This document shows positions 1 to 64,000 of a stretch of 64,000 nucleotides of DNA, in pieces; within the stretch, counting starts at the first letter, position 1; each line of letters opens with the position of its first letter. The position numbers were made by a program, and so were the translations under genes. Location of the stretch: NCBI RefSeq assembly GCF_003387075.1, contig NZ_QUMQ01000001.1, positions 5,394,001-5,458,000 of the forward strand. Direction: 5' to 3'. The notes below the pieces were generated by a model. That model did no database searches. It was given only the letters and a program-made list of their open reading frames with translations, and was not told where the DNA came from. This DNA comes from Asanoa ferruginea (GTDB taxonomy: Bacteria > Actinomycetota > Actinomycetes > Mycobacteriales > Micromonosporaceae).

Positions 1-561
1 GATCAGGTGGCTGGAGACGAACACCGTCCGGCCTTCGGCGGCGAGGCCGCGCAGCAGGTCACGGATCCAGCGGATGCCCTCCGGATCCAGTCCGTTGACC
101 GGTTCGTCGAGCAGGAGCACGGCCGGGTCGCCGAGCAGCGCGACCGCGACGCCGAGCCGCTGGCGCATGCCGAGCGAGTAGGTGCCGGCGCGCCGGCTCG
201 CCGCGTCGGACAGGCCCACGACCCGCAGCACCTGCTCGACCCGGGATCCGGGGATGTCGTTGCTCGCGGCCAGCGCGGCCAGGTGTGCCCGGGCGCTGCG
301 GCCGGGGTGGAACGCGCCGGCGTCGAGGAGCGCGCCGACCGATTTCAACGGCCAGTTCAACCGGGGGTACGCGACGCCGCCGATCAGCGCCTCGCCATGG
401 TCCGGTGCGTCGAGGCCGAGGATCATCCGCATCGTCGTCGACTTGCCGGATCCGTTCGGGCCGAGGAAGCCGGTCACCACTCCCGGCTGGACCCGGAAGC
501 TCAGCCGGTCGACCGCGACCCGGCGGCCGTACCGTTTGGTCAGTTCACGTAGTTCGATCAC
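1..561 (-). CDS. ABC transporter ATP-binding protein (C-terminal part cut by window start)
   Basis: The visible 187 codons encode the nucleotide-binding domain of an ABC exporter of the DrrA/CcmA type. The Walker A motif GPNGSGKST, the signature YSLGMRQRLG, the Walker B VLLLDEP followed by NGLDP, and the H-loop SSH can all be read. The start is the GTG at 559-561 (VIELRELTKRYG); the other nearby GTG runs straight into a stop. The C-terminus lies outside the window, so the partner permease, expected downstream on this strand, is not visible. Substrate unknown. It is transcribed in the same direction as the TetR gene just upstream and may be in one operon with it. Confidence 0.9.
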   Translation of the reverse strand, partial: MIELRELTKRYGRRVAVDRLSFRVQPGVVTGFLGPNGSGKSTTMRMILGLDAPDHGEALIGGVAYPRLNWPLKSVGALLDAGAFHPGRSARAHLAALAASNDIPGSRVEQVLRVVGLSDAASRRAGTYSLGMRQRLGVAVALLGDPAVLLLDEPVNGLDPEGIRWIRDLLRGLAAEGRTVFVSSHLI

Positions 562-640
562 ACAAAAGACGCTAGGCAGCAGCGTCAGCGGCCAGAAGCC
601 GGCGACCACCCGACTCCGGCTGGGGGTTTTCCACCCCCGG

Positions 641-1258
641 CTAGTCGTAGAGCGCGGAAACCCACAGGTGGGTGAGCGTGTCGACCAGCACGGCCCGGTC
701 GTCGAAGGGCGGCACACCGCACGCGGCCAGGTAGTAGAGCCGCTCCCCGGTCCAGGTGAGCGACGCGGCCAGCGCGGGCACATCGACGCCGGCCAGGCGG
801 GCCGCGACGGCGGGATCGGCCTGGCGGTCGGCCTCGATCCGGGTGATCGCGGCCTCGGTGAACGTCGCCATCTGGGCCAGCCACAGCTCGCGCAGCTGCG
901 GGTCGGACGCCCAGCTCTCCACGATCGCCCGCAGCACCGCGGCGTTGGCGAGCCACAGCCCCGCTCCGGCGTCGACGCCCGCGCGCAGCGTCTCGCGCGG
1001 GCCTGCCGTCGCCTGCACCCAGGGCTGCGCGGCCTCGTGCCCGGCGCCGACCGCGCGACGCACCAACTCGGCCAGCGCGGCCTGCTTGCCGGCGAAGTAG
1101 AAGTAGAAGCTGGCCCGGGAGATCCCCGCAGCGCTGATGATCTCGGCCACGCTGAGCGTGTCGAAGGTGCGCTCGCGGAGCAGCTCGTGCAGCGCGTCGA
1201 GGATGCGTTCGCGCAGCTCAGTGCCGCTTTCCTGGGATTCGTCACGTCGGGCCCGCAC
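641..1258 (-). CDS. TetR family transcriptional regulator
   Basis: A 205-residue repressor with an N-terminal TetR helix-turn-helix (RERILDALHELLRE..., recognition segment AAGISRASFYFYF, about residues 16-60) and a ligand-binding C-terminal half. The reading frame stays open far upstream into the aldo-keto reductase gene, but similarity begins at the GTG at 1258 (VRARRDES), so the long form is not real. It is divergent from the VOC/aldo-keto reductase pair, with an inverted repeat GTCTGG/CCAGAC in the gap, and probably represses that pair and possibly the ABC gene downstream. The ligand cannot be told from sequence. Confidence 0.9.
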   Translation of the reverse strand: MRARRDESQESGTELRERILDALHELLRERTFDTLSVAEIISAAGISRASFYFYFAGKQAALAELVRRAVGAGHEAAQPWVQATAGPRETLRAGVDAGAGLWLANAAVLRAIVESWASDPQLRELWLAQMATFTEAAITRIEADRQADPAVAARLAGVDVPALAASLTWTGERLYYLAACGVPPFDDRAVLVDTLTHLWVSALYD

Positions 1259-1282
1259 GGGTGACAGCGTACCGTATCGGTC

Positions 1283-1303
1283 GTCTGGACACCCTGACCA
1301 GAC
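1283..1303. promoter_or_regulatory. Inverted repeat, candidate TetR operator
   Basis: Perfect 6-base arms GTCTGG (1283-1288) and CCAGAC (1298-1303) are separated by 9 bases in the gap between the divergent TetR and VOC genes. Position and symmetry fit an operator for the adjacent TetR protein. Binding is inferred. Confidence 0.5.
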
Positions 1304-1321
1304 AGGCTGTATGGTCGCCTC

Positions 1322-1753
1322 ATGAACCAGATCGCGATTCATCTTGTGGTCGACGACCCCGACACCGCGGCCGCCTGGTACGCCGAGGTGCTCGGCGCCG
1401 AGCAGACCGGCCGCGTGCCGCTGCCCGACGGCCGTCCGCTCACGGTCGAGCTGCGGATCGGTGCCACCGTCGTGGCCGTCGCGGGGCAGTGGCCCGACCG
1501 CGGCCTGCGCACCCCGGCGGCGATGGGCGGCACCCCGGCCGCGTTCCACCTCGCGGTGCCCGATGTCGACGCCACCTATGCCCGCGCGATCGCCGCCGGC
1601 GCCACCGACTTCGAGGCGCCGCAGGACGCGTTCTGGGGCGACCGCACCGCCCAGTTCCTCGACCCGTCCGGGCACCGCTGGGCGGTCGACCGGCACCTGC
1701 GCGACGTTCCGGCCGACGAGGTGGCCGCACACGTCGCGGCGATGTTCGGATGA
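1322..1753 (+). CDS. VOC family protein (glyoxalase/PhnB-like)
   Basis: A 143-residue single-domain protein with the paired beta-alpha-beta-beta-beta modules of the vicinal oxygen chelate superfamily; ALHLVVDDPDTAAAWYAEVLG-type phrasing at the N-terminus (here IAIHLVVDDPDTAAAWYAEV) and FLDPSGHRWAV near the C-terminus are characteristic. VOC proteins bind metals or hydrophobic ligands and include dioxygenases and resistance proteins; this one cannot be assigned more finely. It overlaps the next gene by ATGA, so the two are translationally coupled and probably co-regulated by the TetR protein. Confidence 0.85.
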   Translation: MNQIAIHLVVDDPDTAAAWYAEVLGAEQTGRVPLPDGRPLTVELRIGATVVAVAGQWPDRGLRTPAAMGGTPAAFHLAVPDVDATYARAIAAGATDFEAPQDAFWGDRTAQFLDPSGHRWAVDRHLRDVPADEVAAHVAAMFG

Positions 1754-2772
1754 GATACACGACCTTAGGCCGGACCGGCCTGCGGGTGTCCGAACTGGTG
1801 CTCGGCGCCATGACGTTCGGGGAGCAGGGCGGGGTCGGCGCACCGATGCAGGAGTGCCGGCGGATCCTCGACGCCTACGCCGAGGCCGGCGGCAACATGG
1901 TCGACACGGCCATCAACTATCGCGGCGGCGCCAGCGAGGAGATCCTGGGCGAGCTGCTGGCCGGGCGGCGCGACCGCTTCGTGGTGGCCACGAAATACAC
2001 GGTGACCCGCGACTCCGCCGACCCCAACGGAGGTGGCAACCACCGCAAGAATCTCCGGCTCTCACTCGAGACCAGCCTGCGCCGGCTGCGCACCGACCAC
2101 GTCGACGTCTACTGGGTGCACATCTGGGACCGGCACACGCCGATCGAGGAGACCATGCGGGCGCTCGACGACGCGGTGACCGCCGGCAAGGTGCTCTACG
2201 TCGGCGTCTCCGACACACCGGCGTGGGTGGTCGCCCGCGCGAACACCCTCGCCGAGTGGCGTGGCTGGAGCCCGTTCGCCGGCCTCCAGGTGCCCTTCAG
2301 CCTGGTCAACCGCGATGCCGAGCGGGAGCTGCTGCCGATGGCCGATGCGCTCGGGCTGTCCGTGACGGCCTGGAGCCCGCTCGGCGGCGGCGTGCTGTCG
2401 GGCAAATACCACGCCGGCCCGAGCGACGAGCGGACGCGGCTGAGCCGGGACACGATCAGCGAACGCGACCTCGGGGTGGCTCGGGTCGTCGAGGAGGTCG
2501 CCGCCGAGCTCGGTGTCACCCCGGCGCAGGTGGCGCTCGCGTGGGTGCGTCAGCGCGCCGGCGTGCTGCCGATCCTCGGCGCGCGGACCGTCGAGCAACT
2601 GCGCGACAATCTCGGCTGCACCGCGGTCACGCTCGCGCCCGAAGCGGTCACCCGCCTGGAGACGGCGACCGGGTTCACCCTCGGCTTCCCGGCCGACTTC
2701 ATCGCACAGACCCGCTCGTGGGTGCTCGGCGCCGGGGCGCTCGAACCGCATCAGCCGCGCAGCTCCGCATAG
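1750..2772 (+). CDS. Aldo/keto reductase
   Basis: A 340-residue NAD(P)H-dependent TIM-barrel oxidoreductase of the YghZ/Tas-like class. The catalytic tetrad is visible as D52, Y57, K82 and H124 (VDTAINY, VVATKYT, YWVHIWD), and the C-terminal cofactor-binding stretch [14 protein letters not shown] is intact. The start ATG overlaps the stop of the VOC gene. Its last 22 bases overlap the convergent glycosyltransferase gene on the other strand. Likely reduces a carbonyl compound together with its VOC partner; the substrate is unknown. Confidence 0.93.
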
Positions 2773-3875
2773 ACCTTCTCGATCGCCTGGACGCTGCTCT
2801 CCACCCGGAAGCGCTCCGCGTAGTGGGCGTAGGCGTCGGACGCGGCAGCGAGCGCGGCCGGATCGTCGATCCAACCGTCGATCCGTTCGGCGAGCGAGGC
2901 CGGGTCGCCGGAGCGGAACAGGTTCGTGGGCGCGAGCGCGAACTGGCCGGTCGCGCTCAGCGGGCTGTCGGAGATGACCGGCACGAGCCCACAGGCGAAC
3001 GCTTCTACACAGGACAGACCCTCGGTCTCGACGTCGGAGGCCTGCACGTAGAGGTCGCAGCCGTGGATGAGCTCGATCAGCCCGGCCTGCGCGTAGTAGC
3101 CGAACTGGGCCGGGTTGGGGAGGGTCGAGGCCATCCGGCGCAGGCGGTTCTCGAGCGGGCCCTGCCCCGCGAAGCAGAGCTGGATCCGTGCGCCGTGCCG
3201 CGCTCGCCGGGCGGCCCGGATCAGCACGTCCTGCCGCTTCTCGGGCGCGAAACGGCCCACCATGAGGATGCGGAAGGCGGCGCCCCGGACCCGGGCGGGG
3301 CCGGGCCGGAAGTCATCGGCGACGCCGTTGGGGATCACGTGCAGGCGGGCGGCGTACCCGTGGCGCCGTAGCTCGTCGGCGATGAACTCCGACGGACAGT
3401 GGATGTCGGCGAAGCGCCCGTAGAAGGCCCGGCGGAGCAGGGCGTAGACGGCCCGCGCGGCCGGCGGGAACCAGCCCAGGCCGATGTTGTAGGTGATGTT
3501 CTCCGGCTGGATGTGGAACGCGGCGAGGGCCGGCACCCGCAGTTCGCGCGCGATCCGCTCCGCCGCCCGGCCCAGCGGCCAGGGCTGGTAGATGTGCACG
3601 ACATCGGCGCCCCCGATCGCCGCGACGAGCACGTCCCGGACGGGCTTGGCGAAGACGGTGTCCTGCCGGCGTGCGAACCGGCTCGCGACCGGAACGGTCA
3701 GCTCCGGAACCCAGAACATCTCCGGGCCGCCAGGCCCCTGGTCGCCGCCCCCGCCGCAGGCGACCACCCGCACCGTGTGTCCCCGCGCGATGAGGGTGCT
3801 CGCGAACCGCGTCGCCGACACGGTGGTGCCGTTGTTGCCGACGTTGAACGTGTCGATGACCAGCGTGATGATCAT
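2751..3875 (-). CDS. GT4-family glycosyltransferase
   Basis: A 374-residue GT-B fold transferase. The N-terminal half starts IITLVIDTFNVGNNGTTVSA, typical of nucleotide-sugar GT4 enzymes, with HVIPNGVADDFRPG at the linker and ILMVGRFAPEKRQDVLI opening the donor domain. The donor-binding E-x7-E motif is read in ETEGLSCVEAFACG. No membrane segment or signal peptide, so it acts at the cytoplasmic face. Possible roles are glycolipid or exopolysaccharide assembly; acceptor and donor are not predictable. The 3' end overlaps the convergent aldo-keto reductase by 22 bases. Confidence 0.92.
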   Translation of the reverse strand: MIITLVIDTFNVGNNGTTVSATRFASTLIARGHTVRVVACGGGGDQGPGGPEMFWVPELTVPVASRFARRQDTVFAKPVRDVLVAAIGGADVVHIYQPWPLGRAAERIARELRVPALAAFHIQPENITYNIGLGWFPPAARAVYALLRRAFYGRFADIHCPSEFIADELRRHGYAARLHVIPNGVADDFRPGPARVRGAAFRILMVGRFAPEKRQDVLIRAARRARHGARIQLCFAGQGPLENRLRRMASTLPNPAQFGYYAQAGLIELIHGCDLYVQASDVETEGLSCVEAFACGLVPVISDSPLSATGQFALAPTNLFRSGDPASLAERIDGWIDDPAALAAASDAYAHYAERFRVESSVQAIEKVYAELRG

Positions 3876-3895
3876 TGGAACGGATCATATCGGAC

Positions 3896-3931
3896 AAAAA
3901 GGGAGGGTGCCCCGGCTAAGCCGGGGCACCC
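3896..3931 (-). terminator. Rho-independent terminator of the metalloprotease gene
   Basis: A perfect 12-base-pair stem (3905-3916 with 3920-3931, loop of 3) directly follows the stop of the minus-strand metalloprotease and is followed on that strand by a short C/T-rich run ending in TTTTT (3900-3896). It separates the protease from the downstream glycosyltransferase. Confidence 0.85.
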
Positions 3932-3947
3932 CTCGTGCGAGTTCGGC

Positions 3948-6900
3948 TCAGTGGACGACGAGATTGCCGCCCGCGAGCCTGATCTCCTGGGTCCGGGCGC
4001 CGGTCCACTCCGAGGAGAAGACGAGCGTGCTTCCGTTCCAGACGGTGATCGCCACCGAGTCGGCCGAACCGGGGTGGCCCCGGTCGGTCGCGGTCACCTG
4101 GAGGGTCAGCCCGCTGGCCACCGTCGTCGGGTGGCGCGGGTTGGTGACGTCTTTCAGCGTCGCCCGCGCCCTGAAGTCAGCCTGCTCGACGTGACCCGCG
4201 GCGTCGGCACCGAACGAGTCGAATGCCGTGCCACGGAGCTCGTAGGTGCGTCCGCCGCTGTGGAACTCGACGTTCGCGTACCCCGTGAGGCTCTTCCCGG
4301 ATTTGACCTCGAACGCGAAATCGGTGCGTGAACCCGGGCTAGCCGGATAGCTGCCGGCGGACCGGAGCGACCGGATGTTGCCGTCACCGGTGAGCCGAGC
4401 GCCATCCGGCTTGGCCACCTTGACCAGGGCGGAGCCCCCGCCCGTGTAGTAGTTGCCGACCACGGCCGTGATCGTGTGCGAGCCCCGCGACAGCGGTGCG
4501 CCGCACGACGCGGACCCGACGGTCGCCGCGCTGCCCAGCGGGCCGACCGGCGCGGTGCACAGCGTCTTGCCACCTTCCTTGAAGGTCACCGTGGCGTTGC
4601 GGATGTCGCCCGGAGCGTGGTCGTTGGAGCCGACGAACGCCGAACTGTCCCGCACGGTCGCCCGCAGCAACACGGTGGCGCCGTTCGCGCCGAACGCGAG
4701 CAGGTCGCCGGTGTAGGTCGCGTCGGCGTCCTCGGCCGTCACCGTGATGGTGAAGGAGGTGGTCCGGGCGACGCCGGTGTCGTCGGTCACCGTGACCGTG
4801 ACCGGGTAGGCGCCCGGTGCCGCCGTCGTGGTGCCGGCGACGGTCCAGGTGCGGGTGCCCGGTCGGCTGTCGTCACCCGACGTCGAGGCGACCGCCAGCG
4901 ACAATCCCGATGGCAGGCCGGCGGCGGTCGCCGACAGGTTGACGCCGGAGGTGTCCGGGTCGCTGGCGCTGACCGTCACCGCCGGCGAGAGCGCGTCGCT
5001 GTATTGCACGGTCGAAGGTGCGTTGTGCGACACCACCGGCGCCGCGTTGATCGCGATGTCGGCGTCGTTGAGGTCGAAGAAGATGTTGCCGACGGCCTCG
5101 ATCCGGATCCGCCCGTGCGCGGTGCCGACGTTGGGCAGCGTGACGGACTCGCCGCCGTCGTTGGGGGTGCTCTCGGCCAGCACGTAAGGGAAGGTGGCCC
5201 CGCCGTCGACCGACAGCGAGACGCGGACGGCGGCCGCGTTGACGGGAGCCACATCGGTTCCCGCGACAGCCCAGGTGACCTCCTGCGCGGTGCCACCCTC
5301 CACGGTGGACGTCGTCGCCTGGGAGGTGACCAGGAACGGCCCGGATTCGGGAGCGAGCGTGATCGCGGTCTCCGCGTTGCCGACCCCGCCGCCGCCCGGG
5401 TGCGCGTCGCGGGCGGTGAGCCGGAAGTGCATCGTCCGGTCATTGTTGAAGCCGACCCAGTCGGCCGTGGGGAGAAACTCGGAGAGGCAGTCGCGGATCT
5501 CGGGCGGCACGTTGGAGCCGCCGCTGGTCGGCGGCGGAGGCGCCGGGGGACAGGTGCCGTCGGCCGCGTTGGTGTTGCCCGCCGCGATCTGGGCCAGGTC
5601 GGGGAACACCCGCGTCGGGTTCGTCGACACAGCGTTCTCACCGGGCGAGTAGTACTCGAGCGTGTCGGTCGGGCTGACCACGGCCGCGGTGCCGAACTGG
5701 CGGAACAGCGGGCCGCTGGTCTTCACGTTGCTGACCAGCGCGGTCCCGGCGGTGCTGCCGCCGGAGATCCCGCCGCGGTCGTTCTGCTCCCACAGGTAGG
5801 TCACCGGGTCGCCGTCGGAGTCGGTGGCGCTGCCGGTGAGCGAAAACGGCGTGCGGACCGGGATGGTCACGGCGTCGGGGACGGTGACCACCGGGGTGTG
5901 GTTGCCGGTCTCCTCGACCAGGTTGCCGCCGTTGTCGATCGCACCGCCCTTGGCCGTCTCGCCGACGAAGCCGGACGCACCGGTGAGGTTGGTGAGGGCA
6001 AGGGCGTCGACGTTTGTCGCCGCCAGCGGGCCGCCGTTGAAGGCGACCTGGAACCCGTCGTCGGTCAACGCGCCCGCGCCGCCGCCGAACGCCGCCACGG
6101 TGACCGTCGTGCCGGCCGGTGCGATCGCTTCGATCGCGGCCTTGAGGTCGGTCGTCGTGTAGGTGGTGCCGCGCACGATCGGCGCGGAGTCGGTGCCGCC
6201 GAAGCCGATGGTGAACGAGTCGCCGTCGGTGTCGAACTCCCGCAGCGAGACCGTCTGCACCTCGTTGATCGCCGGCCGGCTCGACGTGACATACGTCGTG
6301 ATCTCGGTATAGCTGCGCTGCGACCAGTAGGGGTCGCTGTGCGGCTGTAGGTCGTCCTGGCGGCAGATGCCGGCGTACGCCATGATGGACGATCCACTTC
6401 CCGGCTCGACCGAGTTGGCCGCGCTGCGGTTGCCGCCCGAGCAGTTGAGCTGGGTGCCGTTGAAGGTGTGGTTGCCACCGAACTGGTGGCCCATCTCGTG
6501 TGCGACGTAGTCGACGGCGTAGAAGTCGCCGACCGGAGTGGGCAGGCCCGTGCAGCCGCGCGCCTTGCCGTCGCCGCCGATGACGCCGAGGCCCGCCACG
6601 CCGCCGCCGTTGACGCCCAGGCCGAGGTGACCGACGTCGTAGTTGCTGGCGCCGACGAGTTGGCCGAGCACGATCCGGTTGCGGTTGAGCGTGCCGCCGG
6701 CGCACCCGGCGAGCTGAGCGGGCGTGAAGCAGGCGGCGGCGCCGCAGGGCCCGTTGGGCTCGGTCGCCAACGCCGGGCTGTTGAGGTTGGTCTTGTCGGT
6801 GTCGTTGATCAGGACCAGGCGGATGGCCGTCTCGTCCTCGTAGATCTGGGTCACCCGGTTCATCAGCGTGACCTTCGCGGCGGTCACGTTGTCGGCGCCG

Positions 6901-7631
6901 AAGAACGTCGCGTAGGACGGGTCGGTGACCAGCGCGACCCGGTAGGTGCGCAGCGAAACCGGCGCGCCGGCCGCCGCGACCTCTTCCTGGAGGGCCTGCG
7001 CCGCCGACGTGACGTCTTCGCGTTCGACGAACTCACCGTGGCTGTCGGTCAGGTCGCGGCCGTAGTAGCTCACGTAGAGGGCCTGGTCGCGGTTGTAGTA
7101 GGGGTCGACGTACCACGCGCCGTGCGGCGAGCGGACCGACGCGTGAAAGCCCAACGGGGTCAGGTCGGCCCGGACCGTCGCCAGCGGGTCGTCGATGCCC
7201 TTGCCGGCGTAGGTCTTGATCTCGGGATGTTTCGCGGCGAGCCCGGCCTCCATGACCGGCGAGTCGGCCAGTTCGAAACGCTGGAGGTCGCCGGCGGGCG
7301 TGGGAAGCGAGACCACCAGCGGCGCGGCGGTGCGCGCGGTCTGCTTCGGCGCCGAGCCCAACGTCGACGTCATCGAGGCCCGGTCAAGGGTGTAGGCGGC
7401 AACCCGTTTGGCCCGGATGTCGGCGGGGCGGCCGGCTTTGCTCGCCGCCGGCTTGCCGGCGACCCTGGTCCAGGGCCCTTTCGGCTGGGCCGGGGCGGCG
7501 GAGGCGGGTGCCGGAGCCACCATCGGCAGTAACGCCGCGGCGAGTGCGGCGACCACGACCGCGGCGAGACGTCTACGCCGCCGCCCTCCGTGGCCCGAAG
7601 CTGGACTGTGGACAGTGCGGGTGACGGCCAT
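3948..7631 (-). CDS. Secreted reprolysin-like (M12B-type) zinc metalloprotease with Ig-like repeats
   Basis: A 1227-residue secreted protein. Residues 1-46 form a signal peptide (Arg-rich start, hydrophobic core, APASA-A cleavage site). A propeptide-like region follows to about residue 210. The catalytic domain has the zinc site H378-E-x-x-H382-x-x-G-G-N-H388 and a Met-turn SIMAYAGIC about 50 residues later, the metzincin hallmark. From about residue 480 on there are several Ig/cadherin-like beta domains (SATDSDGDPVTYLWEQ, VTVSASDPDTSG) and a C-terminal beta domain. It likely degrades extracellular protein. A terminator follows it and it is divergent from the MFS gene. Confidence 0.93.
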   Translation of the reverse strand: MAVTRTVHSPASGHGGRRRRRLAAVVVAALAAALLPMVAPAPASAAPAQPKGPWTRVAGKPAASKAGRPADIRAKRVAAYTLDRASMTSTLGSAPKQTARTAAPLVVSLPTPAGDLQRFELADSPVMEAGLAAKHPEIKTYAGKGIDDPLATVRADLTPLGFHASVRSPHGAWYVDPYYNRDQALYVSYYGRDLTDSHGEFVEREDVTSAAQALQEEVAAAGAPVSLRTYRVALVTDPSYATFFGADNVTAAKVTLMNRVTQIYEDETAIRLVLINDTDKTNLNSPALATEPNGPCGAAACFTPAQLAGCAGGTLNRNRIVLGQLVGASNYDVGHLGLGVNGGGVAGLGVIGGDGKARGCTGLPTPVGDFYAVDYVAHEMGHQFGGNHTFNGTQLNCSGGNRSAANSVEPGSGSSIMAYAGICRQDDLQPHSDPYWSQRSYTEITTYVTSSRPAINEVQTVSLREFDTDGDSFTIGFGGTDSAPIVRGTTYTTTDLKAAIEAIAPAGTTVTVAAFGGGAGALTDDGFQVAFNGGPLAATNVDALALTNLTGASGFVGETAKGGAIDNGGNLVEETGNHTPVVTVPDAVTIPVRTPFSLTGSATDSDGDPVTYLWEQNDRGGISGGSTAGTALVSNVKTSGPLFRQFGTAAVVSPTDTLEYYSPGENAVSTNPTRVFPDLAQIAAGNTNAADGTCPPAPPPPTSGGSNVPPEIRDCLSEFLPTADWVGFNNDRTMHFRLTARDAHPGGGGVGNAETAITLAPESGPFLVTSQATTSTVEGGTAQEVTWAVAGTDVAPVNAAAVRVSLSVDGGATFPYVLAESTPNDGGESVTLPNVGTAHGRIRIEAVGNIFFDLNDADIAINAAPVVSHNAPSTVQYSDALSPAVTVSASDPDTSGVNLSATAAGLPSGLSLAVASTSGDDSRPGTRTWTVAGTTTAAPGAYPVTVTVTDDTGVARTTSFTITVTAEDADATYTGDLLAFGANGATVLLRATVRDSSAFVGSNDHAPGDIRNATVTFKEGGKTLCTAPVGPLGSAATVGSASCGAPLSRGSHTITAVVGNYYTGGGSALVKVAKPDGARLTGDGNIRSLRSAGSYPASPGSRTDFAFEVKSGKSLTGYANVEFHSGGRTYELRGTAFDSFGADAAGHVEQADFRARATLKDVTNPRHPTTVASGLTLQVTATDRGHPGSADSVAITVWNGSTLVFSSEWTGARTQEIRLAGGNLVVH

Positions 7632-7755
7632 CCGGACTCATCTCCTTTGACGGGCAGACGCATCGCCACCCTACGGAGAGAAATTGAGAGATGGAAGATC
7701 CTAATGATTGGTTCGGACTGTACGAGCCGTTCAGGGGTCGTCAAGTGCGCCGACC

Positions 7756-7768
7756 TAGCGTGGGTTCG
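7756..7768 (+). promoter_or_regulatory. -10 element for a likely leaderless MFS transcript
   Basis: TAGCGT at 7756-7761 lies 7 bases before the GTG at 7768, the spacing at which transcription starts on the start codon. No ribosome-binding site precedes GTG 7768 or ATG 7771. Leaderless mRNAs are common in actinobacteria. No convincing -35 box is seen. Confidence 0.45.
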
Positions 7769-9039
7769 TGATGCATCGACAGGCCTACGCGCCACAATGC
7801 GCCGCCGAAGAACGGCGCCACTCCGCCGCCACCACGGCGTCTCGCTACCCACGGCTGACCCTCCTCGCGTTGGCCCTGGGCACGTTCGCGATCGGCACCG
7901 GCGAATTCGGCAGCAACGGCATCCTGCAACTCTTCGCCGCCGACCTCGACGTGTCGATCCCGGTCGCGACACACGCCATCACGGCGTACGCGATCGGGGT
8001 GGTGCTCGGCTCGCCGGCCATCACCGTGCTCGCGGCGCGGATCAACCGGCGTACCCTGCTGCTCGGTCTGGTCGTGTTGTTCCTGGTCGGCAACGTGCTC
8101 TCCGCGCTGGCCCCCGGCATCGGCCTGCTGGTCGTGTTCCGCTTCATCGCCGGCAGCGTCCAGGGCGCGTTCTTCGGCGCCGGCGCCGTCGTCGCCGCCT
8201 ACGTGTATGGCCCCGGCCGCGGCGGCAAGGCGTTCGCCACGGTCATGGGTGGCCTGACCGTCGCCACCGTCGTCGGGTCACCGTTGAGCACCTTCATCGG
8301 CCAGCACGCCGGTTGGCGTGTGACCTACTGGGCCGTCGTCGGGCTCGGCCTGGTCGCCGGTGTCGCCCTGGTGGCCTGGCTGCCGCGCACCGGTGACCTG
8401 CACGGCTCGTCGGTCGCGACCGAGCTGGGTGCCCTGCGCCGCCGCGACGTCTGGCTGATGGTGGTCGTCGCCGCACTCGGCATCTCCAGCATCTTCGCCG
8501 TCTACACCTTCATCGGGCCGTTCGTCACCGACGCGGCGCTGCGGGACGCGTCCTTCATCCCGATCGCGCTCGCCGTCTTCGGCGTGGGCATGGCGGTCGG
8601 CAACTACCTGGGCGGGCGGATCGCCGACCGATCCGTGAACCGCGGCCTGATCTGGGGGTACGGCGCGACGTTGGTCCTGCTCCTGGTGCTCGGCGCCGCC
8701 GGCACCAACCTCGCGATTCTGCTGGCCTGCCTGTTCGGCGTCGGCGCGGCCATGATGTTCGCCATCCCCGCCATCCAGGTGCGGTTGACCAGCTTCGCAC
8801 CGGACGCGCCGACCCTGATGGGCGCGCTCAACCTGGCCGCGCTCAACCTGGCCAACGCGCTGGGCGCGATCGGCGGCGCGGCCATCCTCGACGCGGGCGG
8901 CGGTCCACTGTCCACCGTCTACGCCGGCTTCGTTCTCACCGCCGCCGGCCTGGCCCTCTACGTCACCACCGTCGCGCGTCCACGCTTCGGCTACACCAGC
9001 GTGGCCAGCAGTTCCTCGGCGCGCGCGGCGAACAGGTGA
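7768..9039 (+). CDS. MFS transporter, DHA1 drug-efflux type
   Basis: A 423-residue integral membrane protein with about 12 hydrophobic segments, opening LALGTFAIGTGEFGSNGILQ, the signature of the AraJ/NepI/SotB-like branch of the DHA1 drug:proton antiporters. The motif A region between TM2 and TM3 (LAARINRRTLLLG) is present. Start is GTG 7768 or ATG 7771; the promoter position supports leaderless initiation there. It is divergent from the metalloprotease and its last 49 bases overlap the convergent regulator gene. Substrate unknown. Confidence 0.92.
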   Translation: MMHRQAYAPQCAAEERRHSAATTASRYPRLTLLALALGTFAIGTGEFGSNGILQLFAADLDVSIPVATHAITAYAIGVVLGSPAITVLAARINRRTLLLGLVVLFLVGNVLSALAPGIGLLVVFRFIAGSVQGAFFGAGAVVAAYVYGPGRGGKAFATVMGGLTVATVVGSPLSTFIGQHAGWRVTYWAVVGLGLVAGVALVAWLPRTGDLHGSSVATELGALRRRDVWLMVVVAALGISSIFAVYTFIGPFVTDAALRDASFIPIALAVFGVGMAVGNYLGGRIADRSVNRGLIWGYGATLVLLLVLGAAGTNLAILLACLFGVGAAMMFAIPAIQVRLTSFAPDAPTLMGALNLAALNLANALGAIGGAAILDAGGGPLSTVYAGFVLTAAGLALYVTTVARPRFGYTSVASSSSARAANR

Positions 9040-12000
9040 GCCTCGTGCTCGGTTGACAGCGCGCGCGCCCGTTCGGCGGTCGCCCGGACATCGGCGACCG
9101 GCTCGCCGCGGGCGTGCATCAACCGCGCGCGCAGCAGGAGCAGCAGGCCTTCGGCGTAGCGCTCGCCGTGCGAGTCGAGGAGTGCGTCGGCCCGGTCGAG
9201 GGCGGCGGTCGCCTCGTCGAGTTTCTCGGCTGCCAGCCACATCTCGCCGAGCAGCCCATACCAGGTGGACAGGCCGGAGCGCGGCGGCTCGTCGAGCGCC
9301 ACGGCGATGAGGCCTTCCGCCTCCAACGCGGCGCCGGCCGGATCCTGGCCCGTCACGGCGTGCGCCCAGCACCGGGCCAGCCGCTGGTAGCCACCGAAGT
9401 AGGCGAACGAGAACTCGCTGTCGGCGGCGATACCCTTTCGCGCCACGCGTAGCGCGAACGCGGGGTCGCCGGCGAGCGCCGCGGCGGTGACCGCGAAGGC
9501 GGCCCAGACGGTGACCACATAAGGGTCGTCGCCGATGGCCGCCTCGATCGTGTCGAGTTGCGTGCGCGCCGCGCCGACGTCACCGTGCAACGCGGTCATC
9601 AGCGCGAGCATGACGGGCCCGAGCATCCGCAGGTCACGCCGGAGCTGGTCGTCGCGACCATGTGCGACGGCGTCCTGCACGGTCGAGTTGGTCCGGCTCA
9701 GATACCGGAACGCCTCGCCGATGTTGCCGATTTCCCACTGGTGGATGCCCCAGGCATACCGGCCGTAGGCCCGCACGATCGGGTCGGAGGACGCCTCGCC
9801 CTCGTCGAGCAGCCGGCGGGCCAACCTGCCGGCCCGGTCCAGTTCTAGGGCCTGGGCGTGCGCCACCCAGCGGGAGAAGAGCAGCTCGGCGGCGTCGCGG
9901 TCGCGACCGAGGCCACGCGCGAGCTGTTCGGCCCGTGCCAACTGCTCGAACGGCGCGCCGTGGTAGCCCTGGCGCATCCCGTCGACCGCCGTCAACAGCG
10001 AGAGGGCGGACAGCTCGAGGTCGGCCAGGCCCGCGGCTTGGGCCACCCGCCCGCCCGTCCGCAAGTGCCGCACCGCGGCATCGAACGCCGACTTGGCCGC
10101 CGCGCAGCGGCCCGCGCGGACCAGGGTGGCCGCGGTGCGAGCCGGGTCGGCGATCGGGCCGGCCGACCACAGATGGTGGGCGAGGCGCTCGGCCATCGGC
10201 TCGTCCTCGGCGGCCGCGGCCTCGAGAGCGTCAGCGATCAGCAGGTGCAGCCGGGCGGCGTGGGGTGGCGAGATGGCCCCGACGATCGACTCACGAACAA
10301 GGTCATGGGCGAAGCGCGACGTGTAGGGATTCTCCGGTGCGGACTCGATCAACCCGAGCCCTTCCAACGGTTCGAGACGGTCGAGACACGTCTCCACGTC
10401 GAGCCCGGCCGTGCGCGCGAGCAACGCCAGCTCGAACTCCCGGCCGATCAGCGCCGCGATCTCCAGCAAGCCCTTGGCATCGTCGCCCAGCCCGGCCACC
10501 CGATCGAGAACGACGTGCCGCACGGTGCCAGGAACCATGGTCCGCGCCGCCGCGCCCTCGGTGCGCGCCTCGTCGCCGGCGAGCAGCCGGGCCAGCTCCC
10601 TGACGAAGAAGGGGTTGCCGCCGGTGCGAGCGTGGATCTCATCGGTGACCCGCGGCTCCGGGTGTTGGCCGGACTCCCGGCGCACCAGCTCAGCGACCTC
10701 GGCCGGGCCGAGCGGGCCGAGCCGGACGCGCCGGTGAAACCGCACCCGGCTGGCCGCGGCGAGCATCCGGCGCAGCTCCGGACCGGGCGCGGGGGCCCGG
10801 ACGCGCAGCGCCCCGATCACGGCGGTGCCGCCCGGCAGCCGGGCCGCGAGGTGGCCGAACAGTTCGAGCGAGGCGGCGTCGGCCCACTGGAGATCGTCGA
10901 CGAACAGCACCACCGGCCGGTGCGCCGACACCTGGCCGACGACGGCGACCGCCTGCTCGAAGAGGCGGAACTGGCTGCCGCCGTCGGGCAGCGCCGGGAC
11001 GGCGGCCGGTCCCATCAGACTGCCGAGCTCGCCGGCCCGAAACTGTTCCCGCGCGACTGGCGGCAGGGCGTCGACGACCGTGCCGACCGCCTGCACCCAC
11101 GGCCACATCGACGGCGCGACGTCACCCTCCAGGCAGCGCCCCCAGGCGACCAGCGCGCCGCGCCGCTCGGCCTCGGCGGCGAGCTCTTCCAGCAGGCACG
11201 TCTTGCCCACCCCTGGCTCACCCTCGACGAGGCCGAGCCCCATCCCGCCGGCGAGCGCCGACTCCACGGTGCGTCGCAGCACCGCGAGATCCTCGGCCCG
11301 GCCGACCAGGCGACCAGACGGCGGGGTGGTGGCCGGCGGTTCTTCCACCGGCGCCGAGTCGAGCACCCGCCGGTGTGCCGACACCAGCGCCGGGCCGGGG
11401 TCGATGCCGAGGTCGTCGGCCAGCCGGGCGCGGACCGCCCGCAACAGTGACAGTGCTTCCGCCTGCTGGCCGGCGGCGGCGAGGGCAACGGCAAGACTGG
11501 CCTGGACGGCTTCGTGCAGTGGCGCCATCCGCGCGGCGAGCTGCAACGACTGGAGCACGCGACCGGGCTGCCCCCGTGCCACCGCGAGCCCGGCCGCGGC
11601 CACGCACGCGTCGAAGAACTCGGCGTCGAGCGCCGCGAAGATGGACATCCCGGCCGAGCCGTGCGCCAGGCCGTCACCGGCTGAGCCGTGCCACAGCCCC
11701 AGCGCTCGCACGTAGGAGTCGAGCCCCACTTCGGACCGTTGCTCGGCGACGGCGACCTTGGCCGACTCGACAAGCTCCCGGAACAAGGCGACGTCGAGGA
11801 TGCCGGGGCCGGCGACGAAGAGATAACCGTTGCCGTGGCGCCGCAGAAAGGAGCCGTTCTCCCGGGCCGGCAGCGTGGGCTCCAGCAGTCGCCGCAGCGC
11901 ACCGACGTATTTCTGCACGATGTTGGCGGCCGAGGCCGGAACGTCGTCGGCCCAGACCCGGTCGACCAACTCGCTCATGGTGAGGGGCTTCCCCCCGCTG

Positions 12001-12122
12001 GCGAGCAGCACCGCGAGCAGATAGGCCTGTTGCCGGGGACCCGCGTCGAGCTCGACGCCATCCCGCCAGATCCTGAGCGGCCCGAGAATCTGCAATCGCA
12101 GATCGCCGCCGGCGGAAGCCAT
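8991..12122 (-). CDS. BTAD/AAA-ATPase transcriptional regulator (AfsR/SARP-like)
   Basis: A 1043-residue multidomain regulator. Residues 1-105 are an OmpR-type winged helix (LQILGPLRIWRDG..., LTMSELVDRVW). Residues 105-250 form the bacterial transcriptional activation domain. From about 270 an AAA/STAND ATPase follows with Walker A GEPGVGKT near residue 302 and a Walker-B-like VVLFVDDLQWAD. The C-terminal 400 residues look like TPR-type helical repeats. Such proteins activate nearby secondary-metabolism or physiological genes. No biosynthetic cluster is in view, so its targets are open. Convergent 49-base overlap with the MFS gene. Confidence 0.92.
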   Translation of the reverse strand: MASAGGDLRLQILGPLRIWRDGVELDAGPRQQAYLLAVLLASGGKPLTMSELVDRVWADDVPASAANIVQKYVGALRRLLEPTLPARENGSFLRRHGNGYLFVAGPGILDVALFRELVESAKVAVAEQRSEVGLDSYVRALGLWHGSAGDGLAHGSAGMSIFAALDAEFFDACVAAAGLAVARGQPGRVLQSLQLAARMAPLHEAVQASLAVALAAAGQQAEALSLLRAVRARLADDLGIDPGPALVSAHRRVLDSAPVEEPPATTPPSGRLVGRAEDLAVLRRTVESALAGGMGLGLVEGEPGVGKTCLLEELAAEAERRGALVAWGRCLEGDVAPSMWPWVQAVGTVVDALPPVAREQFRAGELGSLMGPAAVPALPDGGSQFRLFEQAVAVVGQVSAHRPVVLFVDDLQWADAASLELFGHLAARLPGGTAVIGALRVRAPAPGPELRRMLAAASRVRFHRRVRLGPLGPAEVAELVRRESGQHPEPRVTDEIHARTGGNPFFVRELARLLAGDEARTEGAAARTMVPGTVRHVVLDRVAGLGDDAKGLLEIAALIGREFELALLARTAGLDVETCLDRLEPLEGLGLIESAPENPYTSRFAHDLVRESIVGAISPPHAARLHLLIADALEAAAAEDEPMAERLAHHLWSAGPIADPARTAATLVRAGRCAAAKSAFDAAVRHLRTGGRVAQAAGLADLELSALSLLTAVDGMRQGYHGAPFEQLARAEQLARGLGRDRDAAELLFSRWVAHAQALELDRAGRLARRLLDEGEASSDPIVRAYGRYAWGIHQWEIGNIGEAFRYLSRTNSTVQDAVAHGRDDQLRRDLRMLGPVMLALMTALHGDVGAARTQLDTIEAAIGDDPYVVTVWAAFAVTAAALAGDPAFALRVARKGIAADSEFSFAYFGGYQRLARCWAHAVTGQDPAGAALEAEGLIAVALDEPPRSGLSTWYGLLGEMWLAAEKLDEATAALDRADALLDSHGERYAEGLLLLLRARLMHARGEPVADVRATAERARALSTEHEAHLFAARAEELLATLV

Positions 12123-12201
12123 GCCTACTCCTCGTCACCCGTCCCGGCGTCAATGATGGATCACCGTGCGCGCGGGGGGAAACCGCCCGAGCAGCCGGAA
12201 C

Positions 12202-13446
12202 TCAGCCGGCGAGCTGGGCGCGGCGGCGGAAGAGGAAGGCCCGTTCGGCGGGGTTGCCGGCCAGCGCGATGGCCCGGTCGTACGCCATCCGCGCCTCGTT
12301 GTCGTGCCCGAGCCGCCGCAGCAGGTCGGCGCGCGCGGCGTGGAAGGCGTGGTATCCGTCGAGGACCTCGGCGAGCCGGTCGATCTCGGCGAGCCCGGCC
12401 CCGGGGCCGTCGACCTCGGCGACCGCGACCGCGCGGTTCAGCCGCACGATCGGCGAGGGGTCGATCAGCGCCATCCGGCCGTAGAGGGCGACGATCGCGG
12501 ACCAGTTGGTGTCGCGGGCCGACGCGGCCTCGTCGTGGACCGCGTTGATCGCGGCCAGCAACTGGTAATGCCCGGCGGGGTCACCGCCGGCCGCCACCGC
12601 CGCGATCCGCTCCCGGACCAGGGCGTTGCCTTCGGCGATGAGGGTGCGGTCCCACGCGCCGCGGTCCTGTTCGTCGAGGGTCACCAGCTCGCCGGTGGGT
12701 GACACCCGCGCCGGCCGGCGGGCGTCGGTGAGGAGCATCAGGGCGAGCAGCCCGGCGACCTCGCCGTCGCCCGGCAGCAGGGTTCGCAACAGCCGGCCGA
12801 GCTGGATCGCCTGGTCGGTGAGATCGACGCGCACCGGGTCGTCGCCCTCGCCGGCCAGATAGCCCTCGTTGAAGATGAGGTAGACGACCGCGAGCACGCC
12901 CGCGAGCCGCTCGCGGATGTCGCCGGCCGAGGGCACCCGGTAGGGAATGCGCGCCGCCTTGATCTTCGCCTTGGCCCGGGTGAGCCGCCGCGCCATCGCG
13001 GTCTCCTGCACCAGAAAGGCGCGCGCGATCTCCGCGACGGTGAGGCCGCCGAGCAGGCGCAGGGTGAGCGCCACCCGGGCGTCCATCGCGAGCGCGGGGT
13101 GGCAGCAGGTGAAGACCAGCCTGAGCCGGTCGTCCTCGACCGGGCCGGTCGGCTCGGGAGGGGCGTCGTCATACACGATCCGGGCCGCCTGGTGCTTGGC
13201 GTCGCGCTGCGACTCGCGACGGAGCCAATCGATGGCCTTGCGGGCCGCGGTGGTGGCGAGCCAACCACCAGGATTCGGGGGTACGCCCTGGCGTGGCCAC
13301 CGCTCCGCGGCCGCCGCGAACGCCTCGGCGGTCGCTTCCTCGGCGACGTCGAGGTCGCCGAAGCGGCGCCTGAGGTCGGCGACCAGCCGCGCCCACTCAT
13401 CCCGGTGAGCACGGGTGATCGCCTGGTCGACGGTGAAACCGGTCAT
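12202..13446 (-). CDS. ECF42-type RNA polymerase sigma factor with C-terminal TPR-like extension
   Basis: A 414-residue sigma factor. The N-terminal 170 residues hold sigma region 2 (LRRRFGDLDVAEEATAEAF) and region 4 (LRLLGGLTVAEIARAFLV). The long C-terminal part (VYLIFNEGYLAGEG, then TPR-like helices ending PAERAFLFRRRAQL) is the DUF6596/TPR extension that defines the ECF42 group, which works without an anti-sigma factor. Start ATG at 13446 overlaps the stop of the DGPF gene by ATGA. The ECF42-DGPF pairing is known to be conserved in actinobacteria. The inducing signal is unknown. Confidence 0.93.
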   Translation of the reverse strand: MTGFTVDQAITRAHRDEWARLVADLRRRFGDLDVAEEATAEAFAAAAERWPRQGVPPNPGGWLATTAARKAIDWLRRESQRDAKHQAARIVYDDAPPEPTGPVEDDRLRLVFTCCHPALAMDARVALTLRLLGGLTVAEIARAFLVQETAMARRLTRAKAKIKAARIPYRVPSAGDIRERLAGVLAVVYLIFNEGYLAGEGDDPVRVDLTDQAIQLGRLLRTLLPGDGEVAGLLALMLLTDARRPARVSPTGELVTLDEQDRGAWDRTLIAEGNALVRERIAAVAAGGDPAGHYQLLAAINAVHDEAASARDTNWSAIVALYGRMALIDPSPIVRLNRAVAVAEVDGPGAGLAEIDRLAEVLDGYHAFHAARADLLRRLGHDNEARMAYDRAIALAGNPAERAFLFRRRAQLAG

Positions 13447-13823
13447 TTCTCCCCGGCGTCGTGACGCGGGCTCTGCCCAGGACCGCGGAACCGGTGCACC
13501 TCTTGCGGCCAGTCGAGCGCCGTCGCGAGCCGGCCGGCCCAATAGCGCGCCGCCTCGTCGTCGGCCACGTCGACGACGCAGAAGCCGCCGAGGTGCTCCT
13601 TGGTCTCCACGAACGGCCCGTCGGTGAAAACGGGCCTGCCATCGACCGACTCGACGCTGCACACCGCGGTGGACCGATCGAGCCCGCCGTTGGTGAAGAT
13701 CAGGACATCCTGCGCCAGCATCTCCCGGAGCACCACATGCGCGGCCCGGCTCTTCTCGCCGATCTGCTCCGCCGTGTGTTCCGGCACCCATTCATCGTTG
13801 AAGGTGATCAGGTATTCCGTCAT
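13443..13823 (-). CDS. YCII-related DGPF-domain protein
   Basis: A 126-residue protein of the YCII superfamily, with the DGPF signature (VFTDGPFVETKEHLGGF) in the middle. These small proteins of unknown chemistry are the usual genetic partners and targets of ECF42 sigma factors. The start is ATG 13823 (MTEYLITFND), 7 bases after the ribosome-binding site GGGAG; the ATG at 13829 sits almost on that site and is less likely. Cytoplasmic. Its stop overlaps the sigma gene start. Confidence 0.9.
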   Translation of the reverse strand: MTEYLITFNDEWVPEHTAEQIGEKSRAAHVVLREMLAQDVLIFTNGGLDRSTAVCSVESVDGRPVFTDGPFVETKEHLGGFCVVDVADDEAARYWAGRLATALDWPQEVHRFRGPGQSPRHDAGEK

Positions 13824-13871
13824 GGTCATCTCCCTTCGGCATGGCCCGGCCGGCCGCCGCACACCAGTTCC

Positions 13872-13897
13872 ACGAACGGCCGCGCCCTAATACGACA
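13872..13897 (-). promoter_or_regulatory. Candidate ECF42-dependent promoter
   Basis: On the minus strand TGTCGT (13897-13892) is followed 17 bases on by CGTG, 49-plus bases ahead of the DGPF gene. From memory, ECF42 promoters have TGTCGA at -35 and CGA/TC at -10, so this is an imperfect match in the right place and suggests autoregulation of the pair. Confidence 0.35.
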
Positions 13898-13968
13898 CCA
13901 TCCCGGGAATTCCGCCTGCGGACCGGCCTACTTCAGCTTGAGCGGTTGATATGACCTATTAGCCATGC

Positions 13969-16900
13969 TTGTCCGTTTGGCGGCCAACTCCGTGGGTACC
14001 CCAGGCCGTGACCGCCGCGCAGCGTCTGGCAGGGCGCTATCTGTCCCGGACGGGCTCGGTCGTCGCACGCTTGGGCCGGTGGCGCGCGGTCTATCTGGCG
14101 ATCATCGTGGTGGTCGCCCCGGTGCTCTACGGCTTCGACCCGACCCGGACCGCCGCGGTGGTGATCGCGGGCGGCGCCAGCGTGCTCGCGATCGTCGTCG
14201 CGGTGCGGCGTCGGACCGTACGCCGCGGTGGCGCCTGGCTGTTGATCGCCCTGGCCGCGACCCTGCTGACAGTTGGCGACGCGTTCGTCGCCGCCGCCAC
14301 CACCGGCGTCGTCCGCTCGGCCGAGTTCCCGAACGTCCCCGACGTCGTCTTCCTGAGCGCCTATCTGCCGCTGACGGTCGGGGTGCTCTGGCTGGCCCAG
14401 CCGAACCCCGCGTCCCGCAACCCCTTGCTCATCCTCGACGTCGCCGTGTTCACGTTGGCCGGGTCGCTCGTCGCCTGGATCCTGGTGTTGCGGCCCGCGA
14501 TCGACACGCCCAACCCGGGCGCGTTGGACCTGACCATCGCGGTCACCACCGTGGTCGGATATGTCGCCGTGCTCGCCGCCGCCATCGGTGCCCTGATCGC
14601 CGTGGGACGCAGCCCGGCGATCGTGCTGATCGGTGTCGGCACCGCGGTGTTCCTGTTCGCCGACCTGCTCTACATCCGGGCCCGCGTGATCGGGACGTGG
14701 GGTGAGTCGGCACCCGCCGCCTTCCTGTTGTTGGTCTCGGTCGCCGCGTGTGGGCTCGCGGCGCTGCTGCCGATGCGGGACACCGGACACGACGCGCGGC
14801 GGGCCGGTCGCCGGCTCGGGCTGGCCGGCATGTGCGTGATCTCGATCGGTCTGGTGGCGGCGCCCACCGCGCTGCTCGTCGAGGCGAGCCGGGGAAACGT
14901 ACAGACCGGAATTGTGATCGGGATCGTCGCGGTCGTCATCGCGGTGCTGGTCCTGGCCAGGGTGGTGCTCTACGCCCACGCCAGCCGGCGCCGCGCGGGC
15001 GTGACGTCCGTGGTCCGCAGGACGTTGCGCAAGCTCGCGATCGCCACCGACGAACGGCAGGTACGCGCCTCGCTCCGGACCGCGGTCCGCGAGATGCTGC
15101 CCGACAGCGACGTGCGACTCGTCCGCGACGGGCGGCGCGGCGTCACGCCTGAGGTGCGGGAGGACCCGCACGGCGAACTCATCTACCCGCTCGACAGCGG
15201 CGCGGCGGTCGAAGCCGAGGCGGGCGAGGACGGGGTGACGACCGCCGGGGGAGTCGCCGTCGTGACCGCGCCGGTCGCCCTGCTCGACGAGTACTACCAG
15301 GCGCTTCAGGCGATCCTCGACCAGGCGGCGCTGGCGCTGGACCGGATCGACCTGCTCCGCCGGCTCCGGGAACGTGAGCGGGAGCGCTACTTCCGCAGCA
15401 TCGTGACCACGAGCACCGACGTGATCCTGATCAGCCACAACGACCACATCGAGTACGTCAGCCCGTCGGCCACCCGGATGTTCGGCCACGACGTACGCGG
15501 CAAGCGGTTCGAGCGCCTGGTCACGCCGGCCGAGGCGGGCCGCGCGGGGTGGGGCAGCGTCGAAGACGGCGCCGAGGGCGTCGTCGACCGACCAGGCATG
15601 AGCGCGTCGGTGGTGCAGGTCTACCGACGCGACCTGACCGCCGACCCGACCGTCAGGGGAGTGGTGACCACGCTGCGCGACGTCACCCAGGAGCGGGCGC
15701 TGCGCCGCGACCTGGAGCGCCGTGCCAACCAGGACGCGCTGACCGGGCTCGCGAACCCCAAGCGGTTCCAGGAGGACATGCGCGACGGCCGCCGCGGCAC
15801 GGGTGGCCGGGCCACGCTCTTCGTCGACCTCGACGACTTCAAGATTGTCAACGACACGTTCGGGCACCAGATCGGTGACGGGCTGCTGGTGCTCATCGCC
15901 CGCCGGATCGAGGCATGCGTCGGCGCGGGCGACCTGGTCGCCCGGCTCGGTGGCGACGAGTTCGGTGTGCTGCTGCGCGACGTGGACGCCGGGCGGGCGC
16001 GGGCGATCACCCAGCGCATCTCGGACGCCCTCGCCGAACCGGCCGTGGTGAGTGGTGTCCGGGTCGACGCGCAGGCCAGCATCGGACTCGCGTACGTGGC
16101 CGACCACGGCGATCCCGACGTGCTGCTGCGCGAGGCCGACAGCGCGCTCTACAGCGCGAAGGCGGCGGGCAAGGGCCGCTGGCGTCAATACCGGCCGGGT
16201 ATGCCGGCGCCGACGCGCCAACACCTGGGCCTGCGGGACCGGCTCACGCGAGCGTTGGCCTCGAACACTCTCGCACTGCACTATCAGCCGATCGTGGACA
16301 CCGCCACGGCCGAGCCGACCGGGTTCGAGGCACTGCTGCGGCTGCGGGACGGCGGGCCGCCGATCTCCGCCACGGAGATCGTCCAGGTGGCCGAGTCGAC
16401 CGGGCTCGTCGCCGAGATCGGCGACTGGGCGCTGGCCCGGGCGCTACAGGACGTACCCAGGCTCAACCGCGGCTCGGCGCCGGACCGGTACGTCGCGGTC
16501 AATGTGGCGCCGCGGCAGCTACGCCTGCCGGACTTCGGTGAGCGGGTCACCCGGCAACTCGCGCACGCCGGCGTACCGCCGGACCGGCTGGTCCTCGAGA
16601 TCACCGAAGGCGAGTTGGTCGGCGAGAACGAGCGGGCCTGGGCAGACCTCGACAACCTGCGCACCGAGGGCGTACGCGTGGCGATCGACGACTACGGCAC
16701 GGGGTACGCGTCCCTGTCCTACCTCCGGCAGACCGCCATCGACCTGTTGAAGATCGATAGTTCGTTCCTGGCCGACCCGGGCTCCGCGCGAACCCGGGTG
16801 CTCGTCCAGGCGGTCGCCGATGTCGCCCGGCGGCTCGGGCTCGACCTGGTGGCCGAGGGCGTCCACGACCCGGCCTGCCGGCACCTGCTGCTCGACGTCG

Positions 16901-16989
16901 GCTGCCGGTATGCGCAGGGCCACCTGTTCGCCAGGCCGATGCCGGCGGACGCGGCGGGCCGCTGGCGCTTCACCGAGAACGCCGCCTGA
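13969..16989 (+). CDS. Membrane-bound PAS-GGDEF-EAL protein, c-di-GMP synthase/phosphodiesterase
   Basis: About 1006 residues. Roughly eight membrane segments occupy residues 35-330, followed by a linker, a PAS-like domain (VILISHNDHIEYVSPSATRMF), a GGDEF domain with intact G661-G-D-E-F665, and an EAL domain with E787-A-L and the other phosphodiesterase residues (NVAPRQL, EITEGE, IDDYGTGYASL, LKIDSSF, VAEGV). Both catalytic sites therefore look competent. Start TTG 13969 or GTG 14008; neither has a strong ribosome-binding site. Probably turns a membrane-sensed cue into c-di-GMP level, which controls development in actinomycetes. Confidence 0.93.
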   Translation: MSVWRPTPWVPQAVTAAQRLAGRYLSRTGSVVARLGRWRAVYLAIIVVVAPVLYGFDPTRTAAVVIAGGASVLAIVVAVRRRTVRRGGAWLLIALAATLLTVGDAFVAAATTGVVRSAEFPNVPDVVFLSAYLPLTVGVLWLAQPNPASRNPLLILDVAVFTLAGSLVAWILVLRPAIDTPNPGALDLTIAVTTVVGYVAVLAAAIGALIAVGRSPAIVLIGVGTAVFLFADLLYIRARVIGTWGESAPAAFLLLVSVAACGLAALLPMRDTGHDARRAGRRLGLAGMCVISIGLVAAPTALLVEASRGNVQTGIVIGIVAVVIAVLVLARVVLYAHASRRRAGVTSVVRRTLRKLAIATDERQVRASLRTAVREMLPDSDVRLVRDGRRGVTPEVREDPHGELIYPLDSGAAVEAEAGEDGVTTAGGVAVVTAPVALLDEYYQALQAILDQAALALDRIDLLRRLRERERERYFRSIVTTSTDVILISHNDHIEYVSPSATRMFGHDVRGKRFERLVTPAEAGRAGWGSVEDGAEGVVDRPGMSASVVQVYRRDLTADPTVRGVVTTLRDVTQERALRRDLERRANQDALTGLANPKRFQEDMRDGRRGTGGRATLFVDLDDFKIVNDTFGHQIGDGLLVLIARRIEACVGAGDLVARLGGDEFGVLLRDVDAGRARAITQRISDALAEPAVVSGVRVDAQASIGLAYVADHGDPDVLLREADSALYSAKAAGKGRWRQYRPGMPAPTRQHLGLRDRLTRALASNTLALHYQPIVDTATAEPTGFEALLRLRDGGPPISATEIVQVAESTGLVAEIGDWALARALQDVPRLNRGSAPDRYVAVNVAPRQLRLPDFGERVTRQLAHAGVPPDRLVLEITEGELVGENERAWADLDNLRTEGVRVAIDDYGTGYASLSYLRQTAIDLLKIDSSFLADPGSARTRVLVQAVADVARRLGLDLVAEGVHDPACRHLLLDVGCRYAQGHLFARPMPADAAGRWRFTENAA

Positions 16990-17118
16990 CGCCCGGCGCT
17001 CTTGTGGCTGACCTCACTGCTGGCCCGGGGCCCGCGTACGCCGGGGAAATGCTGCCGAAGGATTAGCCGTTGGCCTAAGGAGCCACCCCTGGCATCGCTC
17101 TCGGAGAGGTCCTCGCAC

Positions 17119-17535
17119 GTGTTCAGGTCGATGATGAAGTCCAAGATCCACCGGGCCACGGTGACCCAGGCCGACCTGCACTATGTGGGCTCGATCACGA
17201 TCGACGCCGACCTCATGGAAGCAGCCGATCTGCTGCCGGGTGAGCGGGTCGACGTGCTCGACGTCAACAACGGCGCGCGGCTGACGACGTACGTCATCGA
17301 AGGTCCTCGTGGTTCTGGTGTGATCGGGATCAACGGCGCCGCCGCCCGGCTGGTCAGCCCGGGCGATCTGGTGATCATCGTCGCCTACGCGTGGGTGCCG
17401 GACGCCGAGGCGCGCGCCCTCGAACCGCGGGTGGTGTTCGTCGACGAGCACAACGCGATCGTCACGACCGGCACCGACCCGGCGGCCGTCCCCGACGGTT
17501 TCGGCCTCATCCCGGGCGACCACCTGGCGGATTAG
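17119..17535 (+). CDS. panD: Aspartate 1-decarboxylase
   Basis: A 138-residue pyruvoyl enzyme that makes beta-alanine from L-aspartate for pantothenate and coenzyme A. Starting at the GTG at 17119 puts the self-cleavage site at Gly24-Ser25 (HYVG|SITID), exactly the family position, which supports this start over the ATG at 17131. [14 protein letters not shown] and GINGAAARL are family signatures. A GAGAGG ribosome-binding site lies 9 bases upstream. It stands alone here, without panB or panC beside it. Confidence 0.96.
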
Positions 17536-17540
17536 CCGGA

Positions 17541-17563
17541 CCGGCCGGTTGGAAACCAGCCGG
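17541..17563. terminator. Hairpin between convergent panD and nuclease genes
   Basis: A 10-base stem with one mismatch (17541-17550 with 17554-17563, loop of 3) lies between the convergent stops. No T-run follows on either strand, so it may be a weak bidirectional terminator. Confidence 0.45.
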
Positions 17564-17577
17564 CCCGGCGTTAGCCG

Positions 17578-18822
17578 CTAGTGGCGGTGGAGGGCCAGGT
17601 CGGCCCAGACCAGCCGGTGGTCCGAGGTCGGGAAGCCGTTGACGGCCGACCACTCCGTGCCGAAGACGCCGGTCAGCCGGAACAGCGGGTCGGCCTGCAC
17701 GGGCCAGAACACGCCCGAGCCGACGATCTTCGTGCCCGCGCGCGGCAGCACGTAGTCGGCGTGCAGGTTGCCCGGCGCGCCGTCGGCGAAGTCCGCGGTG
17801 TCGAAGCGCGGGTCGCCCTGGTGCGTCAGGTTGGCGCCGCCCTGAAGCGCGCTCGCCTCGACCGCACCGGCACTGGTCGGGAAGGTGTGGGCGTTGATCA
17901 GCGGGTTGTCGGTCAACTGCCGCACCGCGTTCTGGTAGGAGTCACCGTCGAAGGGGTCGGCGTTCTGGTCGCCGGCGATCACGAACGTCGCGCCGGGCTT
18001 CAGACCGCCGCGCCGGCCCTTGTCGTCGTAGATGTAACGCGACTTCTGCGGCGAGATGTAGTCGGCCCAGAACCGGATCTCGTCGTGGTTGCGCCGGCCG
18101 TTGCGGTCCTCGGGCCCGTCGAAGGTCGGCGGCGTCGGGTGCGACACCAGGAAGTGCACGGTCCTGCCGCGCACCTTGACCGGCACGTCCCAGTGGCTCT
18201 TCGACGACAGCCGCAGGACCGCCTGCTCCTCGGGGGAGTAGTAGTCGGTCGGCATCGCGTTGCCGGGCATGTCCTTCCACTTGAAGAGCTGGAAGGTGCG
18301 GGCCGCGTGCACGTCGATCGGATACTTCGAGTAGACGACCATGCCGTATTGGCCCGGGAACACGCCGAAGCCGTAGGAGTCGTCGCCGTAGGCCTGGTCG
18401 CCGGGCGTGGTGTCGATGACGCCGTTGTTGTTGAGGTCGAACCCGGAGGAGATGCCGGTGTTCGACGGCGCCACGAACCGGTAGGGGTAGCGCTGCGCCG
18501 GCGCGCCGTTCTGCGAGACCGCGAGGTAGTTGTCGGCGAACAGCTTCGCCGCCACGGGGTCGTAGTCGAACTCGTTGATCAGCACGACGTCGGGATGGGC
18601 GCGCTGGATGACCTCCGCGACGTTGTGCGCCTGGCGCCGGTAGACGTCGTCGACGTCAGGGTTGGCCAGGTGCTCACGGAGCAGGCCCTGCGCGGGCCGG
18701 TTCAGTGACAGGTTGTAGGTCGCGAAGCGGACGTCGTCGTCGCGGCCGTGCGCGGTCGCCGGGGTGGCACCGACACCGATCAGGGCTGTGCTGAGCACAG
18801 CGGCCAAGAGAATTCGGTTCAT
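17578..18822 (-). CDS. Secreted endonuclease/exonuclease/phosphatase-family protein
   Basis: A 414-residue protein with a clear signal peptide (MNRILLAAVLSTALIGVGATPATA). The mature part has the EEP-fold motifs: RFATYNLSLN, VVLINEFDYD, a central HFLVSHPTPP, FVIAGDQNADP and the C-terminal SDHRLVWADLAL. The GDQNADP and SDH motifs carry the metal-binding and catalytic Asp/Asn/His. Such secreted proteins are often annotated as nucleases or phosphatases; whether it attacks DNA, RNA or phospholipid cannot be told. Monocistronic, with GAGG ahead of the ATG. Confidence 0.92.
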   Translation of the reverse strand: MNRILLAAVLSTALIGVGATPATAHGRDDDVRFATYNLSLNRPAQGLLREHLANPDVDDVYRRQAHNVAEVIQRAHPDVVLINEFDYDPVAAKLFADNYLAVSQNGAPAQRYPYRFVAPSNTGISSGFDLNNNGVIDTTPGDQAYGDDSYGFGVFPGQYGMVVYSKYPIDVHAARTFQLFKWKDMPGNAMPTDYYSPEEQAVLRLSSKSHWDVPVKVRGRTVHFLVSHPTPPTFDGPEDRNGRRNHDEIRFWADYISPQKSRYIYDDKGRRGGLKPGATFVIAGDQNADPFDGDSYQNAVRQLTDNPLINAHTFPTSAGAVEASALQGGANLTHQGDPRFDTADFADGAPGNLHADYVLPRAGTKIVGSGVFWPVQADPLFRLTGVFGTEWSAVNGFPTSDHRLVWADLALHRH

Positions 18823-19119
18823 CACGAAACCTCGATATACCACGGTGTACGGACCCGCAACCGCTGCCACGCACCCGACGTGCCGTTGTCGCCGACAGTT
18901 CAACCAACCGATCAACCGCGGCGCCCTGGGACCCAGGATCGGCCGCGATCGTGCCAACGGTCGCGATCGCCTTGCGGCGCCATCGGGAAGGCGGCTCGAT
19001 CCCGTCTTTGACGAACCAGGCCGCGAGGGCCAGGAGGTGGGATCCGCCATGTCGTGGGACATGAGAGCCTTTCGCCCGCCTGCTACCGTGCGGCGACTTG
19101 AGTCGGGAGGGCGGATCGG
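18823..19119. other. 297-base divergent intergenic region
   Basis: The longest gap in the window, between the secreted nuclease and the carboxypeptidase. It contains an inverted repeat CATGTC (19048-19053) / GACATG (19058-19063) and a GGGAGG ribosome-binding site at 19105-19110 for the plus-strand gene. I find no convincing short gene in it; the open frames on both strands lack coding character. Confidence 0.6.
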
Positions 19120-20424
19120 ATGCACGACCACACGGAGATGCCAACCGTGGTGTTCAACCGCATCCCACCGACCCCGCCCGCCCCACCGGTCAAGCGTCGC
19201 CGCCGCCGACCGTGGCTGGTGGCCGCGCTCGTCGCGGTCGTGCTGTTCCTCGGCGTCGCCGGCTATGCCGTGGCGCCGTTGCGGTCAGCGCTGCCGGCCG
19301 CGACGATCGACCTCGCCCTGCCGGCGTCGATGAAGATTCCCGGCAGCGCGCCGCGGCTGTCCTGGCCCCGCGCCGGCCAAGGCATGATCAGCGTCCCCGG
19401 CATCGGCACGCTCGGCGCCTACGGCGGCGACAAGCCGCTCCCGATCGCCAGCGTCACCAAGGTGATGACCGCCTACCTCATCCTGACCGAGCACCCGCTC
19501 GACGCCGGCGAACAGGGGCCCGAGCTGACCGTCACCGCCGCGCAGGCCGCTGCGTACCCGGGCGAGCGGGGGCGCGGTGAGTCGGTCGTCGAGGTGCGCG
19601 CGGGCGAGAAGATCACCGAGCGTCAGGCGCTCCAGGCCGTGCTGCTCCCGTCGGCCAACAACATGGCCCGCATCCTCGCCGCCTGGGACGCGGGCAGCGT
19701 CGACGCGTTCGTCGACAAGATGAACGCCACCGCCGACCGGCTCGGGATGACGAACACCCACTACACCGACCCGTCGGGCCTCGATCCCGACACCGTCAGC
19801 ACGGCCCACGACCAGGTCATCCTGGCCGGCAAGGCGATGGCCCTGCCGGCCTTCGCCGAGATCGTCAAGCAGAAGAGTGCCACCATCCCGGTGGCTGGCA
19901 AGGTCAAGAACTACAACGAACTCGTCGGGCACAACGGGGTCGTCGGCATCAAGACGGGCTCGACCGACGAAGCCGGCGGCTGTCTCGTCTTCGCCGCCGT
20001 CATCACGGTCGCCGGCCGCAAGGTCACCGTCGTCGGGGCCCTGCTGGGGCAGCCCGGCGCCAACACACCCGTACAACTGGACCGGGTCTTCGCCGCCACC
20101 AAGACGGCACTGCGCTCCGCTGCGGCGGCGGTCGGCGTGCACACCCTGGTCGAGGCCGGCCGGCAGGTAGCCACCGTGCACGGCCCGCTCGGCACCGGCA
20201 CCACCGTGCACACCGCCGGCAAGCTCGACGTGATCGGCTGGCCCGGCCTGACCGTCAAGCTCGACGCCAAACTTCCCACGCCGGCCGCGAGCGTGGCCGG
20301 CGGCGCCGATTTCGGTCAGCTCACCGTCCGCCTCGGCGGCGGCAAGCCGGTTACCACCGCGCTGCGGACCAGCACGGCCATGGAGCCGCCGTCCACCTGG
20401 GACCGCATCCGCCAACACCGGTGA
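19120..20424 (+). CDS. D-alanyl-D-alanine carboxypeptidase (PBP5/6-type, S11 family)
   Basis: A 434-residue membrane-anchored peptidoglycan enzyme. After a basic N-terminus comes one membrane segment (residues 29-50), then the penicillin-binding fold with the catalytic S111-V-T-K114, S178-A-N180 and K278-T-G motifs, all intact. It trims the terminal D-Ala from stem pentapeptides outside the membrane. The C-terminal 100 residues form a beta-rich domain. Start ATG 19120 follows GGGAGG by 9 bases. The next gene overlaps its stop, suggesting a functional link. Confidence 0.94.
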   Translation: MHDHTEMPTVVFNRIPPTPPAPPVKRRRRRPWLVAALVAVVLFLGVAGYAVAPLRSALPAATIDLALPASMKIPGSAPRLSWPRAGQGMISVPGIGTLGAYGGDKPLPIASVTKVMTAYLILTEHPLDAGEQGPELTVTAAQAAAYPGERGRGESVVEVRAGEKITERQALQAVLLPSANNMARILAAWDAGSVDAFVDKMNATADRLGMTNTHYTDPSGLDPDTVSTAHDQVILAGKAMALPAFAEIVKQKSATIPVAGKVKNYNELVGHNGVVGIKTGSTDEAGGCLVFAAVITVAGRKVTVVGALLGQPGANTPVQLDRVFAATKTALRSAAAAVGVHTLVEAGRQVATVHGPLGTGTTVHTAGKLDVIGWPGLTVKLDAKLPTPAASVAGGADFGQLTVRLGGGKPVTTALRTSTAMEPPSTWDRIRQHR

Positions 20425-21413
20425 TCTTCGATACCGTTCCCGCATGTGGCGATCGGCGGGCGGCCGACACCGGAAAGGTCGCCTGGAAATACCAGCGCGC
20501 GGATGGCAACCCGCTGCTGAGCTTCGTGCCGCACGCCGTCGCCTGGCGCCAGGGTCTGCTGCTGCTCACCGAGCCGCAGCCGGGCGGCCGGCTCCAGGCA
20601 CTCGACGCCGACGGGCGGCCGCAGTGGCAGCAGCCGTTGGACGATGGACCCGGCCGCGACGTGGCGGCCGACGACGATCTCGTGGTCGCCGGCACCGCGG
20701 CGGCGCTGCACTGCTTCGACACCCGCACCGGCTGGCCGCGGTGGCGGTTCGCCCACGACGAGGCTCCTGGCACCGCGTGGGTCCGCCCGCTGCTCCTGCC
20801 CGACCTGGTGGTGGGCGCCGCCTACCGGCTCAGCGGCCGGGTCGGTGGCGGGCACACGAGCCTCGTGGTCGGGCTCGACCGGGCCGACGGCCGCGAGCTG
20901 TGGCGGTCCCGCACCGAAGAGCACGGCACCCGGTTGGCCGGCGACGCCGACCTGGTGCTGGTCGCCACCACCGAGGGCCGGCTGGCCGCGCACGACCCGG
21001 CCACCGGAGCGCTGCGCTGGGAACGCCGGTTCCCGCCCGGCCCGACCATGGCCGGTGCGGAGCTGAGCGTGCCGGTGCTGACCGGCGACCGGGTCTGGGT
21101 CGGCTGCGGCAACGGGCACGTCTACGGCCTCGACCGCGCCACCGGCGAGCAGGTCTCGTCGTGGCAACTGCCGCTGCCGCCCACCGCGCTGGCTCTCGAC
21201 GCCGGCGTGCTCTTTGTCGGCACCCACGACGGTGGCCTGGCGGCCCACCGCACCGACGGGCACGAGATCTGGTGGCGGCACACGCCGATGGGATCGGTCG
21301 CGGGCCTCACGGTCGCCGGCGACACGTTGTTCGCCAGCGCGGGCCGGCACGTCGCGACCTTCGACCCGGCGACCGGTGACGGCCCTCGCGGGTTGCGACG
21401 CCGGATCAACTGA
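20421..21413 (+). CDS. PQQ-binding-like beta-propeller repeat protein
   Basis: A 330-residue protein made of PQQ/BamB-type propeller blades, recognised by repeated units such as HCFDTRTGWPRWRF, VVGLDRADGRELWRS, AAHDPATGALRWERR and YGLDRATGEQVSSW. The GTG start overlaps the carboxypeptidase stop by GTGA. There is no signal peptide or membrane segment, and the frame enters a blade (AADTGKVAWKYQ) almost at once, so the first blade may be missing or the gene may be N-terminally truncated. Function unknown; propellers of this class are usually protein-interaction platforms. Confidence 0.75.
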   Translation: MIFDTVPACGDRRAADTGKVAWKYQRADGNPLLSFVPHAVAWRQGLLLLTEPQPGGRLQALDADGRPQWQQPLDDGPGRDVAADDDLVVAGTAAALHCFDTRTGWPRWRFAHDEAPGTAWVRPLLLPDLVVGAAYRLSGRVGGGHTSLVVGLDRADGRELWRSRTEEHGTRLAGDADLVLVATTEGRLAAHDPATGALRWERRFPPGPTMAGAELSVPVLTGDRVWVGCGNGHVYGLDRATGEQVSSWQLPLPPTALALDAGVLFVGTHDGGLAAHRTDGHEIWWRHTPMGSVAGLTVAGDTLFASAGRHVATFDPATGDGPRGLRRRIN

Positions 21414-21533
21414 CATCCATCCCCCGTTCGGGTGGGCGGAGAGAGCCGAAGGGACTGTCGTCCGGCCGGCGATCGCGCCGCGTCTTGTAGAGCGCACAGG
21501 AGATGCGCTCCTCTGCTCAGAACGGGGCCTTGG

Positions 21534-22478
21534 ATGAACGCTCGCCGGATCCTCCTCACCGCTTCCGCTATCGCACTGTTGTTGACGACGGCCGCCTGCG
21601 AAACCGGCCACGCCGTCGCCGCAGGGCTGCCCTCGGCTTCGGCCGCCCCCAGACTCGCGGCGAAGACCTCGCCAACGCCCGCACCGAAGTCGATGACCGG
21701 GCAGCTGTATTACGCCGATTCCGATCGCCTGGTCCGGTTTGACGGGTCCGGCGTGAAGGTGGTGCTGCCGGCGGGCGCTTACAGCGCGAACGTGTCGCCG
21801 GACGGCGCCCGGATCGCTTTCGTCGACGAGCGCGGCAATGTGGTGGTGACCGATCGCAATGGCCGTGAGGCTCGCACGGTGGCGCGGGGCGCCATCACTG
21901 CCGGCTATGAGCCGGCGTGGTCGCCGGATTCCACGAAGCTGCTGGTTGGGAAAGGCGGCGAGGGCGTGGCGGCGATGGGGATCGTGACGGTCGCGTCGGC
22001 CACGTTCACGCCGCTGCGGCACCAGCCTCCGGACGCCTTCCACTACCTGTGGTCCGCCGACGGCCGCCATCTCGCCTATGCCACGGGCACCTGCGGGATC
22101 GGGGTGGCTGACGCCGACGGTGGGAACGCCCGTCTCGTGCCGGGGTTCGGCGATCAGCGGCATAGCTGTGACCCCTACAGCGTCTCGCCGGACGGCAGGT
22201 TGGTCGCGGTCAACCTGCGCACCGGTGACCAGCCTGACGGTGACATCGGGCGGGACCTGTTCGCCAACGCGCTGATCGACACCCGCACCGGCCGCAACGT
22301 CACCCTGCCTGTCTCCGGTGAGATCACGGCGATCCTGTTCGAACCCGACGGCGACATCCTGGTGCGGACCAGCAACCACCGGCTCACGCTGCTGGCCCCC
22401 GATCACACCGTGAAGGGCCACCTCACCGAACCGGCGTCGGTCAAGGACTTCAAACTCCTCGCCTACACCCCAAGGTGA
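21534..22478 (+). CDS. Lipoprotein with PD40/TolB-like beta-propeller
   Basis: A 314-residue predicted lipoprotein: hydrophobic signal ending LLLTTAAC with the lipid-modified C22, a short Ser/Ala/Pro-rich linker, then a propeller with blades of the PD40 type (SANVSPDGARIAFVDERG, EPAWSPDSTKLLVGKG, YSVSPDGRLVAVNL). From about residue 55 to the stop it is nearly identical, without gaps, to the C-terminal domain of the anti-sigma-like protein encoded 1690 bases further on. The sigma gene lies between them. It probably sits on the outer face of the membrane; the ligand is unknown. Confidence 0.85.
   Translation: MNARRILLTASAIALLLTTAACETGHAVAAGLPSASAAPRLAAKTSPTPAPKSMTGQLYYADSDRLVRFDGSGVKVVLPAGAYSANVSPDGARIAFVDERGNVVVTDRNGREARTVARGAITAGYEPAWSPDSTKLLVGKGGEGVAAMGIVTVASATFTPLRHQPPDAFHYLWSADGRHLAYATGTCGIGVADADGGNARLVPGFGDQRHSCDPYSVSPDGRLVAVNLRTGDQPDGDIGRDLFANALIDTRTGRNVTLPVSGEITAILFEPDGDILVRTSNHRLTLLAPDHTVKGHLTEPASVKDFKLLAYTPR
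21700..22478 (+). repeat. Copy 1 of a 779-base direct duplication (PD40 propeller)
   Basis: Aligns without gaps to 23390-24168 at a constant offset of 1690 bases, up to and including the stop codon. A hand alignment of 660 bases (21771-22430) gave about 53 mismatches, roughly 92 percent identity, with the differences clustered in a few blocks. Confidence 0.9.
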
Positions 22479-22549
22479 GCCTGCTGTCTTCGACGACAGT
22501 GCCGCTAGACTCCCCAACCGCTAACGGCTCGACGTCGATCGGATCAGGT

Positions 22550-23077
22550 ATGCGTGGCCGCGACGATGAGTACGCCAAGTTTGTCCGAGCCAGGAGCCTT
22601 GCTCTGCTCCGGTCGGCCTACCTGCTCACCGGTGACCAGCACCTCGCGGAAGACCTGGTGCAGGAAGCCCTGGCGCGTACCCATCGGGCCTGGTCGCGGC
22701 TCCGCGAGACGGGCAATGCCGAGGCGTACGCCCGGCGGACCATGTATCACCTGCAGGTCTCCGTGTGGCGGCGGCGAAAGGTGACCGAGGTGCTGCCCGG
22801 CGACCTCCCCGAACCACTGGACCGGCACGGCCACGACGACGCGGAGTCGATCGCCCGGCGGATGACCGTCGAGCGGGCGCTGCGTTCGCTCAGCGCACGG
22901 CAACGCGCCGTCGTGGTGTTGCGTTACTTCGAGGACCACACCGAGGTCGAGGCGGCCGAGACGCTCGGCGTATCGGTGAGCACCATCAAGACCCAGACCA
23001 CCCGTGCCCTCGAACGGCTGCGCAAGCTCGTGCCGGAGCTCACGGATTTCCGGACCACCGAAGGGACCGGAAGATGA
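22550..23077 (+). CDS. SigE-family RNA polymerase sigma factor (ECF)
   Basis: A 175-residue ECF sigma factor. Region 2 reads YAKFVRARSLALLRSAYLL and GDQHLAEDLVQEALART; region 4 reads RALRSLSARQRAVVVLRYF and LGVSVSTIKTQTTRAL. This is the actinobacterial SigE family rather than E. coli RpoE. I prefer ATG 22550 because family similarity starts there; a longer form from the GTG at 22475, overlapping the previous stop, is possible. Its stop overlaps the start of the anti-sigma-like gene by ATGA, the usual arrangement of an ECF sigma with its antagonist. Confidence 0.92.
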   Translation: MRGRDDEYAKFVRARSLALLRSAYLLTGDQHLAEDLVQEALARTHRAWSRLRETGNAEAYARRTMYHLQVSVWRRRKVTEVLPGDLPEPLDRHGHDDAESIARRMTVERALRSLSARQRAVVVLRYFEDHTEVEAAETLGVSVSTIKTQTTRALERLRKLVPELTDFRTTEGTGR

Positions 23078-24168
23078 ACGACGACGACCTCCTGCGCGAC
23101 CGCCTCCGGCAGATCGGCGACCAGGCGGAGCCGATCGACTTCGTCGACCGGTCGCTGGCGCGCTCGAAACGGATCGGCCGCAACCGCAAGCTCATCTCCG
23201 GGGCCGCCCTGGTCGCGGTGCTGGCGTTGGCCGGCGGCGTCACGTGGCAACTCGGCCCGCGTGGGACGAACCAGTCCACGCCCGCCGTCATCCCGTCAAT
23301 AGCACCGTCCTTCACCGACCTGCCGCCTACGTCGCCCCCTCCGTCGCCGTCCTCGTCGAGCTCCGAGCCGGTGGCCGAGTCGATCACCGGGCCGTTCTAC
23401 TACGCGGATTCCGATCGGTTGGTGCGGTTGACTTCCTCCGACGTGAAGGTGGTGCTGCCGGCGGGTGCCTATAGCGCGAACGTGTCGCCGGACGGCGCCC
23501 GGATCGCTTTCGTCGACGAGCGCGGCAATGTGGTGGTGACCGATCGCAATGGCCGTCAGCCTCGCACGGTGGCGCGTGGCGCCATCACTGCCGGCTATGA
23601 GCCGGCGTGGTCGCCGGATTCCACGAAGTTGCTGGTCGGGAAGGGCGGCGAGGGCGTGGTGGCGATGGGGATCGTGACGGTCGCGTCGGCGACGTTCACG
23701 CCGCTGCGGCACCAGCCTCCGGACGCGTTCCACTTTCTATGGTCGGCCGATGGTGAGCATCTCGCTTATGCGACGGGTTCCTGTGGGATCGGGGTGGCTG
23801 ACGCCGATGGTGGGAATGCCCGTCTGGTGCCGGGGTTCGGCGGTCAGCGGCATAGCTGTGACCCTTACAGCGTCTCGCCGGACGGCGGGTTGGTCGCGGT
23901 CAACCTGCGCACCGGTGACCAGCCTGACGGTGACATCGGGCGGGACCTGTTCGCCAACGCGCTGATCGACACCCGCACCGGCCGGAACGTCAGCCTGCCG
24001 GTGAGCGGTGAGATCACCGCGATCCTGTTCGAACCCGACGGGGACCTGCTCGTGCGGACCCGCGACGGCCGACTCACGCTGCTCGCTCCCGACCACACCG
24101 TCAAGGCCCACCTCACCGAACCAGCGACCGTCAGGGACTTCGATCTCCTCGTACACACTCCCAAGTGA
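23074..24168 (+). CDS. Membrane-anchored anti-sigma-like protein with PD40 propeller sensor
   Basis: A 364-residue single-pass protein. Residues 1-38 are cytoplasmic and charged (DDLLRDRLRQIGDQAEPIDFVDRSLARSK), residues 39-58 form the membrane segment, 65-105 a Pro/Ser-rich linker, and 106-364 an extracellular PD40-type propeller. Position right after the sigma gene with ATGA coupling, plus this topology, suggests that the cytoplasmic piece holds the sigma factor. No ZAS zinc motif (HxxxCxxC) is present, so it would be a non-zinc type. The propeller is almost the same as that of the upstream lipoprotein. Confidence 0.8.
   Translation: MNDDDLLRDRLRQIGDQAEPIDFVDRSLARSKRIGRNRKLISGAALVAVLALAGGVTWQLGPRGTNQSTPAVIPSIAPSFTDLPPTSPPPSPSSSSSEPVAESITGPFYYADSDRLVRLTSSDVKVVLPAGAYSANVSPDGARIAFVDERGNVVVTDRNGRQPRTVARGAITAGYEPAWSPDSTKLLVGKGGEGVVAMGIVTVASATFTPLRHQPPDAFHFLWSADGEHLAYATGSCGIGVADADGGNARLVPGFGGQRHSCDPYSVSPDGGLVAVNLRTGDQPDGDIGRDLFANALIDTRTGRNVSLPVSGEITAILFEPDGDLLVRTRDGRLTLLAPDHTVKAHLTEPATVRDFDLLVHTPK
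23390..24168 (+). repeat. Copy 2 of the 779-base direct duplication (PD40 propeller)
   Basis: Partner of 21700-22478 at a constant offset of 1690 bases. The upstream parts of the two genes are unrelated: copy 1 is attached to a lipoprotein signal, copy 2 to a cytoplasmic domain, membrane segment and linker. Confidence 0.9.
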
Positions 24169-24176
24169 TCCGTCTG

Positions 24177-24202
24177 GTTTGGCTTGTCCGCGCGACGGGA
24201 AA
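24177..24202 (+). promoter_or_regulatory. Candidate SigB-type stress promoter of the GlsB-like gene
   Basis: GTTT at 24177-24180, then 16 bases, then GGGAAA at 24197-24202, about 48 bases before the start codon. Actinobacterial SigB/SigF promoters are GTTT-N14-17-GGGTAY, so the -35 fits well and the -10 partly. A stress-type promoter fits the gene product. Confidence 0.45.
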
Positions 24203-24250
24203 TTAGCCGCCGTCACGCAGTGACAATGAACCCCCCGAGGAGGAACGGCC

Positions 24251-24535
24251 ATGACCGCAGGTGGAATCATCACCGCACTGATTATCGGTTTGATCATTGG
24301 TGCGCTGGGGCGTCTGGTCGTGCCCGGCCGCCAGAACATCCCGTTGTGGCTGACGCTGGTTATCGGCGTCGTCGCGGCGCTGATCGGTTCCGCGATCGCG
24401 CGGGCCGGTGGCTTCGCCGACACGGACGGCTGGATCGACTGGCGTGAGCTGCTTCTGCAGATCGTGCTCGCGGCTGTCGGTGTCGCGCTGGTCGTGGGCT
24501 TCGCCGGCCGCGGTCGGCGCAGCGTCACCCGCTGA
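24251..24535 (+). CDS. GlsB/YeaQ/YmgE family stress-response membrane protein
   Basis: A 94-residue protein with three hydrophobic helices and the family pattern of glycines (ALIIGLIIGALGRLVVPGRQ, VIGVVAALIGSAIA). Members are small transglycosylase-associated membrane proteins induced by general stress; their biochemical role is unclear. A very strong GAGGAGGAA ribosome-binding site precedes ATG 24251, and a SigB-like promoter and a terminator frame it as a single-gene unit. Confidence 0.9.
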   Translation: MTAGGIITALIIGLIIGALGRLVVPGRQNIPLWLTLVIGVVAALIGSAIARAGGFADTDGWIDWRELLLQIVLAAVGVALVVGFAGRGRRSVTR

Positions 24536-24546
24536 TCGGTTCTATC

Positions 24547-24573
24547 GATGCCCCGGCCAACGGCCGGGGCATC
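24547..24573 (+). terminator. Terminator of the GlsB-like gene
   Basis: A perfect 12-base stem (24547-24558 with 24562-24573, loop AAC) starts 11 bases after the stop. The trailing bases are only modestly T-rich, as is common in high-GC actinobacteria. Confidence 0.75.
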
Positions 24574-24692
24574 GTTCTGTCGGCGGGCGGACGTTTAGTA
24601 GCGATTTCGCCCCACTCGTGGATGTATGCGCGGTAATTTAGCTGGGACGCCTGAGCCGGGTGCAAATTCGGCACCAGCAGTGAGGTTCCCAA

Positions 24693-26207
24693 TTGAGCGC
24701 CGAAGCCCCCGGAGTGGTCGAGCCTCCACTGAGGTCGACGCGCGGTCCGCTGGCCAGCCATTACCCCGCCGTGGCGACAATGGTTGTCCTTGCCCTGATC
24801 CCTTATCTGGTGCTGTCGGCCGCGCTGGGTCCACTCCAGTCGATCCTCATGGACCAGCTCCACATGAGCACCCAAGAGGTCAACCTCGCGCTGGGCCTGG
24901 CCAACGCCGGGTACGCGCTGGGCACGGTGCTGTCCGTGCAGCTCGCGCAGCACCTGCCGCAACGCCGGATGCTGACCATCTACGCCGTCGTACTCGTGGC
25001 CGGGTCCGTCCTCGCCGCGTCCGCGACCGGGCCGGTCATGTTCATCGTCGGGCACGTGCTGCAGGGCCTGTGCACCAGCCTTCTGCTGATCGCCGCCGTG
25101 CCGCCGTTGGTCACCGGGTTCCCGCCGTCGAAGCTGCGCATCACGGCCGTGATCCTGAACCTGTCGATCTTCGGAGCGGTCGCGTTGGGACCGCTGATCG
25201 GCGGCGTCCAGGCCGACTCCAACGCCTGGCGCCCGTTGTTCTGGATCATCGCGGGCATCTCGATCCTGGCGCTGATTCTGGTGGTGCTGACCTTCGAGGA
25301 CTCGCCGCCGGCCGACCTCACCTCGACCCGCTCGCCCGTCGCGGTGGGACTGGCCGCGACCGGCTGTGTGGCCGCCTTCTACGGCGCCGCTGAGCTGCTC
25401 ACCCGCGGCACCATCGAAGCCAGGACCCTGGGTCCGCTGATCGGTGGCGTCCTGTTGATCGTGTTCCTCCTGGTCCAGCAATACAACTCCAAGCGCCCGC
25501 TGCTGATCCTGCGTCCGCTCACGACCACCATGCCGGTGGCCGGGATCGTGGTCGCCATGTCCGCGGCCGCCGCCTCGGTGTCCGCGATCACGCTGACCAG
25601 CGTCCTGCTCGCGGACCGCTACTCGGCCCTCAAGCTGGGACTGCTCTACCTGCCCGAGTTCGGCGGAGCGGTGATCACCGCGATCCTGTTCGCCTGGCTG
25701 TTCACCACGCGGGCGCTGCACTACTTCGCGCTGGCCGGGCTGCTCGCCCTCTGCGCCGGAGTCGCGCTCGTCGCCGCCGCCATTCCACCGAGCACCATCG
25801 TCACGCTGATCGGGACGGGCCTGGTCGGCATCGGCGTCGGCGCCTCCGTCACCCCGGCGCTGTTCATCGCCGGCTTCTCGCTGCGCAACGCCGCCCTCCA
25901 GCGGGTGTTCGCGATCATCGAGCTGCTGCGGGCGGTGGCCGCGTTCATGATTGCGCCGATCCTCGTCTACATCGCCACGAACGTCGGGTCGAGCCCGACA
26001 TCGGGCATCCGCACCGCGCTGTGGATCGCCCTCGGCCTGTCCGGTGGCGGCACGTTGCTCGCGGTCTCGCTCTACGTGCTCGGCGGCGTGCGCCCGCCGA
26101 CCCCGTCGCTCGAGCGCTGGTTCGGCGGCGGGTCCGGTTGGTACTCCCCGCCGCTGTTCGCGGCGGTCCGCCGCGGCGTTCCCACGAAAGAGCCGAGCCA
26201 GAGCTAG
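24693..26207 (+). CDS. MFS transporter, probable 14-TM DHA2 type
   Basis: A 504-residue membrane protein with about 14 hydrophobic segments, starting TMVVLALIPYLVLSAALGPL and containing the central-helix motif GNxxxGxxLGP-like ALGPLIGGVQAD. DHA2 members export drugs or small metabolites by proton antiport. The start is the TTG at 24693, supported by AGTGAGG 7 bases upstream and by the lack of an ATG before the first membrane segment. It stands alone; the AHL-lactonase-type operon begins after a separate promoter. Substrate unknown. Confidence 0.9.
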   Translation: MSAEAPGVVEPPLRSTRGPLASHYPAVATMVVLALIPYLVLSAALGPLQSILMDQLHMSTQEVNLALGLANAGYALGTVLSVQLAQHLPQRRMLTIYAVVLVAGSVLAASATGPVMFIVGHVLQGLCTSLLLIAAVPPLVTGFPPSKLRITAVILNLSIFGAVALGPLIGGVQADSNAWRPLFWIIAGISILALILVVLTFEDSPPADLTSTRSPVAVGLAATGCVAAFYGAAELLTRGTIEARTLGPLIGGVLLIVFLLVQQYNSKRPLLILRPLTTTMPVAGIVVAMSAAAASVSAITLTSVLLADRYSALKLGLLYLPEFGGAVITAILFAWLFTTRALHYFALAGLLALCAGVALVAAAIPPSTIVTLIGTGLVGIGVGASVTPALFIAGFSLRNAALQRVFAIIELLRAVAAFMIAPILVYIATNVGSSPTSGIRTALWIALGLSGGGTLLAVSLYVLGGVRPPTPSLERWFGGGSGWYSPPLFAAVRRGVPTKEPSQS

Positions 26208-26245
26208 TCAAAAGGTCACCCGGACCCCCTTCCCAGCGGCGATGG

Positions 26246-26272
26246 ATGTCGTGTAATCTAATGACACGACAT
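26246..26272. promoter_or_regulatory. Perfect 9+9 inverted repeat over the promoter, probable MarR operator
   Basis: Arms ATGTCGTGT (26246-26254) and ACACGACAT (26264-26272) are perfect complements around a 9-base centre. The -10-like hexamer TAATCT (26254-26259) falls inside the repeat, so a bound regulator would block RNA polymerase. The MarR gene is the second gene of the operon. The half-site GACACGACA recurs at 27662-27670. Confidence 0.75.
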
Positions 26273-26289
26273 ACGAAAGGACTCCCGCC

Positions 26290-27165
26290 ATGAGCTCAGA
26301 TCCGATCCGCCGCGTCTCGGTGGTCAGCACCGGCTCCGTCGAAATCCACCCCGAGCACGTCGGGCCGACCTGGAAGCCGCTCTACCTCTGGCTGTTCACC
26401 TCGCAGCGGTGGACCGCGCCCCGGCCGATCAACGCCTACGTCATCGAGCACCGTGACGGCCTGGTGCTGTTCGACACCGGCCAGGACCGGGCCTCGGTCA
26501 CCGATCCCCAGTACTTCCCGGCCGGCTTCAACGGCGTCGTCTACGACCGCCTCGCGAAGTTCGCCATCGAGCCCGACCAGACGCTCACCGCCGGCCTGGG
26601 CTCGCTGGGCTACGACATCGCGGACGTGCGCACCGCGGTGCTGTCCCACCTGCACCAGGACCACATCGGCGGGCTGCCCGAGCTCCGGCACGCCACGGTC
26701 ATGACAACGCGCGCCGAATGGCGCACCATGCGGCGACCACTGCCCGAGTCACGCGGCTTCCTGCGCTCCCACATCGACCTGCCGGGCCTGCGCTGGCAAC
26801 AGATCGAGCCGGAACCGATCAGCGACCCCGGCCTGCGGCCGTTCACGGCCGGCCACGACCTGTTCGGCGACGGCAGCATCGTCCTGCTGCCCACCCCCGG
26901 TCACACTCCGGGCTCGCTGTCGATGCTGGTCCGCCGCCCCAACCACGCACCGCTGCTGCTCGTCGGCGACCTCACCTACGACGCCGACCTGCTCCGTGCG
27001 GGAAAGATCCCCGGCGCTGGCGATCGGCGCCGGATGCGCTCTACCGTCGGCATGGTGAACGCACTGCGCCAACGCCACCCCGGGCTCACGGTCCTGGCCG
27101 CACACGACCCCAACGCCGCGACCCTGCTCGCCGGCGCGGCCAACCCCATGGTCGAGCGGCCATGA
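26290..27165 (+). CDS. Metallo-beta-lactamase-fold hydrolase, N-acyl-homoserine-lactone lactonase-like
   Basis: A 291-residue MBL-fold protein with the dinuclear zinc site H120-x-H122-x-D124-H125 (LSHLHQDHIGG), then TPGHTPGS, VGDLTYD and AAHDP supplying further ligands. Spacing and flanking sequence (NAYVIEHRDGLVLFDTG) match the AiiA/AttM-type lactonases that open the ring of acyl-homoserine lactones, though other lactones or esters remain possible. No signal peptide, so cytoplasmic. It overlaps the MarR gene by ATGA and is preceded by a strong operator, so induction by a lactone-like ligand is plausible. Confidence 0.85.
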   Translation: MSSDPIRRVSVVSTGSVEIHPEHVGPTWKPLYLWLFTSQRWTAPRPINAYVIEHRDGLVLFDTGQDRASVTDPQYFPAGFNGVVYDRLAKFAIEPDQTLTAGLGSLGYDIADVRTAVLSHLHQDHIGGLPELRHATVMTTRAEWRTMRRPLPESRGFLRSHIDLPGLRWQQIEPEPISDPGLRPFTAGHDLFGDGSIVLLPTPGHTPGSLSMLVRRPNHAPLLLVGDLTYDADLLRAGKIPGAGDRRRMRSTVGMVNALRQRHPGLTVLAAHDPNAATLLAGAANPMVERP

Positions 27166-27620
27166 CACCGGCCGAGGAGCTCCGCTACCTGATCCTGGCC
27201 ATCCAGCGCGAGGGCAACCGCCTCTTCGCCACCGACCTTCGCCCACTGGACCTGACCCCATCGCAGGCGGAAGCGTTGCGCGTGCTGGCCGACCATCAGC
27301 CGTTGACGCTGACCGGGCTGGGGGAGTTGCTCGTGTGCGAGACGGGCGACAATCCGAGCAGGCTGGTCGACCGACTCGTCAAGGCCGGTCTGATCAACCG
27401 GGAGCCCGACCCGGCTGATCGGCGACACGTCACCCTGACCCTCACCGAGGCCGGCGGTCGGCTGGCGCGCGAGGTCGCGGTGGTGGAGGCGCGCCTCCAC
27501 CACACCATCGAGACCCTTGTCGACGGGCAGCCCGTGCAGGAGACCATCACACTGCTGCGAGCTTTCGCCGACGCGTTCCCGGCGGGCCAGGCCCTGGCCC
27601 GCCGCCGCGAACGCCGATAA
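27162..27620 (+). CDS. MarR family transcriptional regulator
   Basis: A 152-residue winged-helix protein. The DNA-binding part reads TPSQAEALRVLADHQPLTLTGLGELL and SRLVDRLVKAGLINREPDPADRRHVTLTLTEAG, the classic MarR wing. Terminal helices would form the dimer interface. ATG 27162 overlaps the lactonase stop. As the last gene of this operon it most likely autoregulates through the 26246-26272 palindrome, releasing DNA when it binds a small aromatic or lactone compound; the ligand is not known. Confidence 0.93.
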   Translation: MTPAEELRYLILAIQREGNRLFATDLRPLDLTPSQAEALRVLADHQPLTLTGLGELLVCETGDNPSRLVDRLVKAGLINREPDPADRRHVTLTLTEAGGRLAREVAVVEARLHHTIETLVDGQPVQETITLLRAFADAFPAGQALARRRERR

Positions 27621-27661
27621 GGCGAACTGTCCGAACATCGTCAGTCCGTGGCAGCGCTCTC

Positions 27662-27686
27662 GACACGACAAGTCTATCTAGATAGA
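27662..27686. promoter_or_regulatory. MarR half-site plus tetO-like palindrome before an orphan membrane protein
   Basis: GACACGACA at 27662-27670 repeats the half-site of the lactonase operator. Next to it lies a perfect 14-base palindrome TCTATCTAGATAGA at 27673-27686, whose arms TCTATC/GATAGA resemble the Tet operator. Both lie 27 or more bases ahead of the GTG at 27713. Confidence 0.5.
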
Positions 27687-27712
27687 GTTCCGCCGTGATT
27701 CGGGAGGCTGAC

Positions 27713-28606
27713 GTGACACGCAGAGCCGATTACACGGTCGCCGGCGTCGCAGCGGGCGCGGTGATGGTCGGGCTGAGCTGGCATCCCGGATCGGCCAACC
27801 CGGCCGTCCCGGCGGGCCGGGTGACGATGGTCGTGGTTGTGCTCGTGCTGGCGGTGCTGCCGTGGGTGGCTCGCCCGGTGTTCGGGCCGGTCGCCGACAA
27901 GCGGGCCGTCCGGGTCGTGCGCGCCGCCGGGTATGTCGCGGTGTATTGCTTCGTGCTGGTGATGGCCGGCCTCTCGCGCTTCGCGGGCAGCCGGTTCGAC
28001 CACTTCCAGGCGTTCGACCAGCGCAACTGGGAAGCCGACATGCGCAGCGGGGCCGTCGTCAGCGCGGTGGTCATCGTTGTGACGATCGGTGGCTACGCGG
28101 CCGCGATCCTCATCGCCACCGCACGCCGCACCCGGGTCATGCCCGCGCAGCTGACCGCCGGCGCCGGCTTCGGGGCAGGCGCCGCCGCGATCACCTACGC
28201 GCTCATGCCGCTCGGCAATCGCCTGCACCTTGCGAATGGCTGGCTGGCGGCCGGTTACACCATCGTCCTGTTCGCTGTGCTGCCGGCCGGATTCTGGGCA
28301 GCGGGACGGCTGGGCGGCAACCTCGGCGGGCTCTACGCGGGCGGCGCCGCCGCGTTGGTGCTCAGCGTGTTGACCATCGGCACCATGCTCGCGTTCCCTG
28401 GTCACGTCGATCTGATCTGGGCCAACCCGGACCCCAACGTCGCACACAGCACCCCCTTCGAGGTGCGCATGAGCGTCGGCGACACAGCTATCAAATACCA
28501 GCTCGGCCTGTTCGTGCTGCCGCTGGTCGGGATCGTGATCGGCGCGCTGGGCTGGTCCGCGACCACGCAACGCAAGCCGGCGCCTGCCGTGTCGCAGCCG
28601 GTCTAA
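27713..28606 (+). CDS. Hypothetical membrane protein, seven to eight segments
   Basis: A 297-residue integral membrane protein I do not recognise. Hydrophobic segments fall near residues 10-28, 38-56, 70-90, 112-135, 145-165, 180-200, 205-230 and 265-290. The start is taken as GTG 27713, which has GGGAGG 5 bases upstream; a GTG at 27695 in the same frame lacks such a site. Control by the neighbouring MarR is suggested by the shared half-site in its promoter. Its last 4 bases overlap the convergent Nudix gene. Confidence 0.75.
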   Translation: MTRRADYTVAGVAAGAVMVGLSWHPGSANPAVPAGRVTMVVVVLVLAVLPWVARPVFGPVADKRAVRVVRAAGYVAVYCFVLVMAGLSRFAGSRFDHFQAFDQRNWEADMRSGAVVSAVVIVVTIGGYAAAILIATARRTRVMPAQLTAGAGFGAGAAAITYALMPLGNRLHLANGWLAAGYTIVLFAVLPAGFWAAGRLGGNLGGLYAGGAAALVLSVLTIGTMLAFPGHVDLIWANPDPNVAHSTPFEVRMSVGDTAIKYQLGLFVLPLVGIVIGALGWSATTQRKPAPAVSQPV

Positions 28607-29034
28607 CCGACGAAGGGTCTGTCGTGGCGATGGCTCGCGTCGCGCAGCACGGGCACGTCCGGCGCGAACAGCGGCGCCGGGAGTCGATCGAGCGGGAACC
28701 AGCCGAGTTCCGTCGCTTCGCCGTCTGGCGTAGCCGTCCGGCTTCCTGGCCGGCCCAGGAACACCGCGCCGACGAACTGCACGACCGCGCCGCTCGGGTA
28801 GCGATGGGTCTGGGTCGCCGGATCGCTGTAGACGCCGAGCAGACCGTCCAGCTCGATGTCCCAGCCGGTTTCCTCAAGGCATTCGCGGCGGGCTGCCTGC
28901 TCCCAGGTTTCGCCGGGTTCCAGGCCGCCGCCGGGTATGCCCCAGGTGCCTTCGCCGTCGCGGCGGATGAGCAGAACCCGGTCGCGCTCGTCGAGAACGA
29001 CCACGCCGCAGGTGACTCGAAGTTGGCCGGTCAT
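28603..29034 (-). CDS. Nudix hydrolase
   Basis: A 143-residue pyrophosphohydrolase with a complete Nudix box at residues 36-58 (G36, E42, R50-E51, E54-E55, G57, hydrophobic W58), which binds Mg and cleaves nucleoside diphosphates linked to another group. The N-terminus (RVTCGVVVLDERDRVLLIRRD) and GTWGIPGGGLEPGE are typical of MutT/ADP-ribose-type enzymes; the substrate cannot be assigned. It lies just downstream of the TauD remnant and overlaps the convergent membrane protein gene by 4 bases. Confidence 0.93.
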   Translation of the reverse strand: MTGQLRVTCGVVVLDERDRVLLIRRDGEGTWGIPGGGLEPGETWEQAARRECLEETGWDIELDGLLGVYSDPATQTHRYPSGAVVQFVGAVFLGRPGSRTATPDGEATELGWFPLDRLPAPLFAPDVPVLRDASHRHDRPFVG

Positions 29035-29061
29035 GGGTCCGATCCTGCCGGACGGGCGAAG

Positions 29062-29278
29062 CTAGGGTCCGTAGGGCTCGTCTCCGCGCAGGGTGATGCG
29101 GTGCATGACCCGGTGCGCGCTGCCGTAGTCGCGGTTGGCGTAGTGCGCCGTGCTTCGGTTGTCCCACATCACCACGTCGCCGGTGCGCCAGCGGTGGCGG
29201 ACGAGGTGCTCGGGTTTGGGTCGCGCCAGGCGGCCGGATGCCAGCCGGCCCCATCGAGGGCGACCGCGAGGTGCAGCG
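29062..29278 (-). pseudogene. C-terminal remnant of a TauD/TfdA-family dioxygenase
   Basis: The minus strand reads in frame ...RPKPEHLVRHRWRTGD, then VVMWDNRSTAHYANRDYG, then SAHRVMHRITLRGDEPYG and a stop at 29062-29064. This is the last 55 or so residues of an Fe(II)/2-oxoglutarate dioxygenase, including the distal iron-ligand His and the co-substrate Arg. Upstream of about 29235 the similarity ends and the frame runs into the 3' end of the glutathionyl-reductase gene, with no start or N-terminal HxD motif. It is a deletion remnant and not a working enzyme. Confidence 0.8.
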
Positions 29279-30145
29279 TCACGCGCTCACCGCCGTCCAG
29301 TCGGGTAGCTCGACGCCCGGCAGCGCGAACGAGGAGAAGTCTGTGGTGTCGCGGAAGGCCGGGATCGTGTAGAGGCGCCGGGCGTAGGCCCACAGGTGCG
29401 GGAACTCGTGCAGGCCGGGATGGATCGCGCGCTGGGCGTTGGGCCCGACGTCGTAACGGACAAGCGTCACCCAGAGCCGGATGTCGGCGAGCGTCACCGC
29501 GTCGCCGACCAGGAACGGCTGACCGGCGAGCCGTTCGTCGAGCCGGGCGAAGGCGTCGAGGAGCCCGGCCCGGGCCCGGGCACCCTCCGGCCCGGCGGTC
29601 GCCGCGGCACCGACGCCGTGGTTGACCGAGGGGCCGATCCACTCGTCGAGCGCGTCGATCTCCGGACGCTGGCCGGCCGGGTAGACGTCGACGACCGGGC
29701 GTCCGAACCGCGTGGCCAGATCCAGTTCGATCGTGGGGTACGCGTTGCTGACCAGTTGTCGTTTCTCGCGGTCCCAGAGCGCGGGCACCGACACCAGCCC
29801 GGCGAACCCGGGCTCGGTCGCCTGGTATGCCTCGCGGAGCAGCGTGAACCCGTTGACCGGGTCGGGACCGTAGCGTTCCCGGAACGCCCATCCTCGGCCG
29901 TCCCGCGCATTGTCCACGTAGGACACACTGACCGTGCCGGTGAGGCCGGTGAGGGCGAGGGTGATGGTGATGCGCTGCGACCAGGGACAGAACCAACCGG
30001 CGTAGACGTGGTAGCGGCCCGGCTCGGGCGGGAACGGCCCGTCGGCGGCGATCCGCCCGGTGAAGCGATAACGGGTGCCGGACGTGTCGAACGAATAGTG
30101 ACCGTAGGTCGCGACATCGACGGGACTGGCCAGGGGCAGCGCCAT
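29279..30145 (-). CDS. Glutathione S-transferase-like glutathionyl-hydroquinone reductase
   Basis: A 288-residue Xi-class GST-like protein. The thioredoxin-fold half carries the redox motif C53-P-W-S (AGWFCPWSQR), where C53 would attack the glutathionyl- or mycothiol-type adduct, and the C-terminal helical half has FLVGDAVTLADIRLWVTLVRYD. Actinobacteria use mycothiol, so the natural thiol may differ. Start ATG 30145 is set by GGAGG 5 bases upstream. Three TACT repeats lie in its promoter. It is followed by the TauD remnant. Confidence 0.88.
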   Translation of the reverse strand: MALPLASPVDVATYGHYSFDTSGTRYRFTGRIAADGPFPPEPGRYHVYAGWFCPWSQRITITLALTGLTGTVSVSYVDNARDGRGWAFRERYGPDPVNGFTLLREAYQATEPGFAGLVSVPALWDREKRQLVSNAYPTIELDLATRFGRPVVDVYPAGQRPEIDALDEWIGPSVNHGVGAAATAGPEGARARAGLLDAFARLDERLAGQPFLVGDAVTLADIRLWVTLVRYDVGPNAQRAIHPGLHEFPHLWAYARRLYTIPAFRDTTDFSSFALPGVELPDWTAVSA

Positions 30146-30177
30146 GAGCACCTCCGCGAGGACCGGAGCAGTCAGCC

Positions 30178-30198
30178 TACTAATCCTACTGACTTACT
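30178..30198. repeat. Three phased TACT repeats in the GST/metQ divergent promoter
   Basis: TACT occurs at 30178-30181, 30187-30190 and 30195-30198, 8 to 9 bases apart, in an AT-rich island upstream of the GST-like gene. Phased short repeats of this kind are common in HxlR/MarR-type operators of quinone- and electrophile-response genes; no such regulator lies beside it. Confidence 0.4.
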
Positions 30199-30318
30199 AG
30201 GCTATGGTCTAGTCGCCAACGTCTCGCGTCCGAGTAGACATGAAACACATTTCACCTATCGGATATGTAGGTTATCGTGACTGCTTCCTGAGCCCGTTTC
30301 AACTTCCGGAGCAGTGTG

Positions 30319-31293
30319 ATGTCCTCGTCGACACCGTCCGATCCGCAGCAGCCAGCGCCGGCCGACCAGCCTGTGCTGCCCACCCGCAAGCGCAGCCGCT
30401 GGCCCTGGTTGGCAGCGGCCGCCGTGGTCGTCGTCGCGGCCGGTGTGATTACCGCGGTCGTGGCCAACCGTGACGATTCCAGCGCCACGAGTGACGCGCA
30501 GACCGTGCGCATCGGGGTCACCGACGCTTCCGAGCCGTACTGGAAAACGTATGTCGACCTGGCCAAGCAGCAGCTGAACGTGACGGTCACCCTGGTCAAC
30601 TTCAGCGACTACAGCCAGCCGAACCCGGCGCTGAAAGAGAAGCAGATCGACCTCAACCAGTTCCAGCACATCCAGTACCTGGCCAACTACAACGCCACCG
30701 CCGGCGACGACCTCCAGCCGATCGGGGCCACCGCGGTCTACCCGCTGCCGCTCTACTCGCTGAAATACAAGGCGCCGGCCGAGTTGCCGGCCGACGCCAA
30801 GGTCGCGATCCCCAACGACGCCATCAACCAGGCCCGTGGCCTGCTGGTGCTCCAGGCGGCCGGGCTGGTCACGCTGAAGGGCGGTGGCTCGGCCTTCTCC
30901 AGCACGTCCGATGTGGAGACCAAGAAGGTCGACGTGGTGACGCTCGACGCCTCACAGACCGCCGGGGCGCTCCAGGCCGGCTCCGTGGCCGCCGCGATCG
31001 TCAACAACAACTACGCCACCAGCGCGAAGCTGGCCAAGACCGCGGTCCTCTTCCAGGACGACCCGGCCAGCACGAGCGCCGCGCCCTACGTCAACCTCTT
31101 CGTCTCCCGGGCCGCAGACAAGGACAACGCGACCTACCTCAAGCTGGCCGAGCTCTACCACGACCCGAGCGTGGAGCAGGGCGTCCAGACCTCCAACGGC
31201 GGAACCGCCGTCTTCCGCAAGGTGCCGCCGGCCGACCTCCAGTCGCTGCTCAAGACGGTGCAGGACCAGGCCGTCGCAGCGGGCAAGAAGTAG
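30319..31293 (+). CDS. metQ: MetQ/NlpA-family substrate-binding protein, TM-anchored
   Basis: A 324-residue binding protein of the D-methionine/NlpA family: VRIGVTDASEPYWKTYVDLA, the EKQIDLNQFQHIQYL motif and the C-terminal lobe are clear. Unlike usual MetQ lipoproteins it has no lipobox Cys; residues 29-48 form an uncleaved-looking membrane anchor after a Lys/Arg stretch. ATG 30319 follows GGAG by 7 bases. It leads the operon metQ-metN-metI that imports methionine or a related amino acid. No SAM riboswitch was recognised upstream. Confidence 0.9.
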   Translation: MSSSTPSDPQQPAPADQPVLPTRKRSRWPWLAAAAVVVVAAGVITAVVANRDDSSATSDAQTVRIGVTDASEPYWKTYVDLAKQQLNVTVTLVNFSDYSQPNPALKEKQIDLNQFQHIQYLANYNATAGDDLQPIGATAVYPLPLYSLKYKAPAELPADAKVAIPNDAINQARGLLVLQAAGLVTLKGGGSAFSSTSDVETKKVDVVTLDASQTAGALQAGSVAAAIVNNNYATSAKLAKTAVLFQDDPASTSAAPYVNLFVSRAADKDNATYLKLAELYHDPSVEQGVQTSNGGTAVFRKVPPADLQSLLKTVQDQAVAAGKK

Positions 31294-31296
31294 GCC

Positions 31297-32316
31297 ATGA
31301 CGCACGTACGCCTGGCCGACGTCACCAAGACGTTCGCCCGGGGCCGGGTCGCGGCGCTGGACTCGGTCAGCCTGGATGTCGCCAAGGGTGAGGTGTTCGG
31401 CGTCATCGGCCACTCCGGCGCCGGCAAGAGCACGCTGATCAGACTGATCAACGGCCTGGAAAACCCGACGAGCGGTCAGGTGTACGTGGGCGGCCAGGAG
31501 ATCACCGCCCTGCGCGAACGGGACCGCCGTGCCGTACGCCGGGATATCGGGATGATCTTCCAGCAGTTCAACCTGTTCCGCTCGCGTACGGTCGCCGGCA
31601 ACGTCGCCTACCCCCTCAAGGTGGCCGGCGTCGATCGTGCGGAACGCGACCGGCGGGTGGCCCGGCTGCTGGACTTCGTCGGGCTCCTCGACCGCGCGCA
31701 CGACCATCCAGAACAGCTTTCCGGTGGCCAGAAACAACGCGTCGGCATCGCCCGCGCGCTGGCCACCGACCCGTCGCTGCTGCTGGCCGACGAGGCCACC
31801 AGCGCGCTGGACCCGCAGACCACCGCCGAGGTGCTGGGTCTGCTCGGCCGGGTCAACCGCGAGCTGGGCGTCACCATCATGCTGATCACCCACGAGCTCG
31901 ACGTGATCCGCGCGGTGGCCGACCGGGTCGCGGTGATGGACCGGGGCAGGATCGCCGAGACCGGCACGGTGTACGACGTGTTCGCCAACCCGCAAACCCC
32001 GGCGGCCGCCGATTTCGTCCGCGGAGCGCTGCGCGACCGCCCGTCGGCGCAGACCCTGGAACGGCTGCGCCGCACGCACAGCGGCCGGATCGTCAGCGTG
32101 GCGGTCCGCGACCGCACGGGGTTCCAGACCGCCCTGGCCAAGACCTTCCTCGCGCACAACGTGGCCGCCGGCATCATCTTCGGCGGGATCAGCGAGCTAC
32201 AGGAACGGGCGGTCGGCAGCCTCACCTTCGAGCTGACCGGCCCGGACGCCGGCATCGACGCGGCGTTGGCGGCACTGCGCGCCGACGGCGTCGACGTGAC
32301 CGAGGAGGAGGCCTGA
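31297..32316 (+). CDS. metN: Methionine ABC transporter ATP-binding protein
   Basis: A 339-residue ATPase with Walker A GHSGAGKST (residues 38-46), signature LSGGQKQR, Walker B LLLADEATSALDP and H-loop THE. The C-terminal 90 residues form the ACT-like NIL domain (SVAVRDRTGFQTALAKTFL) through which methionine allosterically inhibits MetNI transporters. It starts 3 bases after the metQ stop and drives the MetI permease. Confidence 0.95.
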   Translation: MTHVRLADVTKTFARGRVAALDSVSLDVAKGEVFGVIGHSGAGKSTLIRLINGLENPTSGQVYVGGQEITALRERDRRAVRRDIGMIFQQFNLFRSRTVAGNVAYPLKVAGVDRAERDRRVARLLDFVGLLDRAHDHPEQLSGGQKQRVGIARALATDPSLLLADEATSALDPQTTAEVLGLLGRVNRELGVTIMLITHELDVIRAVADRVAVMDRGRIAETGTVYDVFANPQTPAAADFVRGALRDRPSAQTLERLRRTHSGRIVSVAVRDRTGFQTALAKTFLAHNVAAGIIFGGISELQERAVGSLTFELTGPDAGIDAALAALRADGVDVTEEEA

Positions 32317-32317
32317 C

Positions 32318-32977
32318 GTGGACGAGTTCATCACCAACCTGCCGATCTTCCGCCAGGCGATCGGGCAGACGCTCTACATCGTCGGGATCTCGGTCGTGGT
32401 CGGCGGGTTGCTCGGCCTGGCGCTGGGCCTGGTGCTCTACGCGACCAGGCCGGGCAGCCTGATGGCCAACCGCGCCGTCTTCATCACCGTCAACATCCTG
32501 GTCAACATCGTCCGGCCGATCCCGTTCGTGATCTTCCTGACCGCCATCCAGCCCCTGATGCTGCACACGATCGGCACCACCATCGGCACCAACGCGGTCA
32601 CCTTCGCCCTGTCACTCGCGGCGGCGTTCGCGGTCAGCCGCATCATCGAGCAGAACCTGCTGGCGGTCGAACCGGGCGTCCTCGAGGCAGCCCGCGCTGG
32701 CGGCGCCCGCCCGATCAGCATCCTGCTCACGGTCGTCGTCCCCGAGGCGCTCGGCCCGGTGATCCTGGGCTACACCTTCATCTTCGTCGGCGTGGTCGAC
32801 ATGTCGGCCCAGGCCGGCCTGTTCGGCGGCGGCGGCCTGGGCGATTTCGCGGTCACGTACGGCTCGCAACGCTACAACTGGCCGGTCGTCTACATCACGG
32901 TCGCGACCATCATCGTCATCGTCCAGGCTGGACAGTTCCTCGGCAACGCACTGGCGCGCCGAGCCCTGCGCCGCTGA
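32318..32977 (+). CDS. metI: Methionine ABC transporter permease
   Basis: A 219-residue permease with five to six membrane helices and the EAA loop (EPGVLEAARAGGARPISILLTVVVPEAL) that contacts MetN. The start is GTG 32318, one base after the metN stop, with GAGGAGG from the end of metN as ribosome-binding site. It completes the MetQNI importer. Confidence 0.95.
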   Translation: MDEFITNLPIFRQAIGQTLYIVGISVVVGGLLGLALGLVLYATRPGSLMANRAVFITVNILVNIVRPIPFVIFLTAIQPLMLHTIGTTIGTNAVTFALSLAAAFAVSRIIEQNLLAVEPGVLEAARAGGARPISILLTVVVPEALGPVILGYTFIFVGVVDMSAQAGLFGGGGLGDFAVTYGSQRYNWPVVYITVATIIVIVQAGQFLGNALARRALRR

Positions 32978-32992
32978 CATATTCCAGGCGCG

Positions 32993-34195
32993 TCAGCCGG
33001 TCGCCGCCACGGTGCGGTCGAGCACCAGGTCGCGGGCGGCCGTGACGCCGACGGCCACCGCGCCGATGAGGACGGCGTCGGCGCCGAGGGTCGATACCTC
33101 GATCCGTGGGGGTTGCAGCGCCACCAGGTGGTGTAGGCGGTCCTGGACCGGGCCGATCAGCAGGTCGCCGCCCTGCACGCCGACGCCGCCGCCGAGGACG
33201 ATGAGTTCCAGGTCGAGCACCGCGGTCACCGCGGCCAGCGCGTGTGCGACGTGGTTGACCTCGACCTGCACCGCGCGTCGGGCGGTCGGCTCGCCGGCCC
33301 GGGCGGCGTCGAAGACCTCCTTGGCGCTGGTCGCACCCGCCCAGCCCAGCCGCCGGGCTGCCGCGACGATGCCGTCAGCCGATGCCACCGTCTCGAACAT
33401 GCCTCGGCGGGCGGCGGTCGGGTCGTCCTGCAATGGGTCGCCCTCGCCGATCGGGAGGTAGGAGATCTCGCCGGCGCAGCCCCGCGAGCCGCGGTAGAGC
33501 TTGCCGTCGATCACGATGCCCATGCCGGTGCCGGTGCCGATCGACACGTAGGCGAAGTGCGCGACCTCCCGGCCCAGGCCGTAGGTCGCCTCGCCGACCG
33601 CGGCCAGGTCGACGTCGTTCTCCACCAGGAAGGGCGACGGCGACACCGCCGTGAACCGGTCGACGGCGCCGGGCTGGTCCCAGCCGGGCAGGTTGGGCGC
33701 GAGGTGCAGCGCACCGGTCTCTTTGTCATGGATGCCGGGTGTGCCGAAGACCGCCAGGGTGACGTCGGCGCGGGCGATGCCGACCTGCGCGGTCAGCCGG
33801 TCGGCCAACTCCGTCAACTGGGGGAGCAGGTCCGTCGGATGCGGGCTGCCGGACGGGTGGTCGATCCGGGCGACGATCGTTCCCGCCAGGTCGGCCAGCA
33901 CGAGCCGGACGAAGGCCCGTCCGATGTCGACCGCCAGCACCCAGCCCGCCTCGGGGCGGGCCTCGTAGAGCAGCGCGGAACGGCCCGCCGGTCCCGCGCG
34001 CAGCCCGACCTCGCGCACCAGCCCGGCGCGGCCGAGGTTGCTGAGAGCGACCGAGATCGTTGGCTTGGACAGGCCGGTGGCCTGGGCGAGCTCGGGCCGC
34101 GACACCGGACCCAGCCGGAAGATCTCGCCGAACACCGCCCGCTCGTTCATGACCCGCAACATGCTCGTCGTGCTTGCGGTCTGGTGAGTCGGCAC
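32993..34195 (-). CDS. ROK family transcriptional repressor
   Basis: A 400-residue NagC/XylR-type regulator: an N-terminal winged helix (FGEIFRLGPVSRPELAQATGLSKPTISVALSNL) fused to a ROK sugar-kinase-like fold (LAVDIGRAFVRLVLAD, VENDVDLAAVGEA, GCAGEISYLPIG). The ROK zinc motif CxCGxxGCxE is missing; the stretch after GEISY is GEGDPLQDDPTAARRG. Start is GTG 34195. It is divergent from the sugar importer and probably represses it in the absence of the sugar, binding the 34233-34258 sites. Confidence 0.92.
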   Translation of the reverse strand: MPTHQTASTTSMLRVMNERAVFGEIFRLGPVSRPELAQATGLSKPTISVALSNLGRAGLVREVGLRAGPAGRSALLYEARPEAGWVLAVDIGRAFVRLVLADLAGTIVARIDHPSGSPHPTDLLPQLTELADRLTAQVGIARADVTLAVFGTPGIHDKETGALHLAPNLPGWDQPGAVDRFTAVSPSPFLVENDVDLAAVGEATYGLGREVAHFAYVSIGTGTGMGIVIDGKLYRGSRGCAGEISYLPIGEGDPLQDDPTAARRGMFETVASADGIVAAARRLGWAGATSAKEVFDAARAGEPTARRAVQVEVNHVAHALAAVTAVLDLELIVLGGGVGVQGGDLLIGPVQDRLHHLVALQPPRIEVSTLGADAVLIGAVAVGVTAARDLVLDRTVAATG

Positions 34196-34232
34196 CAGAT
34201 CACGTTCTCACACGGGTTCGTAAAGGTCCAAT

Positions 34233-34258
34233 ACGAATTTCGTTAGACACCTTGCTAA
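34233..34258. promoter_or_regulatory. Candidate ROK operator in the repressor/importer gap
   Basis: A palindrome ACGAA-T-TTCGT (34233-34243) is followed at once by TTAG (34243-34246) and CTAA (34255-34258), a second inverted repeat of the TTAG-N8-CTAA kind seen at XylR/NagC-type operators. It lies in the only AT-rich part of the divergent gap. Confidence 0.5.
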
Positions 34259-34302
34259 ATGGCGAGGGCGGGGTGCATTCTGCTGGCCTGAACCTCCAAC
34301 GA

Positions 34303-34312
34303 GGGGTACCCC
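34303..34312 (+). promoter_or_regulatory. Palindrome GGGGTACCCC covering the ribosome-binding site
   Basis: The ten-base palindrome directly abuts ATG 34313, and its left half is the only purine-rich Shine-Dalgarno-like sequence (GAGGGG). In RNA the site could pair with itself. The same kind of palindrome is present before the GH2 gene of this locus. Confidence 0.5.
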
Positions 34313-35404
34313 ATGAGACCTAAGTGGTTCCTTGTCCTACTGAGCACCGCGTTGCTGGCCGCGGCCGCGGGCTGCGGCAGCGGGTCGGATTCGGATTCCG
34401 GCTCCGACACGCCGGCGAAAGATGCGCCGACGATCGCGCTGTTCCTACCCGAGTCCAAGACCACGCGTTACGAAGCGTTCGACCGGCCGCTGTTCGAGGC
34501 CAAGGTCAAGTCGCTCTGCGCGACCTGCAAGCTGGTCTACAACAACGCCGACCAGGACGCCGCCAAACAGCAGCAGCAGTTCGAGGCGGCGCTCGCGCAG
34601 GGCGCCGACGTGCTGGTGCTCGACGCCGTCGACGCGGCTGCCGCGGCTTCGCTGGTCAACCAGGCGAAGCAGAAGAAGGTGCCGGTCATCGCCTACGACC
34701 GGCTGATCTCCGGCATCTCCTACGAATACTACGTGTCCTTCAACAACGTCCGGGTCGGTGAGGCGCAGGGTCAGGCGCTGCTGGACGCCCTCAACGCCAA
34801 GGGGACGACCGACAAGGGCAAGGTCGTGATGATCAACGGTGCGCCGACGGACCCGAGCTCCGCGGATTACAAGAAGGGCGCACACAACATCCTCGACGGG
34901 AAGGTCCAGATCGGGCGCGAGTTCGACACGCCGGACTGGAGTCCCGACAAGGCGCAGCAGCAGATGGAACAGGCCATCACCGCGCTCGGCCGCGACAACA
35001 TCGTCGGTGTGCTCTCGGCCAACGACGGCATGGCCGGCGGCGCCATCGCCGCCATGAAGCGGGCCGGCTACACCACGTTGCCGCCGATCACCGGGCAGGA
35101 CGCCGAGCTGGCGGCCGTGCAGCGGATCCTGACCGGCGAGCAATACATGACCATCTACCTCGACATCCGCAGCGAAGCCGAGAAGTCCGCCGAGCTGGCG
35201 GTCGCGCTGAGCCAGGGCGAGCAGCCGCCTGCGACCACCAAGGTCAACAACGGCTCGGCCGACATCCCCTCGTTCCTGCTCGACCCGATCGCGGTGACCG
35301 CTGACAAGGTCAAGGACACCATCGTGAAGGACGGCTTCTACAAGGCCAGCGAGATCTGCACCGGCGCTGTGGCCGCCGCCTGCGCCGAGGCGGGAATCCA
35401 GTAG
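34313..35404 (+). CDS. CUT2-type sugar-binding lipoprotein (XylF/RbsB-like)
   Basis: A 363-residue periplasmic-binding-protein-1 type solute binder with a lipoprotein signal ending AAAAGC, lipid Cys at C21. The mature protein starts APTIALFLPESKTTRYEAFD and has VLVLDAVDAAAAASLVNQA, VPVIAYDRLI and GVLSANDGMAGGAIAAM, as in xylose/ribose binders. It feeds the ATPase and permease genes that follow without gaps. The sugar is not certain; the locus context (GH2 glucosaminidase) suggests an amino sugar. Confidence 0.93.
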   Translation: MRPKWFLVLLSTALLAAAAGCGSGSDSDSGSDTPAKDAPTIALFLPESKTTRYEAFDRPLFEAKVKSLCATCKLVYNNADQDAAKQQQQFEAALAQGADVLVLDAVDAAAAASLVNQAKQKKVPVIAYDRLISGISYEYYVSFNNVRVGEAQGQALLDALNAKGTTDKGKVVMINGAPTDPSSADYKKGAHNILDGKVQIGREFDTPDWSPDKAQQQMEQAITALGRDNIVGVLSANDGMAGGAIAAMKRAGYTTLPPITGQDAELAAVQRILTGEQYMTIYLDIRSEAEKSAELAVALSQGEQPPATTKVNNGSADIPSFLLDPIAVTADKVKDTIVKDGFYKASEICTGAVAAACAEAGIQ

Positions 35405-36124
35405 ATGTTCGCAGCGCGAGGAGTGTCAAAACGGTTCGGTGCGGTGCGGGCTCTCGACGCGGTCGACCTGGACCTGAGCGCGGGCGAGGTCGTCGCGCTG
35501 GTCGGCGACAACGGCGCCGGCAAGTCAACCTTGATCAAGGTGATTTCCGGTGCCGTCTCCGCGGACGAGGGGCGGATGGAGCGCGACGGACTGTCCGTGC
35601 AGATCAACAACCCGCATCAGGCCAGGAGCCTCGGCATCTCCACCGTCTACCAGGACCTCGCGCTGTGCGAGAACCTCGATGTCATCGGGAACCTGTTCCT
35701 TGGCTCGGAACGACGACGCTGGTCGCTGTTGCGCAAGATTGAGATGGAACGGACCGCACGGGAACTACTGTCCTCATTGGACGTGCGGATCCAGGACATC
35801 CGGGTGCCGGTGGCGATGCTCTCCGGCGGCCAGCGTCAGTCGGTCGCCATCGCCCGGGCGTTGGTTGGCGACCCGTGGCTGGTCATCCTCGACGAGCCGA
35901 CCGCCGCGCTCGGTGTCGAGCAGACCGCGCAGGTGCTGGACCTGATCCGGCGCCTGCGCGATCGCGGCCTGGCCGTGCTCGTCATCTCGCACAACCTCGC
36001 CGACGTGCGCGCCGTGAGCGACCGCACGGTCGTGCTGCGGCTGGGCCGCAACGCCGGCGAGTTCCGAACCGCCGACACCAGCCCGGAGACGATCGTGGCC
36101 GCAATCACCGGAGCCGCAGCGTGA
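35405..36124 (+). CDS. CUT2 sugar ABC transporter ATP-binding protein (single domain)
   Basis: A 239-residue ATPase, with Walker A GDNGAGKST (34-42), signature LSGGQRQS, Walker B LVILDEPTAAL and H-loop SHN. Classical RbsA/XylG proteins have two such domains in about 500 residues; this one is a single domain, as in FrcA-type systems, so it should work as a homodimer. Its ATG follows the binding-protein stop with no spacer. Confidence 0.93.
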   Translation: MFAARGVSKRFGAVRALDAVDLDLSAGEVVALVGDNGAGKSTLIKVISGAVSADEGRMERDGLSVQINNPHQARSLGISTVYQDLALCENLDVIGNLFLGSERRRWSLLRKIEMERTARELLSSLDVRIQDIRVPVAMLSGGQRQSVAIARALVGDPWLVILDEPTAALGVEQTAQVLDLIRRLRDRGLAVLVISHNLADVRAVSDRTVVLRLGRNAGEFRTADTSPETIVAAITGAAA

Positions 36125-37305
36125 CCACATTAGCGAAAGCCATTCGCTGGCCAGGTCGCTCGGCGGACCGGGCCACCCGGCCCGGTGGCGTCGGCAGTTG
36201 GCCGGTCGTCCTGGGACTCGTCGTCATCGCGATCGTGTTCGGCTCGCTCAACGAGCAGTTCCTCTCCGCCGAGAACCTCACCAACCTCGCGCTGCAACTC
36301 GCCGCGACCGGCACGATCTCGTTGGGCATCATCATGGTGCTGCTGCTCGGCGAGATCGACCTGTCGGCCGGTTCGGTCAGCGGGTTGTGCGCGGCGGTGC
36401 TGGCCATCGTGCACGTCCGGCATGGCCAGTCCGCCCTGCTCGCCGTCGTCATCGCCCTCGGCCTGGGTGCGGTGATCGGCCTCGTGCACGGGGTGATGTT
36501 CACGCAGCTGCGCATGCCGTCGTTCGTGGTGACGCTGGCCGGCCTGATCGGCTGGCAAGGGCTGCTGCTCTACGTGCTGGGCCGGGGCGGCACCATCAAC
36601 CTCCCGTTCGACGGCGCGATCGCCCGCCTCAGCGACACCTGGCTACCGCCATGGGTGAGCTGGCTGATCGTCGTGCTCATCGTCGGCGTCGTCGCCACGA
36701 GCGCCGTGCTCAACAGGCGGTTGCGCCGGCGTGCCAGCCTGCCGCTGTCACCGCTGAGCGGCTCGGCGCTGCGCATCGCCGGGCTCGCGGTGCTGCTCGG
36801 CGCCGCCGTGCTCGTGTTGAGCGCAGACCGCGGCGTACCCCTGCTGCTGGTCATCTTCGGCTCGTTGGTCGTCGCTCTCGACCTGGTGCTGCGCAACACG
36901 GTGTTCGGGCAGTGGATCTACGCGATCGGTGGCAATGCGGAGGCGGCGCGGCGGGCCGGCATCCCCGTCACCCGGCTGCGGATCGTGGCGTTCGTCCTGG
37001 CGTCCACATTGGCCGCGTTCGGCGGTGTTCTCGCGGCCAGCCGGCTGGCCGCTGTCAACCAGAGTTCCGGGGGCAGCGACACCCTGCTGATGGCGATCGC
37101 CGCGGCGGTCATCGGCGGCGTCTCGCTGTTCGGTGGGCGGGGCCGGCCATATGCGGCACTGCTCGGCATCCTGGTGATCCAGTCGATCACCAACGGGATG
37201 CTGTTGCTCAATGTGGACTCGTCGATCCGCTTCATGGTCACGGCGATCGTGCTCGCGGCGGCAGTTGCCATCGACTCGCTGTCCCGTCGAGGCAGTGAGC
37301 AGTGA
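36121..37305 (+). CDS. CUT2 sugar ABC transporter permease (XylH-like)
   Basis: A 394-residue permease with about ten membrane helices and the family motifs LGEIDLSAGSVSGL and AIGGNAEAARRAGI. XylH-like length fits a xylose-type rather than a ribose-type permease. The GTG start overlaps the ATPase stop by GTGA, and its own stop overlaps the kinase start, so the four genes are tightly coupled. Confidence 0.93.
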   Translation: MTTLAKAIRWPGRSADRATRPGGVGSWPVVLGLVVIAIVFGSLNEQFLSAENLTNLALQLAATGTISLGIIMVLLLGEIDLSAGSVSGLCAAVLAIVHVRHGQSALLAVVIALGLGAVIGLVHGVMFTQLRMPSFVVTLAGLIGWQGLLLYVLGRGGTINLPFDGAIARLSDTWLPPWVSWLIVVLIVGVVATSAVLNRRLRRRASLPLSPLSGSALRIAGLAVLLGAAVLVLSADRGVPLLLVIFGSLVVALDLVLRNTVFGQWIYAIGGNAEAARRAGIPVTRLRIVAFVLASTLAAFGGVLAASRLAAVNQSSGGSDTLLMAIAAAVIGGVSLFGGRGRPYAALLGILVIQSITNGMLLLNVDSSIRFMVTAIVLAAAVAIDSLSRRGSEQ

Positions 37306-38189
37306 CGGCGGCTCAAGTCCTCGGCATCGACTTCGGCGGCACCAAGGTCGCGCTGGCCACGGCCGACGAGGGATGGTCGCCGGCGGTCTCGTCGACCCGG
37401 CTGCGGATCCCGACGAGCGGGAGTGCCGAGGAGGTGGTGCGGCGGTCGCTGGAGGCCGCGCAGGGCATGGTCGCCGCGCCGGTCGCCGTCGGAGTGTCCA
37501 CCTTCGGCGTCGTCCGTGGCGAGCGGATCCGGCTCGCACCCAACGTGCCGGGCTGGGAGGGGCTCGAGCTGCCACGGCTGATGAAGGACGCCTACGGCGA
37601 CACACCGGTTGTCATCGACAACGACGTCAACGCCGCCGCCGCGGCCGAGTTGCGCTGGGGAGCGCTGCGCGGCGTCGACGTCGGCATCTACATCAATCTG
37701 GGTACGGGCCTCGCGGCGGCGCTGGTGGTCGACGGCCGCGTCGTCCGTGGCGCGCACGGCGCCGCCGGTGAGATCGGCTACCTGCTCGACCCCACCCGCG
37801 ACACCAGCTTCGCCGACGGCCACGCGCCGCTGGAGGAGTTGGTGTCCGGCAGCGCGTTGGCCAGCCAGGGCTCGGCACTGGTCGGCCGCCCGGTGGCCGC
37901 CGCCGAACTGTTCACCATGGTCGGCGACCCGCGGGTGGACGCGCTCATCGACGAGGCGCTGCGGACGCTGGCCCAGGCCGTGGCCAACCTGTGCATCACC
38001 CTCGACCCGGCACGAGTGGTCATCGGCGGCGGAATGATGGGCGCCGCCGAGCGCATCCTGCCCCGAATCGCCGCCCTGCTTCCCCGGGCGGTTCCGTTCC
38101 CGCCACAACTCGCCCCGGCAACGTTCATCGACGACGCGCCGCTGCTCGGCGCACTCGCACTGGCTGTCGAAGCGGTCGGCGTCAGATAG
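37302..38189 (+). CDS. ROK family sugar kinase
   Basis: A 295-residue kinase with the phosphate-binding motif D10-FGGTK and the catalytic D108 in IDNDVNAAAAAE, followed by GAAGEIGYLLD. There is no DNA-binding domain, so it is an enzyme and not a regulator. The ROK zinc motif Cys residues are absent here too. It would phosphorylate the sugar brought in by the three preceding genes, plausibly glucosamine or glucose. Start GTG overlaps the permease stop by GTGA. Confidence 0.9.
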   Translation: MTAAQVLGIDFGGTKVALATADEGWSPAVSSTRLRIPTSGSAEEVVRRSLEAAQGMVAAPVAVGVSTFGVVRGERIRLAPNVPGWEGLELPRLMKDAYGDTPVVIDNDVNAAAAAELRWGALRGVDVGIYINLGTGLAAALVVDGRVVRGAHGAAGEIGYLLDPTRDTSFADGHAPLEELVSGSALASQGSALVGRPVAAAELFTMVGDPRVDALIDEALRTLAQAVANLCITLDPARVVIGGGMMGAAERILPRIAALLPRAVPFPPQLAPATFIDDAPLLGALALAVEAVGVR

Positions 38190-38215
38190 CCACCATCCCC
38201 CTGCCCGGTGAAGGA

Positions 38216-38223
38216 GGGTACCC
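38216..38223 (+). promoter_or_regulatory. Palindrome GGGTACCC within the ribosome-binding region of the GH2 gene
   Basis: AAGGAGGG (38211-38218) is the ribosome-binding site of ATG 38228 and runs into TACCCCCC, giving a GGGTACCC palindrome that overlaps the site. It parallels the GGGGTACCCC at 34303-34312 before the binding-protein gene of the same locus. Confidence 0.45.
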
Positions 38224-38227
38224 CCCG

Positions 38228-41200
38228 ATGAATCGAAGATTCACCGTTGCACTGGCCCTACCCCTCGTCCTCGTCACCTCTCTGCTCACATCCGTCCCGG
38301 CGACGCCCAGCAGCGCGTCGTCCAACGTGGAATCGTCGGTCGACCTCGACGGGAAATGGCAGGTGCAGAACAGCACCAGCACCCCCGACACCGGCGACCT
38401 CATCTCCCGGCGCACCTATTCGCCGCGAGGCTGGCTGCCGGTGCACACCAACGACGCGCATGCGGTCGGCAGCGTCGTCGCGGCACAGTTGCAGAACATC
38501 CCGCCGGATGACCAATGCGGCGCGAACAACATCTTCTACTCCGAGAACCTCACGGCGTGTCAGGGAGAGCAACCCGACGCGCACGGCGTTCCCAACGACC
38601 AATACAACGTGCCGTGGTGGTTCCGCACCGAGTTCAGCGCGCGCGGCGGCGCCGACCGCAACGTGCTGCTCGATGTGCGCGGCATCATGGGCCAGGCCGA
38701 CCTGTGGGTCAACGGCGTCCAGCTCGCCACGAAGGATGTCATCCAGGGCTCCGAGCCCACCTACACCTTCGACATCAGCGACCTGGTGAACGGCAGCGGC
38801 CCCAACGCGCTGGCCTTCAAGATCTACCCCAACAACCCGGGTGAGATGCTGACCCAGGACTTCAACGACTGGACGCAGGCCGCACGCGACCAGAACACCG
38901 GCATCAAATACCCGATCCGGCTGCACCAGTCGGAGACGTTCCGGCTCGACGACGCGCACGTCGTGCAGGCCAACGCCGCCGACCTGAGCAGCTCCGACCT
39001 GACGGTCAAGGGCACCGTGACGAACACGTCGAGGAAATCCGCGACCGCCACCGTCAACGCGACCATCACCGACCCGCAGGGCAAGCACCCGATCAACGTG
39101 CGTAAGACCTTCAGCCTGAAGGCCGGCGAGAAGCGAGACGTCGTCTTCGACCCGAGCACCGATCGCGACCTGCACGTCAAGCACCCCCAGCTCTGGTGGC
39201 CCTACCAGATGGGCGACCAGCCGCTCTACAACCTGTCGATGAACGTGGCGCGGAACAAGAAGGTCTCGGACTCCTACCGGACGGCGTTCGGGATCCGGAC
39301 CATCGACTCGTGGCTCTCGGCGCCGGGCAGCCAGGCCTACGACGGCTCGCGCTGGTTCGCCATCAACGGCAAGCCGTTCGTCTTCCGCGGCGGCGGGATG
39401 ATGGACCAGGACATGTTCCTGCGCTACTCGAAGGACAACATCGAGACCCAGATCCAGCTCATCAAGTCGATGGGCCTCAACGGCCTGCGGCTCGAGGGAG
39501 ACGACCAGCCCGACGACTTCTACGAGCAGATGGACCGGGCCGGGCTGCTCATCTACGGCGGGTTCCTGTGCTGCAACTACTGGGAAGAAGGCTCCCGCTG
39601 GACCGCGAAGGACGAGGAGACCAACTACCGCACCGCGGTGGCCCTCGGCACCCAGCAGCGCAACCACCCCAGCGTCGTCTTCTACAGCTGGAGCGACAAC
39701 GTACCCTCGGCAAGTCAGGAAGCGGGTGTCCTGAAGGGATTCAAGGAGACCGACTTCACCGTCCCGGTGATGGCCTCCGCGGAATACAAGTCCACCGACA
39801 CCCTCGGGCCGTCGGGGATGAAGGAAGGCCCCTACAACTGGTTCCCGCCGAGCTACGCCTACAGCTCCAACTGCAAGGGCCGCACGGGCAACGATCCGTG
39901 CACCAGCGGTGAGTTCGTCAACCGCGGTGGTGCGTGGGCGTTCCAGACCGAGTCCAGCCCCGGATCGACCATCCCGACGCAGGACTCGCTCAACCGGTTC
40001 ATGACGCCGGCCGACCAGACCGCGATGGTCACCTCGCCGAACCTGGCGAACTTCAACTCGGGACGGGGCGAGCAGAGCAGCGGCACCAGCTACTCGAGCT
40101 TCCAACACGTCGGTGTGCTCGCGACCGCGATCTGCCAGCGTTACGGCACGTGGACGGCCAACCCGGTCACCTGCCCGACCAACCCGCCGGGCGCCACGGG
40201 TCTCTACAACGACAACCCGAGCGTGGCCGACTTCGTCCGCAAGGCGCAGGCCATCAACTACGAGACGGTGCGGGCCCAGTTCGAGGCCTACCTCGACCAC
40301 TCGACCAGGACCGACTCGCCCTCGACCGGGCTCGTCTACTGGATGATGAACAAGCCCATGCCGAGCCTGCTCTGGAACTTGTACGGGTATGACTTCGACC
40401 AGGCGGGCACCTACTTCGGAGCCAAGAAGGCCAACGAGGCCCTGCACGTCTACTACGCCTACCCGGCACCGGAAACCGACCCCGACAACCGCACGGTGGG
40501 CGTGTCCAACCTGACCGGTCAGACCCAGAGCGGCCTGTCGGTGAGCGCGAAGACCTACGACATGCGCGGCAACGTGCTGACCACCCAGAACGCGTCGGGC
40601 ATCACCATGCCCAGCCAGGGCGTGATGAACCAGCTCCTGACCGTTCCGAACCCGACGCTGCCCGACGTCAACGGCACGCCGCAGAAGACCTACTTCCTGG
40701 AGCTGACCCTCAAGCGGGGAACGCACGTGGTCGACCGCAACGTCTACTGGCTGTCGACGATCAACGACGTGCCCACCTACACCGGCAGCGCCTACCCCAA
40801 CCTGTCCACCTACGGCGACCTTCGCAACCTGCAGAGCCCGACGGCCGACCCGGCCAACGGCCTGCTGCCCGACACGAAGATCCAGGCCAGCGCGGTCACC
40901 CACCGGCAGTCTGGGCTCTCCGGCGGGCAGGACACCGCGACCGACGTCACGCTGACCAACAAGTCCGACACCGTGGCGTTCATGGTGCGGGTCGACGTGC
41001 ACCGGGGGCGCGGCTCGACCGCCGGTTCCGGTGACAGCCAGGTCAGGCCGGCCACCTACAGCGACAACTACGTGACGCTGTGGCCGGGACAATCACAGAC
41101 CATCACCGAGACGTACGCCGCGGACGAGCTCGGCCGGCAGGACCCGGTCGTGACCATCAGCGGTTTCAACGTCGCGACCACGACCATCGCTGGCAACTGC

Positions 41201-41338
41201 CACTGCGTCGCCAAGGTCGGGGCCGAGAACCTCGGCACCGCCAACGGGCAGGCCGCTGCCGGGAACGCGATCCCCGGCCCGGCCAACACCCCGGAGACCA
41301 TGGCAGAGCTGAAGGGTCGGGTAACGGTCCAACCGTGA
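38228..41338 (+). CDS. Secreted GH2 exo-beta-D-glucosaminidase-like glycosidase
   Basis: A 1036-residue exported enzyme: signal peptide (residues 1-31), jelly-roll sugar-binding domain (WWFRTEFSARGG, DLWVNGVQLA), Ig-like domains and a TIM barrel. The acid/base position is Asp, D490 (FYSWSDNVPSA), and the nucleophile is E575 (GAWAFQTESSPG). Replacement of the usual GH2 Glu by Asp, together with the TESSPG segment, is the mark of exo-beta-D-glucosaminidases such as CsxA, which release glucosamine from chitosan ends (EC 3.2.1.165). A terminator follows. It ends the sugar locus. Confidence 0.9.
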   Translation: MNRRFTVALALPLVLVTSLLTSVPATPSSASSNVESSVDLDGKWQVQNSTSTPDTGDLISRRTYSPRGWLPVHTNDAHAVGSVVAAQLQNIPPDDQCGANNIFYSENLTACQGEQPDAHGVPNDQYNVPWWFRTEFSARGGADRNVLLDVRGIMGQADLWVNGVQLATKDVIQGSEPTYTFDISDLVNGSGPNALAFKIYPNNPGEMLTQDFNDWTQAARDQNTGIKYPIRLHQSETFRLDDAHVVQANAADLSSSDLTVKGTVTNTSRKSATATVNATITDPQGKHPINVRKTFSLKAGEKRDVVFDPSTDRDLHVKHPQLWWPYQMGDQPLYNLSMNVARNKKVSDSYRTAFGIRTIDSWLSAPGSQAYDGSRWFAINGKPFVFRGGGMMDQDMFLRYSKDNIETQIQLIKSMGLNGLRLEGDDQPDDFYEQMDRAGLLIYGGFLCCNYWEEGSRWTAKDEETNYRTAVALGTQQRNHPSVVFYSWSDNVPSASQEAGVLKGFKETDFTVPVMASAEYKSTDTLGPSGMKEGPYNWFPPSYAYSSNCKGRTGNDPCTSGEFVNRGGAWAFQTESSPGSTIPTQDSLNRFMTPADQTAMVTSPNLANFNSGRGEQSSGTSYSSFQHVGVLATAICQRYGTWTANPVTCPTNPPGATGLYNDNPSVADFVRKAQAINYETVRAQFEAYLDHSTRTDSPSTGLVYWMMNKPMPSLLWNLYGYDFDQAGTYFGAKKANEALHVYYAYPAPETDPDNRTVGVSNLTGQTQSGLSVSAKTYDMRGNVLTTQNASGITMPSQGVMNQLLTVPNPTLPDVNGTPQKTYFLELTLKRGTHVVDRNVYWLSTINDVPTYTGSAYPNLSTYGDLRNLQSPTADPANGLLPDTKIQASAVTHRQSGLSGGQDTATDVTLTNKSDTVAFMVRVDVHRGRGSTAGSGDSQVRPATYSDNYVTLWPGQSQTITETYAADELGRQDPVVTISGFNVATTTIAGNCHCVAKVGAENLGTANGQAAAGNAIPGPANTPETMAELKGRVTVQP

Positions 41339-41355
41339 CCCCTCCATGCTGAGAA

Positions 41356-41384
41356 AGCGGCGGCCGCCCAGCGCGGCCGCCGCT
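41356..41384 (+). terminator. Terminator of the sugar locus
   Basis: A perfect 12-base stem (41356-41367 with 41373-41384, loop of 5) lies 17 bases after the GH2 stop. A short direct repeat TGGCTTGACCGG follows at about 41386-41409. Confidence 0.7.
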
Positions 41385-41448
41385 CTGGCTTGACCGGATG
41401 GCTTGACCGGGTGGCGATGATCGATGAACGGCGATCTGGGGGGCCCCT

Positions 41449-41793
41449 TCAGATCGCGGGTTCGTAGAAGAACGTGCGGCGTTGGCAGACGCGGCCGTCG
41501 CGGAAGGCATACCAGTCGGCGAACCGCACGTCGACGGGCTGGCCGCCGCGGGTCGTGCCGGTGAACTCGCCCCAGCAGAAGCCTTGCGCGTCGTCGGCGA
41601 GGACCCTGACGAGACGGTGCTGTCCGGTGGCCACGATCCGCGTCATCCGGTAGAACGTCAGCCACTCGTCGACGCCGCGGATGGTCGGGTAGCCGGGCCG
41701 GTCGTAGACGACATCGGGCGTGACCAGGTCGCCCAGCGCGGGCCAGTCGCGGCGGTCGACGGCGTGGAGCAGGGCGGAGATGAGGGCCGACAT
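41449..41793 (-). CDS. SnoaL/NTF2-like protein
   Basis: A 114-residue small cone-fold protein: MSALISALLHAVDRRDWPAL, VVYDRPGYPTIRGVDEWLTFY and the C-terminal VRFADWYAFRDGRVCQRRTFF are typical NTF2-like strands. Members are polyketide cyclases, isomerases or binding proteins; no catalytic residue can be assigned. It begins 3 bases after the stop of the membrane protein upstream, so they form an operon. Confidence 0.85.
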   Translation of the reverse strand: MSALISALLHAVDRRDWPALGDLVTPDVVYDRPGYPTIRGVDEWLTFYRMTRIVATGQHRLVRVLADDAQGFCWGEFTGTTRGGQPVDVRFADWYAFRDGRVCQRRTFFYEPAI

Positions 41794-41796
41794 CGG

Positions 41797-42714
41797 CTAC
41801 TCGAGGTCACCGGGTTGCAGCGGACGCCGCCCGGTGCGTTCGAGCATCTCGAACCAGTTGACGAACCGCGGGATCAGGATGCCCTGCGGGTCGGTGATGA
41901 CGAAGATGCCCAGCATCTCCTCCGCGTCAGGGTCGTGTGCGTCGGTGGCATGCTGGTTGATCTGCCAGATGATCTTCCCGCTGCTGCTGTCGGGATCCTT
42001 GACCACGACGTACGACGTGGGCAGTTTCGCCGGCACCTCGCCGATCAGGATGGGTAGCTGGGGCCGCGCCGTCATCTGCGCGGCCATCTCGCGGTAATGG
42101 TCGAGGTAGGCGGGCGTGATCAGCCTGGACAGCGGGGGTTGCCGGCTGCCCGCGGACCGGCCGTTCTTGAGCTGGAGCACGCGGTGGTAGCGGCAGTCGG
42201 TGCGGTCGATGAAATGCTTGAGGTAGTCGCGCTGGATCTGCTCGCCCTCTTCGGTGTTGGACTCGGCGAAGACCTCCACATAGGAGTTGACGGCGAAGAT
42301 CTGCGCCCGGGGTGGCGCGTCGCGGATCACCGCACCGGCGGCGTCGTGCAGCTTGCGAAACTTCTCCATCGCGTCGGCGCCGCGGCCGCCGCACCGGTAA
42401 TACTCGATGGAGAAGCCGATGTGCTTGTTGAGCCGGTCGATGCTGGTGCGCAACACCTCGACCTGCTGACGCGTGGCGATCAGGTCAGACTTCTCCTGGA
42501 AGCGCTCGACGTTTTCCCGAAGGTCGAGCAACAGCACCAGAATGACCGCCGCGACGACCAGCAGCATGATGTTGATAATCGAGATGTAGCGCGACGCGAC
42601 CGGGCTGAACATGCTCCGCGCGAGCTCGGCGACCACGGCGACGATCACCGAAACGGCGGCCGTCGTCAGCAGGGTGGCCTTCTTGTCGGTGAACACCTGT
42701 GCCAGGCGGCTCAT
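41797..42714 (-). CDS. Hypothetical two-TM protein with large cytoplasmic domain
   Basis: A 305-residue protein I do not recognise. Two membrane helices (about residues 17-34 and 46-64) with a short outside loop are followed by a coiled-coil-like stretch (ENVERFQEKSDLIATRQQ) and a soluble domain of about 210 residues with IFAVNSYVEVFAESN, DYLKHFIDRTDCRYHRVLQL and LGIFVITDPQGILIPRF. ATG 42714 is chosen because GGAG lies 5 bases upstream. Operon with the SnoaL-like gene. The soluble domain looks like an enzyme or ligand-binding fold without known catalytic motif. Confidence 0.75.
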   Translation of the reverse strand: MSRLAQVFTDKKATLLTTAAVSVIVAVVAELARSMFSPVASRYISIINIMLLVVAAVILVLLLDLRENVERFQEKSDLIATRQQVEVLRTSIDRLNKHIGFSIEYYRCGGRGADAMEKFRKLHDAAGAVIRDAPPRAQIFAVNSYVEVFAESNTEEGEQIQRDYLKHFIDRTDCRYHRVLQLKNGRSAGSRQPPLSRLITPAYLDHYREMAAQMTARPQLPILIGEVPAKLPTSYVVVKDPDSSSGKIIWQINQHATDAHDPDAEEMLGIFVITDPQGILIPRFVNWFEMLERTGRRPLQPGDLE

Positions 42715-42809
42715 GCGCACTCCATTGCCGCATTCAAGCCGGCACGCGCCGTGATGGTCAATTGGCCAGGCGGGCGGTCCCGTCCGTCGGACGTTCGAGT
42801 CGCCGGCGT

Positions 42810-43127
42810 CTAGCCGAACAGCGCCCGCACGTCGGCGACGTCGTATTCAGCCACTGTCGCCGAGCGTATCGCTGAGCCCTGGTCGTCGCTGGGGCCACCG
42901 CTGCGGAAAGCCTCGACGGCAGCCTGCGATTCCCAGCACTCGAAGATGTTGATGCGGGCGGGGTCGACCAGGTCAGCGGTGATGCTGAAATCGAGACAGC
43001 CGGTCGCGCTGCGGGCCTGTTGGACGACACTGACACATCCGTCGAGGTAGGACCCGCGCTGCTGAGGCTCGACAATGAGGTGCCCGGCGACGATGACCAT
43101 GGAGGCGGCAGGTATTCCTGATGACAT
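42810..43127 (-). CDS. Antibiotic biosynthesis monooxygenase-domain protein
   Basis: A 105-residue ferredoxin-like fold protein (VIVAGHLIVEPQQRGSYL, DFSITADLVDPARINIFECWESQAAVEAF), the ABM family of small quinol or heme-related monooxygenases and their relatives. The start is ATG 43127 or ATG 43100; neither has a strong ribosome-binding site. With the upstream start it overlaps the start of the divergent gene by 7 bases, which is unusual. Confidence 0.82.
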   Translation of the reverse strand: MSSGIPAASMVIVAGHLIVEPQQRGSYLDGCVSVVQQARSATGCLDFSITADLVDPARINIFECWESQAAVEAFRSGGPSDDQGSAIRSATVAEYDVADVRALFG

Positions 43128-43729
43128 CTGACCACTTTGCCACGGGCCGTGAGGTTGTGCTGAATCTCGACGAGCCGTCGGCTCCGCGGGTCCGCCATCG
43201 GTCGTTTGCCGGTCGCCTTTTCGCACCCAGGATCGGAATTCCACAGTTCATCGCGGCTCTGGTCGTCAGCGTGGCGGTGGCCGTCACGGCGACGCACACG
43301 TTGGAGAGCCGCCGGCGACAGGCGGCCGATAACGCGCACGTGGCTCTGACCGCCCTCGTCGGACCGGTGGAGTCCGGCGGCAGGAACGGACGCACCGTGA
43401 CGTTGCGGGCGACGTTGACGGTCGTCAACACGGGTCCGGCCGCTGTCGTCCTCGAGGAGGTGACCGGGACGATCGGGGGGCTGACCTTCCGGTCGGATCG
43501 TTCCGCCACCATCCGACCGGGCGTGAGACGGGTTGCCGTCACCGTCACGATCGACTGTGTCAAGGGCATCCCGACCGAACCGGTCGAGGCGGTCATGAAC
43601 GTCGAGACAGCCGACGGGCAAGCGCGGGTGGCGTCACCGTTGATGGTCGTGCAGGGCACATTGTGGGCCGAGGCCTCCGAGCAGATGTGTCGCTCGTTCT
43701 CCCATCCTGGGGACCGACCGGTACCCTGA
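43121..43729 (+). CDS. Hypothetical single-pass membrane protein
   Basis: A 202-residue protein, unrecognised. A basic cytoplasmic N-terminus (about 40 residues) is followed by a membrane helix (IPQFIAALVVSVAVAVTAT, about residues 40-58) and an outside domain with a beta-sandwich flavour (GRTVTLRATLTVVNTGPAAVVLE). Two Cys near the end could form a disulphide. ATG 43121 overlaps the divergent monooxygenase start. It overlaps the following gene if that starts at 43663. Confidence 0.65.
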   Translation: MTSDHFATGREVVLNLDEPSAPRVRHRSFAGRLFAPRIGIPQFIAALVVSVAVAVTATHTLESRRRQAADNAHVALTALVGPVESGGRNGRTVTLRATLTVVNTGPAAVVLEEVTGTIGGLTFRSDRSATIRPGVRRVAVTVTIDCVKGIPTEPVEAVMNVETADGQARVASPLMVVQGTLWAEASEQMCRSFSHPGDRPVP

Positions 43730-44289
43730 GCGACCATGATCGAGTCTCGCTCAGCGACGATTACCGGCATCTGGACCTGGAGATCCTGCTGAATGTGGAC
43801 CGGCCGGAGCTTCCGACGGTCGCCGATTGCAGTCTTGGTCTGGCCAGCGACCCGGTCGACGCGGCCCGGCAGGCCATCCGGGCCTGGATCGAGACCTGCC
43901 TGGTCACCGTCATCGAGGTGGTCGAGCAGCGCGGGCGGCTGGCGGACCACTTCCGGTCGGCCGACGAGGGCGGGTTCGCCGGCTGGCACGCGATTGTCGG
44001 CAGTGTGACCAGGTGGTCCCTCGACGGATCGCCGAGCAAGCAGGAATGGTTCGCTGAGGCGATGCCGTGGTCGACCCTGGCGCCGGTGATCGCCACCGGG
44101 CTCGATCGGCCGCATCTCAATGGGGTTCGCATGTTGGTGGGGCAGGGTGGTGACTACACCGAGTGCGAGGTCCGGATCAACGGGCGGCGGCACGAACCGT
44201 CTGAGGCGGCGCTCGCTGCCTTGAACTGGCCGCGCTCCGAGCGTTTCGGCCTGGCCCGGACCTTCGTGCTTCTGGTCGGCCCCGACTAG
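43663..44289 (+). CDS. Hypothetical protein
   Basis: A protein of up to 208 residues that I cannot place. The well-ordered part begins DDYRHLDLEILLNVDRPELP and contains ARQAIRAWIETCLVTVIEVVEQ and TECEVRINGRRHEPSEAALAAL; no signal or membrane segment. Possible starts are GTG 43663 or GTG 43687, both inside the previous gene, so the N-terminus is uncertain. Probably co-transcribed with the upstream membrane protein. Confidence 0.6.
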   Translation: MGRGLRADVSLVLPSWGPTGTLSDHDRVSLSDDYRHLDLEILLNVDRPELPTVADCSLGLASDPVDAARQAIRAWIETCLVTVIEVVEQRGRLADHFRSADEGGFAGWHAIVGSVTRWSLDGSPSKQEWFAEAMPWSTLAPVIATGLDRPHLNGVRMLVGQGGDYTECEVRINGRRHEPSEAALAALNWPRSERFGLARTFVLLVGPD

Positions 44290-44378
44290 GGCCGCCCACC
44301 ACGCCGCGTTGCGTATATCGTGCCAGGAATCTCGGTAACGAGCGAGAAGAGCGACGCAGGGCGGGAGTACGAGAGCGA

Positions 44379-46286
44379 ATGGCCGTCAACCAGGCGCCAG
44401 AGATACGGCCACTGCGCGACGGCGACCCTCGGCGGCTCGGCCGCTACACAGTGGTTGGTCGGCTCGGCGAGGGTGGCATGGGCACCGTCTTCCTCGCGCG
44501 TACCCCCAATGGTGTGCTGGTCGCCGTCAAGGTGATCCGCACCGATCTGGCCCACGACGAGGAGTTCCGGCGCCGGTTCCGCAGCGAGGTCAACCGCGCC
44601 CGGCAGGTGCCGCCCTTCTGCACGGCCGAGGTGCTCGACGCCGACCCCAACCACGAGATGCCCTATCTGGTCGTGGAATACGTCGACGGCCCGAGCCTGG
44701 CCAGCGCGGTGCGGGAACGGGGTCCACTGTCGCAGTCGAATCTGCACGGGCTCGCCATCGGTGTCGCGACCGCGCTGACCGCGATCCACGGCGCCGGGGT
44801 GATCCACCGTGATCTGAAGCCCAACAACGTCCTGCTGGCGGCGGGCAGTCCGAAAGTGATCGACTTCGGCATCGCCCAGTCGCCGCAGGCCACGACCGGG
44901 CACACGACCGCGGACCAGGTGGTCGGCACCGCCGGCTATATGGCGCCGGAGCGGTTCGGGCCCACCACCGGTGCCTCCATCACCCCGGCGGCCGACATCT
45001 TCTCCTGGGGCGCGGTGATCGCCTTCGCGGGCACCGGCCGCAACCCGTTCGGTTCGGATCAGCCGCAGTTGGTGGCCGCGCGGATCCTTACCCAGCCGCC
45101 GGATCTGAGCGGCCTGTCCGGCCTGCTCCGCGAGCTGGTCGAACAATCGCTGGCCAAGGATCCCGACGACCGCCCGACCGCCCGCCTGTTGCTCGACCGG
45201 CTGCTGACGACGGGAGAGTCCCGCTCGCCCGCCGTGGCCGCCGCGTTCGCCCGCCAGCCGGCCCTGCTGGTCGCCGCGGAGGAGGCCGCACAGGCGACGG
45301 ACCGGGGAGAGCCACCGACGGTCACCGACGACACCGCGGTGGTGGGAGCTGCACGTGCCGAACCGACCACCGCGCCGGTCGACCAGCGACCAGCACGACC
45401 CGCCAAACCGGTCGAGCCGGTCGCGCAGGTCGTCCCGGCCGCGCCGGTGTCTCCGCCGCCGGCCCAGTCGTCGGGCAGCCGGTGGAGCCGTTTCGTGGTC
45501 GCGGTGGTCGCGCTCGCGGCGCTGGTCGCGTCGCTCACCGTCGCGGGCCTCGTCTACGGCGTCATCCCCGTCTCCAACCGCGGCAACGCCAACCCGTCGC
45601 CCAACCCGAGCGCGCCGAACGTGCCGAACGTGCCGCCCACGACGAGCGCGGCGACGCCGTCACCCACCGCGACTCCGACACCCACTGCGACCGCCGCGTC
45701 CCCGACGGCACCGGTCACCGCCGATCCGGCCGGCCAGCTGCTCATCGCCAACCCGCTGATCACCGCGGGGGTGTGGTCGGCCCGTAACGACAAGGACAAC
45801 CACACCACCTGCGCGTTCGACGGCGCGCTCGTGGTCACCCGGCAGACGGTCGGCTCCTACCGCTGCCCCGGTGTGCAGGATGTGCTGACCGACTTCAGCG
45901 TCACCGTCGACGTGAAGCTCCGCACCCCGGGCAGTTGTGCGGCGGTGTGGTTCCGCTTCGACACCGCCGGGTTCGTCCTGCGGATCTGCGCGGAGGCCTA
46001 CTACCTGGTGACGCATGGCGTCGGCGGCCCGGCCACCGTTACCCCGCTGCGCACCTTCCAGCTCGCCGAACCCATCGCGACAGGCACCGCAACCAAGATC
46101 GGAATCACAGCCGAGGGTACGAACCTGGCGTTCTCCCGCGACGGCCGGCAGATCGGTGACTGGACGCAGGCCAGGTTCCAAAGGGGACGCGTGGTCCTCG
46201 GCATCTTCCAGGACGGCCAGACGAGCGCCCCCCCACCGTTCTCCGTGTCGTTCGCGAACATCGAGATCCGTACCCTCGCGAACTGA
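44379..46286 (+). CDS. Membrane Ser/Thr protein kinase with extracellular beta domain
   Basis: A 635-residue kinase. The catalytic domain (residues 20-270) has the Gly loop GEGGMGTV, K51 in VAVKV, catalytic D145 in HRDLKPNN and D162 in DFG. A Pro/Ala-rich linker leads to one membrane helix (about 370-393), a Ser/Thr/Pro-rich stalk, and an outside domain of about 170 residues similar to concanavalin-like glucanase folds (DVLTDFSVTVDVKLRTPGSC). No PASTA repeats, so it is not the cell-division kinase. It likely senses an outside ligand. Confidence 0.93.
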   Translation: MAVNQAPEIRPLRDGDPRRLGRYTVVGRLGEGGMGTVFLARTPNGVLVAVKVIRTDLAHDEEFRRRFRSEVNRARQVPPFCTAEVLDADPNHEMPYLVVEYVDGPSLASAVRERGPLSQSNLHGLAIGVATALTAIHGAGVIHRDLKPNNVLLAAGSPKVIDFGIAQSPQATTGHTTADQVVGTAGYMAPERFGPTTGASITPAADIFSWGAVIAFAGTGRNPFGSDQPQLVAARILTQPPDLSGLSGLLRELVEQSLAKDPDDRPTARLLLDRLLTTGESRSPAVAAAFARQPALLVAAEEAAQATDRGEPPTVTDDTAVVGAARAEPTTAPVDQRPARPAKPVEPVAQVVPAAPVSPPPAQSSGSRWSRFVVAVVALAALVASLTVAGLVYGVIPVSNRGNANPSPNPSAPNVPNVPPTTSAATPSPTATPTPTATAASPTAPVTADPAGQLLIANPLITAGVWSARNDKDNHTTCAFDGALVVTRQTVGSYRCPGVQDVLTDFSVTVDVKLRTPGSCAAVWFRFDTAGFVLRICAEAYYLVTHGVGGPATVTPLRTFQLAEPIATGTATKIGITAEGTNLAFSRDGRQIGDWTQARFQRGRVVLGIFQDGQTSAPPPFSVSFANIEIRTLAN

Positions 46287-46292
46287 CGGGTC

Positions 46293-46619
46293 TCATCGCA
46301 CGCTGCGGCGGCCCTTCGCGTCGGTCAGGCGGCGGCGCAGGTCGTCGCGCACGTCCATGATCGCGGCGTGCAGGTCGTCTTCGGTCGACGTTGTGACGAT
46401 CTTGTCCAGGTCGCGGGTCCAGCATTCCAGGGTGACCTTCTGGCCGGGCGACTGCCGGTCCTTCACCGAGATCTCCAACTCGGTCGCGTCGGCGTCGAAC
46501 GATGCGAGGCGGGCGTCGAGCGGGCCGAACTGCTCGGCGATCCAGGTCCGGTCACCCTGCGTGAAACCGGTACCCATCCGCAGGCACTGCTCGACCGTGG
46601 CCGGGTTGGCGACGCTCAT
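46293..46619 (-). CDS. HPF/RaiA-like ribosome-associated protein
   Basis: A 108-residue protein with the arrangement of ribosome hibernation factors: TELEISVKDRQSPGQKVTLE, then STEDDLHAAIMDVRDDLRRRL, which matches the D-x-Y-A-A-I-D helix of HPF/RaiA. It is short and lacks the long-HPF C-terminal dimer domain. It is preceded by a close match to a SigB-type stress promoter, consistent with a stress or stationary role. Assignment rests on pattern only. Confidence 0.65.
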   Translation of the reverse strand: MSVANPATVEQCLRMGTGFTQGDRTWIAEQFGPLDARLASFDADATELEISVKDRQSPGQKVTLECWTRDLDKIVTTSTEDDLHAAIMDVRDDLRRRLTDAKGRRSVR

Positions 46620-46658
46620 CTGATCTCCTCGGTTCGGCTACACACGACTGATGATCGT

Positions 46659-46685
46659 GTACCCCGGTTTCCGCGACCCCAAAAC
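46659..46685 (-). promoter_or_regulatory. SigB/SigF-type promoter of the HPF-like gene
   Basis: On the minus strand GTTT (46685-46682) is followed after 17 bases by GGGTAC (46664-46659), about 40 bases before ATG 46619. This matches the actinobacterial stress-sigma consensus GTTT-N14-17-GGGTAY at every defined position. Confidence 0.65.
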
Positions 46686-46771
46686 CGTTGTGCGGTCTAC
46701 GAACCGGTCCCGTGATCATCTTCACCTGGCGCGGGACAAGGCCGAACGCGAGTCGGGCTTAACATGGGGAA

Positions 46772-46790
46772 GTGGATCATCGTGATCCAC
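46772..46790. promoter_or_regulatory. Perfect inverted repeat upstream of the S15 peptidase gene
   Basis: Arms GTGGATCA (46772-46779) and TGATCCAC (46783-46790) with a 3-base centre lie 46 bases before ATG 46836. This could be an operator of GntR type or an RNA hairpin in the leader; no regulator gene is adjacent. Confidence 0.5.
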
Positions 46791-46835
46791 TCCTGCCGAT
46801 ACCCCTCGGTGAGTCCCTCTCGAACGGAGACGTTC

Positions 46836-48710
46836 ATGCGCAGACCCAAAAGTCTGGCACTGCTCGGCGTCGCGATATCTGGCACGCTGATCGCGGCCGC
46901 GACCGCCTCTCCGGCATCGGCCCAGGAGGCCGCAACCCCGCCGCCGCACATCGTGGTCACCGACGGGATGACCCAGCCGGTCTTCTCGTTCGCCGACGCG
47001 ATCGAGGAGCGGGTCTACGTGCAGACCCCGGTGGACACCGATCACGACGGCAAGCTCGACCGGGTCGCGATCGACATCTCCCGCCCCAAGGAGACCGCTA
47101 CCGAGGGCTTCAAGGTGCCGGTGATCTTCGAGCAGAGCCCCTACCGCAAGGACACCTGGGACGACGTGCCCTACCCGAGCGTCCTGGTCGACGACCTGCC
47201 GCAGAACGGCTCGTCCGCACACCTCGGGCTCCAGCGCGCGACCGCCGAGCCGAACCCCAACGCGGCCGCCAAGGCCAACCTGCCCGGCTCGCTCGACGAC
47301 TACTACGTGCCCCGCGGCTACGCCGTGGTGCTCGGCCAGAGCGTCGGCACCGGCGACTCCGACGGTTGCCCGACCAGCGGCGACCAGGCCGAGACGCTGG
47401 GCACCAAGGCGGTCATCGACTGGCTCAACGGCCGGGCCAAGGCGTTCGACGTCGCCGGCGCGCCGGTCAGCGCCACCTGGACCAACGGCTCGGTCGGCAT
47501 GACCGGCGTCTCCTACAACGGGACGCTGCCCAACCAGGTCGCCACCACCGGGGTCAAGGGCCTCAAGACGATCGTCCCGGTCTCCGCGATCAGCAGCTGG
47601 TACGACTACTACCGGGCCAACGGCCTGGTCGTCGCGCCGGGCACGTTCCAGGGCGAAGACCTCGACATCCTGGCGCAATACACCGCCGGGCAGGTCCGGG
47701 CCCAGGGCACTTGCGTCGACGAGCTCGCCCAGATCACCGACAAGCAGGACCGGGTCACCGGTGACTACTCGAAGTTCTGGGGCGACCGCGACTACCGCGA
47801 CGCGAGCGACGTGAAGGCCAGCGTCTTCGTCGTGCACGGCCTCAACGACTGGAACGTCAAGACCGAGAACTTCGCCGGCTGGTGGGACGAGCTCGCCCGC
47901 AACGACGTGCCGCGCAAGATCTGGCTGCACCAGGGTGGCCACGGCGGCCCGGGCAACAGCGCCGCGGTGACCCTGCCGAGCGGCCAGACGTGGACCTACA
48001 AGCAGACCGAGAACCGCTGGTTCGACTTCTGGCTGTGGAACGTCCACAACGGCATCATGGACGAGCCGACGGCCGTGGTGCAGCGCGAGGACCGCGTCTA
48101 CACGACGTACGCCAACTGGCCGGACAAGGCCGCCAAGGACGTCGCGCTGCGGTTCGCCGCGACCAGCCCGACCGCGACCGGCGCGCTGACCAGCGGCAAG
48201 GCGCCGAAGCACAGCGTCGAGCAGAGCTTCGTCGACGAGGGCCGCACGATCGCACCCAGCACGCTGGTGTCGGCACCGGACACGGCCAGCCCCAACCGCC
48301 TCGCCTACGTCTCCCCGGCGCTCGGCCAGGACGTGCGGATCTCCGGCCGGCCGGAGATGCGGCTGCGGATGGCCATCGAGAACCGGCCGGACGCCAACCT
48401 GACGGCCTACCTGGTCGACTACGGCCCGACCAGCGCGACCGTCGTGACCCGCGGCTGGATGGACCCGCAGAACCGCAAGAACGCGTCGAAGACCGAGAAG
48501 CTCAAGCAAGGCAAGTTGTACGACTTCACGTGGACGATGGAGCCGAAGGACTACATCTTCCAGGACGGGCACCGAATCGGCGTGGTCGTGTTCTCCAGCG
48601 ACCAGGACTACACCCTGCTCCCGCTCGGTGGCACCGAGCTGCGGGTGGCACCGAAGGACAGTGAGGTGCGTCTGCCGGTCGTCGGCGGACGGGCCGTGCT
48701 CGGCTTCTGA
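46836..48710 (+). CDS. Secreted Xaa-Pro dipeptidyl-peptidase (S15 family)
   Basis: A 624-residue secreted serine peptidase. Signal peptide MRRPKSLALLGVAISGTLIAAATASPASA, then the alpha/beta-hydrolase domain with S226 in GVSYNG, D338 in HGLNDWNV and H369 in HQGGHGGP, then a C-terminal jelly-roll domain. It removes X-Pro dipeptides from peptides outside the cell. ATG 46836 has GGAG 6 bases upstream; the frame is open further up but that part overlaps a promoter-like inverted repeat. Confidence 0.94.
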   Translation: MRRPKSLALLGVAISGTLIAAATASPASAQEAATPPPHIVVTDGMTQPVFSFADAIEERVYVQTPVDTDHDGKLDRVAIDISRPKETATEGFKVPVIFEQSPYRKDTWDDVPYPSVLVDDLPQNGSSAHLGLQRATAEPNPNAAAKANLPGSLDDYYVPRGYAVVLGQSVGTGDSDGCPTSGDQAETLGTKAVIDWLNGRAKAFDVAGAPVSATWTNGSVGMTGVSYNGTLPNQVATTGVKGLKTIVPVSAISSWYDYYRANGLVVAPGTFQGEDLDILAQYTAGQVRAQGTCVDELAQITDKQDRVTGDYSKFWGDRDYRDASDVKASVFVVHGLNDWNVKTENFAGWWDELARNDVPRKIWLHQGGHGGPGNSAAVTLPSGQTWTYKQTENRWFDFWLWNVHNGIMDEPTAVVQREDRVYTTYANWPDKAAKDVALRFAATSPTATGALTSGKAPKHSVEQSFVDEGRTIAPSTLVSAPDTASPNRLAYVSPALGQDVRISGRPEMRLRMAIENRPDANLTAYLVDYGPTSATVVTRGWMDPQNRKNASKTEKLKQGKLYDFTWTMEPKDYIFQDGHRIGVVVFSSDQDYTLLPLGGTELRVAPKDSEVRLPVVGGRAVLGF

Positions 48711-48722
48711 GCATTCCCCATT

Positions 48723-48753
48723 GGGTGCCCGGGTCGCCACGGCCCGGGCACCC
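48723..48753 (+). terminator. Terminator of the S15 peptidase gene
   Basis: A perfect 11-base stem (48723-48733 with 48743-48753, loop of 9) lies 12 bases after the stop and 16 bases before the next start. No T-run. Confidence 0.7.
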
Positions 48754-48769
48754 GCTCCACAATTCGTGC

Positions 48770-49192
48770 ATGGACCAACGAGACGAGCACTTTCTGCGGC
48801 GCGCGATCGCGCTGGCAGCCGCGGCACCGGCGGCCGGCGGGCGGCCATTCGGGTCGCTGCTGGTGGGGCCCGACGGGTCGATCCTCGCCGAGGGGCACAA
48901 CACCGTGCCCGGTGACGGCGACATCACCGCTCATCCCGAGCTCAAGCTCGCCCGCTGGGCGGCCAGCGAACTCGACCCGTCGACGGCCGCCGGCACCACG
49001 ATGTATACGAGCTGTGAGCCGTGCGAGATGTGCGCGTACGCCATCGATCGCTCCGGGTTGGGTCGGGTCGTCTTCGCCCTGAGCGCGGAGCAGTTCCAGG
49101 CCCTGTCGCGGGCCGTCGCCCCGAAGCGGGTCCCACGCGACGGTCCCGCCCTGTTCGACGAGGCACGCGCGCCGATCGACGCGTTCTTCTAG
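48770..49192 (+). CDS. Nucleoside/deoxycytidylate deaminase-family protein
   Basis: A 140-residue zinc deaminase of the guanine/cytidine deaminase group. The zinc site reads H-P-E (TAHPELKLARWA) and CEPCEMC; the first motif is usually H-A-E, so the Pro is a small variation. FRPFGSLLV-like GRPFGSLLVGPDG at the N-terminus is common to this group. Likely deaminates a nucleobase or nucleoside; substrate not assignable. Its stop overlaps the convergent glycosyltransferase gene by 4 bases. Confidence 0.88.
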   Translation: MDQRDEHFLRRAIALAAAAPAAGGRPFGSLLVGPDGSILAEGHNTVPGDGDITAHPELKLARWAASELDPSTAAGTTMYTSCEPCEMCAYAIDRSGLGRVVFALSAEQFQALSRAVAPKRVPRDGPALFDEARAPIDAFF

Positions 49193-50676
49193 TCGTCGTG
49201 GGTCAGGTGGGGCCACATCCCGGCCCAGTCGGCGGTCGGCCCGGAGCAGACGCTCAGGTCGAGGTGATTGAAGTCGGTGTCCACATCGTACGGTGCGACA
49301 AAGGTGCCAACGGTTGAGCAGTGCCCGAAGTAGGGCCGGAGCTCGTCGGCGGAGTCGACCGCGAGGACAGTGGCGTCGGAGGCCGAACCGGGCCCCCACA
49401 TGCCGTAGGCGTTGTGCCCCGACAGCACCGGAGGTAGACCGGCCGGGCCGAGCACGTCGAGCGCGGCCGCTTCGGCGTAGTTGCCGGTGAAGATCGATGT
49501 CGGTGACGTGCCCGAAGCGGCGAGCGTGCTGTTCTCGGTCGCCACGAACCCGGCCAGTTGCGGCCAGCCGACCGTGTCGGCCAGGTCGCCGCTGGTCGAG
49601 TGCGCATGCAGGTCACGCACCGGCCAGACGGGCAGCAGCATGGGCAGCTCCACCACGGTCGCGACCAGAATCGCACCGACGACGAGGGTACGCCGTCGCA
49701 GCGGTCGCCGGCCGCGGGCGAACCAGCGCTCGGTCGCCACCGACCCCGCGGCCAGCACGACCGGCAGCAGACCCGAAGTGTAGTAGGGCTTGCCCGGCAC
49801 CCAGGCCAGCACGTAGGCAGCTACCACGGTGACGGCGACGGCGAGGTAGCGCGTCTGCGGCCTGCGCCACAGCCACCCGACGCCGGCGATCAGCACGGGT
49901 GCGGTGAGCAGGCCGCCGTAGAGGATCTGCGCCGGCAGACCGCCCAGGTAGGCGGCCGCGGACGTGTTCTCCCGGTGCAGCGACGCGGCCATCGCGAACT
50001 GGGGCCAGCCGTGCGTCGCCTGCCACACCACGTTGGGCGCCCAGATAACGGCGGCGATGGCGGCGCCCAGCCACGGCCAGCGCGTGCGCAGGATGTCGAA
50101 GCGGCGGGTGACCAGCAGACCGATTGCGATGGCCAGCAACAGCAGCGCGATCAGGTTGTTGGTCTGGAGCCCGAGGCCGGCGGCGAAGCCCGCGCCGAGC
50201 CACCACCGCGGCCGGTCCCGCGCGATCGCGGTGCTCACGCACAGCACGACCAGGGTCCAGGCCAGCAACGCCGGCGACGTCGTGTTGCCGATGTGTGTGG
50301 CGCCGAGCAGCACCGGTGCGCAGGCCAGGCACAGCGCCGCGAGCACACGGCCGAGGCGGCCGGCGCCGAGGATCGCGGCCTGCCGGGCGGCCAACACGAC
50401 GATCGCGCCGCCCGCCAACGCGGGGAGCGCGCGCACGGCCGTCGGGTCGGTGCCGCCAACCATCGTGGCCAGCCGGGTCAGCAGCGGAGCGAGCGGAGGC
50501 TGGTCGACGTAGCCGAACGCGAGGTGGCGGCCGGCCTGGATGAAGTAGAGCTCGTCCTGCTGGAAGCCGTAGCCGGCGCTGAAGGCCAGCTCGACGATGA
50601 CGAACGCGCCAGCGATGACCCAGACCAGCGCCGGCAGGCGGTCGTCGGGCTCGGTCACCCTGGTCGCCTCACGCAT
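49189..50676 (-). CDS. GT39/ArnT-like membrane glycosyltransferase
   Basis: A 495-residue polytopic protein with 10 to 12 membrane helices. The first outside loop holds the catalytic acidic pair in GYGFQQDELYFIQAGRHLAFGYVDQPPL, the pattern of PMT/ArnT-type GT-C enzymes that use polyprenyl-phosphate sugars. The C-terminal outside domain is about 100 residues. The frame is open upstream but the start is taken at ATG 50676 (MREATRVTEPDD), just before the first helix region. Acceptor unknown. Confidence 0.88.
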   Translation of the reverse strand: MREATRVTEPDDRLPALVWVIAGAFVIVELAFSAGYGFQQDELYFIQAGRHLAFGYVDQPPLAPLLTRLATMVGGTDPTAVRALPALAGGAIVVLAARQAAILGAGRLGRVLAALCLACAPVLLGATHIGNTTSPALLAWTLVVLCVSTAIARDRPRWWLGAGFAAGLGLQTNNLIALLLLAIAIGLLVTRRFDILRTRWPWLGAAIAAVIWAPNVVWQATHGWPQFAMAASLHRENTSAAAYLGGLPAQILYGGLLTAPVLIAGVGWLWRRPQTRYLAVAVTVVAAYVLAWVPGKPYYTSGLLPVVLAAGSVATERWFARGRRPLRRRTLVVGAILVATVVELPMLLPVWPVRDLHAHSTSGDLADTVGWPQLAGFVATENSTLAASGTSPTSIFTGNYAEAAALDVLGPAGLPPVLSGHNAYGMWGPGSASDATVLAVDSADELRPYFGHCSTVGTFVAPYDVDTDFNHLDLSVCSGPTADWAGMWPHLTHDD

Positions 50677-50791
50677 GCCGATTCGCCCCCCGCGTCGTTC
50701 ATTGTCCGACGGGCTCCAGCCTCGCAGCCCAGGCGTCGCAGCGGATCCGTCATGCGATGGGCCGGCTCCACCGATCGGTGGAGCGTTCCGT

Positions 50792-52261
50792 TCAGCCGCC
50801 CGGGACGGTGTCGCAGTAGATGGCGTATCCGCCGGTGCCGCGGTGTTTGGCCTCATACATGGCGAGGTCGGCGCGGGCGACCAGTTCGGCGGGTTCGTGT
50901 CCGTCGGTGCTGCTCAGCGCGACACCGACGCTGACGCCCACCCGCAGCGACTGATCAGCGACCCGCATGGGCGCGGCCAGCGCGGTCACGATCCGGCGGG
51001 CCACGGCGGCGGCGTCCTGCGGCCCGTCGACCCGGCTCAGCAGCACCGCGAACTCGTCGCCGCCGAAGCGGGACGCCGTGTCGCCCGCGCGTAGCTGCGC
51101 GGTGATCCGGCCCGCGGTCTCGGTGAGCAGCTCGTCGCCGGCGGCGTGCCCGAGCGAGTCGTTGATGTCCTTGAATCGGTCGAGGTCCAGGAACAGCACC
51201 GCCAGCGTGCGGCCCTCGGCCTCCGCGATCGCCAGCTGCTGCGACAACTGCTCGAGGAACAGCCCGCGGCTGGCCAGGCCGGTCAGCGGGTCGTGGTGTG
51301 CCTGGCGCATGCGCACCAGCGTGTTGGCGTCGGTGAGGGCCAGGCTGACGTTCTCCGCGAAGGCGCTCAGGGTCTCCTCGTCGGCGGGGGTGTATCTGCG
51401 ATTCGTGTCGCAGGACGCCACGACCAGGGCGCCGGTCAACACGCCGCCGTCGTGCACGGGGGCGGCCATCGAGGCGTGGACCGTGCTGGGGCCGAGCTGT
51501 CTGAGCATCCGCGACTGGAGCTCCCGACCGTGCCGCACCGCCACCCGGTCGGTGACGATCGCCTCGCCCGCCGGCGATGCGGCGGTGAGGTCGACCACGG
51601 GCCGGTGCGCCGGCTCGACGGGCCGCGTGCCGGCCGCGGCCGCCAACCGGGCCCGGCGCGAGTCGGGCTCGTCGCGCACCCACAGCAGCCCGATCTCGTC
51701 GCCGAGCAGGTCGCGGGCACCGCTGGTGATGGTGTCCAGGATGTCTTGGAGGTCTTCGCGGTGGGAGATCGCCCGCTGGATGGCCGACAGATGCTCCAGC
51801 AGCCGCTGCCGTTCCTGCAATGACTCGCGGATCGCGTGCTCGGCGACCAGCGTCCGCAGCATCGTCAGGGTCAGCTCCAACACCCGCGCCATACCGCGGA
51901 CCAGGTTCTGCTCCTCGACCTGAAACGGCGCGCCCCAGCGGGCCAGCACCAGGTGCCCGGGGTGGCTGCCGGCCCACGACGCGGTCACCGTGGGGGAGCC
52001 GCCCAGCCCCGGAACGTCCAATTCGGAGCGTTCCTGCCGGGTCAACGCGACGATCTCCTCGTGCGGCACGTCGCCGGGCGGATACCCGATCGACGCCACC
52101 ACTTTCCCGTCGATGACCGCGGCGGCGACCTCCGCTTCCAGCGCCTGAGCCGAGCGCTCGACGGCGTTCTGGATGGCGGAGGCCTCGTCGGGGGAGGAAG
52201 ACACCACTGCCAGCAGCTCCACCAGCTGCTGGATGTGGAGTGACTCCGCGGGTCCGGCCAT
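50792..52261 (-). CDS. GAF-GGDEF diguanylate cyclase
   Basis: A 489-residue cytoplasmic signalling protein. Two sensory regions (about residues 10-140, and a GAF domain at 155-305 reading DEIGLLWVRDEPD) precede a GGDEF domain with FLDLDRFKDINDSLGH and intact GGDEF in SRFGGDEFAVLL, so c-di-GMP synthesis is expected. No EAL domain. Its ATG lies one base after the stop of the FIST gene, so the two form an operon and probably one pathway. Confidence 0.93.
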   Translation of the reverse strand: MAGPAESLHIQQLVELLAVVSSSPDEASAIQNAVERSAQALEAEVAAAVIDGKVVASIGYPPGDVPHEEIVALTRQERSELDVPGLGGSPTVTASWAGSHPGHLVLARWGAPFQVEEQNLVRGMARVLELTLTMLRTLVAEHAIRESLQERQRLLEHLSAIQRAISHREDLQDILDTITSGARDLLGDEIGLLWVRDEPDSRRARLAAAAGTRPVEPAHRPVVDLTAASPAGEAIVTDRVAVRHGRELQSRMLRQLGPSTVHASMAAPVHDGGVLTGALVVASCDTNRRYTPADEETLSAFAENVSLALTDANTLVRMRQAHHDPLTGLASRGLFLEQLSQQLAIAEAEGRTLAVLFLDLDRFKDINDSLGHAAGDELLTETAGRITAQLRAGDTASRFGGDEFAVLLSRVDGPQDAAAVARRIVTALAAPMRVADQSLRVGVSVGVALSSTDGHEPAELVARADLAMYEAKHRGTGGYAIYCDTVPGG

Positions 52262-52262
52262 G

Positions 52263-53438
52263 TCAGCTCAAGGCCAGCACAGCGAGCGTCTGGTTGTGGA
52301 ACCCGTCGATGCCGTGGTTGCGGGCGATCTCGCCGTAGGTGTAGAAGCCGGCGAACGGCATCGTGCCGGCCCACCGCTGGAGGCGCTCGCACTCGCGCCG
52401 GATGCCGTCGTCGCCCAGCACCGCGCGCAGCGCCGCGCAGCTGAAGGTGAGCATGCCGATCGGCTCGTTGCCCTCGAGCCGCTCCAGCGTGTCCTGGCAG
52501 ACCGTGTCCACCGCGTCCAAAATGGACTCCTCGTCGCCGGTCATCACCCAGGTCAGGCCGCCCGGGTCGATCGCGCCGCCCCCGCCGATGGATCGGCCCT
52601 CGAGGTCGACCTCGGTGGAGAGGTTGCGGGCCTCGACGCCGCTGCGCCGTTGCACGCCGAGGGGGCGCGGCAGCACATAAGCGGTGAACGCCGATGGGTC
52701 CGTGTAGGCCTCCGGCGGCGCGTTCACCCGTTCCAGGTAGACATCGAGCGCCGGCCGGTCGTCGAGCGTCAGCACGCGCCCGTCGGCGGCGCGGGTCACG
52801 ATCATCGGCTGGCCGACTGTGCGGTAGCCATGGCCGACCCCCACCGCGATCGGCGCCTCGGACGCGATGGCCGCGCCGATTACCGCGTCGGTGAGCACCT
52901 GCCCGTCCTTGAAGAGGTAGGCCCCGCTCATCCGCCAGCCGTCGGCCGCGGCCCCGCCGAACAGCGGCGTGCCCGCGCCCAGGGCGCGATAGCAGCCGCG
53001 CACGATGCTCTCCTGGTCGCGGACCAGGCCATCGGTGAGCAGCATGAGGACCTTGTGCGGTAACGAGACGTCTCGTATGCAGCCCGCGACCTCGTAGCCC
53101 GCGTCGGCCTGACGGCCGGAGACGTGCTCCGCGGCGCAGATGGCGATGTCGAGCCCGGCGCCGCCCATCGCGGCCACGGTGACCGTGCCGTCGGCGGGTC
53201 CGCCGACGCCGATCTCGCCGTGCGTGGTGCACCCGATGACGGGCACCCCTGGCGCGGCCTGCGCGACGCCGGCCAGCACCGCGGCGGTGTCGTGGGTGAT
53301 GGCCGCGAACACGATCAACAGCTTCGGGTCGGGTCCGCTACGCGCTTCGCTCACGGCCGCGATCGCCGCCGCGCCGGAATCGGTCAGGCTACTGCGGCCG
53401 ACGCCTAGCCAGCGCCGGTTATGCACCTGTTCGTCCAA
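52263..53438 (-). CDS. FIST sensory-domain protein
   Basis: About 391 residues with FIST N-terminal (RWLGVGRSSLTDSG, PGVPVIGCTTHGEIG) and FIST C-terminal (MGMLTFSCAALRAVLGDD-like IGMLTFSCAALRAVLG, FAGFYTYGEIA) domains. FIST proteins are thought to bind small ligands, and some (NosP) bind heme and sense nitric oxide. The start is set at TTG 53438, which has GAGG 8 bases upstream; the GTG at 53447 sits on that site. Directly followed by the diguanylate cyclase, to which it probably signals. Confidence 0.9.
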   Translation of the reverse strand: MDEQVHNRRWLGVGRSSLTDSGAAAIAAVSEARSGPDPKLLIVFAAITHDTAAVLAGVAQAAPGVPVIGCTTHGEIGVGGPADGTVTVAAMGGAGLDIAICAAEHVSGRQADAGYEVAGCIRDVSLPHKVLMLLTDGLVRDQESIVRGCYRALGAGTPLFGGAAADGWRMSGAYLFKDGQVLTDAVIGAAIASEAPIAVGVGHGYRTVGQPMIVTRAADGRVLTLDDRPALDVYLERVNAPPEAYTDPSAFTAYVLPRPLGVQRRSGVEARNLSTEVDLEGRSIGGGGAIDPGGLTWVMTGDEESILDAVDTVCQDTLERLEGNEPIGMLTFSCAALRAVLGDDGIRRECERLQRWAGTMPFAGFYTYGEIARNHGIDGFHNQTLAVLALS

Positions 53439-53484
53439 GACTCGCACCTCACACCCTAGGTGAAGGGTTTTCGGTAGGCGTCGG

Positions 53485-53513
53485 TGCCTGGTTAATACCG
53501 TACTAGCCAGGCA
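53485..53513. promoter_or_regulatory. Inverted repeat around a -10-like box, FIST/LacI gap
   Basis: TGCCTGG (53485-53491) and CCAGGCA (53507-53513) are perfect arms around 15 bases that include TTAATAC. It lies between the divergent FIST and LacI genes and may control either. Confidence 0.4.
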
Positions 53514-53623
53514 TTTCGCCGCCAGTCAGTGGTGAACCGTGCCCCCGCGCGGCAAGGCAGGCATCATTGAGTCCCATCGCGTATTGGGCTGCTGAGGCCG
53601 ACCTCGATAGAGTGCTTCTGGTA

Positions 53624-53631
53624 AAGCGCTT
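53624..53631. promoter_or_regulatory. LacI-type half-site palindrome AAGCGCTT
   Basis: An 8-base palindrome AAGCGCTT sits 46 bases before the LacI start, with a related AGTGCTT at 53611-53617. A one-base variant AAGTGCTT is at 54716-54723 before the esterase operon, so the LacI protein may control both. Confidence 0.4.
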
Positions 53632-53677
53632 CGAAGGGCCTCGAAGTGCGGAGCGGCACGCTGGAGCGAGGCGGGAC

Positions 53678-54670
53678 GTGGCGGCGGACTATCGAGTCAC
53701 CATCTACGAGGTTGCCGACCGCGCCAAGGTGAGCATCTCGACGGTGTCCAACGTCATGAACAAGCCCGACCGGGTCAGCCCGGCAACCCGCCAACGGGTC
53801 CTGGCGGCGGCCGACGAGCTGGGCTTCGTGCCGAAGGTGCAAGCGGTCAGCCTGGCCCGGCGCGCGACGGGCCGGGTCGGCGTGATGGCACCCTTCACCT
53901 CATACGGCTCCTACCTGCGGCGGTTGTCCGGGCTGTTGACCGCCGCGGCCGACCTCGAGATCGACGTCGTGGTCTTCGATCATGAGTCCGCCGCTCTCGC
54001 GTCGTCACCGGTGCTGGCCAGCATGCCCATCCACGGCCGGCTCGACGGGCTGATCGTGATGGGGCTGCGGATCGAGGACGCCATCGCGGACCGGCTGCGG
54101 GAGCGGAGCCTGCCGACGGTGGCGGTCGACGCCGACAGCGCGCTGTTCAGCCGGGTCGTGATCGACGACAACGAGGGCGGCCGGCTGGCCGCCACCCACC
54201 TGCTGGAACGCGGGCACCGCCGGGTCGGATATCTCGTCGAACGGCAGGTCTCCGACTACGAGTCGCAGGCGATCCGGCGCTTGTCCGGATTCAAGCAGGT
54301 CATCGAGGCCGCCGGGGGCGAGGTGGTGGTCGCGACCAGCGACAACTCCGTCGCCGACGCCCGCCAGGCGGTGGCGCTCCTGCTCGACCTGGCCGACCGG
54401 CCGACCGCCGTCATGGCACACCACGACGCACTCGCCGTCGGCGTGCTCCTGGCCGCCCGCGACCGGGGGCTGCGCGTGCCCGGCGACATCGCGGTGATGG
54501 GTTTCGACGACGGTGAGGCGGCGACGGCGGCCGACCTGACGACCGTGCGCCAACCGTTCGAAGAATCCGGAAGCACGGCGCTCGGTGTGCTGCTCGGCCA
54601 CATCGATGGCTCGGATCTGCGCTCGACGACCGTGCTCGACGTTCGCCTGGTCGAGCGCTCCACCACCTGA
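53678..54670 (+). CDS. LacI family transcriptional regulator
   Basis: A 330-residue repressor: HTH TIYEVADRAKVSISTVSNVMNKPDRVSPATRQRVL at the N-terminus and a periplasmic-binding-protein-like sugar domain (VIDDNEGGRLAATHLLERGHRRVGYL, AVMGFDDGEAATAADLTTVRQP). The start is GTG 53678 with CGAGG 6 bases upstream; earlier in-frame starts add residues with no homology. It precedes an esterase-ABC importer-SGNH operon and probably regulates it. Confidence 0.93.
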   Translation: MAADYRVTIYEVADRAKVSISTVSNVMNKPDRVSPATRQRVLAAADELGFVPKVQAVSLARRATGRVGVMAPFTSYGSYLRRLSGLLTAAADLEIDVVVFDHESAALASSPVLASMPIHGRLDGLIVMGLRIEDAIADRLRERSLPTVAVDADSALFSRVVIDDNEGGRLAATHLLERGHRRVGYLVERQVSDYESQAIRRLSGFKQVIEAAGGEVVVATSDNSVADARQAVALLLDLADRPTAVMAHHDALAVGVLLAARDRGLRVPGDIAVMGFDDGEAATAADLTTVRQPFEESGSTALGVLLGHIDGSDLRSTTVLDVRLVERSTT

Positions 54671-54715
54671 ACCCCTCGGGTAGCTTTAGCCGCTGAGCTG
54701 CGGTGCAGGCAATAA

Positions 54716-54737
54716 AAGTGCTTTAATGGAAACACTT
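54716..54737. promoter_or_regulatory. Inverted repeat AAGTG/CACTT, candidate LacI operator
   Basis: AAGTG (54716-54720) and CACTT (54733-54737) flank 12 bases, and the right arm overlaps a TTGACA -35-like box at 54736-54741. It precedes the esterase gene and shares AAGYGCTT with the site before lacI. Confidence 0.45.
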
Positions 54738-54792
54738 GACAGGCCTTCCGCGATGCGGTTTCGTGCTTGTAACACGAGCGCGGGAGGTGTCC

Positions 54793-55746
54793 ATGGAGCT
54801 GGATCAGGCGGTGCGGACGTTCCTGTCCACCAAGCCGGACTCCGGTGACCCTGACGCCCCGATCGCACAGCGGCGCAAGACCATCCACGCCGGGACCGAC
54901 ACGGTGTTCGGGATGTTCGGCCGGCCGGTCGCGGCCGCGCACAGCGAGCGCGACGTCGAGATCGCCGTGCCCGGCGGCCGGATCCGGCTGCGGGTCTATC
55001 GCCCGAGCGGCGCGGCCGGCCGGCCGATCCACGTCTTCCTGCACGGCGGCGGCTTCTGGCTGGGTTCCGTCGACGAAGACGTCAACCAGGCCATGTGTCG
55101 AAGCCGCTGCGCCGGCGTCGGCGCTGTGGTGGTCGCGGTCGATTACCGGCTGGCGCCGGAGCACCTTTTCCCGGTCCCGGTCGAAGACTGCTACGCGGGC
55201 CTGAGCTGGGCCGTCGAGCACGCCGCCGAGATCGGCGGCGACCCGGCGAACGTGTCGATCGGGGGAGTGTCCGCGGGCGCGACCCTGGCCGCGGCGGTCG
55301 CGCTGCTGGTCCGCGAGCGCCGCGCGGCGCCGCTGCGCCTGCAACTGCTCGAAGTTCCGCCGCTCGACCTGACCCTCGACGGCATGCGCGCCTCCGGGGT
55401 GGGCGACGACTTCGGCATCACGGTCGACGAGATGGCGCTGTGCCGCGACCTCTACCTGCCAGCGCCCGACGACGCCCGGGCACCGCTCGCGTCACCCCTT
55501 CGCGCGGAAGACCTCGCGGGGCTGCCGTCCACCAAGATCATGACTGCTCAGTTCGACCCCTTGCGCCACGACGGCGAACGCTACGCGGAGCGGCTCGAAG
55601 CGGCCGGTGTCCCGGTCTCCTACAGCTGCTACCTCGGCGCCGTCCACGGCTCCCTTGCTCTCACCGGCACCTGGCCGACCGCACGCGCCTGGCAGGAAGA
55701 CCTTCTCCAGTGCTTGCGCGACGCCCATTTCCCATCGCACGCCTGA
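54793..55746 (+). CDS. HSL-family alpha/beta-hydrolase (carboxylesterase)
   Basis: A 317-residue esterase of the hormone-sensitive-lipase family: oxyanion motif HGGG (84-87), nucleophile S160 in GGVSAG, D255 in AQFDPLRHDG and H285 in GAVHGS. No signal peptide, so cytoplasmic. ATG 54793 is fixed by GGGAGG 5 bases upstream. Lying between the LacI gene and the importer, it could remove acyl groups from imported sugars. Confidence 0.92.
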   Translation: MELDQAVRTFLSTKPDSGDPDAPIAQRRKTIHAGTDTVFGMFGRPVAAAHSERDVEIAVPGGRIRLRVYRPSGAAGRPIHVFLHGGGFWLGSVDEDVNQAMCRSRCAGVGAVVVAVDYRLAPEHLFPVPVEDCYAGLSWAVEHAAEIGGDPANVSIGGVSAGATLAAAVALLVRERRAAPLRLQLLEVPPLDLTLDGMRASGVGDDFGITVDEMALCRDLYLPAPDDARAPLASPLRAEDLAGLPSTKIMTAQFDPLRHDGERYAERLEAAGVPVSYSCYLGAVHGSLALTGTWPTARAWQEDLLQCLRDAHFPSHA

Positions 55747-55821
55747 ATTCATCCATCCCACCATCCCTCAACCGGCGGTGACCCCTCGCCGCCGGATGCT
55801 CCGCGATCCTGGAGGCCTGAT

Positions 55822-57177
55822 ATGGCTCACGGACCCACCCGCCGGCCGCTCCTGGCCGCGCTCACCCTTGCCGCACTAGCCGCCACCGCAGCGTGCAGCG
55901 CACCTGGCGGCAGCTCCGAGCCGGCCGGCGCCGCCACCAGCGCCCCCGCCGTCTCGGCGGCGACCTGCGGCACCGCGCCGGTCACCCTGAAGGGCTACTT
56001 CGAGACCGGCTTCCCGCTGCCGAAGAACCTCGCCGACGAGTTCACCAAGCAGTTCCCCAACGTCAAGTGGGACATCCGCGAGGACCAGTTCGCGGTGATC
56101 ACCCAAAACGCGCCGCGCGTCCTCGCCGACGACCCGCCGGACCTGATGCGTCTCCCGCAGGTGTCCGAGCTCGTCAAGGACGGCCTTTTGAAGAACCTCG
56201 ACGGGTACGCCCAGTCGACCGGTTGGGACAAGTGGCCGGCCTCGCAGCTCGAGCAGATGCGGGTGGGCGCGAGTGGTCAGCGCGGCGACGGCCCGCTCTA
56301 CGCCATGGGCCTCAACTTCAGCATGACCGGCCTGTTCTACAACAAGAAGCTGGCCACGCAGATCGGCATGACGCAGCCGCCGGCGACGCTGGCCGACCTC
56401 GACGCCGCGCTGCAGAAGGCGAAGGACGCCGGCATCACGCCGATCGACCAGTTCAACGGCGGCGCCACCGGTGGCCTCGCGTTCCCGCTCCAGAACCTGA
56501 TGACCGCGTACGGCGATCCCGCGCCGATCAACGACTGGATCTTCCAGAAGCCCGGCGCCACCATCGACACGCCGAGCAACCTGCAGGCCGTGCAGCACCT
56601 GGAGAAGTGGATCAAGGCCGGCTACTTCGCCGACGACATCAACTCGCAGGACTACGCGACCATGATGAGCCGCTTCATCGGTGGCAAGGCGCTGTTCATG
56701 TTCAACGGCGACTGGGAGTCGGGCAACCTCGACAAGCAGATGGCCGGAAACGCCGGCTTCCTGCTGATGCCGCCCGCGCAGGCCGGTGGCAAGCAGGCCG
56801 CGATGTCGGCGCCGCTGACCTACGGCATCAGCAGCAAGGCCAAGAACGCCGACTGTGCCGCCTTCTTCCTCAACTGGGTGGCCACCAACCAGCAGGCCCG
56901 CGACATCGCGGTGAAGGTCGGCGGATCGCACCCGATGGGCCCGGCCGACGCCTACATGCCGCCGGTCCAGGAGGGCACCGTCACGGCGGCCACGCTGGCC
57001 GCCGGCGCGACGATCGGCAAGGACAACGGCGCCATGGACTTCATCGCCAACGCGACCGGCGCCATCTACGCGAAGAGCTGGACGCCGCAGTTGCAGAAGC
57101 TGGCGGCCGGTCAGCAGACGCCGGACGCCCTGCTCAAGTCGGTGCAGAAGGACTACGAGACCCAGGTCGAGAACTAA
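55822..57177 (+). CDS. CUT1-type sugar-binding lipoprotein
   Basis: A 451-residue extracellular solute-binding protein (family 1) with lipoprotein signal ending ATAAC and C25 as the lipidated residue. Binding-protein hallmarks include EFTKQFPNVKWDIRED, YNKKLATQIGMTQPP and ALFMFNGDWESGNL. It delivers an oligosaccharide to the permeases that follow; the TAATG overlap links it to the first one. Confidence 0.93.
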   Translation: MAHGPTRRPLLAALTLAALAATAACSAPGGSSEPAGAATSAPAVSAATCGTAPVTLKGYFETGFPLPKNLADEFTKQFPNVKWDIREDQFAVITQNAPRVLADDPPDLMRLPQVSELVKDGLLKNLDGYAQSTGWDKWPASQLEQMRVGASGQRGDGPLYAMGLNFSMTGLFYNKKLATQIGMTQPPATLADLDAALQKAKDAGITPIDQFNGGATGGLAFPLQNLMTAYGDPAPINDWIFQKPGATIDTPSNLQAVQHLEKWIKAGYFADDINSQDYATMMSRFIGGKALFMFNGDWESGNLDKQMAGNAGFLLMPPAQAGGKQAAMSAPLTYGISSKAKNADCAAFFLNWVATNQQARDIAVKVGGSHPMGPADAYMPPVQEGTVTAATLAAGATIGKDNGAMDFIANATGAIYAKSWTPQLQKLAAGQQTPDALLKSVQKDYETQVEN

Positions 57178-58088
57178 TGTCGGCACCGATCACGGGGCGG
57201 CGTGCGCGACGCGCGCGCCGCCCCCGGGCGGTCTGGCTGGGCTGGCTCTTCGCGGCACCGGCCATCGTCATGTACGCGACGTTCGTGCTCCGCCCGCTGC
57301 TGCTGACCGTGCAGTACTCGTTCTACGACTGGAACGGCATCGGCGCGTCGACCTGGGTCGGGCTCGACAACTACGGCCGGCTGATCACCGACTCGGAGCT
57401 GTTCGCCACGATCCTGCACGCCTTCGAGCTGATCGTGTTCTTCAGCGGCATCCCGGTGCTGCTCGGCCTGTTCGTGGCGGCCACCATCCGGAGCATCGCG
57501 GCGAGCCGCCTGGCCACGGTGGCCCGTACCCTGCTGTTCCTGCCCCAGGTCATTCCGCTGGTCGCCGCCGGCATCATGTGGAGCTGGCTGCTCTCCTCGA
57601 CCGGCCTGGCCAACGAGCTGCTCTCCGCCGTCGGGCTCGACAGCATCACCCGGGCCTGGCTCGGTGACTTCGACACCGCGCTGCCCGCGGTCGGCGTGAT
57701 CGGCGCCTGGGTCCTCGTCGGCCTGTGCACGCTGCTGCTGCTCGCCGGCATGAGCAAGATCGACCCGGCGCTCTACGAGGCGGCCCGCCTGGACGGCGCC
57801 GGCCCGGTCCGCGAGTTCCGTTCGATCACGCTGCCCAGCCTGCGCCAGGAGATCGGGGTGTGCGTCACGGTCACCGTGATCGCCGCTCTGGCCAGCTTCG
57901 ACATCGTCTACATCTCGACGCAGGGCGGGCCGGGCAACTCCACCATGGTCCCCGGCCTGGAGATCTACTACCTGGCCTTCTCCGAGCGCGAGGTCGGCAT
58001 GGCGTCGGCCCTCGCGGTCGCCCTGGTCCTGCTCGTGCTCGCCGTCGTCCTTCCGATTCAGCGCCTCACCAGGGACGGGTCCAGATGA
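57177..58088 (+). CDS. CUT1 sugar ABC transporter permease 1 (MalF-like)
   Basis: A 303-residue permease with six membrane helices; the N-terminal APAIVMYATFVLRPLLLTVQYSFYDW and the EAA loop YEAARLDGAGPVREFRSITLP are diagnostic. Start overlaps the binding-protein stop (TAATG). Works with permease 2 as a heterodimer. Confidence 0.94.
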   Translation: MSAPITGRRARRARRPRAVWLGWLFAAPAIVMYATFVLRPLLLTVQYSFYDWNGIGASTWVGLDNYGRLITDSELFATILHAFELIVFFSGIPVLLGLFVAATIRSIAASRLATVARTLLFLPQVIPLVAAGIMWSWLLSSTGLANELLSAVGLDSITRAWLGDFDTALPAVGVIGAWVLVGLCTLLLLAGMSKIDPALYEAARLDGAGPVREFRSITLPSLRQEIGVCVTVTVIAALASFDIVYISTQGGPGNSTMVPGLEIYYLAFSEREVGMASALAVALVLLVLAVVLPIQRLTRDGSR

Positions 58089-58909
58089 TCGTCAAACGCC
58101 GCGAGGCACTGATCGGGCGACTCCTGCTCGTCCTGCTGATGGCGATCACCGTCGTGCCGTTCATCAGCCTGTTCGTCACCGCGTTGCACCCCTCCGGCAC
58201 CTACCCGTCGGGGCTGTCCTGGCCGGAGCACCCGCAGTGGGGCAACTTCGTCGACGCCTTCCAAGCCGCGAAGATGGGCAAACTGCTGCTGTCCAGCACG
58301 CTGATCGTGCTCGGGGTCGTCCCGGCCTCGCTGCTGTTCGGCACCCTGGCCGGCTTCGCGTTCGGGCACCTGCGGATGCCCGGGCACCGGATCGGCTTCC
58401 TGATCTTCGTGCTGGGCCTCACCCTGCCCTTCGAGGGGATCATCACGCCGCTCTACTACCAGATCCGCGACATGGGGCTGCTCAACACCCGCTGGGCGAT
58501 CATCCTGCCGCTCATCGGGCTGTTCATGCCCTTCGCCGTGCTCTGGATGCGGGCCCACTTCGTCAACATGCCCGACGATCTGTCCGAGGCCGCGCGCATC
58601 GACGGCGCCAGCACCTGGCAATTGTTCTGGCGGGTGCACGTGCCACTGGCCATGCCCGCCCTCTCGTCGCTGGCCATCCTGCTGTTCCTCTGGACGTGGA
58701 ACCAGTTCCTGCTGGCCATCGTCCTGGTCGACGACCCCGCGAAGCGGACCATGGCCGGCGCGCTCGGTGCGTTCCAGGGCCAGTGGGGCACCGACATCCC
58801 GCTGCTCTGCGCCGGGGCACTGCTGATCCTGGTGCCCACGCTGACCGTCTTCCTCATCTTCCAGCGCCGCTTCGTCGCGGCGCTGCTGCAAGGTTCGATC
58901 AAGGGCTGA
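58085..58909 (+). CDS. CUT1 sugar ABC transporter permease 2 (MalG-like)
   Basis: A 274-residue permease with six helices and the EAA loop SEAARIDGASTWQLFWRVHVP; ATG overlaps the previous stop by ATGA. No ATP-binding gene is in this operon; actinobacterial CUT1 importers commonly borrow a shared ATPase of the MsiK type encoded elsewhere. Confidence 0.94.
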   Translation: MIVKRREALIGRLLLVLLMAITVVPFISLFVTALHPSGTYPSGLSWPEHPQWGNFVDAFQAAKMGKLLLSSTLIVLGVVPASLLFGTLAGFAFGHLRMPGHRIGFLIFVLGLTLPFEGIITPLYYQIRDMGLLNTRWAIILPLIGLFMPFAVLWMRAHFVNMPDDLSEAARIDGASTWQLFWRVHVPLAMPALSSLAILLFLWTWNQFLLAIVLVDDPAKRTMAGALGAFQGQWGTDIPLLCAGALLILVPTLTVFLIFQRRFVAALLQGSIKG

Positions 58910-58913
58910 GACA

Positions 58914-58963
58914 TGGATGCACCAAACCGGACCACCGGCACGCTCGAACGGTGGCCCGCGTGA
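58914..58963 (+). other. 16-codon open frame coupled to the SGNH gene
   Basis: ATG 58914 opens a frame of 16 codons (MDAPNRTTGTLERWPA) whose TGA at 58961-58963 overlaps a GTG at 58960 of the SGNH gene. It could be a coupling leader, or the trace of a frameshift at the 5' end of that gene; it may also be chance. Confidence 0.3.
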
Positions 58964-59808
58964 TCGCCGCCCGCGGCTACACCGACGCCGAACGCCGTCA
59001 CTTCCTGCGCTACACCCGCACCCAGTCGTGGCCGATGCTCCAGCGGTTCCCGGTCGACGACGACCTGCATGCCGAGTTGCTGGCCCAGATGCTGGCCTGC
59101 ACGCCGGAGACGATCCGCGCGCTGCTCCGTTCGCTGCACGACGAGGCCCGCGCGGCGGCGGCACAGCTGCTGGCCGACGACCACTATCGCGACGCGGTCG
59201 CCGGGCTGCCGTTCCGGCCCGAAGACCGGATCGCCGCCGTCGGCGACTCGATCACCGCCGACCGCCTCGGCTGGTTCGAGCTCCTCGCGGCCTCGATCGA
59301 CCTGACCGGCGCGCCGCAGGCCACCTTGGTCAATCTCGGGATCAGCGGCAACACCACGGCCGACGTGCTCGAGCGCTTCGATCTGGTGGAAGCGGTGCGG
59401 CCGACCCGGGTGCTGCTGATGCTCGGCACCAACGACGCTCGCGCACACGGCCGCACCGGCCGCTACCGGATGGCCACCACGGAGGAGACGGGACGCAACC
59501 TGCGAGCTCTCGTCGACCTGATCACCCGCGACTTGAACGCCCCCGTCACGATCATCACGCCACCGGCCGTCAACCAGGGCCGCATCGACAGCTTCTTCAG
59601 CGACGCCCCGCTGCACTGGCAGGCCACCGCGGTCGCCGAAGTGGCCGGAGTCGTCCACCAGGCCGCGCCGGACGCCCTCGACCTGCACGACGCCATTTCC
59701 GCCCACGGCACCGACGATCTCCTGGAATCCGACGGGGTCCACCCGACTCCGGCCGGTCAGCGGCTCATCCTGGCCCGTATCGTCGACCATCTACGCACCG
59801 TCGGCTGA
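58951..59808 (+). CDS. SGNH/GDSL hydrolase with N-terminal helical extension
   Basis: About 285 residues. The catalytic domain starts near residue 93 with GDSI (S100), followed by LGTNDAR and the D261-x-x-H264 pair in SDGVHP. These are the SGNH blocks of carbohydrate esterases and lipases. The first 90 residues are a charged helical region not found in most family members. Start GTG 58951 or 58960; neither has a clear ribosome-binding site. No signal peptide. Last gene of the importer operon, fitting removal of acetyl or other acyl groups from imported glycans. Confidence 0.85.
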   Translation: MARVIAARGYTDAERRHFLRYTRTQSWPMLQRFPVDDDLHAELLAQMLACTPETIRALLRSLHDEARAAAAQLLADDHYRDAVAGLPFRPEDRIAAVGDSITADRLGWFELLAASIDLTGAPQATLVNLGISGNTTADVLERFDLVEAVRPTRVLLMLGTNDARAHGRTGRYRMATTEETGRNLRALVDLITRDLNAPVTIITPPAVNQGRIDSFFSDAPLHWQATAVAEVAGVVHQAAPDALDLHDAISAHGTDDLLESDGVHPTPAGQRLILARIVDHLRTVG

Positions 59809-59830
59809 CACCGGCGCTGTACGCTGCCTA

Positions 59831-59844
59831 GAATCGATTCGATC
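59831..59844. promoter_or_regulatory. LacI-type palindrome before the second lacI gene
   Basis: GAATCGATTC (59831-59840) overlaps ATCGATTCGAT (59834-59844), only 10 bases before ATG 59855. The core CGATTCG is shared with the operators at 62801 and 62912, suggesting autoregulation. Confidence 0.5.
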
Positions 59845-59854
59845 AGGGAGCTGG

Positions 59855-60868
59855 ATGAACATCGGGGAGATCGCCCGGCGCGCGGGAGTGTCGCGCAGCA
59901 CGGTGTCCTACGTGCTGAGCGGCAAGAAGGCGGTCTCCGAGCCGACCCGCCAACGGATCCAGGCGGTCATCGACGAGTTGGACTATCGCCCCAACGCCAC
60001 CGCCCGGGCGCTCCGGGAAGGCCGCACCCACACGCTGGGCCTGGTGATCCCGCCTGCCACCGCGCGGCTGACCGACATGCAGCTGGGCTTCGTCGCGAGC
60101 GTGGTCGAGGCCGCGGCGCGGGTTGATCTCGACGTCCTGCTGTCGCCCTCCGGCGGTGACCACGACCGTTCCTTCGAGCGGATCGTCACCAGCCGCCGCG
60201 TCGACGGCGTGATCCTGATGGAGATCAGGCTGGAAGACGATCGGGTGAGTCGGCTGCGGCAGACCGGATTGCCGTTCGTTACGATCGGTCGCACCGCGGA
60301 CCCGAGCGGCATGTCCTGGGTCGACGTCGACTACGCCGGGCTGATCTCCCGGTGCGTCGGGCACCTGGCCGACCTGGGCCACCAGCAGATCGCGTTGGTC
60401 AACCGGTCCGCCGAGCTGGTCGCGGCGGGCTACGGCCCCGGGCACCGGGCGCAGGTCGGGTTCTCGGCGGCGGTGACCGAGCGTGGCCTGACGGGCGTCG
60501 AGGTCTGCTGCGGCGACGACGCGTCAGCCGGCGAGGCCTGCGTCGAACAGCTCCTGGCCGCGCACCCCGACGTCACCGCCATCGCCACCATCAACGAGGC
60601 GGCGCTGCCGGGCATGCAGCGGGCATTGGACACGGCGGGTCTGGCGGTTCCGCGCGACTTCTCCGTCGCCGGAGTGGCCGCCCGGCATTGGGCCGAAGAT
60701 TTCCGACCCGCGTTGACCGCCGCTGACCTGCCCATGCTCGAGATGGGCGCCGACGCGGTGGCGTTGCTGATGGAATGCATCGCGACTCCGCAGGCGCCGC
60801 CGCGGCACCAGCTATACAGCCCGCCGATCTCCCTGCGCGCCAGCACCGGGCCGGTCCGCGGGCGCTGA
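59855..60868 (+). CDS. LacI family transcriptional regulator
   Basis: A 337-residue repressor: HTH NIGEIARRAGVSRSTVSYVLSGKKAVSEPTRQRI and a sugar-binding effector domain (GLVIPPATARLTDMQ, VDVDYAGLISRCVGHLADLGH, VAGVAARHWAEDF). It faces the convergent lectin-hydrolase gene. The palindrome in its own promoter shares a core with the three sites in the 62.8-62.9 kb divergent promoter, so it likely controls that hydrolase and the binding protein. Confidence 0.93.
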   Translation: MNIGEIARRAGVSRSTVSYVLSGKKAVSEPTRQRIQAVIDELDYRPNATARALREGRTHTLGLVIPPATARLTDMQLGFVASVVEAAARVDLDVLLSPSGGDHDRSFERIVTSRRVDGVILMEIRLEDDRVSRLRQTGLPFVTIGRTADPSGMSWVDVDYAGLISRCVGHLADLGHQQIALVNRSAELVAAGYGPGHRAQVGFSAAVTERGLTGVEVCCGDDASAGEACVEQLLAAHPDVTAIATINEAALPGMQRALDTAGLAVPRDFSVAGVAARHWAEDFRPALTAADLPMLEMGADAVALLMECIATPQAPPRHQLYSPPISLRASTGPVRGR

Positions 60869-60929
60869 AGGCCCGCGAGCTCCGCCCGGTGGAAGTCGTC
60901 ACGACCTTCACCGGGCGGAGCCCGATCGG

Positions 60930-62768
60930 CTAGCGACCCCAGAGCCGCCAGGTCTGGTTCAGTGGGCTGCTCTGCCCGATCGGGTTGCAGGTCCACTGGT
61001 GGATGGGCGCTCGTGCGGCGGTGGATACGGTGCTGACGTCGACGCACTTGCCGCTGTGTCGGGCGACGAGCTGATAGTCGTGGCTGTCGTTGCCGGAGTA
61101 GGTCACCTTGCGCAGGGTGAACTGCTGGTTGGTGGCACCCGCGAGGCACGGCCACTGGTGCACGGCGGCGCCGTTGGCGGTCGACACTCCCGCGACGTCG
61201 AGGCACTTGCCGCTCTGCTGGTTGACGACCGTGTAGGTGTCGGCGACACCGGTGACCGGCCGGAAGTTCCACAGTTGCTGGTCGCCGCCCTCGCACCAGA
61301 ACTGTTGCTGCACGTTGCCGTCGGCGGTGCTGAGGTTCGCGTTGTCCAGGCACTGCTGGGAGTGTTGGGCAACGGCGACGGACTGGAAGCTCGCGTCCGA
61401 CGGCGGCAGCAGTGTGACCGTGAAGGTGTCGTTGACGGTGTTGTGCGGCAGGCTGACGGTGGCGCCGTTGTTCGCGAGCGTCACCACCGTGTTCTGGATC
61501 GTGATCGGGCCTTGCACGGCGCCACCCGCGTTGTCCGGGATGCGCTGCACCCGCACGCGGACCTGGTTGTTCTGCACGATTCCGCTGGTGGTGTCGAGGC
61601 GTTGCAGGCCGACGGCGATATTGCCCGTCGTTCGCCCGCCGCCGACCAGGATCCGCGCCGATCCGGCGGTCTTCGTCGCGAAGGCGTCGTAGGAGGAGCT
61701 GGGTGTGACGGCGACGATCTGCCCGGTCTGTGCACCGTAGTAGCGGTAGGCCCACCACTCGCCCTTGGGCACGTTCTGGCCCACGCTGTTGCGCAGCAGC
61801 AGGTTTCCGATGAAGTCGTGCAGGTTGTTGCCGCCGGCCCAGTTGGCCCGCAGTCCGTCGGCCCCGGCCCGCTCCAGCCGGGCGATATACCAGGCGCCGT
61901 CGGCGGGGTTCTGTTCGTCCGAAGCACCGTACTCATTGATCTGGTATGGCCTTGGGTGTGGGATGCCGCGCGGGTCGAGGGTGGCGTTGGCGGCGGCCAC
62001 GTTGGAGACCGGGTCGCCGGGCAGGGAGTGCCAGCTGATGATGTCCGGCACGACGTTGTTCGCGCGCACGTAGTCGAGATACTGGTTCCAGAACGCGTGC
62101 GTCGTCGACGGCACACAGGCACAGCTCGGACCGACGATCAGGTGGTTCGGAAACGCCGCGCGGATGCGCGCGTAGCTGCGCCGCCAGAGCTCGAAATACT
62201 GCGACTGCGGGCGGTTCCAGAAGAGCGTGATGTTCGGCTCGTTCCAGATGTCCCACTGCACGGCGATGCCGGCGGCCCGGACGTCGTTGATGACGCGGGT
62301 CAGGAAGTTGTCGTAGTCGGTCCAGTCACCGTTGTCGCCCGGAAACCGGGAGATCGGATATCCGTCGGCGCCCCAGAGGTCGTGGGGGAGCAGGATGAAC
62401 TGCCCGCCCAGCGCGATCGTCCGGCGGGCCTGCGCCACGGTGGCGTTCCACCGGCGCTCGTAGCCGCCGCTGACCCAGCCGCCCGGTGAGCCGAGCTGCG
62501 CACCGCCGGCCCGCATGTAGCGGAACTTCACGTCGCGGTAGAAGTGGTCGGCGGGTCCCGAGGCGTTCTCGGTCATGCCGTAGATCCAGCCGGACGCCCG
62601 GTAGCTCGGGGCGCTGCCGGCGCTGGCGAAGTTGACGCTGATCGACTCGTCGGCCGCGCGAGCGGGAGAGGGTCCGCCGGCGACCGCGGCGCCGGCCACG
62701 AGCAGCCCGACGGCGATCCGGGCGACCAGCCGGGTGCGGCGGTGCCTGGTCCTGAACAGGGATCTCAC
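60930..62768 (-). CDS. Secreted clan GH-A-like glycoside hydrolase with ricin-type lectin domain
   Basis: A 612-residue exported protein. Signal peptide to about residue 42 (PSPARA), a TIM-barrel-like catalytic domain with acid/base E177 in WDIWNEPN and likely nucleophile E279 in QINEYG, a beta domain, and a C-terminal ricin B-type trefoil (about 480-612) with repeated Q-x-W-like units (QQLWNF, QTWRLW). The NEP/E pattern fits clan GH-A (GH39-like); the family is not certain. Start GTG 62768 has AAGGAG 6 bases upstream. Divergent from a sugar-binding protein. Confidence 0.85.
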   Translation of the reverse strand: MRSLFRTRHRRTRLVARIAVGLLVAGAAVAGGPSPARAADESISVNFASAGSAPSYRASGWIYGMTENASGPADHFYRDVKFRYMRAGGAQLGSPGGWVSGGYERRWNATVAQARRTIALGGQFILLPHDLWGADGYPISRFPGDNGDWTDYDNFLTRVINDVRAAGIAVQWDIWNEPNITLFWNRPQSQYFELWRRSYARIRAAFPNHLIVGPSCACVPSTTHAFWNQYLDYVRANNVVPDIISWHSLPGDPVSNVAAANATLDPRGIPHPRPYQINEYGASDEQNPADGAWYIARLERAGADGLRANWAGGNNLHDFIGNLLLRNSVGQNVPKGEWWAYRYYGAQTGQIVAVTPSSSYDAFATKTAGSARILVGGGRTTGNIAVGLQRLDTTSGIVQNNQVRVRVQRIPDNAGGAVQGPITIQNTVVTLANNGATVSLPHNTVNDTFTVTLLPPSDASFQSVAVAQHSQQCLDNANLSTADGNVQQQFWCEGGDQQLWNFRPVTGVADTYTVVNQQSGKCLDVAGVSTANGAAVHQWPCLAGATNQQFTLRKVTYSGNDSHDYQLVARHSGKCVDVSTVSTAARAPIHQWTCNPIGQSSPLNQTWRLWGR

Positions 62769-62800
62769 TGGCAACTCCTTCGAGGACGGGGAAGGTGCGA

Positions 62801-62816
62801 GCGAACCGATTCGCCG
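62801..62816. promoter_or_regulatory. LacI operator copy proximal to the hydrolase gene
   Basis: GCGAACCGATTCGCCG is identical over 16 bases to 62912-62927, the left part of the full palindrome. It lies 32 bases upstream of the hydrolase GTG. Confidence 0.6.
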
Positions 62817-62911
62817 CGCAGCGTAGGACCACTCCATCACGACTGTCAATGTCTGGCCGATTCGCGAAGCGAGCGCTTCTTGACCGGCGCATCGCGGCGT
62901 CCTATCTTCAT

Positions 62912-62938
62912 GCGAACCGATTCGCCGAATCGGTTCGC
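62912..62938. promoter_or_regulatory. Perfect LacI-type palindrome with 13-base arms
   Basis: Left arm GCGAACCGATTCG (62912-62924), one central C, right arm CGAATCGGTTCGC (62926-62938), a perfect inverted repeat. A related CCGATTCG core lies at 62857-62864. It is in the divergent promoter of the hydrolase and binding-protein genes and is the strongest operator in the window. Confidence 0.8.
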
Positions 62939-62989
62939 TCAAGCTTGGTCGGACCCATTCCCCGAAGATCGACTCAAGAGTGAGGCACA

Positions 62990-64000
62990 GTGCAGACATC
63001 CACCTTCCGGCGGCGCGCGGGCAGCGCCGCCGTGGTCGCGGTCGCCCTCGCCGCCATGTTGACGGCCTGTTCGTCCGATGAGGAGAAGCCCAGCGAGGGT
63101 GGCGGCAGCTACGCCATCTGGGATCCGTACCCGCAGTTCGCCGACGACTCCGACTGGGTCAAGCTGCTCAAGGACTGCGGCACCAGCGCCGGCGTCACCG
63201 TCGAGCGCACCGGCTACGACACCACCGACCTGACCAACAAGGCGCTGCTGGCGGCGCAACAGGACAACTCTCCCGACGTTCTCGTCGTCGACAACCCGGT
63301 GATCTCGACCCTGGCCGAGGCCGGCGCACTGACCACGACCGAGGACACCAAGCTGGACACCTCGTCGATGGAGCCGAACCTGCTGGGCGCCGGCCAGACC
63401 GGTGGCAAGACCTTCGGCGTCCCGATCGGCGCCAACACGCTGGCGCTCTACTACAACAAGGCTCTGCTCACCGGTGCCGGGGTCGACCTCGCCACCGTCA
63501 AGGACTGGCCCTCGCTCACCGCCGCCCTGGCCAAAGTCAAGGCGGCCGGCAAGAAGGGCATCACCTTCTCCGCGATCGGCACCGAGGAAGGCAGCTTCCA
63601 GTTCCTGCCGTGGTTCTGGGGCTCCGGCGCGCAACTGACCGCGCTGGACTCCGCGCCGGCGGTGGCGGCGCTGTCGCTGTGGACCGACTGGCTCAAGCAG
63701 GGCTACGCGCCCAACTCGGTCATCAACAACACCCAGACCACGAGCTGGCAGGAGTTCGCCAGCGGCGACTACGCGTTCGGCGAGAACGGCACCTGGCAAC
63801 TGGCCAACGCGGAGAAGCTCGGCTTCGACTACGGCATCATCCCGATCCCCGGCAGCTCGGGCGGCACGGCACCGGCGCCCACCGGCGGCGAGTTCGTCTC
63901 GATCCCGGTACAGAGCGACACCGGCCGGTATGCCACCTCGCAGAAGCTGGTCGCCTGCCTGACCAGCGGCGACAAACTGCTGGCCACCGACACGACCCTG
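62990..64000 (+). CDS. CUT1-type sugar-binding lipoprotein (cut by window end)
   Basis: The 337 visible residues form an extracellular solute-binding protein with lipoprotein signal ending MLTAC (C27) and typical segments SPDVLVVDNPVISTLAEAGAL, ALYYNKALLTGAGVDL and GDYAFGENGTWQL. GTG 62990 follows AGTGAGG by 4 bases. The C-terminus and the expected permeases are outside the window. Divergent from the lectin hydrolase and probably repressed with it. Confidence 0.92.
   Translation, partial: MQTSTFRRRAGSAAVVAVALAAMLTACSSDEEKPSEGGGSYAIWDPYPQFADDSDWVKLLKDCGTSAGVTVERTGYDTTDLTNKALLAAQQDNSPDVLVVDNPVISTLAEAGALTTTEDTKLDTSSMEPNLLGAGQTGGKTFGVPIGANTLALYYNKALLTGAGVDLATVKDWPSLTAALAKVKAAGKKGITFSAIGTEEGSFQFLPWFWGSGAQLTALDSAPAVAALSLWTDWLKQGYAPNSVINNTQTTSWQEFASGDYAFGENGTWQLANAEKLGFDYGIIPIPGSSGGTAPAPTGGEFVSIPVQSDTGRYATSQKLVACLTSGDKLLATDTTL

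Follow-up and report, generated by a model that had tools for sequence, protein, structure and literature searches.

A SigE-family sigma factor operon of Asanoa ferruginea with matched propellers on a lipoprotein and a predicted membrane anti-sigma factor

INTRODUCTION

Bacteria commonly sense their surroundings through ECF sigma factors, and the signals to which these respond are mostly unknown. Among the described systems that resemble the locus reported here is SigI/RsgI of Clostridium thermocellum and Acetivibrio cellulolyticus, in which a sigI promoter is reported to be activated by the sigma factor (PMC3413522). As we propose here, the anti-sigma factor of that system is a membrane protein that binds the sigma factor with its cytoplasmic part (a predicted role in our case) and carries an extracellular module of the kind found in exported proteins. 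However, its sigma and anti-sigma factors belong to other families and its sensor modules bind carbohydrates, and no lipoprotein twin encoded in the same operon and kept alike by gene conversion is described for it (PMC3413522).

A lipoprotein is encoded within the sigma operon in the SigE-CseA-CseB-CseC system of Streptomyces coelicolor, as it is here, and loss of CseA raises the activity of the sigE promoter (PMC6767563). Unlike the circuit predicted here, that system has no anti-sigma factor and is under two-component control; SigE does not act on the sigE promoter, and no propeller is described for CseA (PMC6767563). The present locus was rejected as a member: no cseB or cseC lies beside its sigma gene, whose neighbors encode a propeller lipoprotein and a membrane propeller protein. 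Another accessory lipoprotein is LpqB, which to our knowledge shares no sensor domain with its partner MtrB. LpqB acts on a membrane sensor, as the lipoprotein described here may do, but MtrB is a sensor kinase and not an anti-sigma factor (PMC5845573).

Class I anti-sigma domains (ASDI) are four-helix cytoplasmic domains, and in class II, CnrY-like anti-sigma factors, two helices wrap the sigma factor (PMC7406223). The short two-helix cytoplasmic part of CnrY recalls the helices predicted here at low confidence, but no extracellular propeller is described for CnrY, unlike the membrane protein of this locus (PMC7406223). Searches of the open-access literature for ECF sigma factors with propeller or WD40 anti-sigma factors brought up no account of such a layout, in agreement with the original prediction from the DNA, which knew of no system of this layout.

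RESULTS

Three-gene locus

The window, as we call the whole 64,000-nt stretch of DNA that was analyzed, lies in a 9.07-Mb genome assembled as a single contig. Three genes follow one another on the + strand: one for a lipoprotein, one for an ECF sigma factor of the SigE family, and one for a membrane protein with a single helix. The locus has the following features.

21456 to 21486, + strand: predicted ECF-type promoter; -35 TGTCGTCC (21456-21463), spacer of 17 nt, -10 CGTCTT (21481-21486)
21534 to 22478, + strand: lipoprotein with TolB/PD40-type propeller, 314 aa; lipobox Cys22, propeller at about residues 53-314
22550 to 23077, + strand: SigE-family ECF sigma factor, 175 aa; TIGR02983 and Pfam Sigma70_r2 and r4
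23074 to 24168, + strand: predicted membrane anti-sigma factor with extracellular propeller, 364 aa; 4-nt overlap with the sigma gene
23074 to 23187, + strand: cytoplasmic two-helix domain of the predicted anti-sigma factor, residues 1-38; conserved motif, low-confidence helix model
23191 to 23247, + strand: single transmembrane helix of the predicted anti-sigma factor, residues about 40-58; hydropathy 1.98 over 19 residues
23386 to 24165, + strand: propeller of the predicted anti-sigma factor, residues about 105-364; model pLDDT mostly 70-90, TolB matches

The original prediction had set a sigma gene between two propeller genes, with ATGA coupling of the membrane-protein gene to the sigma gene and with nearly identical C-terminal propellers, one of them on a lipid anchor. 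Each of these observations was confirmed: the coordinates agree, the overlap is 4 nt, the 21534-22478 product carries the lipobox cysteine, and the propellers are 90% identical in protein and 89.5% identical in DNA over 792 nt (dN 0.065, dS 0.263).

Upstream, the window encodes a BamB/PQQ-type propeller protein (20421-21413) with no visible signal peptide, the N-terminus of which may be truncated; the preceding gene, for a D-Ala-D-Ala carboxypeptidase (19120-20424), runs into the start of its gene. A small downstream gene (24251-24535) was left out of the system, as the open reading frames 3′ of the anti-sigma gene in six relatives are unlike it by eye.

The product of 22550-23077 scores 176.5 bits with the TIGR02983 SigE-family model (cutoff, 141.55) and is above the Pfam cutoffs for both Sigma70_r2 and Sigma70_r4. 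S. coelicolor SigE belongs to the same broad NCBI sigma family. The start at 22550 was picked from an alignment with relatives, and a second possible start is a GTG at 22475, which overlaps the lipoprotein stop. Assignment to ECF57, known for WD40-like C-terminal extensions (PMC8999054), was rejected, as the ECF57 repeats belong to the sigma protein itself.

Membrane protein as predicted anti-sigma factor

In the membrane protein, a cytoplasmic part of about 38 residues is followed by a hydrophobic helix, then by a linker rich in Pro and Ser, and last by the propeller. Its cytoplasmic pattern, LR..L..LAD...PVDL.DR.L..SRRIGR, is conserved, with M1, R26, and S31 invariant among 24 diverse members. 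An AlphaFold2 model built on three sequences has low-confidence helices at residues 3-17 and 23-41 of the N-terminal part. Pfam and NCBIfam gave no anti-sigma domain match to the protein, and a class I domain was rejected, as about 38 residues with two predicted helices are too short for four. The gene adjoins that of the sigma factor and the cytoplasmic domain is followed by a single helix, as in membrane anti-sigma factors. The gene overlap also suggests that the two proteins are coexpressed. The anti-sigma-like role that had been proposed for the downstream protein is supported by the conserved cytoplasmic domain and by the near-universal translational overlap described below, and residues 1 to 38 may be the part that binds and holds the sigma factor.

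Propeller fold

Both window propellers match PD40 of Pfam (40.4 and 34.4 bits; cutoff, 20.9). The nearest solved structures are TolB propellers, both by sequence (E = 6e-6) and by fold (Foldseek with the three-sequence AlphaFold2 model, E = 2.4e-11). TolB is the periplasmic partner of Pal in Gram-negative bacteria. With it (PDB 4r40 and 4pwz) the window propellers have the fold in common at about 20% identity, and nothing else; TolB proper (TIGR02800) was ruled out by scores of 33.8 and 30 bits against a cutoff of 343.15. Gmad1, the model for the LpqB propeller, matches weakly (25 and 23.8 bits; cutoff, 20.5). Stand-alone secreted propellers related to the sensor also occur in another actinobacterial family, f19 (L169 to L181), and no sigma gene was detected in their short flanks.

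Recurrence in Micromonosporaceae

A search of 301 Micromonosporaceae genomes gave relatives of the membrane protein (E ≤ 1e-20) in 83 of them, and genes were called by script at most of these loci. The sigma gene and the membrane-protein gene overlap by exactly 4 nt in 64 of 65 pairs, the exception being G072 (23 nt). This count leaves out a more distant set of paralogues with an 8-nt overlap and another sigma factor. A second propeller gene adjoins the pair at 18 of the 65 loci, upstream at 8 and downstream at 10. Both counts indicate that the layout exceeds chance. The upstream twins are those of the window, G072, G052, and G101, all of one genus, and of G081, G137, G186, and G254, of other genera; all ten downstream twins are in Micromonospora-type loci, a label that we use for genus g4 because the one relative with a species name was Micromonospora sicca and a genome with a matching lipoprotein lies in g4. 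The remaining 47 pairs have no adjacent twin, which argues that the basic circuit can do without the lipoprotein.

Within the genus of the window, the three-gene order is found in four of six genomes, the window included, and G018 and G088 lack the unit. Absence of this order from close relatives would have counted against the original prediction, but three of the five other congeners have it, one in a form disrupted by a deletion, as do four genomes outside the genus. The deletion, in G101, fuses the lipoprotein at about codon 188 to the sigma factor at about codon 29 (L041, reverse orientation, about 4880-4900); the junction is either a naturally broken operon or a misassembly.

The paralogous system of the window genus (L057, at G000:C1:1557419-1558429, L152, L153, and L154), which is also present in G020 (L099), pairs another ECF sigma factor, with the 8-nt overlap, with a membrane propeller protein that has a different cytoplasmic part.

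The lipoprotein N-terminus in the window, MNARRILLTASAIALLLTTAAC followed by ETG, fits a PS51257-type lipobox rule, with Cys22 as the lipobox cysteine. The rule holds for 8 of 8 upstream twins and 3 of 3 orphan copies (see below) and for 0 of 65 anti-sigma proteins. Six of the ten downstream twins have a lipobox-like cysteine, which falls within the strict rule in three and is slightly too far in for it in the other three; the remaining four have a membrane helix instead.

Promoter and orphan lipoproteins

The window genus, G081, and the orphans share a conserved block upstream of the lipoprotein gene, mostly CCGAACGGCCTGTCRYCC-N17-CGTCTT, with position and spacing kept. In relatives without an upstream twin, the same TGTCRYCC-N17-CGTC motif stands before the sigma gene. 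A looser pattern of the TGTC type is found at 24 of 31 non-Micromonospora loci (0.15 expected from shuffles), and GGCAACC-N17-CGTC is found at 34 of 34 Micromonospora-type loci (0.07 expected). The -35 element thus differs by clade, GTCRNCC versus GGCAACC (e.g., L096), with spacing and -10 element unchanged. The region 4.2 helix also differs consistently between the two sets of sigma factors (S142T, S144G, T148S, and R152K in window sigma numbering). This joint change is as expected if each sigma factor reads its own promoter, which would make it a natural specificity switch, but the correlation is confounded by ancestry because the two sets are two clades.

This operon has the one copy of the full motif, TGTCRYCC-N16-GCGTCTT, in the 9.07-Mb genome. 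Looser matching showed no genome-wide enrichment of the promoter pattern (34 matches versus 30 in the reversed control; with two mismatches allowed, 85 versus 132), and we therefore claim no wider regulon. Its conservation, its position before the sigma gene where there is no lipoprotein, and the single full copy suggest that the operon is probably autoregulated, and the regulon is probably very small.

Lipoprotein genes preceded by the window-type promoter also occur as orphans, in M. sicca, G008, and G043. Those of M. sicca (L007, about 5680) and G008 (L043) are 84% identical to each other. The nearest sigma relative in M. sicca belongs to the GGCAACC type, not to the window type, and no sigma relative was found in G008 at E = 1e-40.

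Propeller exchange

In the propeller tree, lipoprotein propellers scatter and twins pair by genome: the two propellers are sisters in the window (support, 100/100), in G072 (100/100), and in G081 (99/99). A joint clade of the window-genus lipoproteins and the two close orphans is rejected (p-AU = 1.8e-119), as is a tree that holds the window and G072 lipoproteins together (7.9e-55). The upstream promoter DNA is homologous among the window-genus lipoproteins and the orphans, and four of them begin with the signal peptide start MNA(I/L)SSR. Because the upstream DNA and several of the signal peptides are homologous, the lipoprotein gene seems to be older than the similarity of its propeller.

Differences between the window twins are patchy, with a variance along the gene that exceeds that of shuffles both for all codons (P = 5e-5) and for synonymous-comparable codons (P = 0.0025). 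Patchiness beyond chance is also seen in the G072 and G081 pairs and is not seen in the G052 pair.

In Micromonospora-type genomes, whole propellers have also been replaced. In such cases, the sigma factors are 91 to 97% identical and the N-termini of the membrane proteins 89 to 100% identical, with propellers at 27 to 29%. Between G045 and G082, for example, identity is 91% for the sigma factor, 95% for the cytoplasmic and membrane part, and 91% for the downstream lipoprotein, with 29% for the anti-sigma propeller; DNA identity drops from about 0.93 to about 0.5 in the propeller stretch and recovers to 0.86 to 0.97 in the lipoprotein gene. The replaced anti-sigma propellers of G082, G122, G235, G257, and G301 cluster with lipoprotein propellers (100/100). 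The tree, the mosaic pattern, and this sensor swap in Micromonospora favor gene conversion or cassette exchange, and its repeated occurrence is the best explanation that we can offer for the near identity of the twins, although some of the genome-wise pairs could stem from independent recent duplications.

In G235 (L135), the anti-sigma factor carries the lipoprotein-type propeller and no lipoprotein gene adjoins it, a state that is expected if recombination between twins deleted the intervening stretch.

DISCUSSION

On balance, the comparisons make it fairly probable that this locus encodes an autoregulated ECF/anti-sigma circuit, the extracellular sensor of which is an exchangeable cassette that is common to a coexpressed lipoprotein. 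The cotranslated membrane protein would hold the SigE-family sigma factor through its short cytoplasmic domain of two helices, and the TolB-like propeller of that protein, the fold of which is predicted, may sense a signal outside the cell. Once freed, the sigma factor would act on its own operon through the TGTCRYCC-N17-CGTC promoter predicted from conservation, and levels of the lipoprotein, the sigma factor, and the anti-sigma factor would then climb together. Because the same propeller is displayed on the same membrane face, the lipoprotein would most likely handle the same ligand or partner as the anti-sigma sensor, and its rise may dampen or adjust the response, with the lipoprotein serving as a ligand sink or as a propeller partner. 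Repeated copying of DNA between the two genes would keep the propellers alike within a genome.

Cotranscription and the matched sensors speak for such a tuning role. We put forward only tentatively, as somewhat unlikely, the further idea that a matched sensor/lipoprotein pair signals by propeller-propeller contact or by competition for one ligand, that gene conversion keeps the pair matched, and that a cassette swap in either gene would change the specificity of the circuit.

The lipoprotein might instead be the output, in an RsgI-like arrangement: a useful ligand-binding surface product, of which the anti-sigma factor carries a copy in order to sense the ligand, with no regulatory role for the lipoprotein itself. 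This is possible but rather doubtful. The orphans with the same promoter appear to speak for output or for a freely moving function, and output fits them better than a dedicated regulator would; the lipoprotein gene is also the first one driven by the window promoter, which has no other full copy in the genome, and stand-alone exported propellers without a sigma gene exist outside the family. However, most sigma/anti-sigma pairs have no twin nearby and hence no output gene beside the circuit, and four of the Micromonospora twins are membrane anchored and are not lipoproteins.

An unlikely reading is that of a simple, recent duplication with no functional meaning, in which each genome separately made its own copy of the anti-sigma propeller and joined it to a signal peptide, with twins that will diverge further. 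It would account for the pairing by genome in the tree and for a divergence of only about 10% in DNA between the window twins. However, the shared promoter DNA and the common start of four of the lipoproteins point to an older lipoprotein gene, the divergence is patchy at synonymous sites too, and upstream and downstream twins occur in several genera. A very unlikely reading is that the membrane protein has no anti-sigma function, with the sigma factor under transcriptional control only and the overlap a matter of operon packing. In its favor, anti-sigma models of Pfam and NCBIfam do not match, and S. coelicolor SigE, the family namesake, is controlled in that way and has no anti-sigma factor (PMC6767563). 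Against it, the whole family keeps the cytoplasmic domain and an overlap of exactly 4 nt, even where the propeller was exchanged, and a sigma factor that reads its own promoter would be uncontrolled unless inhibited.

The circuit that we favor, with its exchangeable sensor cassette, has consequences for how such systems may be studied. The sensor domain appears also to be made as a separate surface protein by the same operon, so that its ligand could be sought with the purified lipoprotein. The natural domain swaps would likewise provide a test of whether sensors and sigma-binding parts are interchangeable. If this reading is true, the locus would clearly illustrate how a bacterial receptor and its anchored twin evolve in concert.
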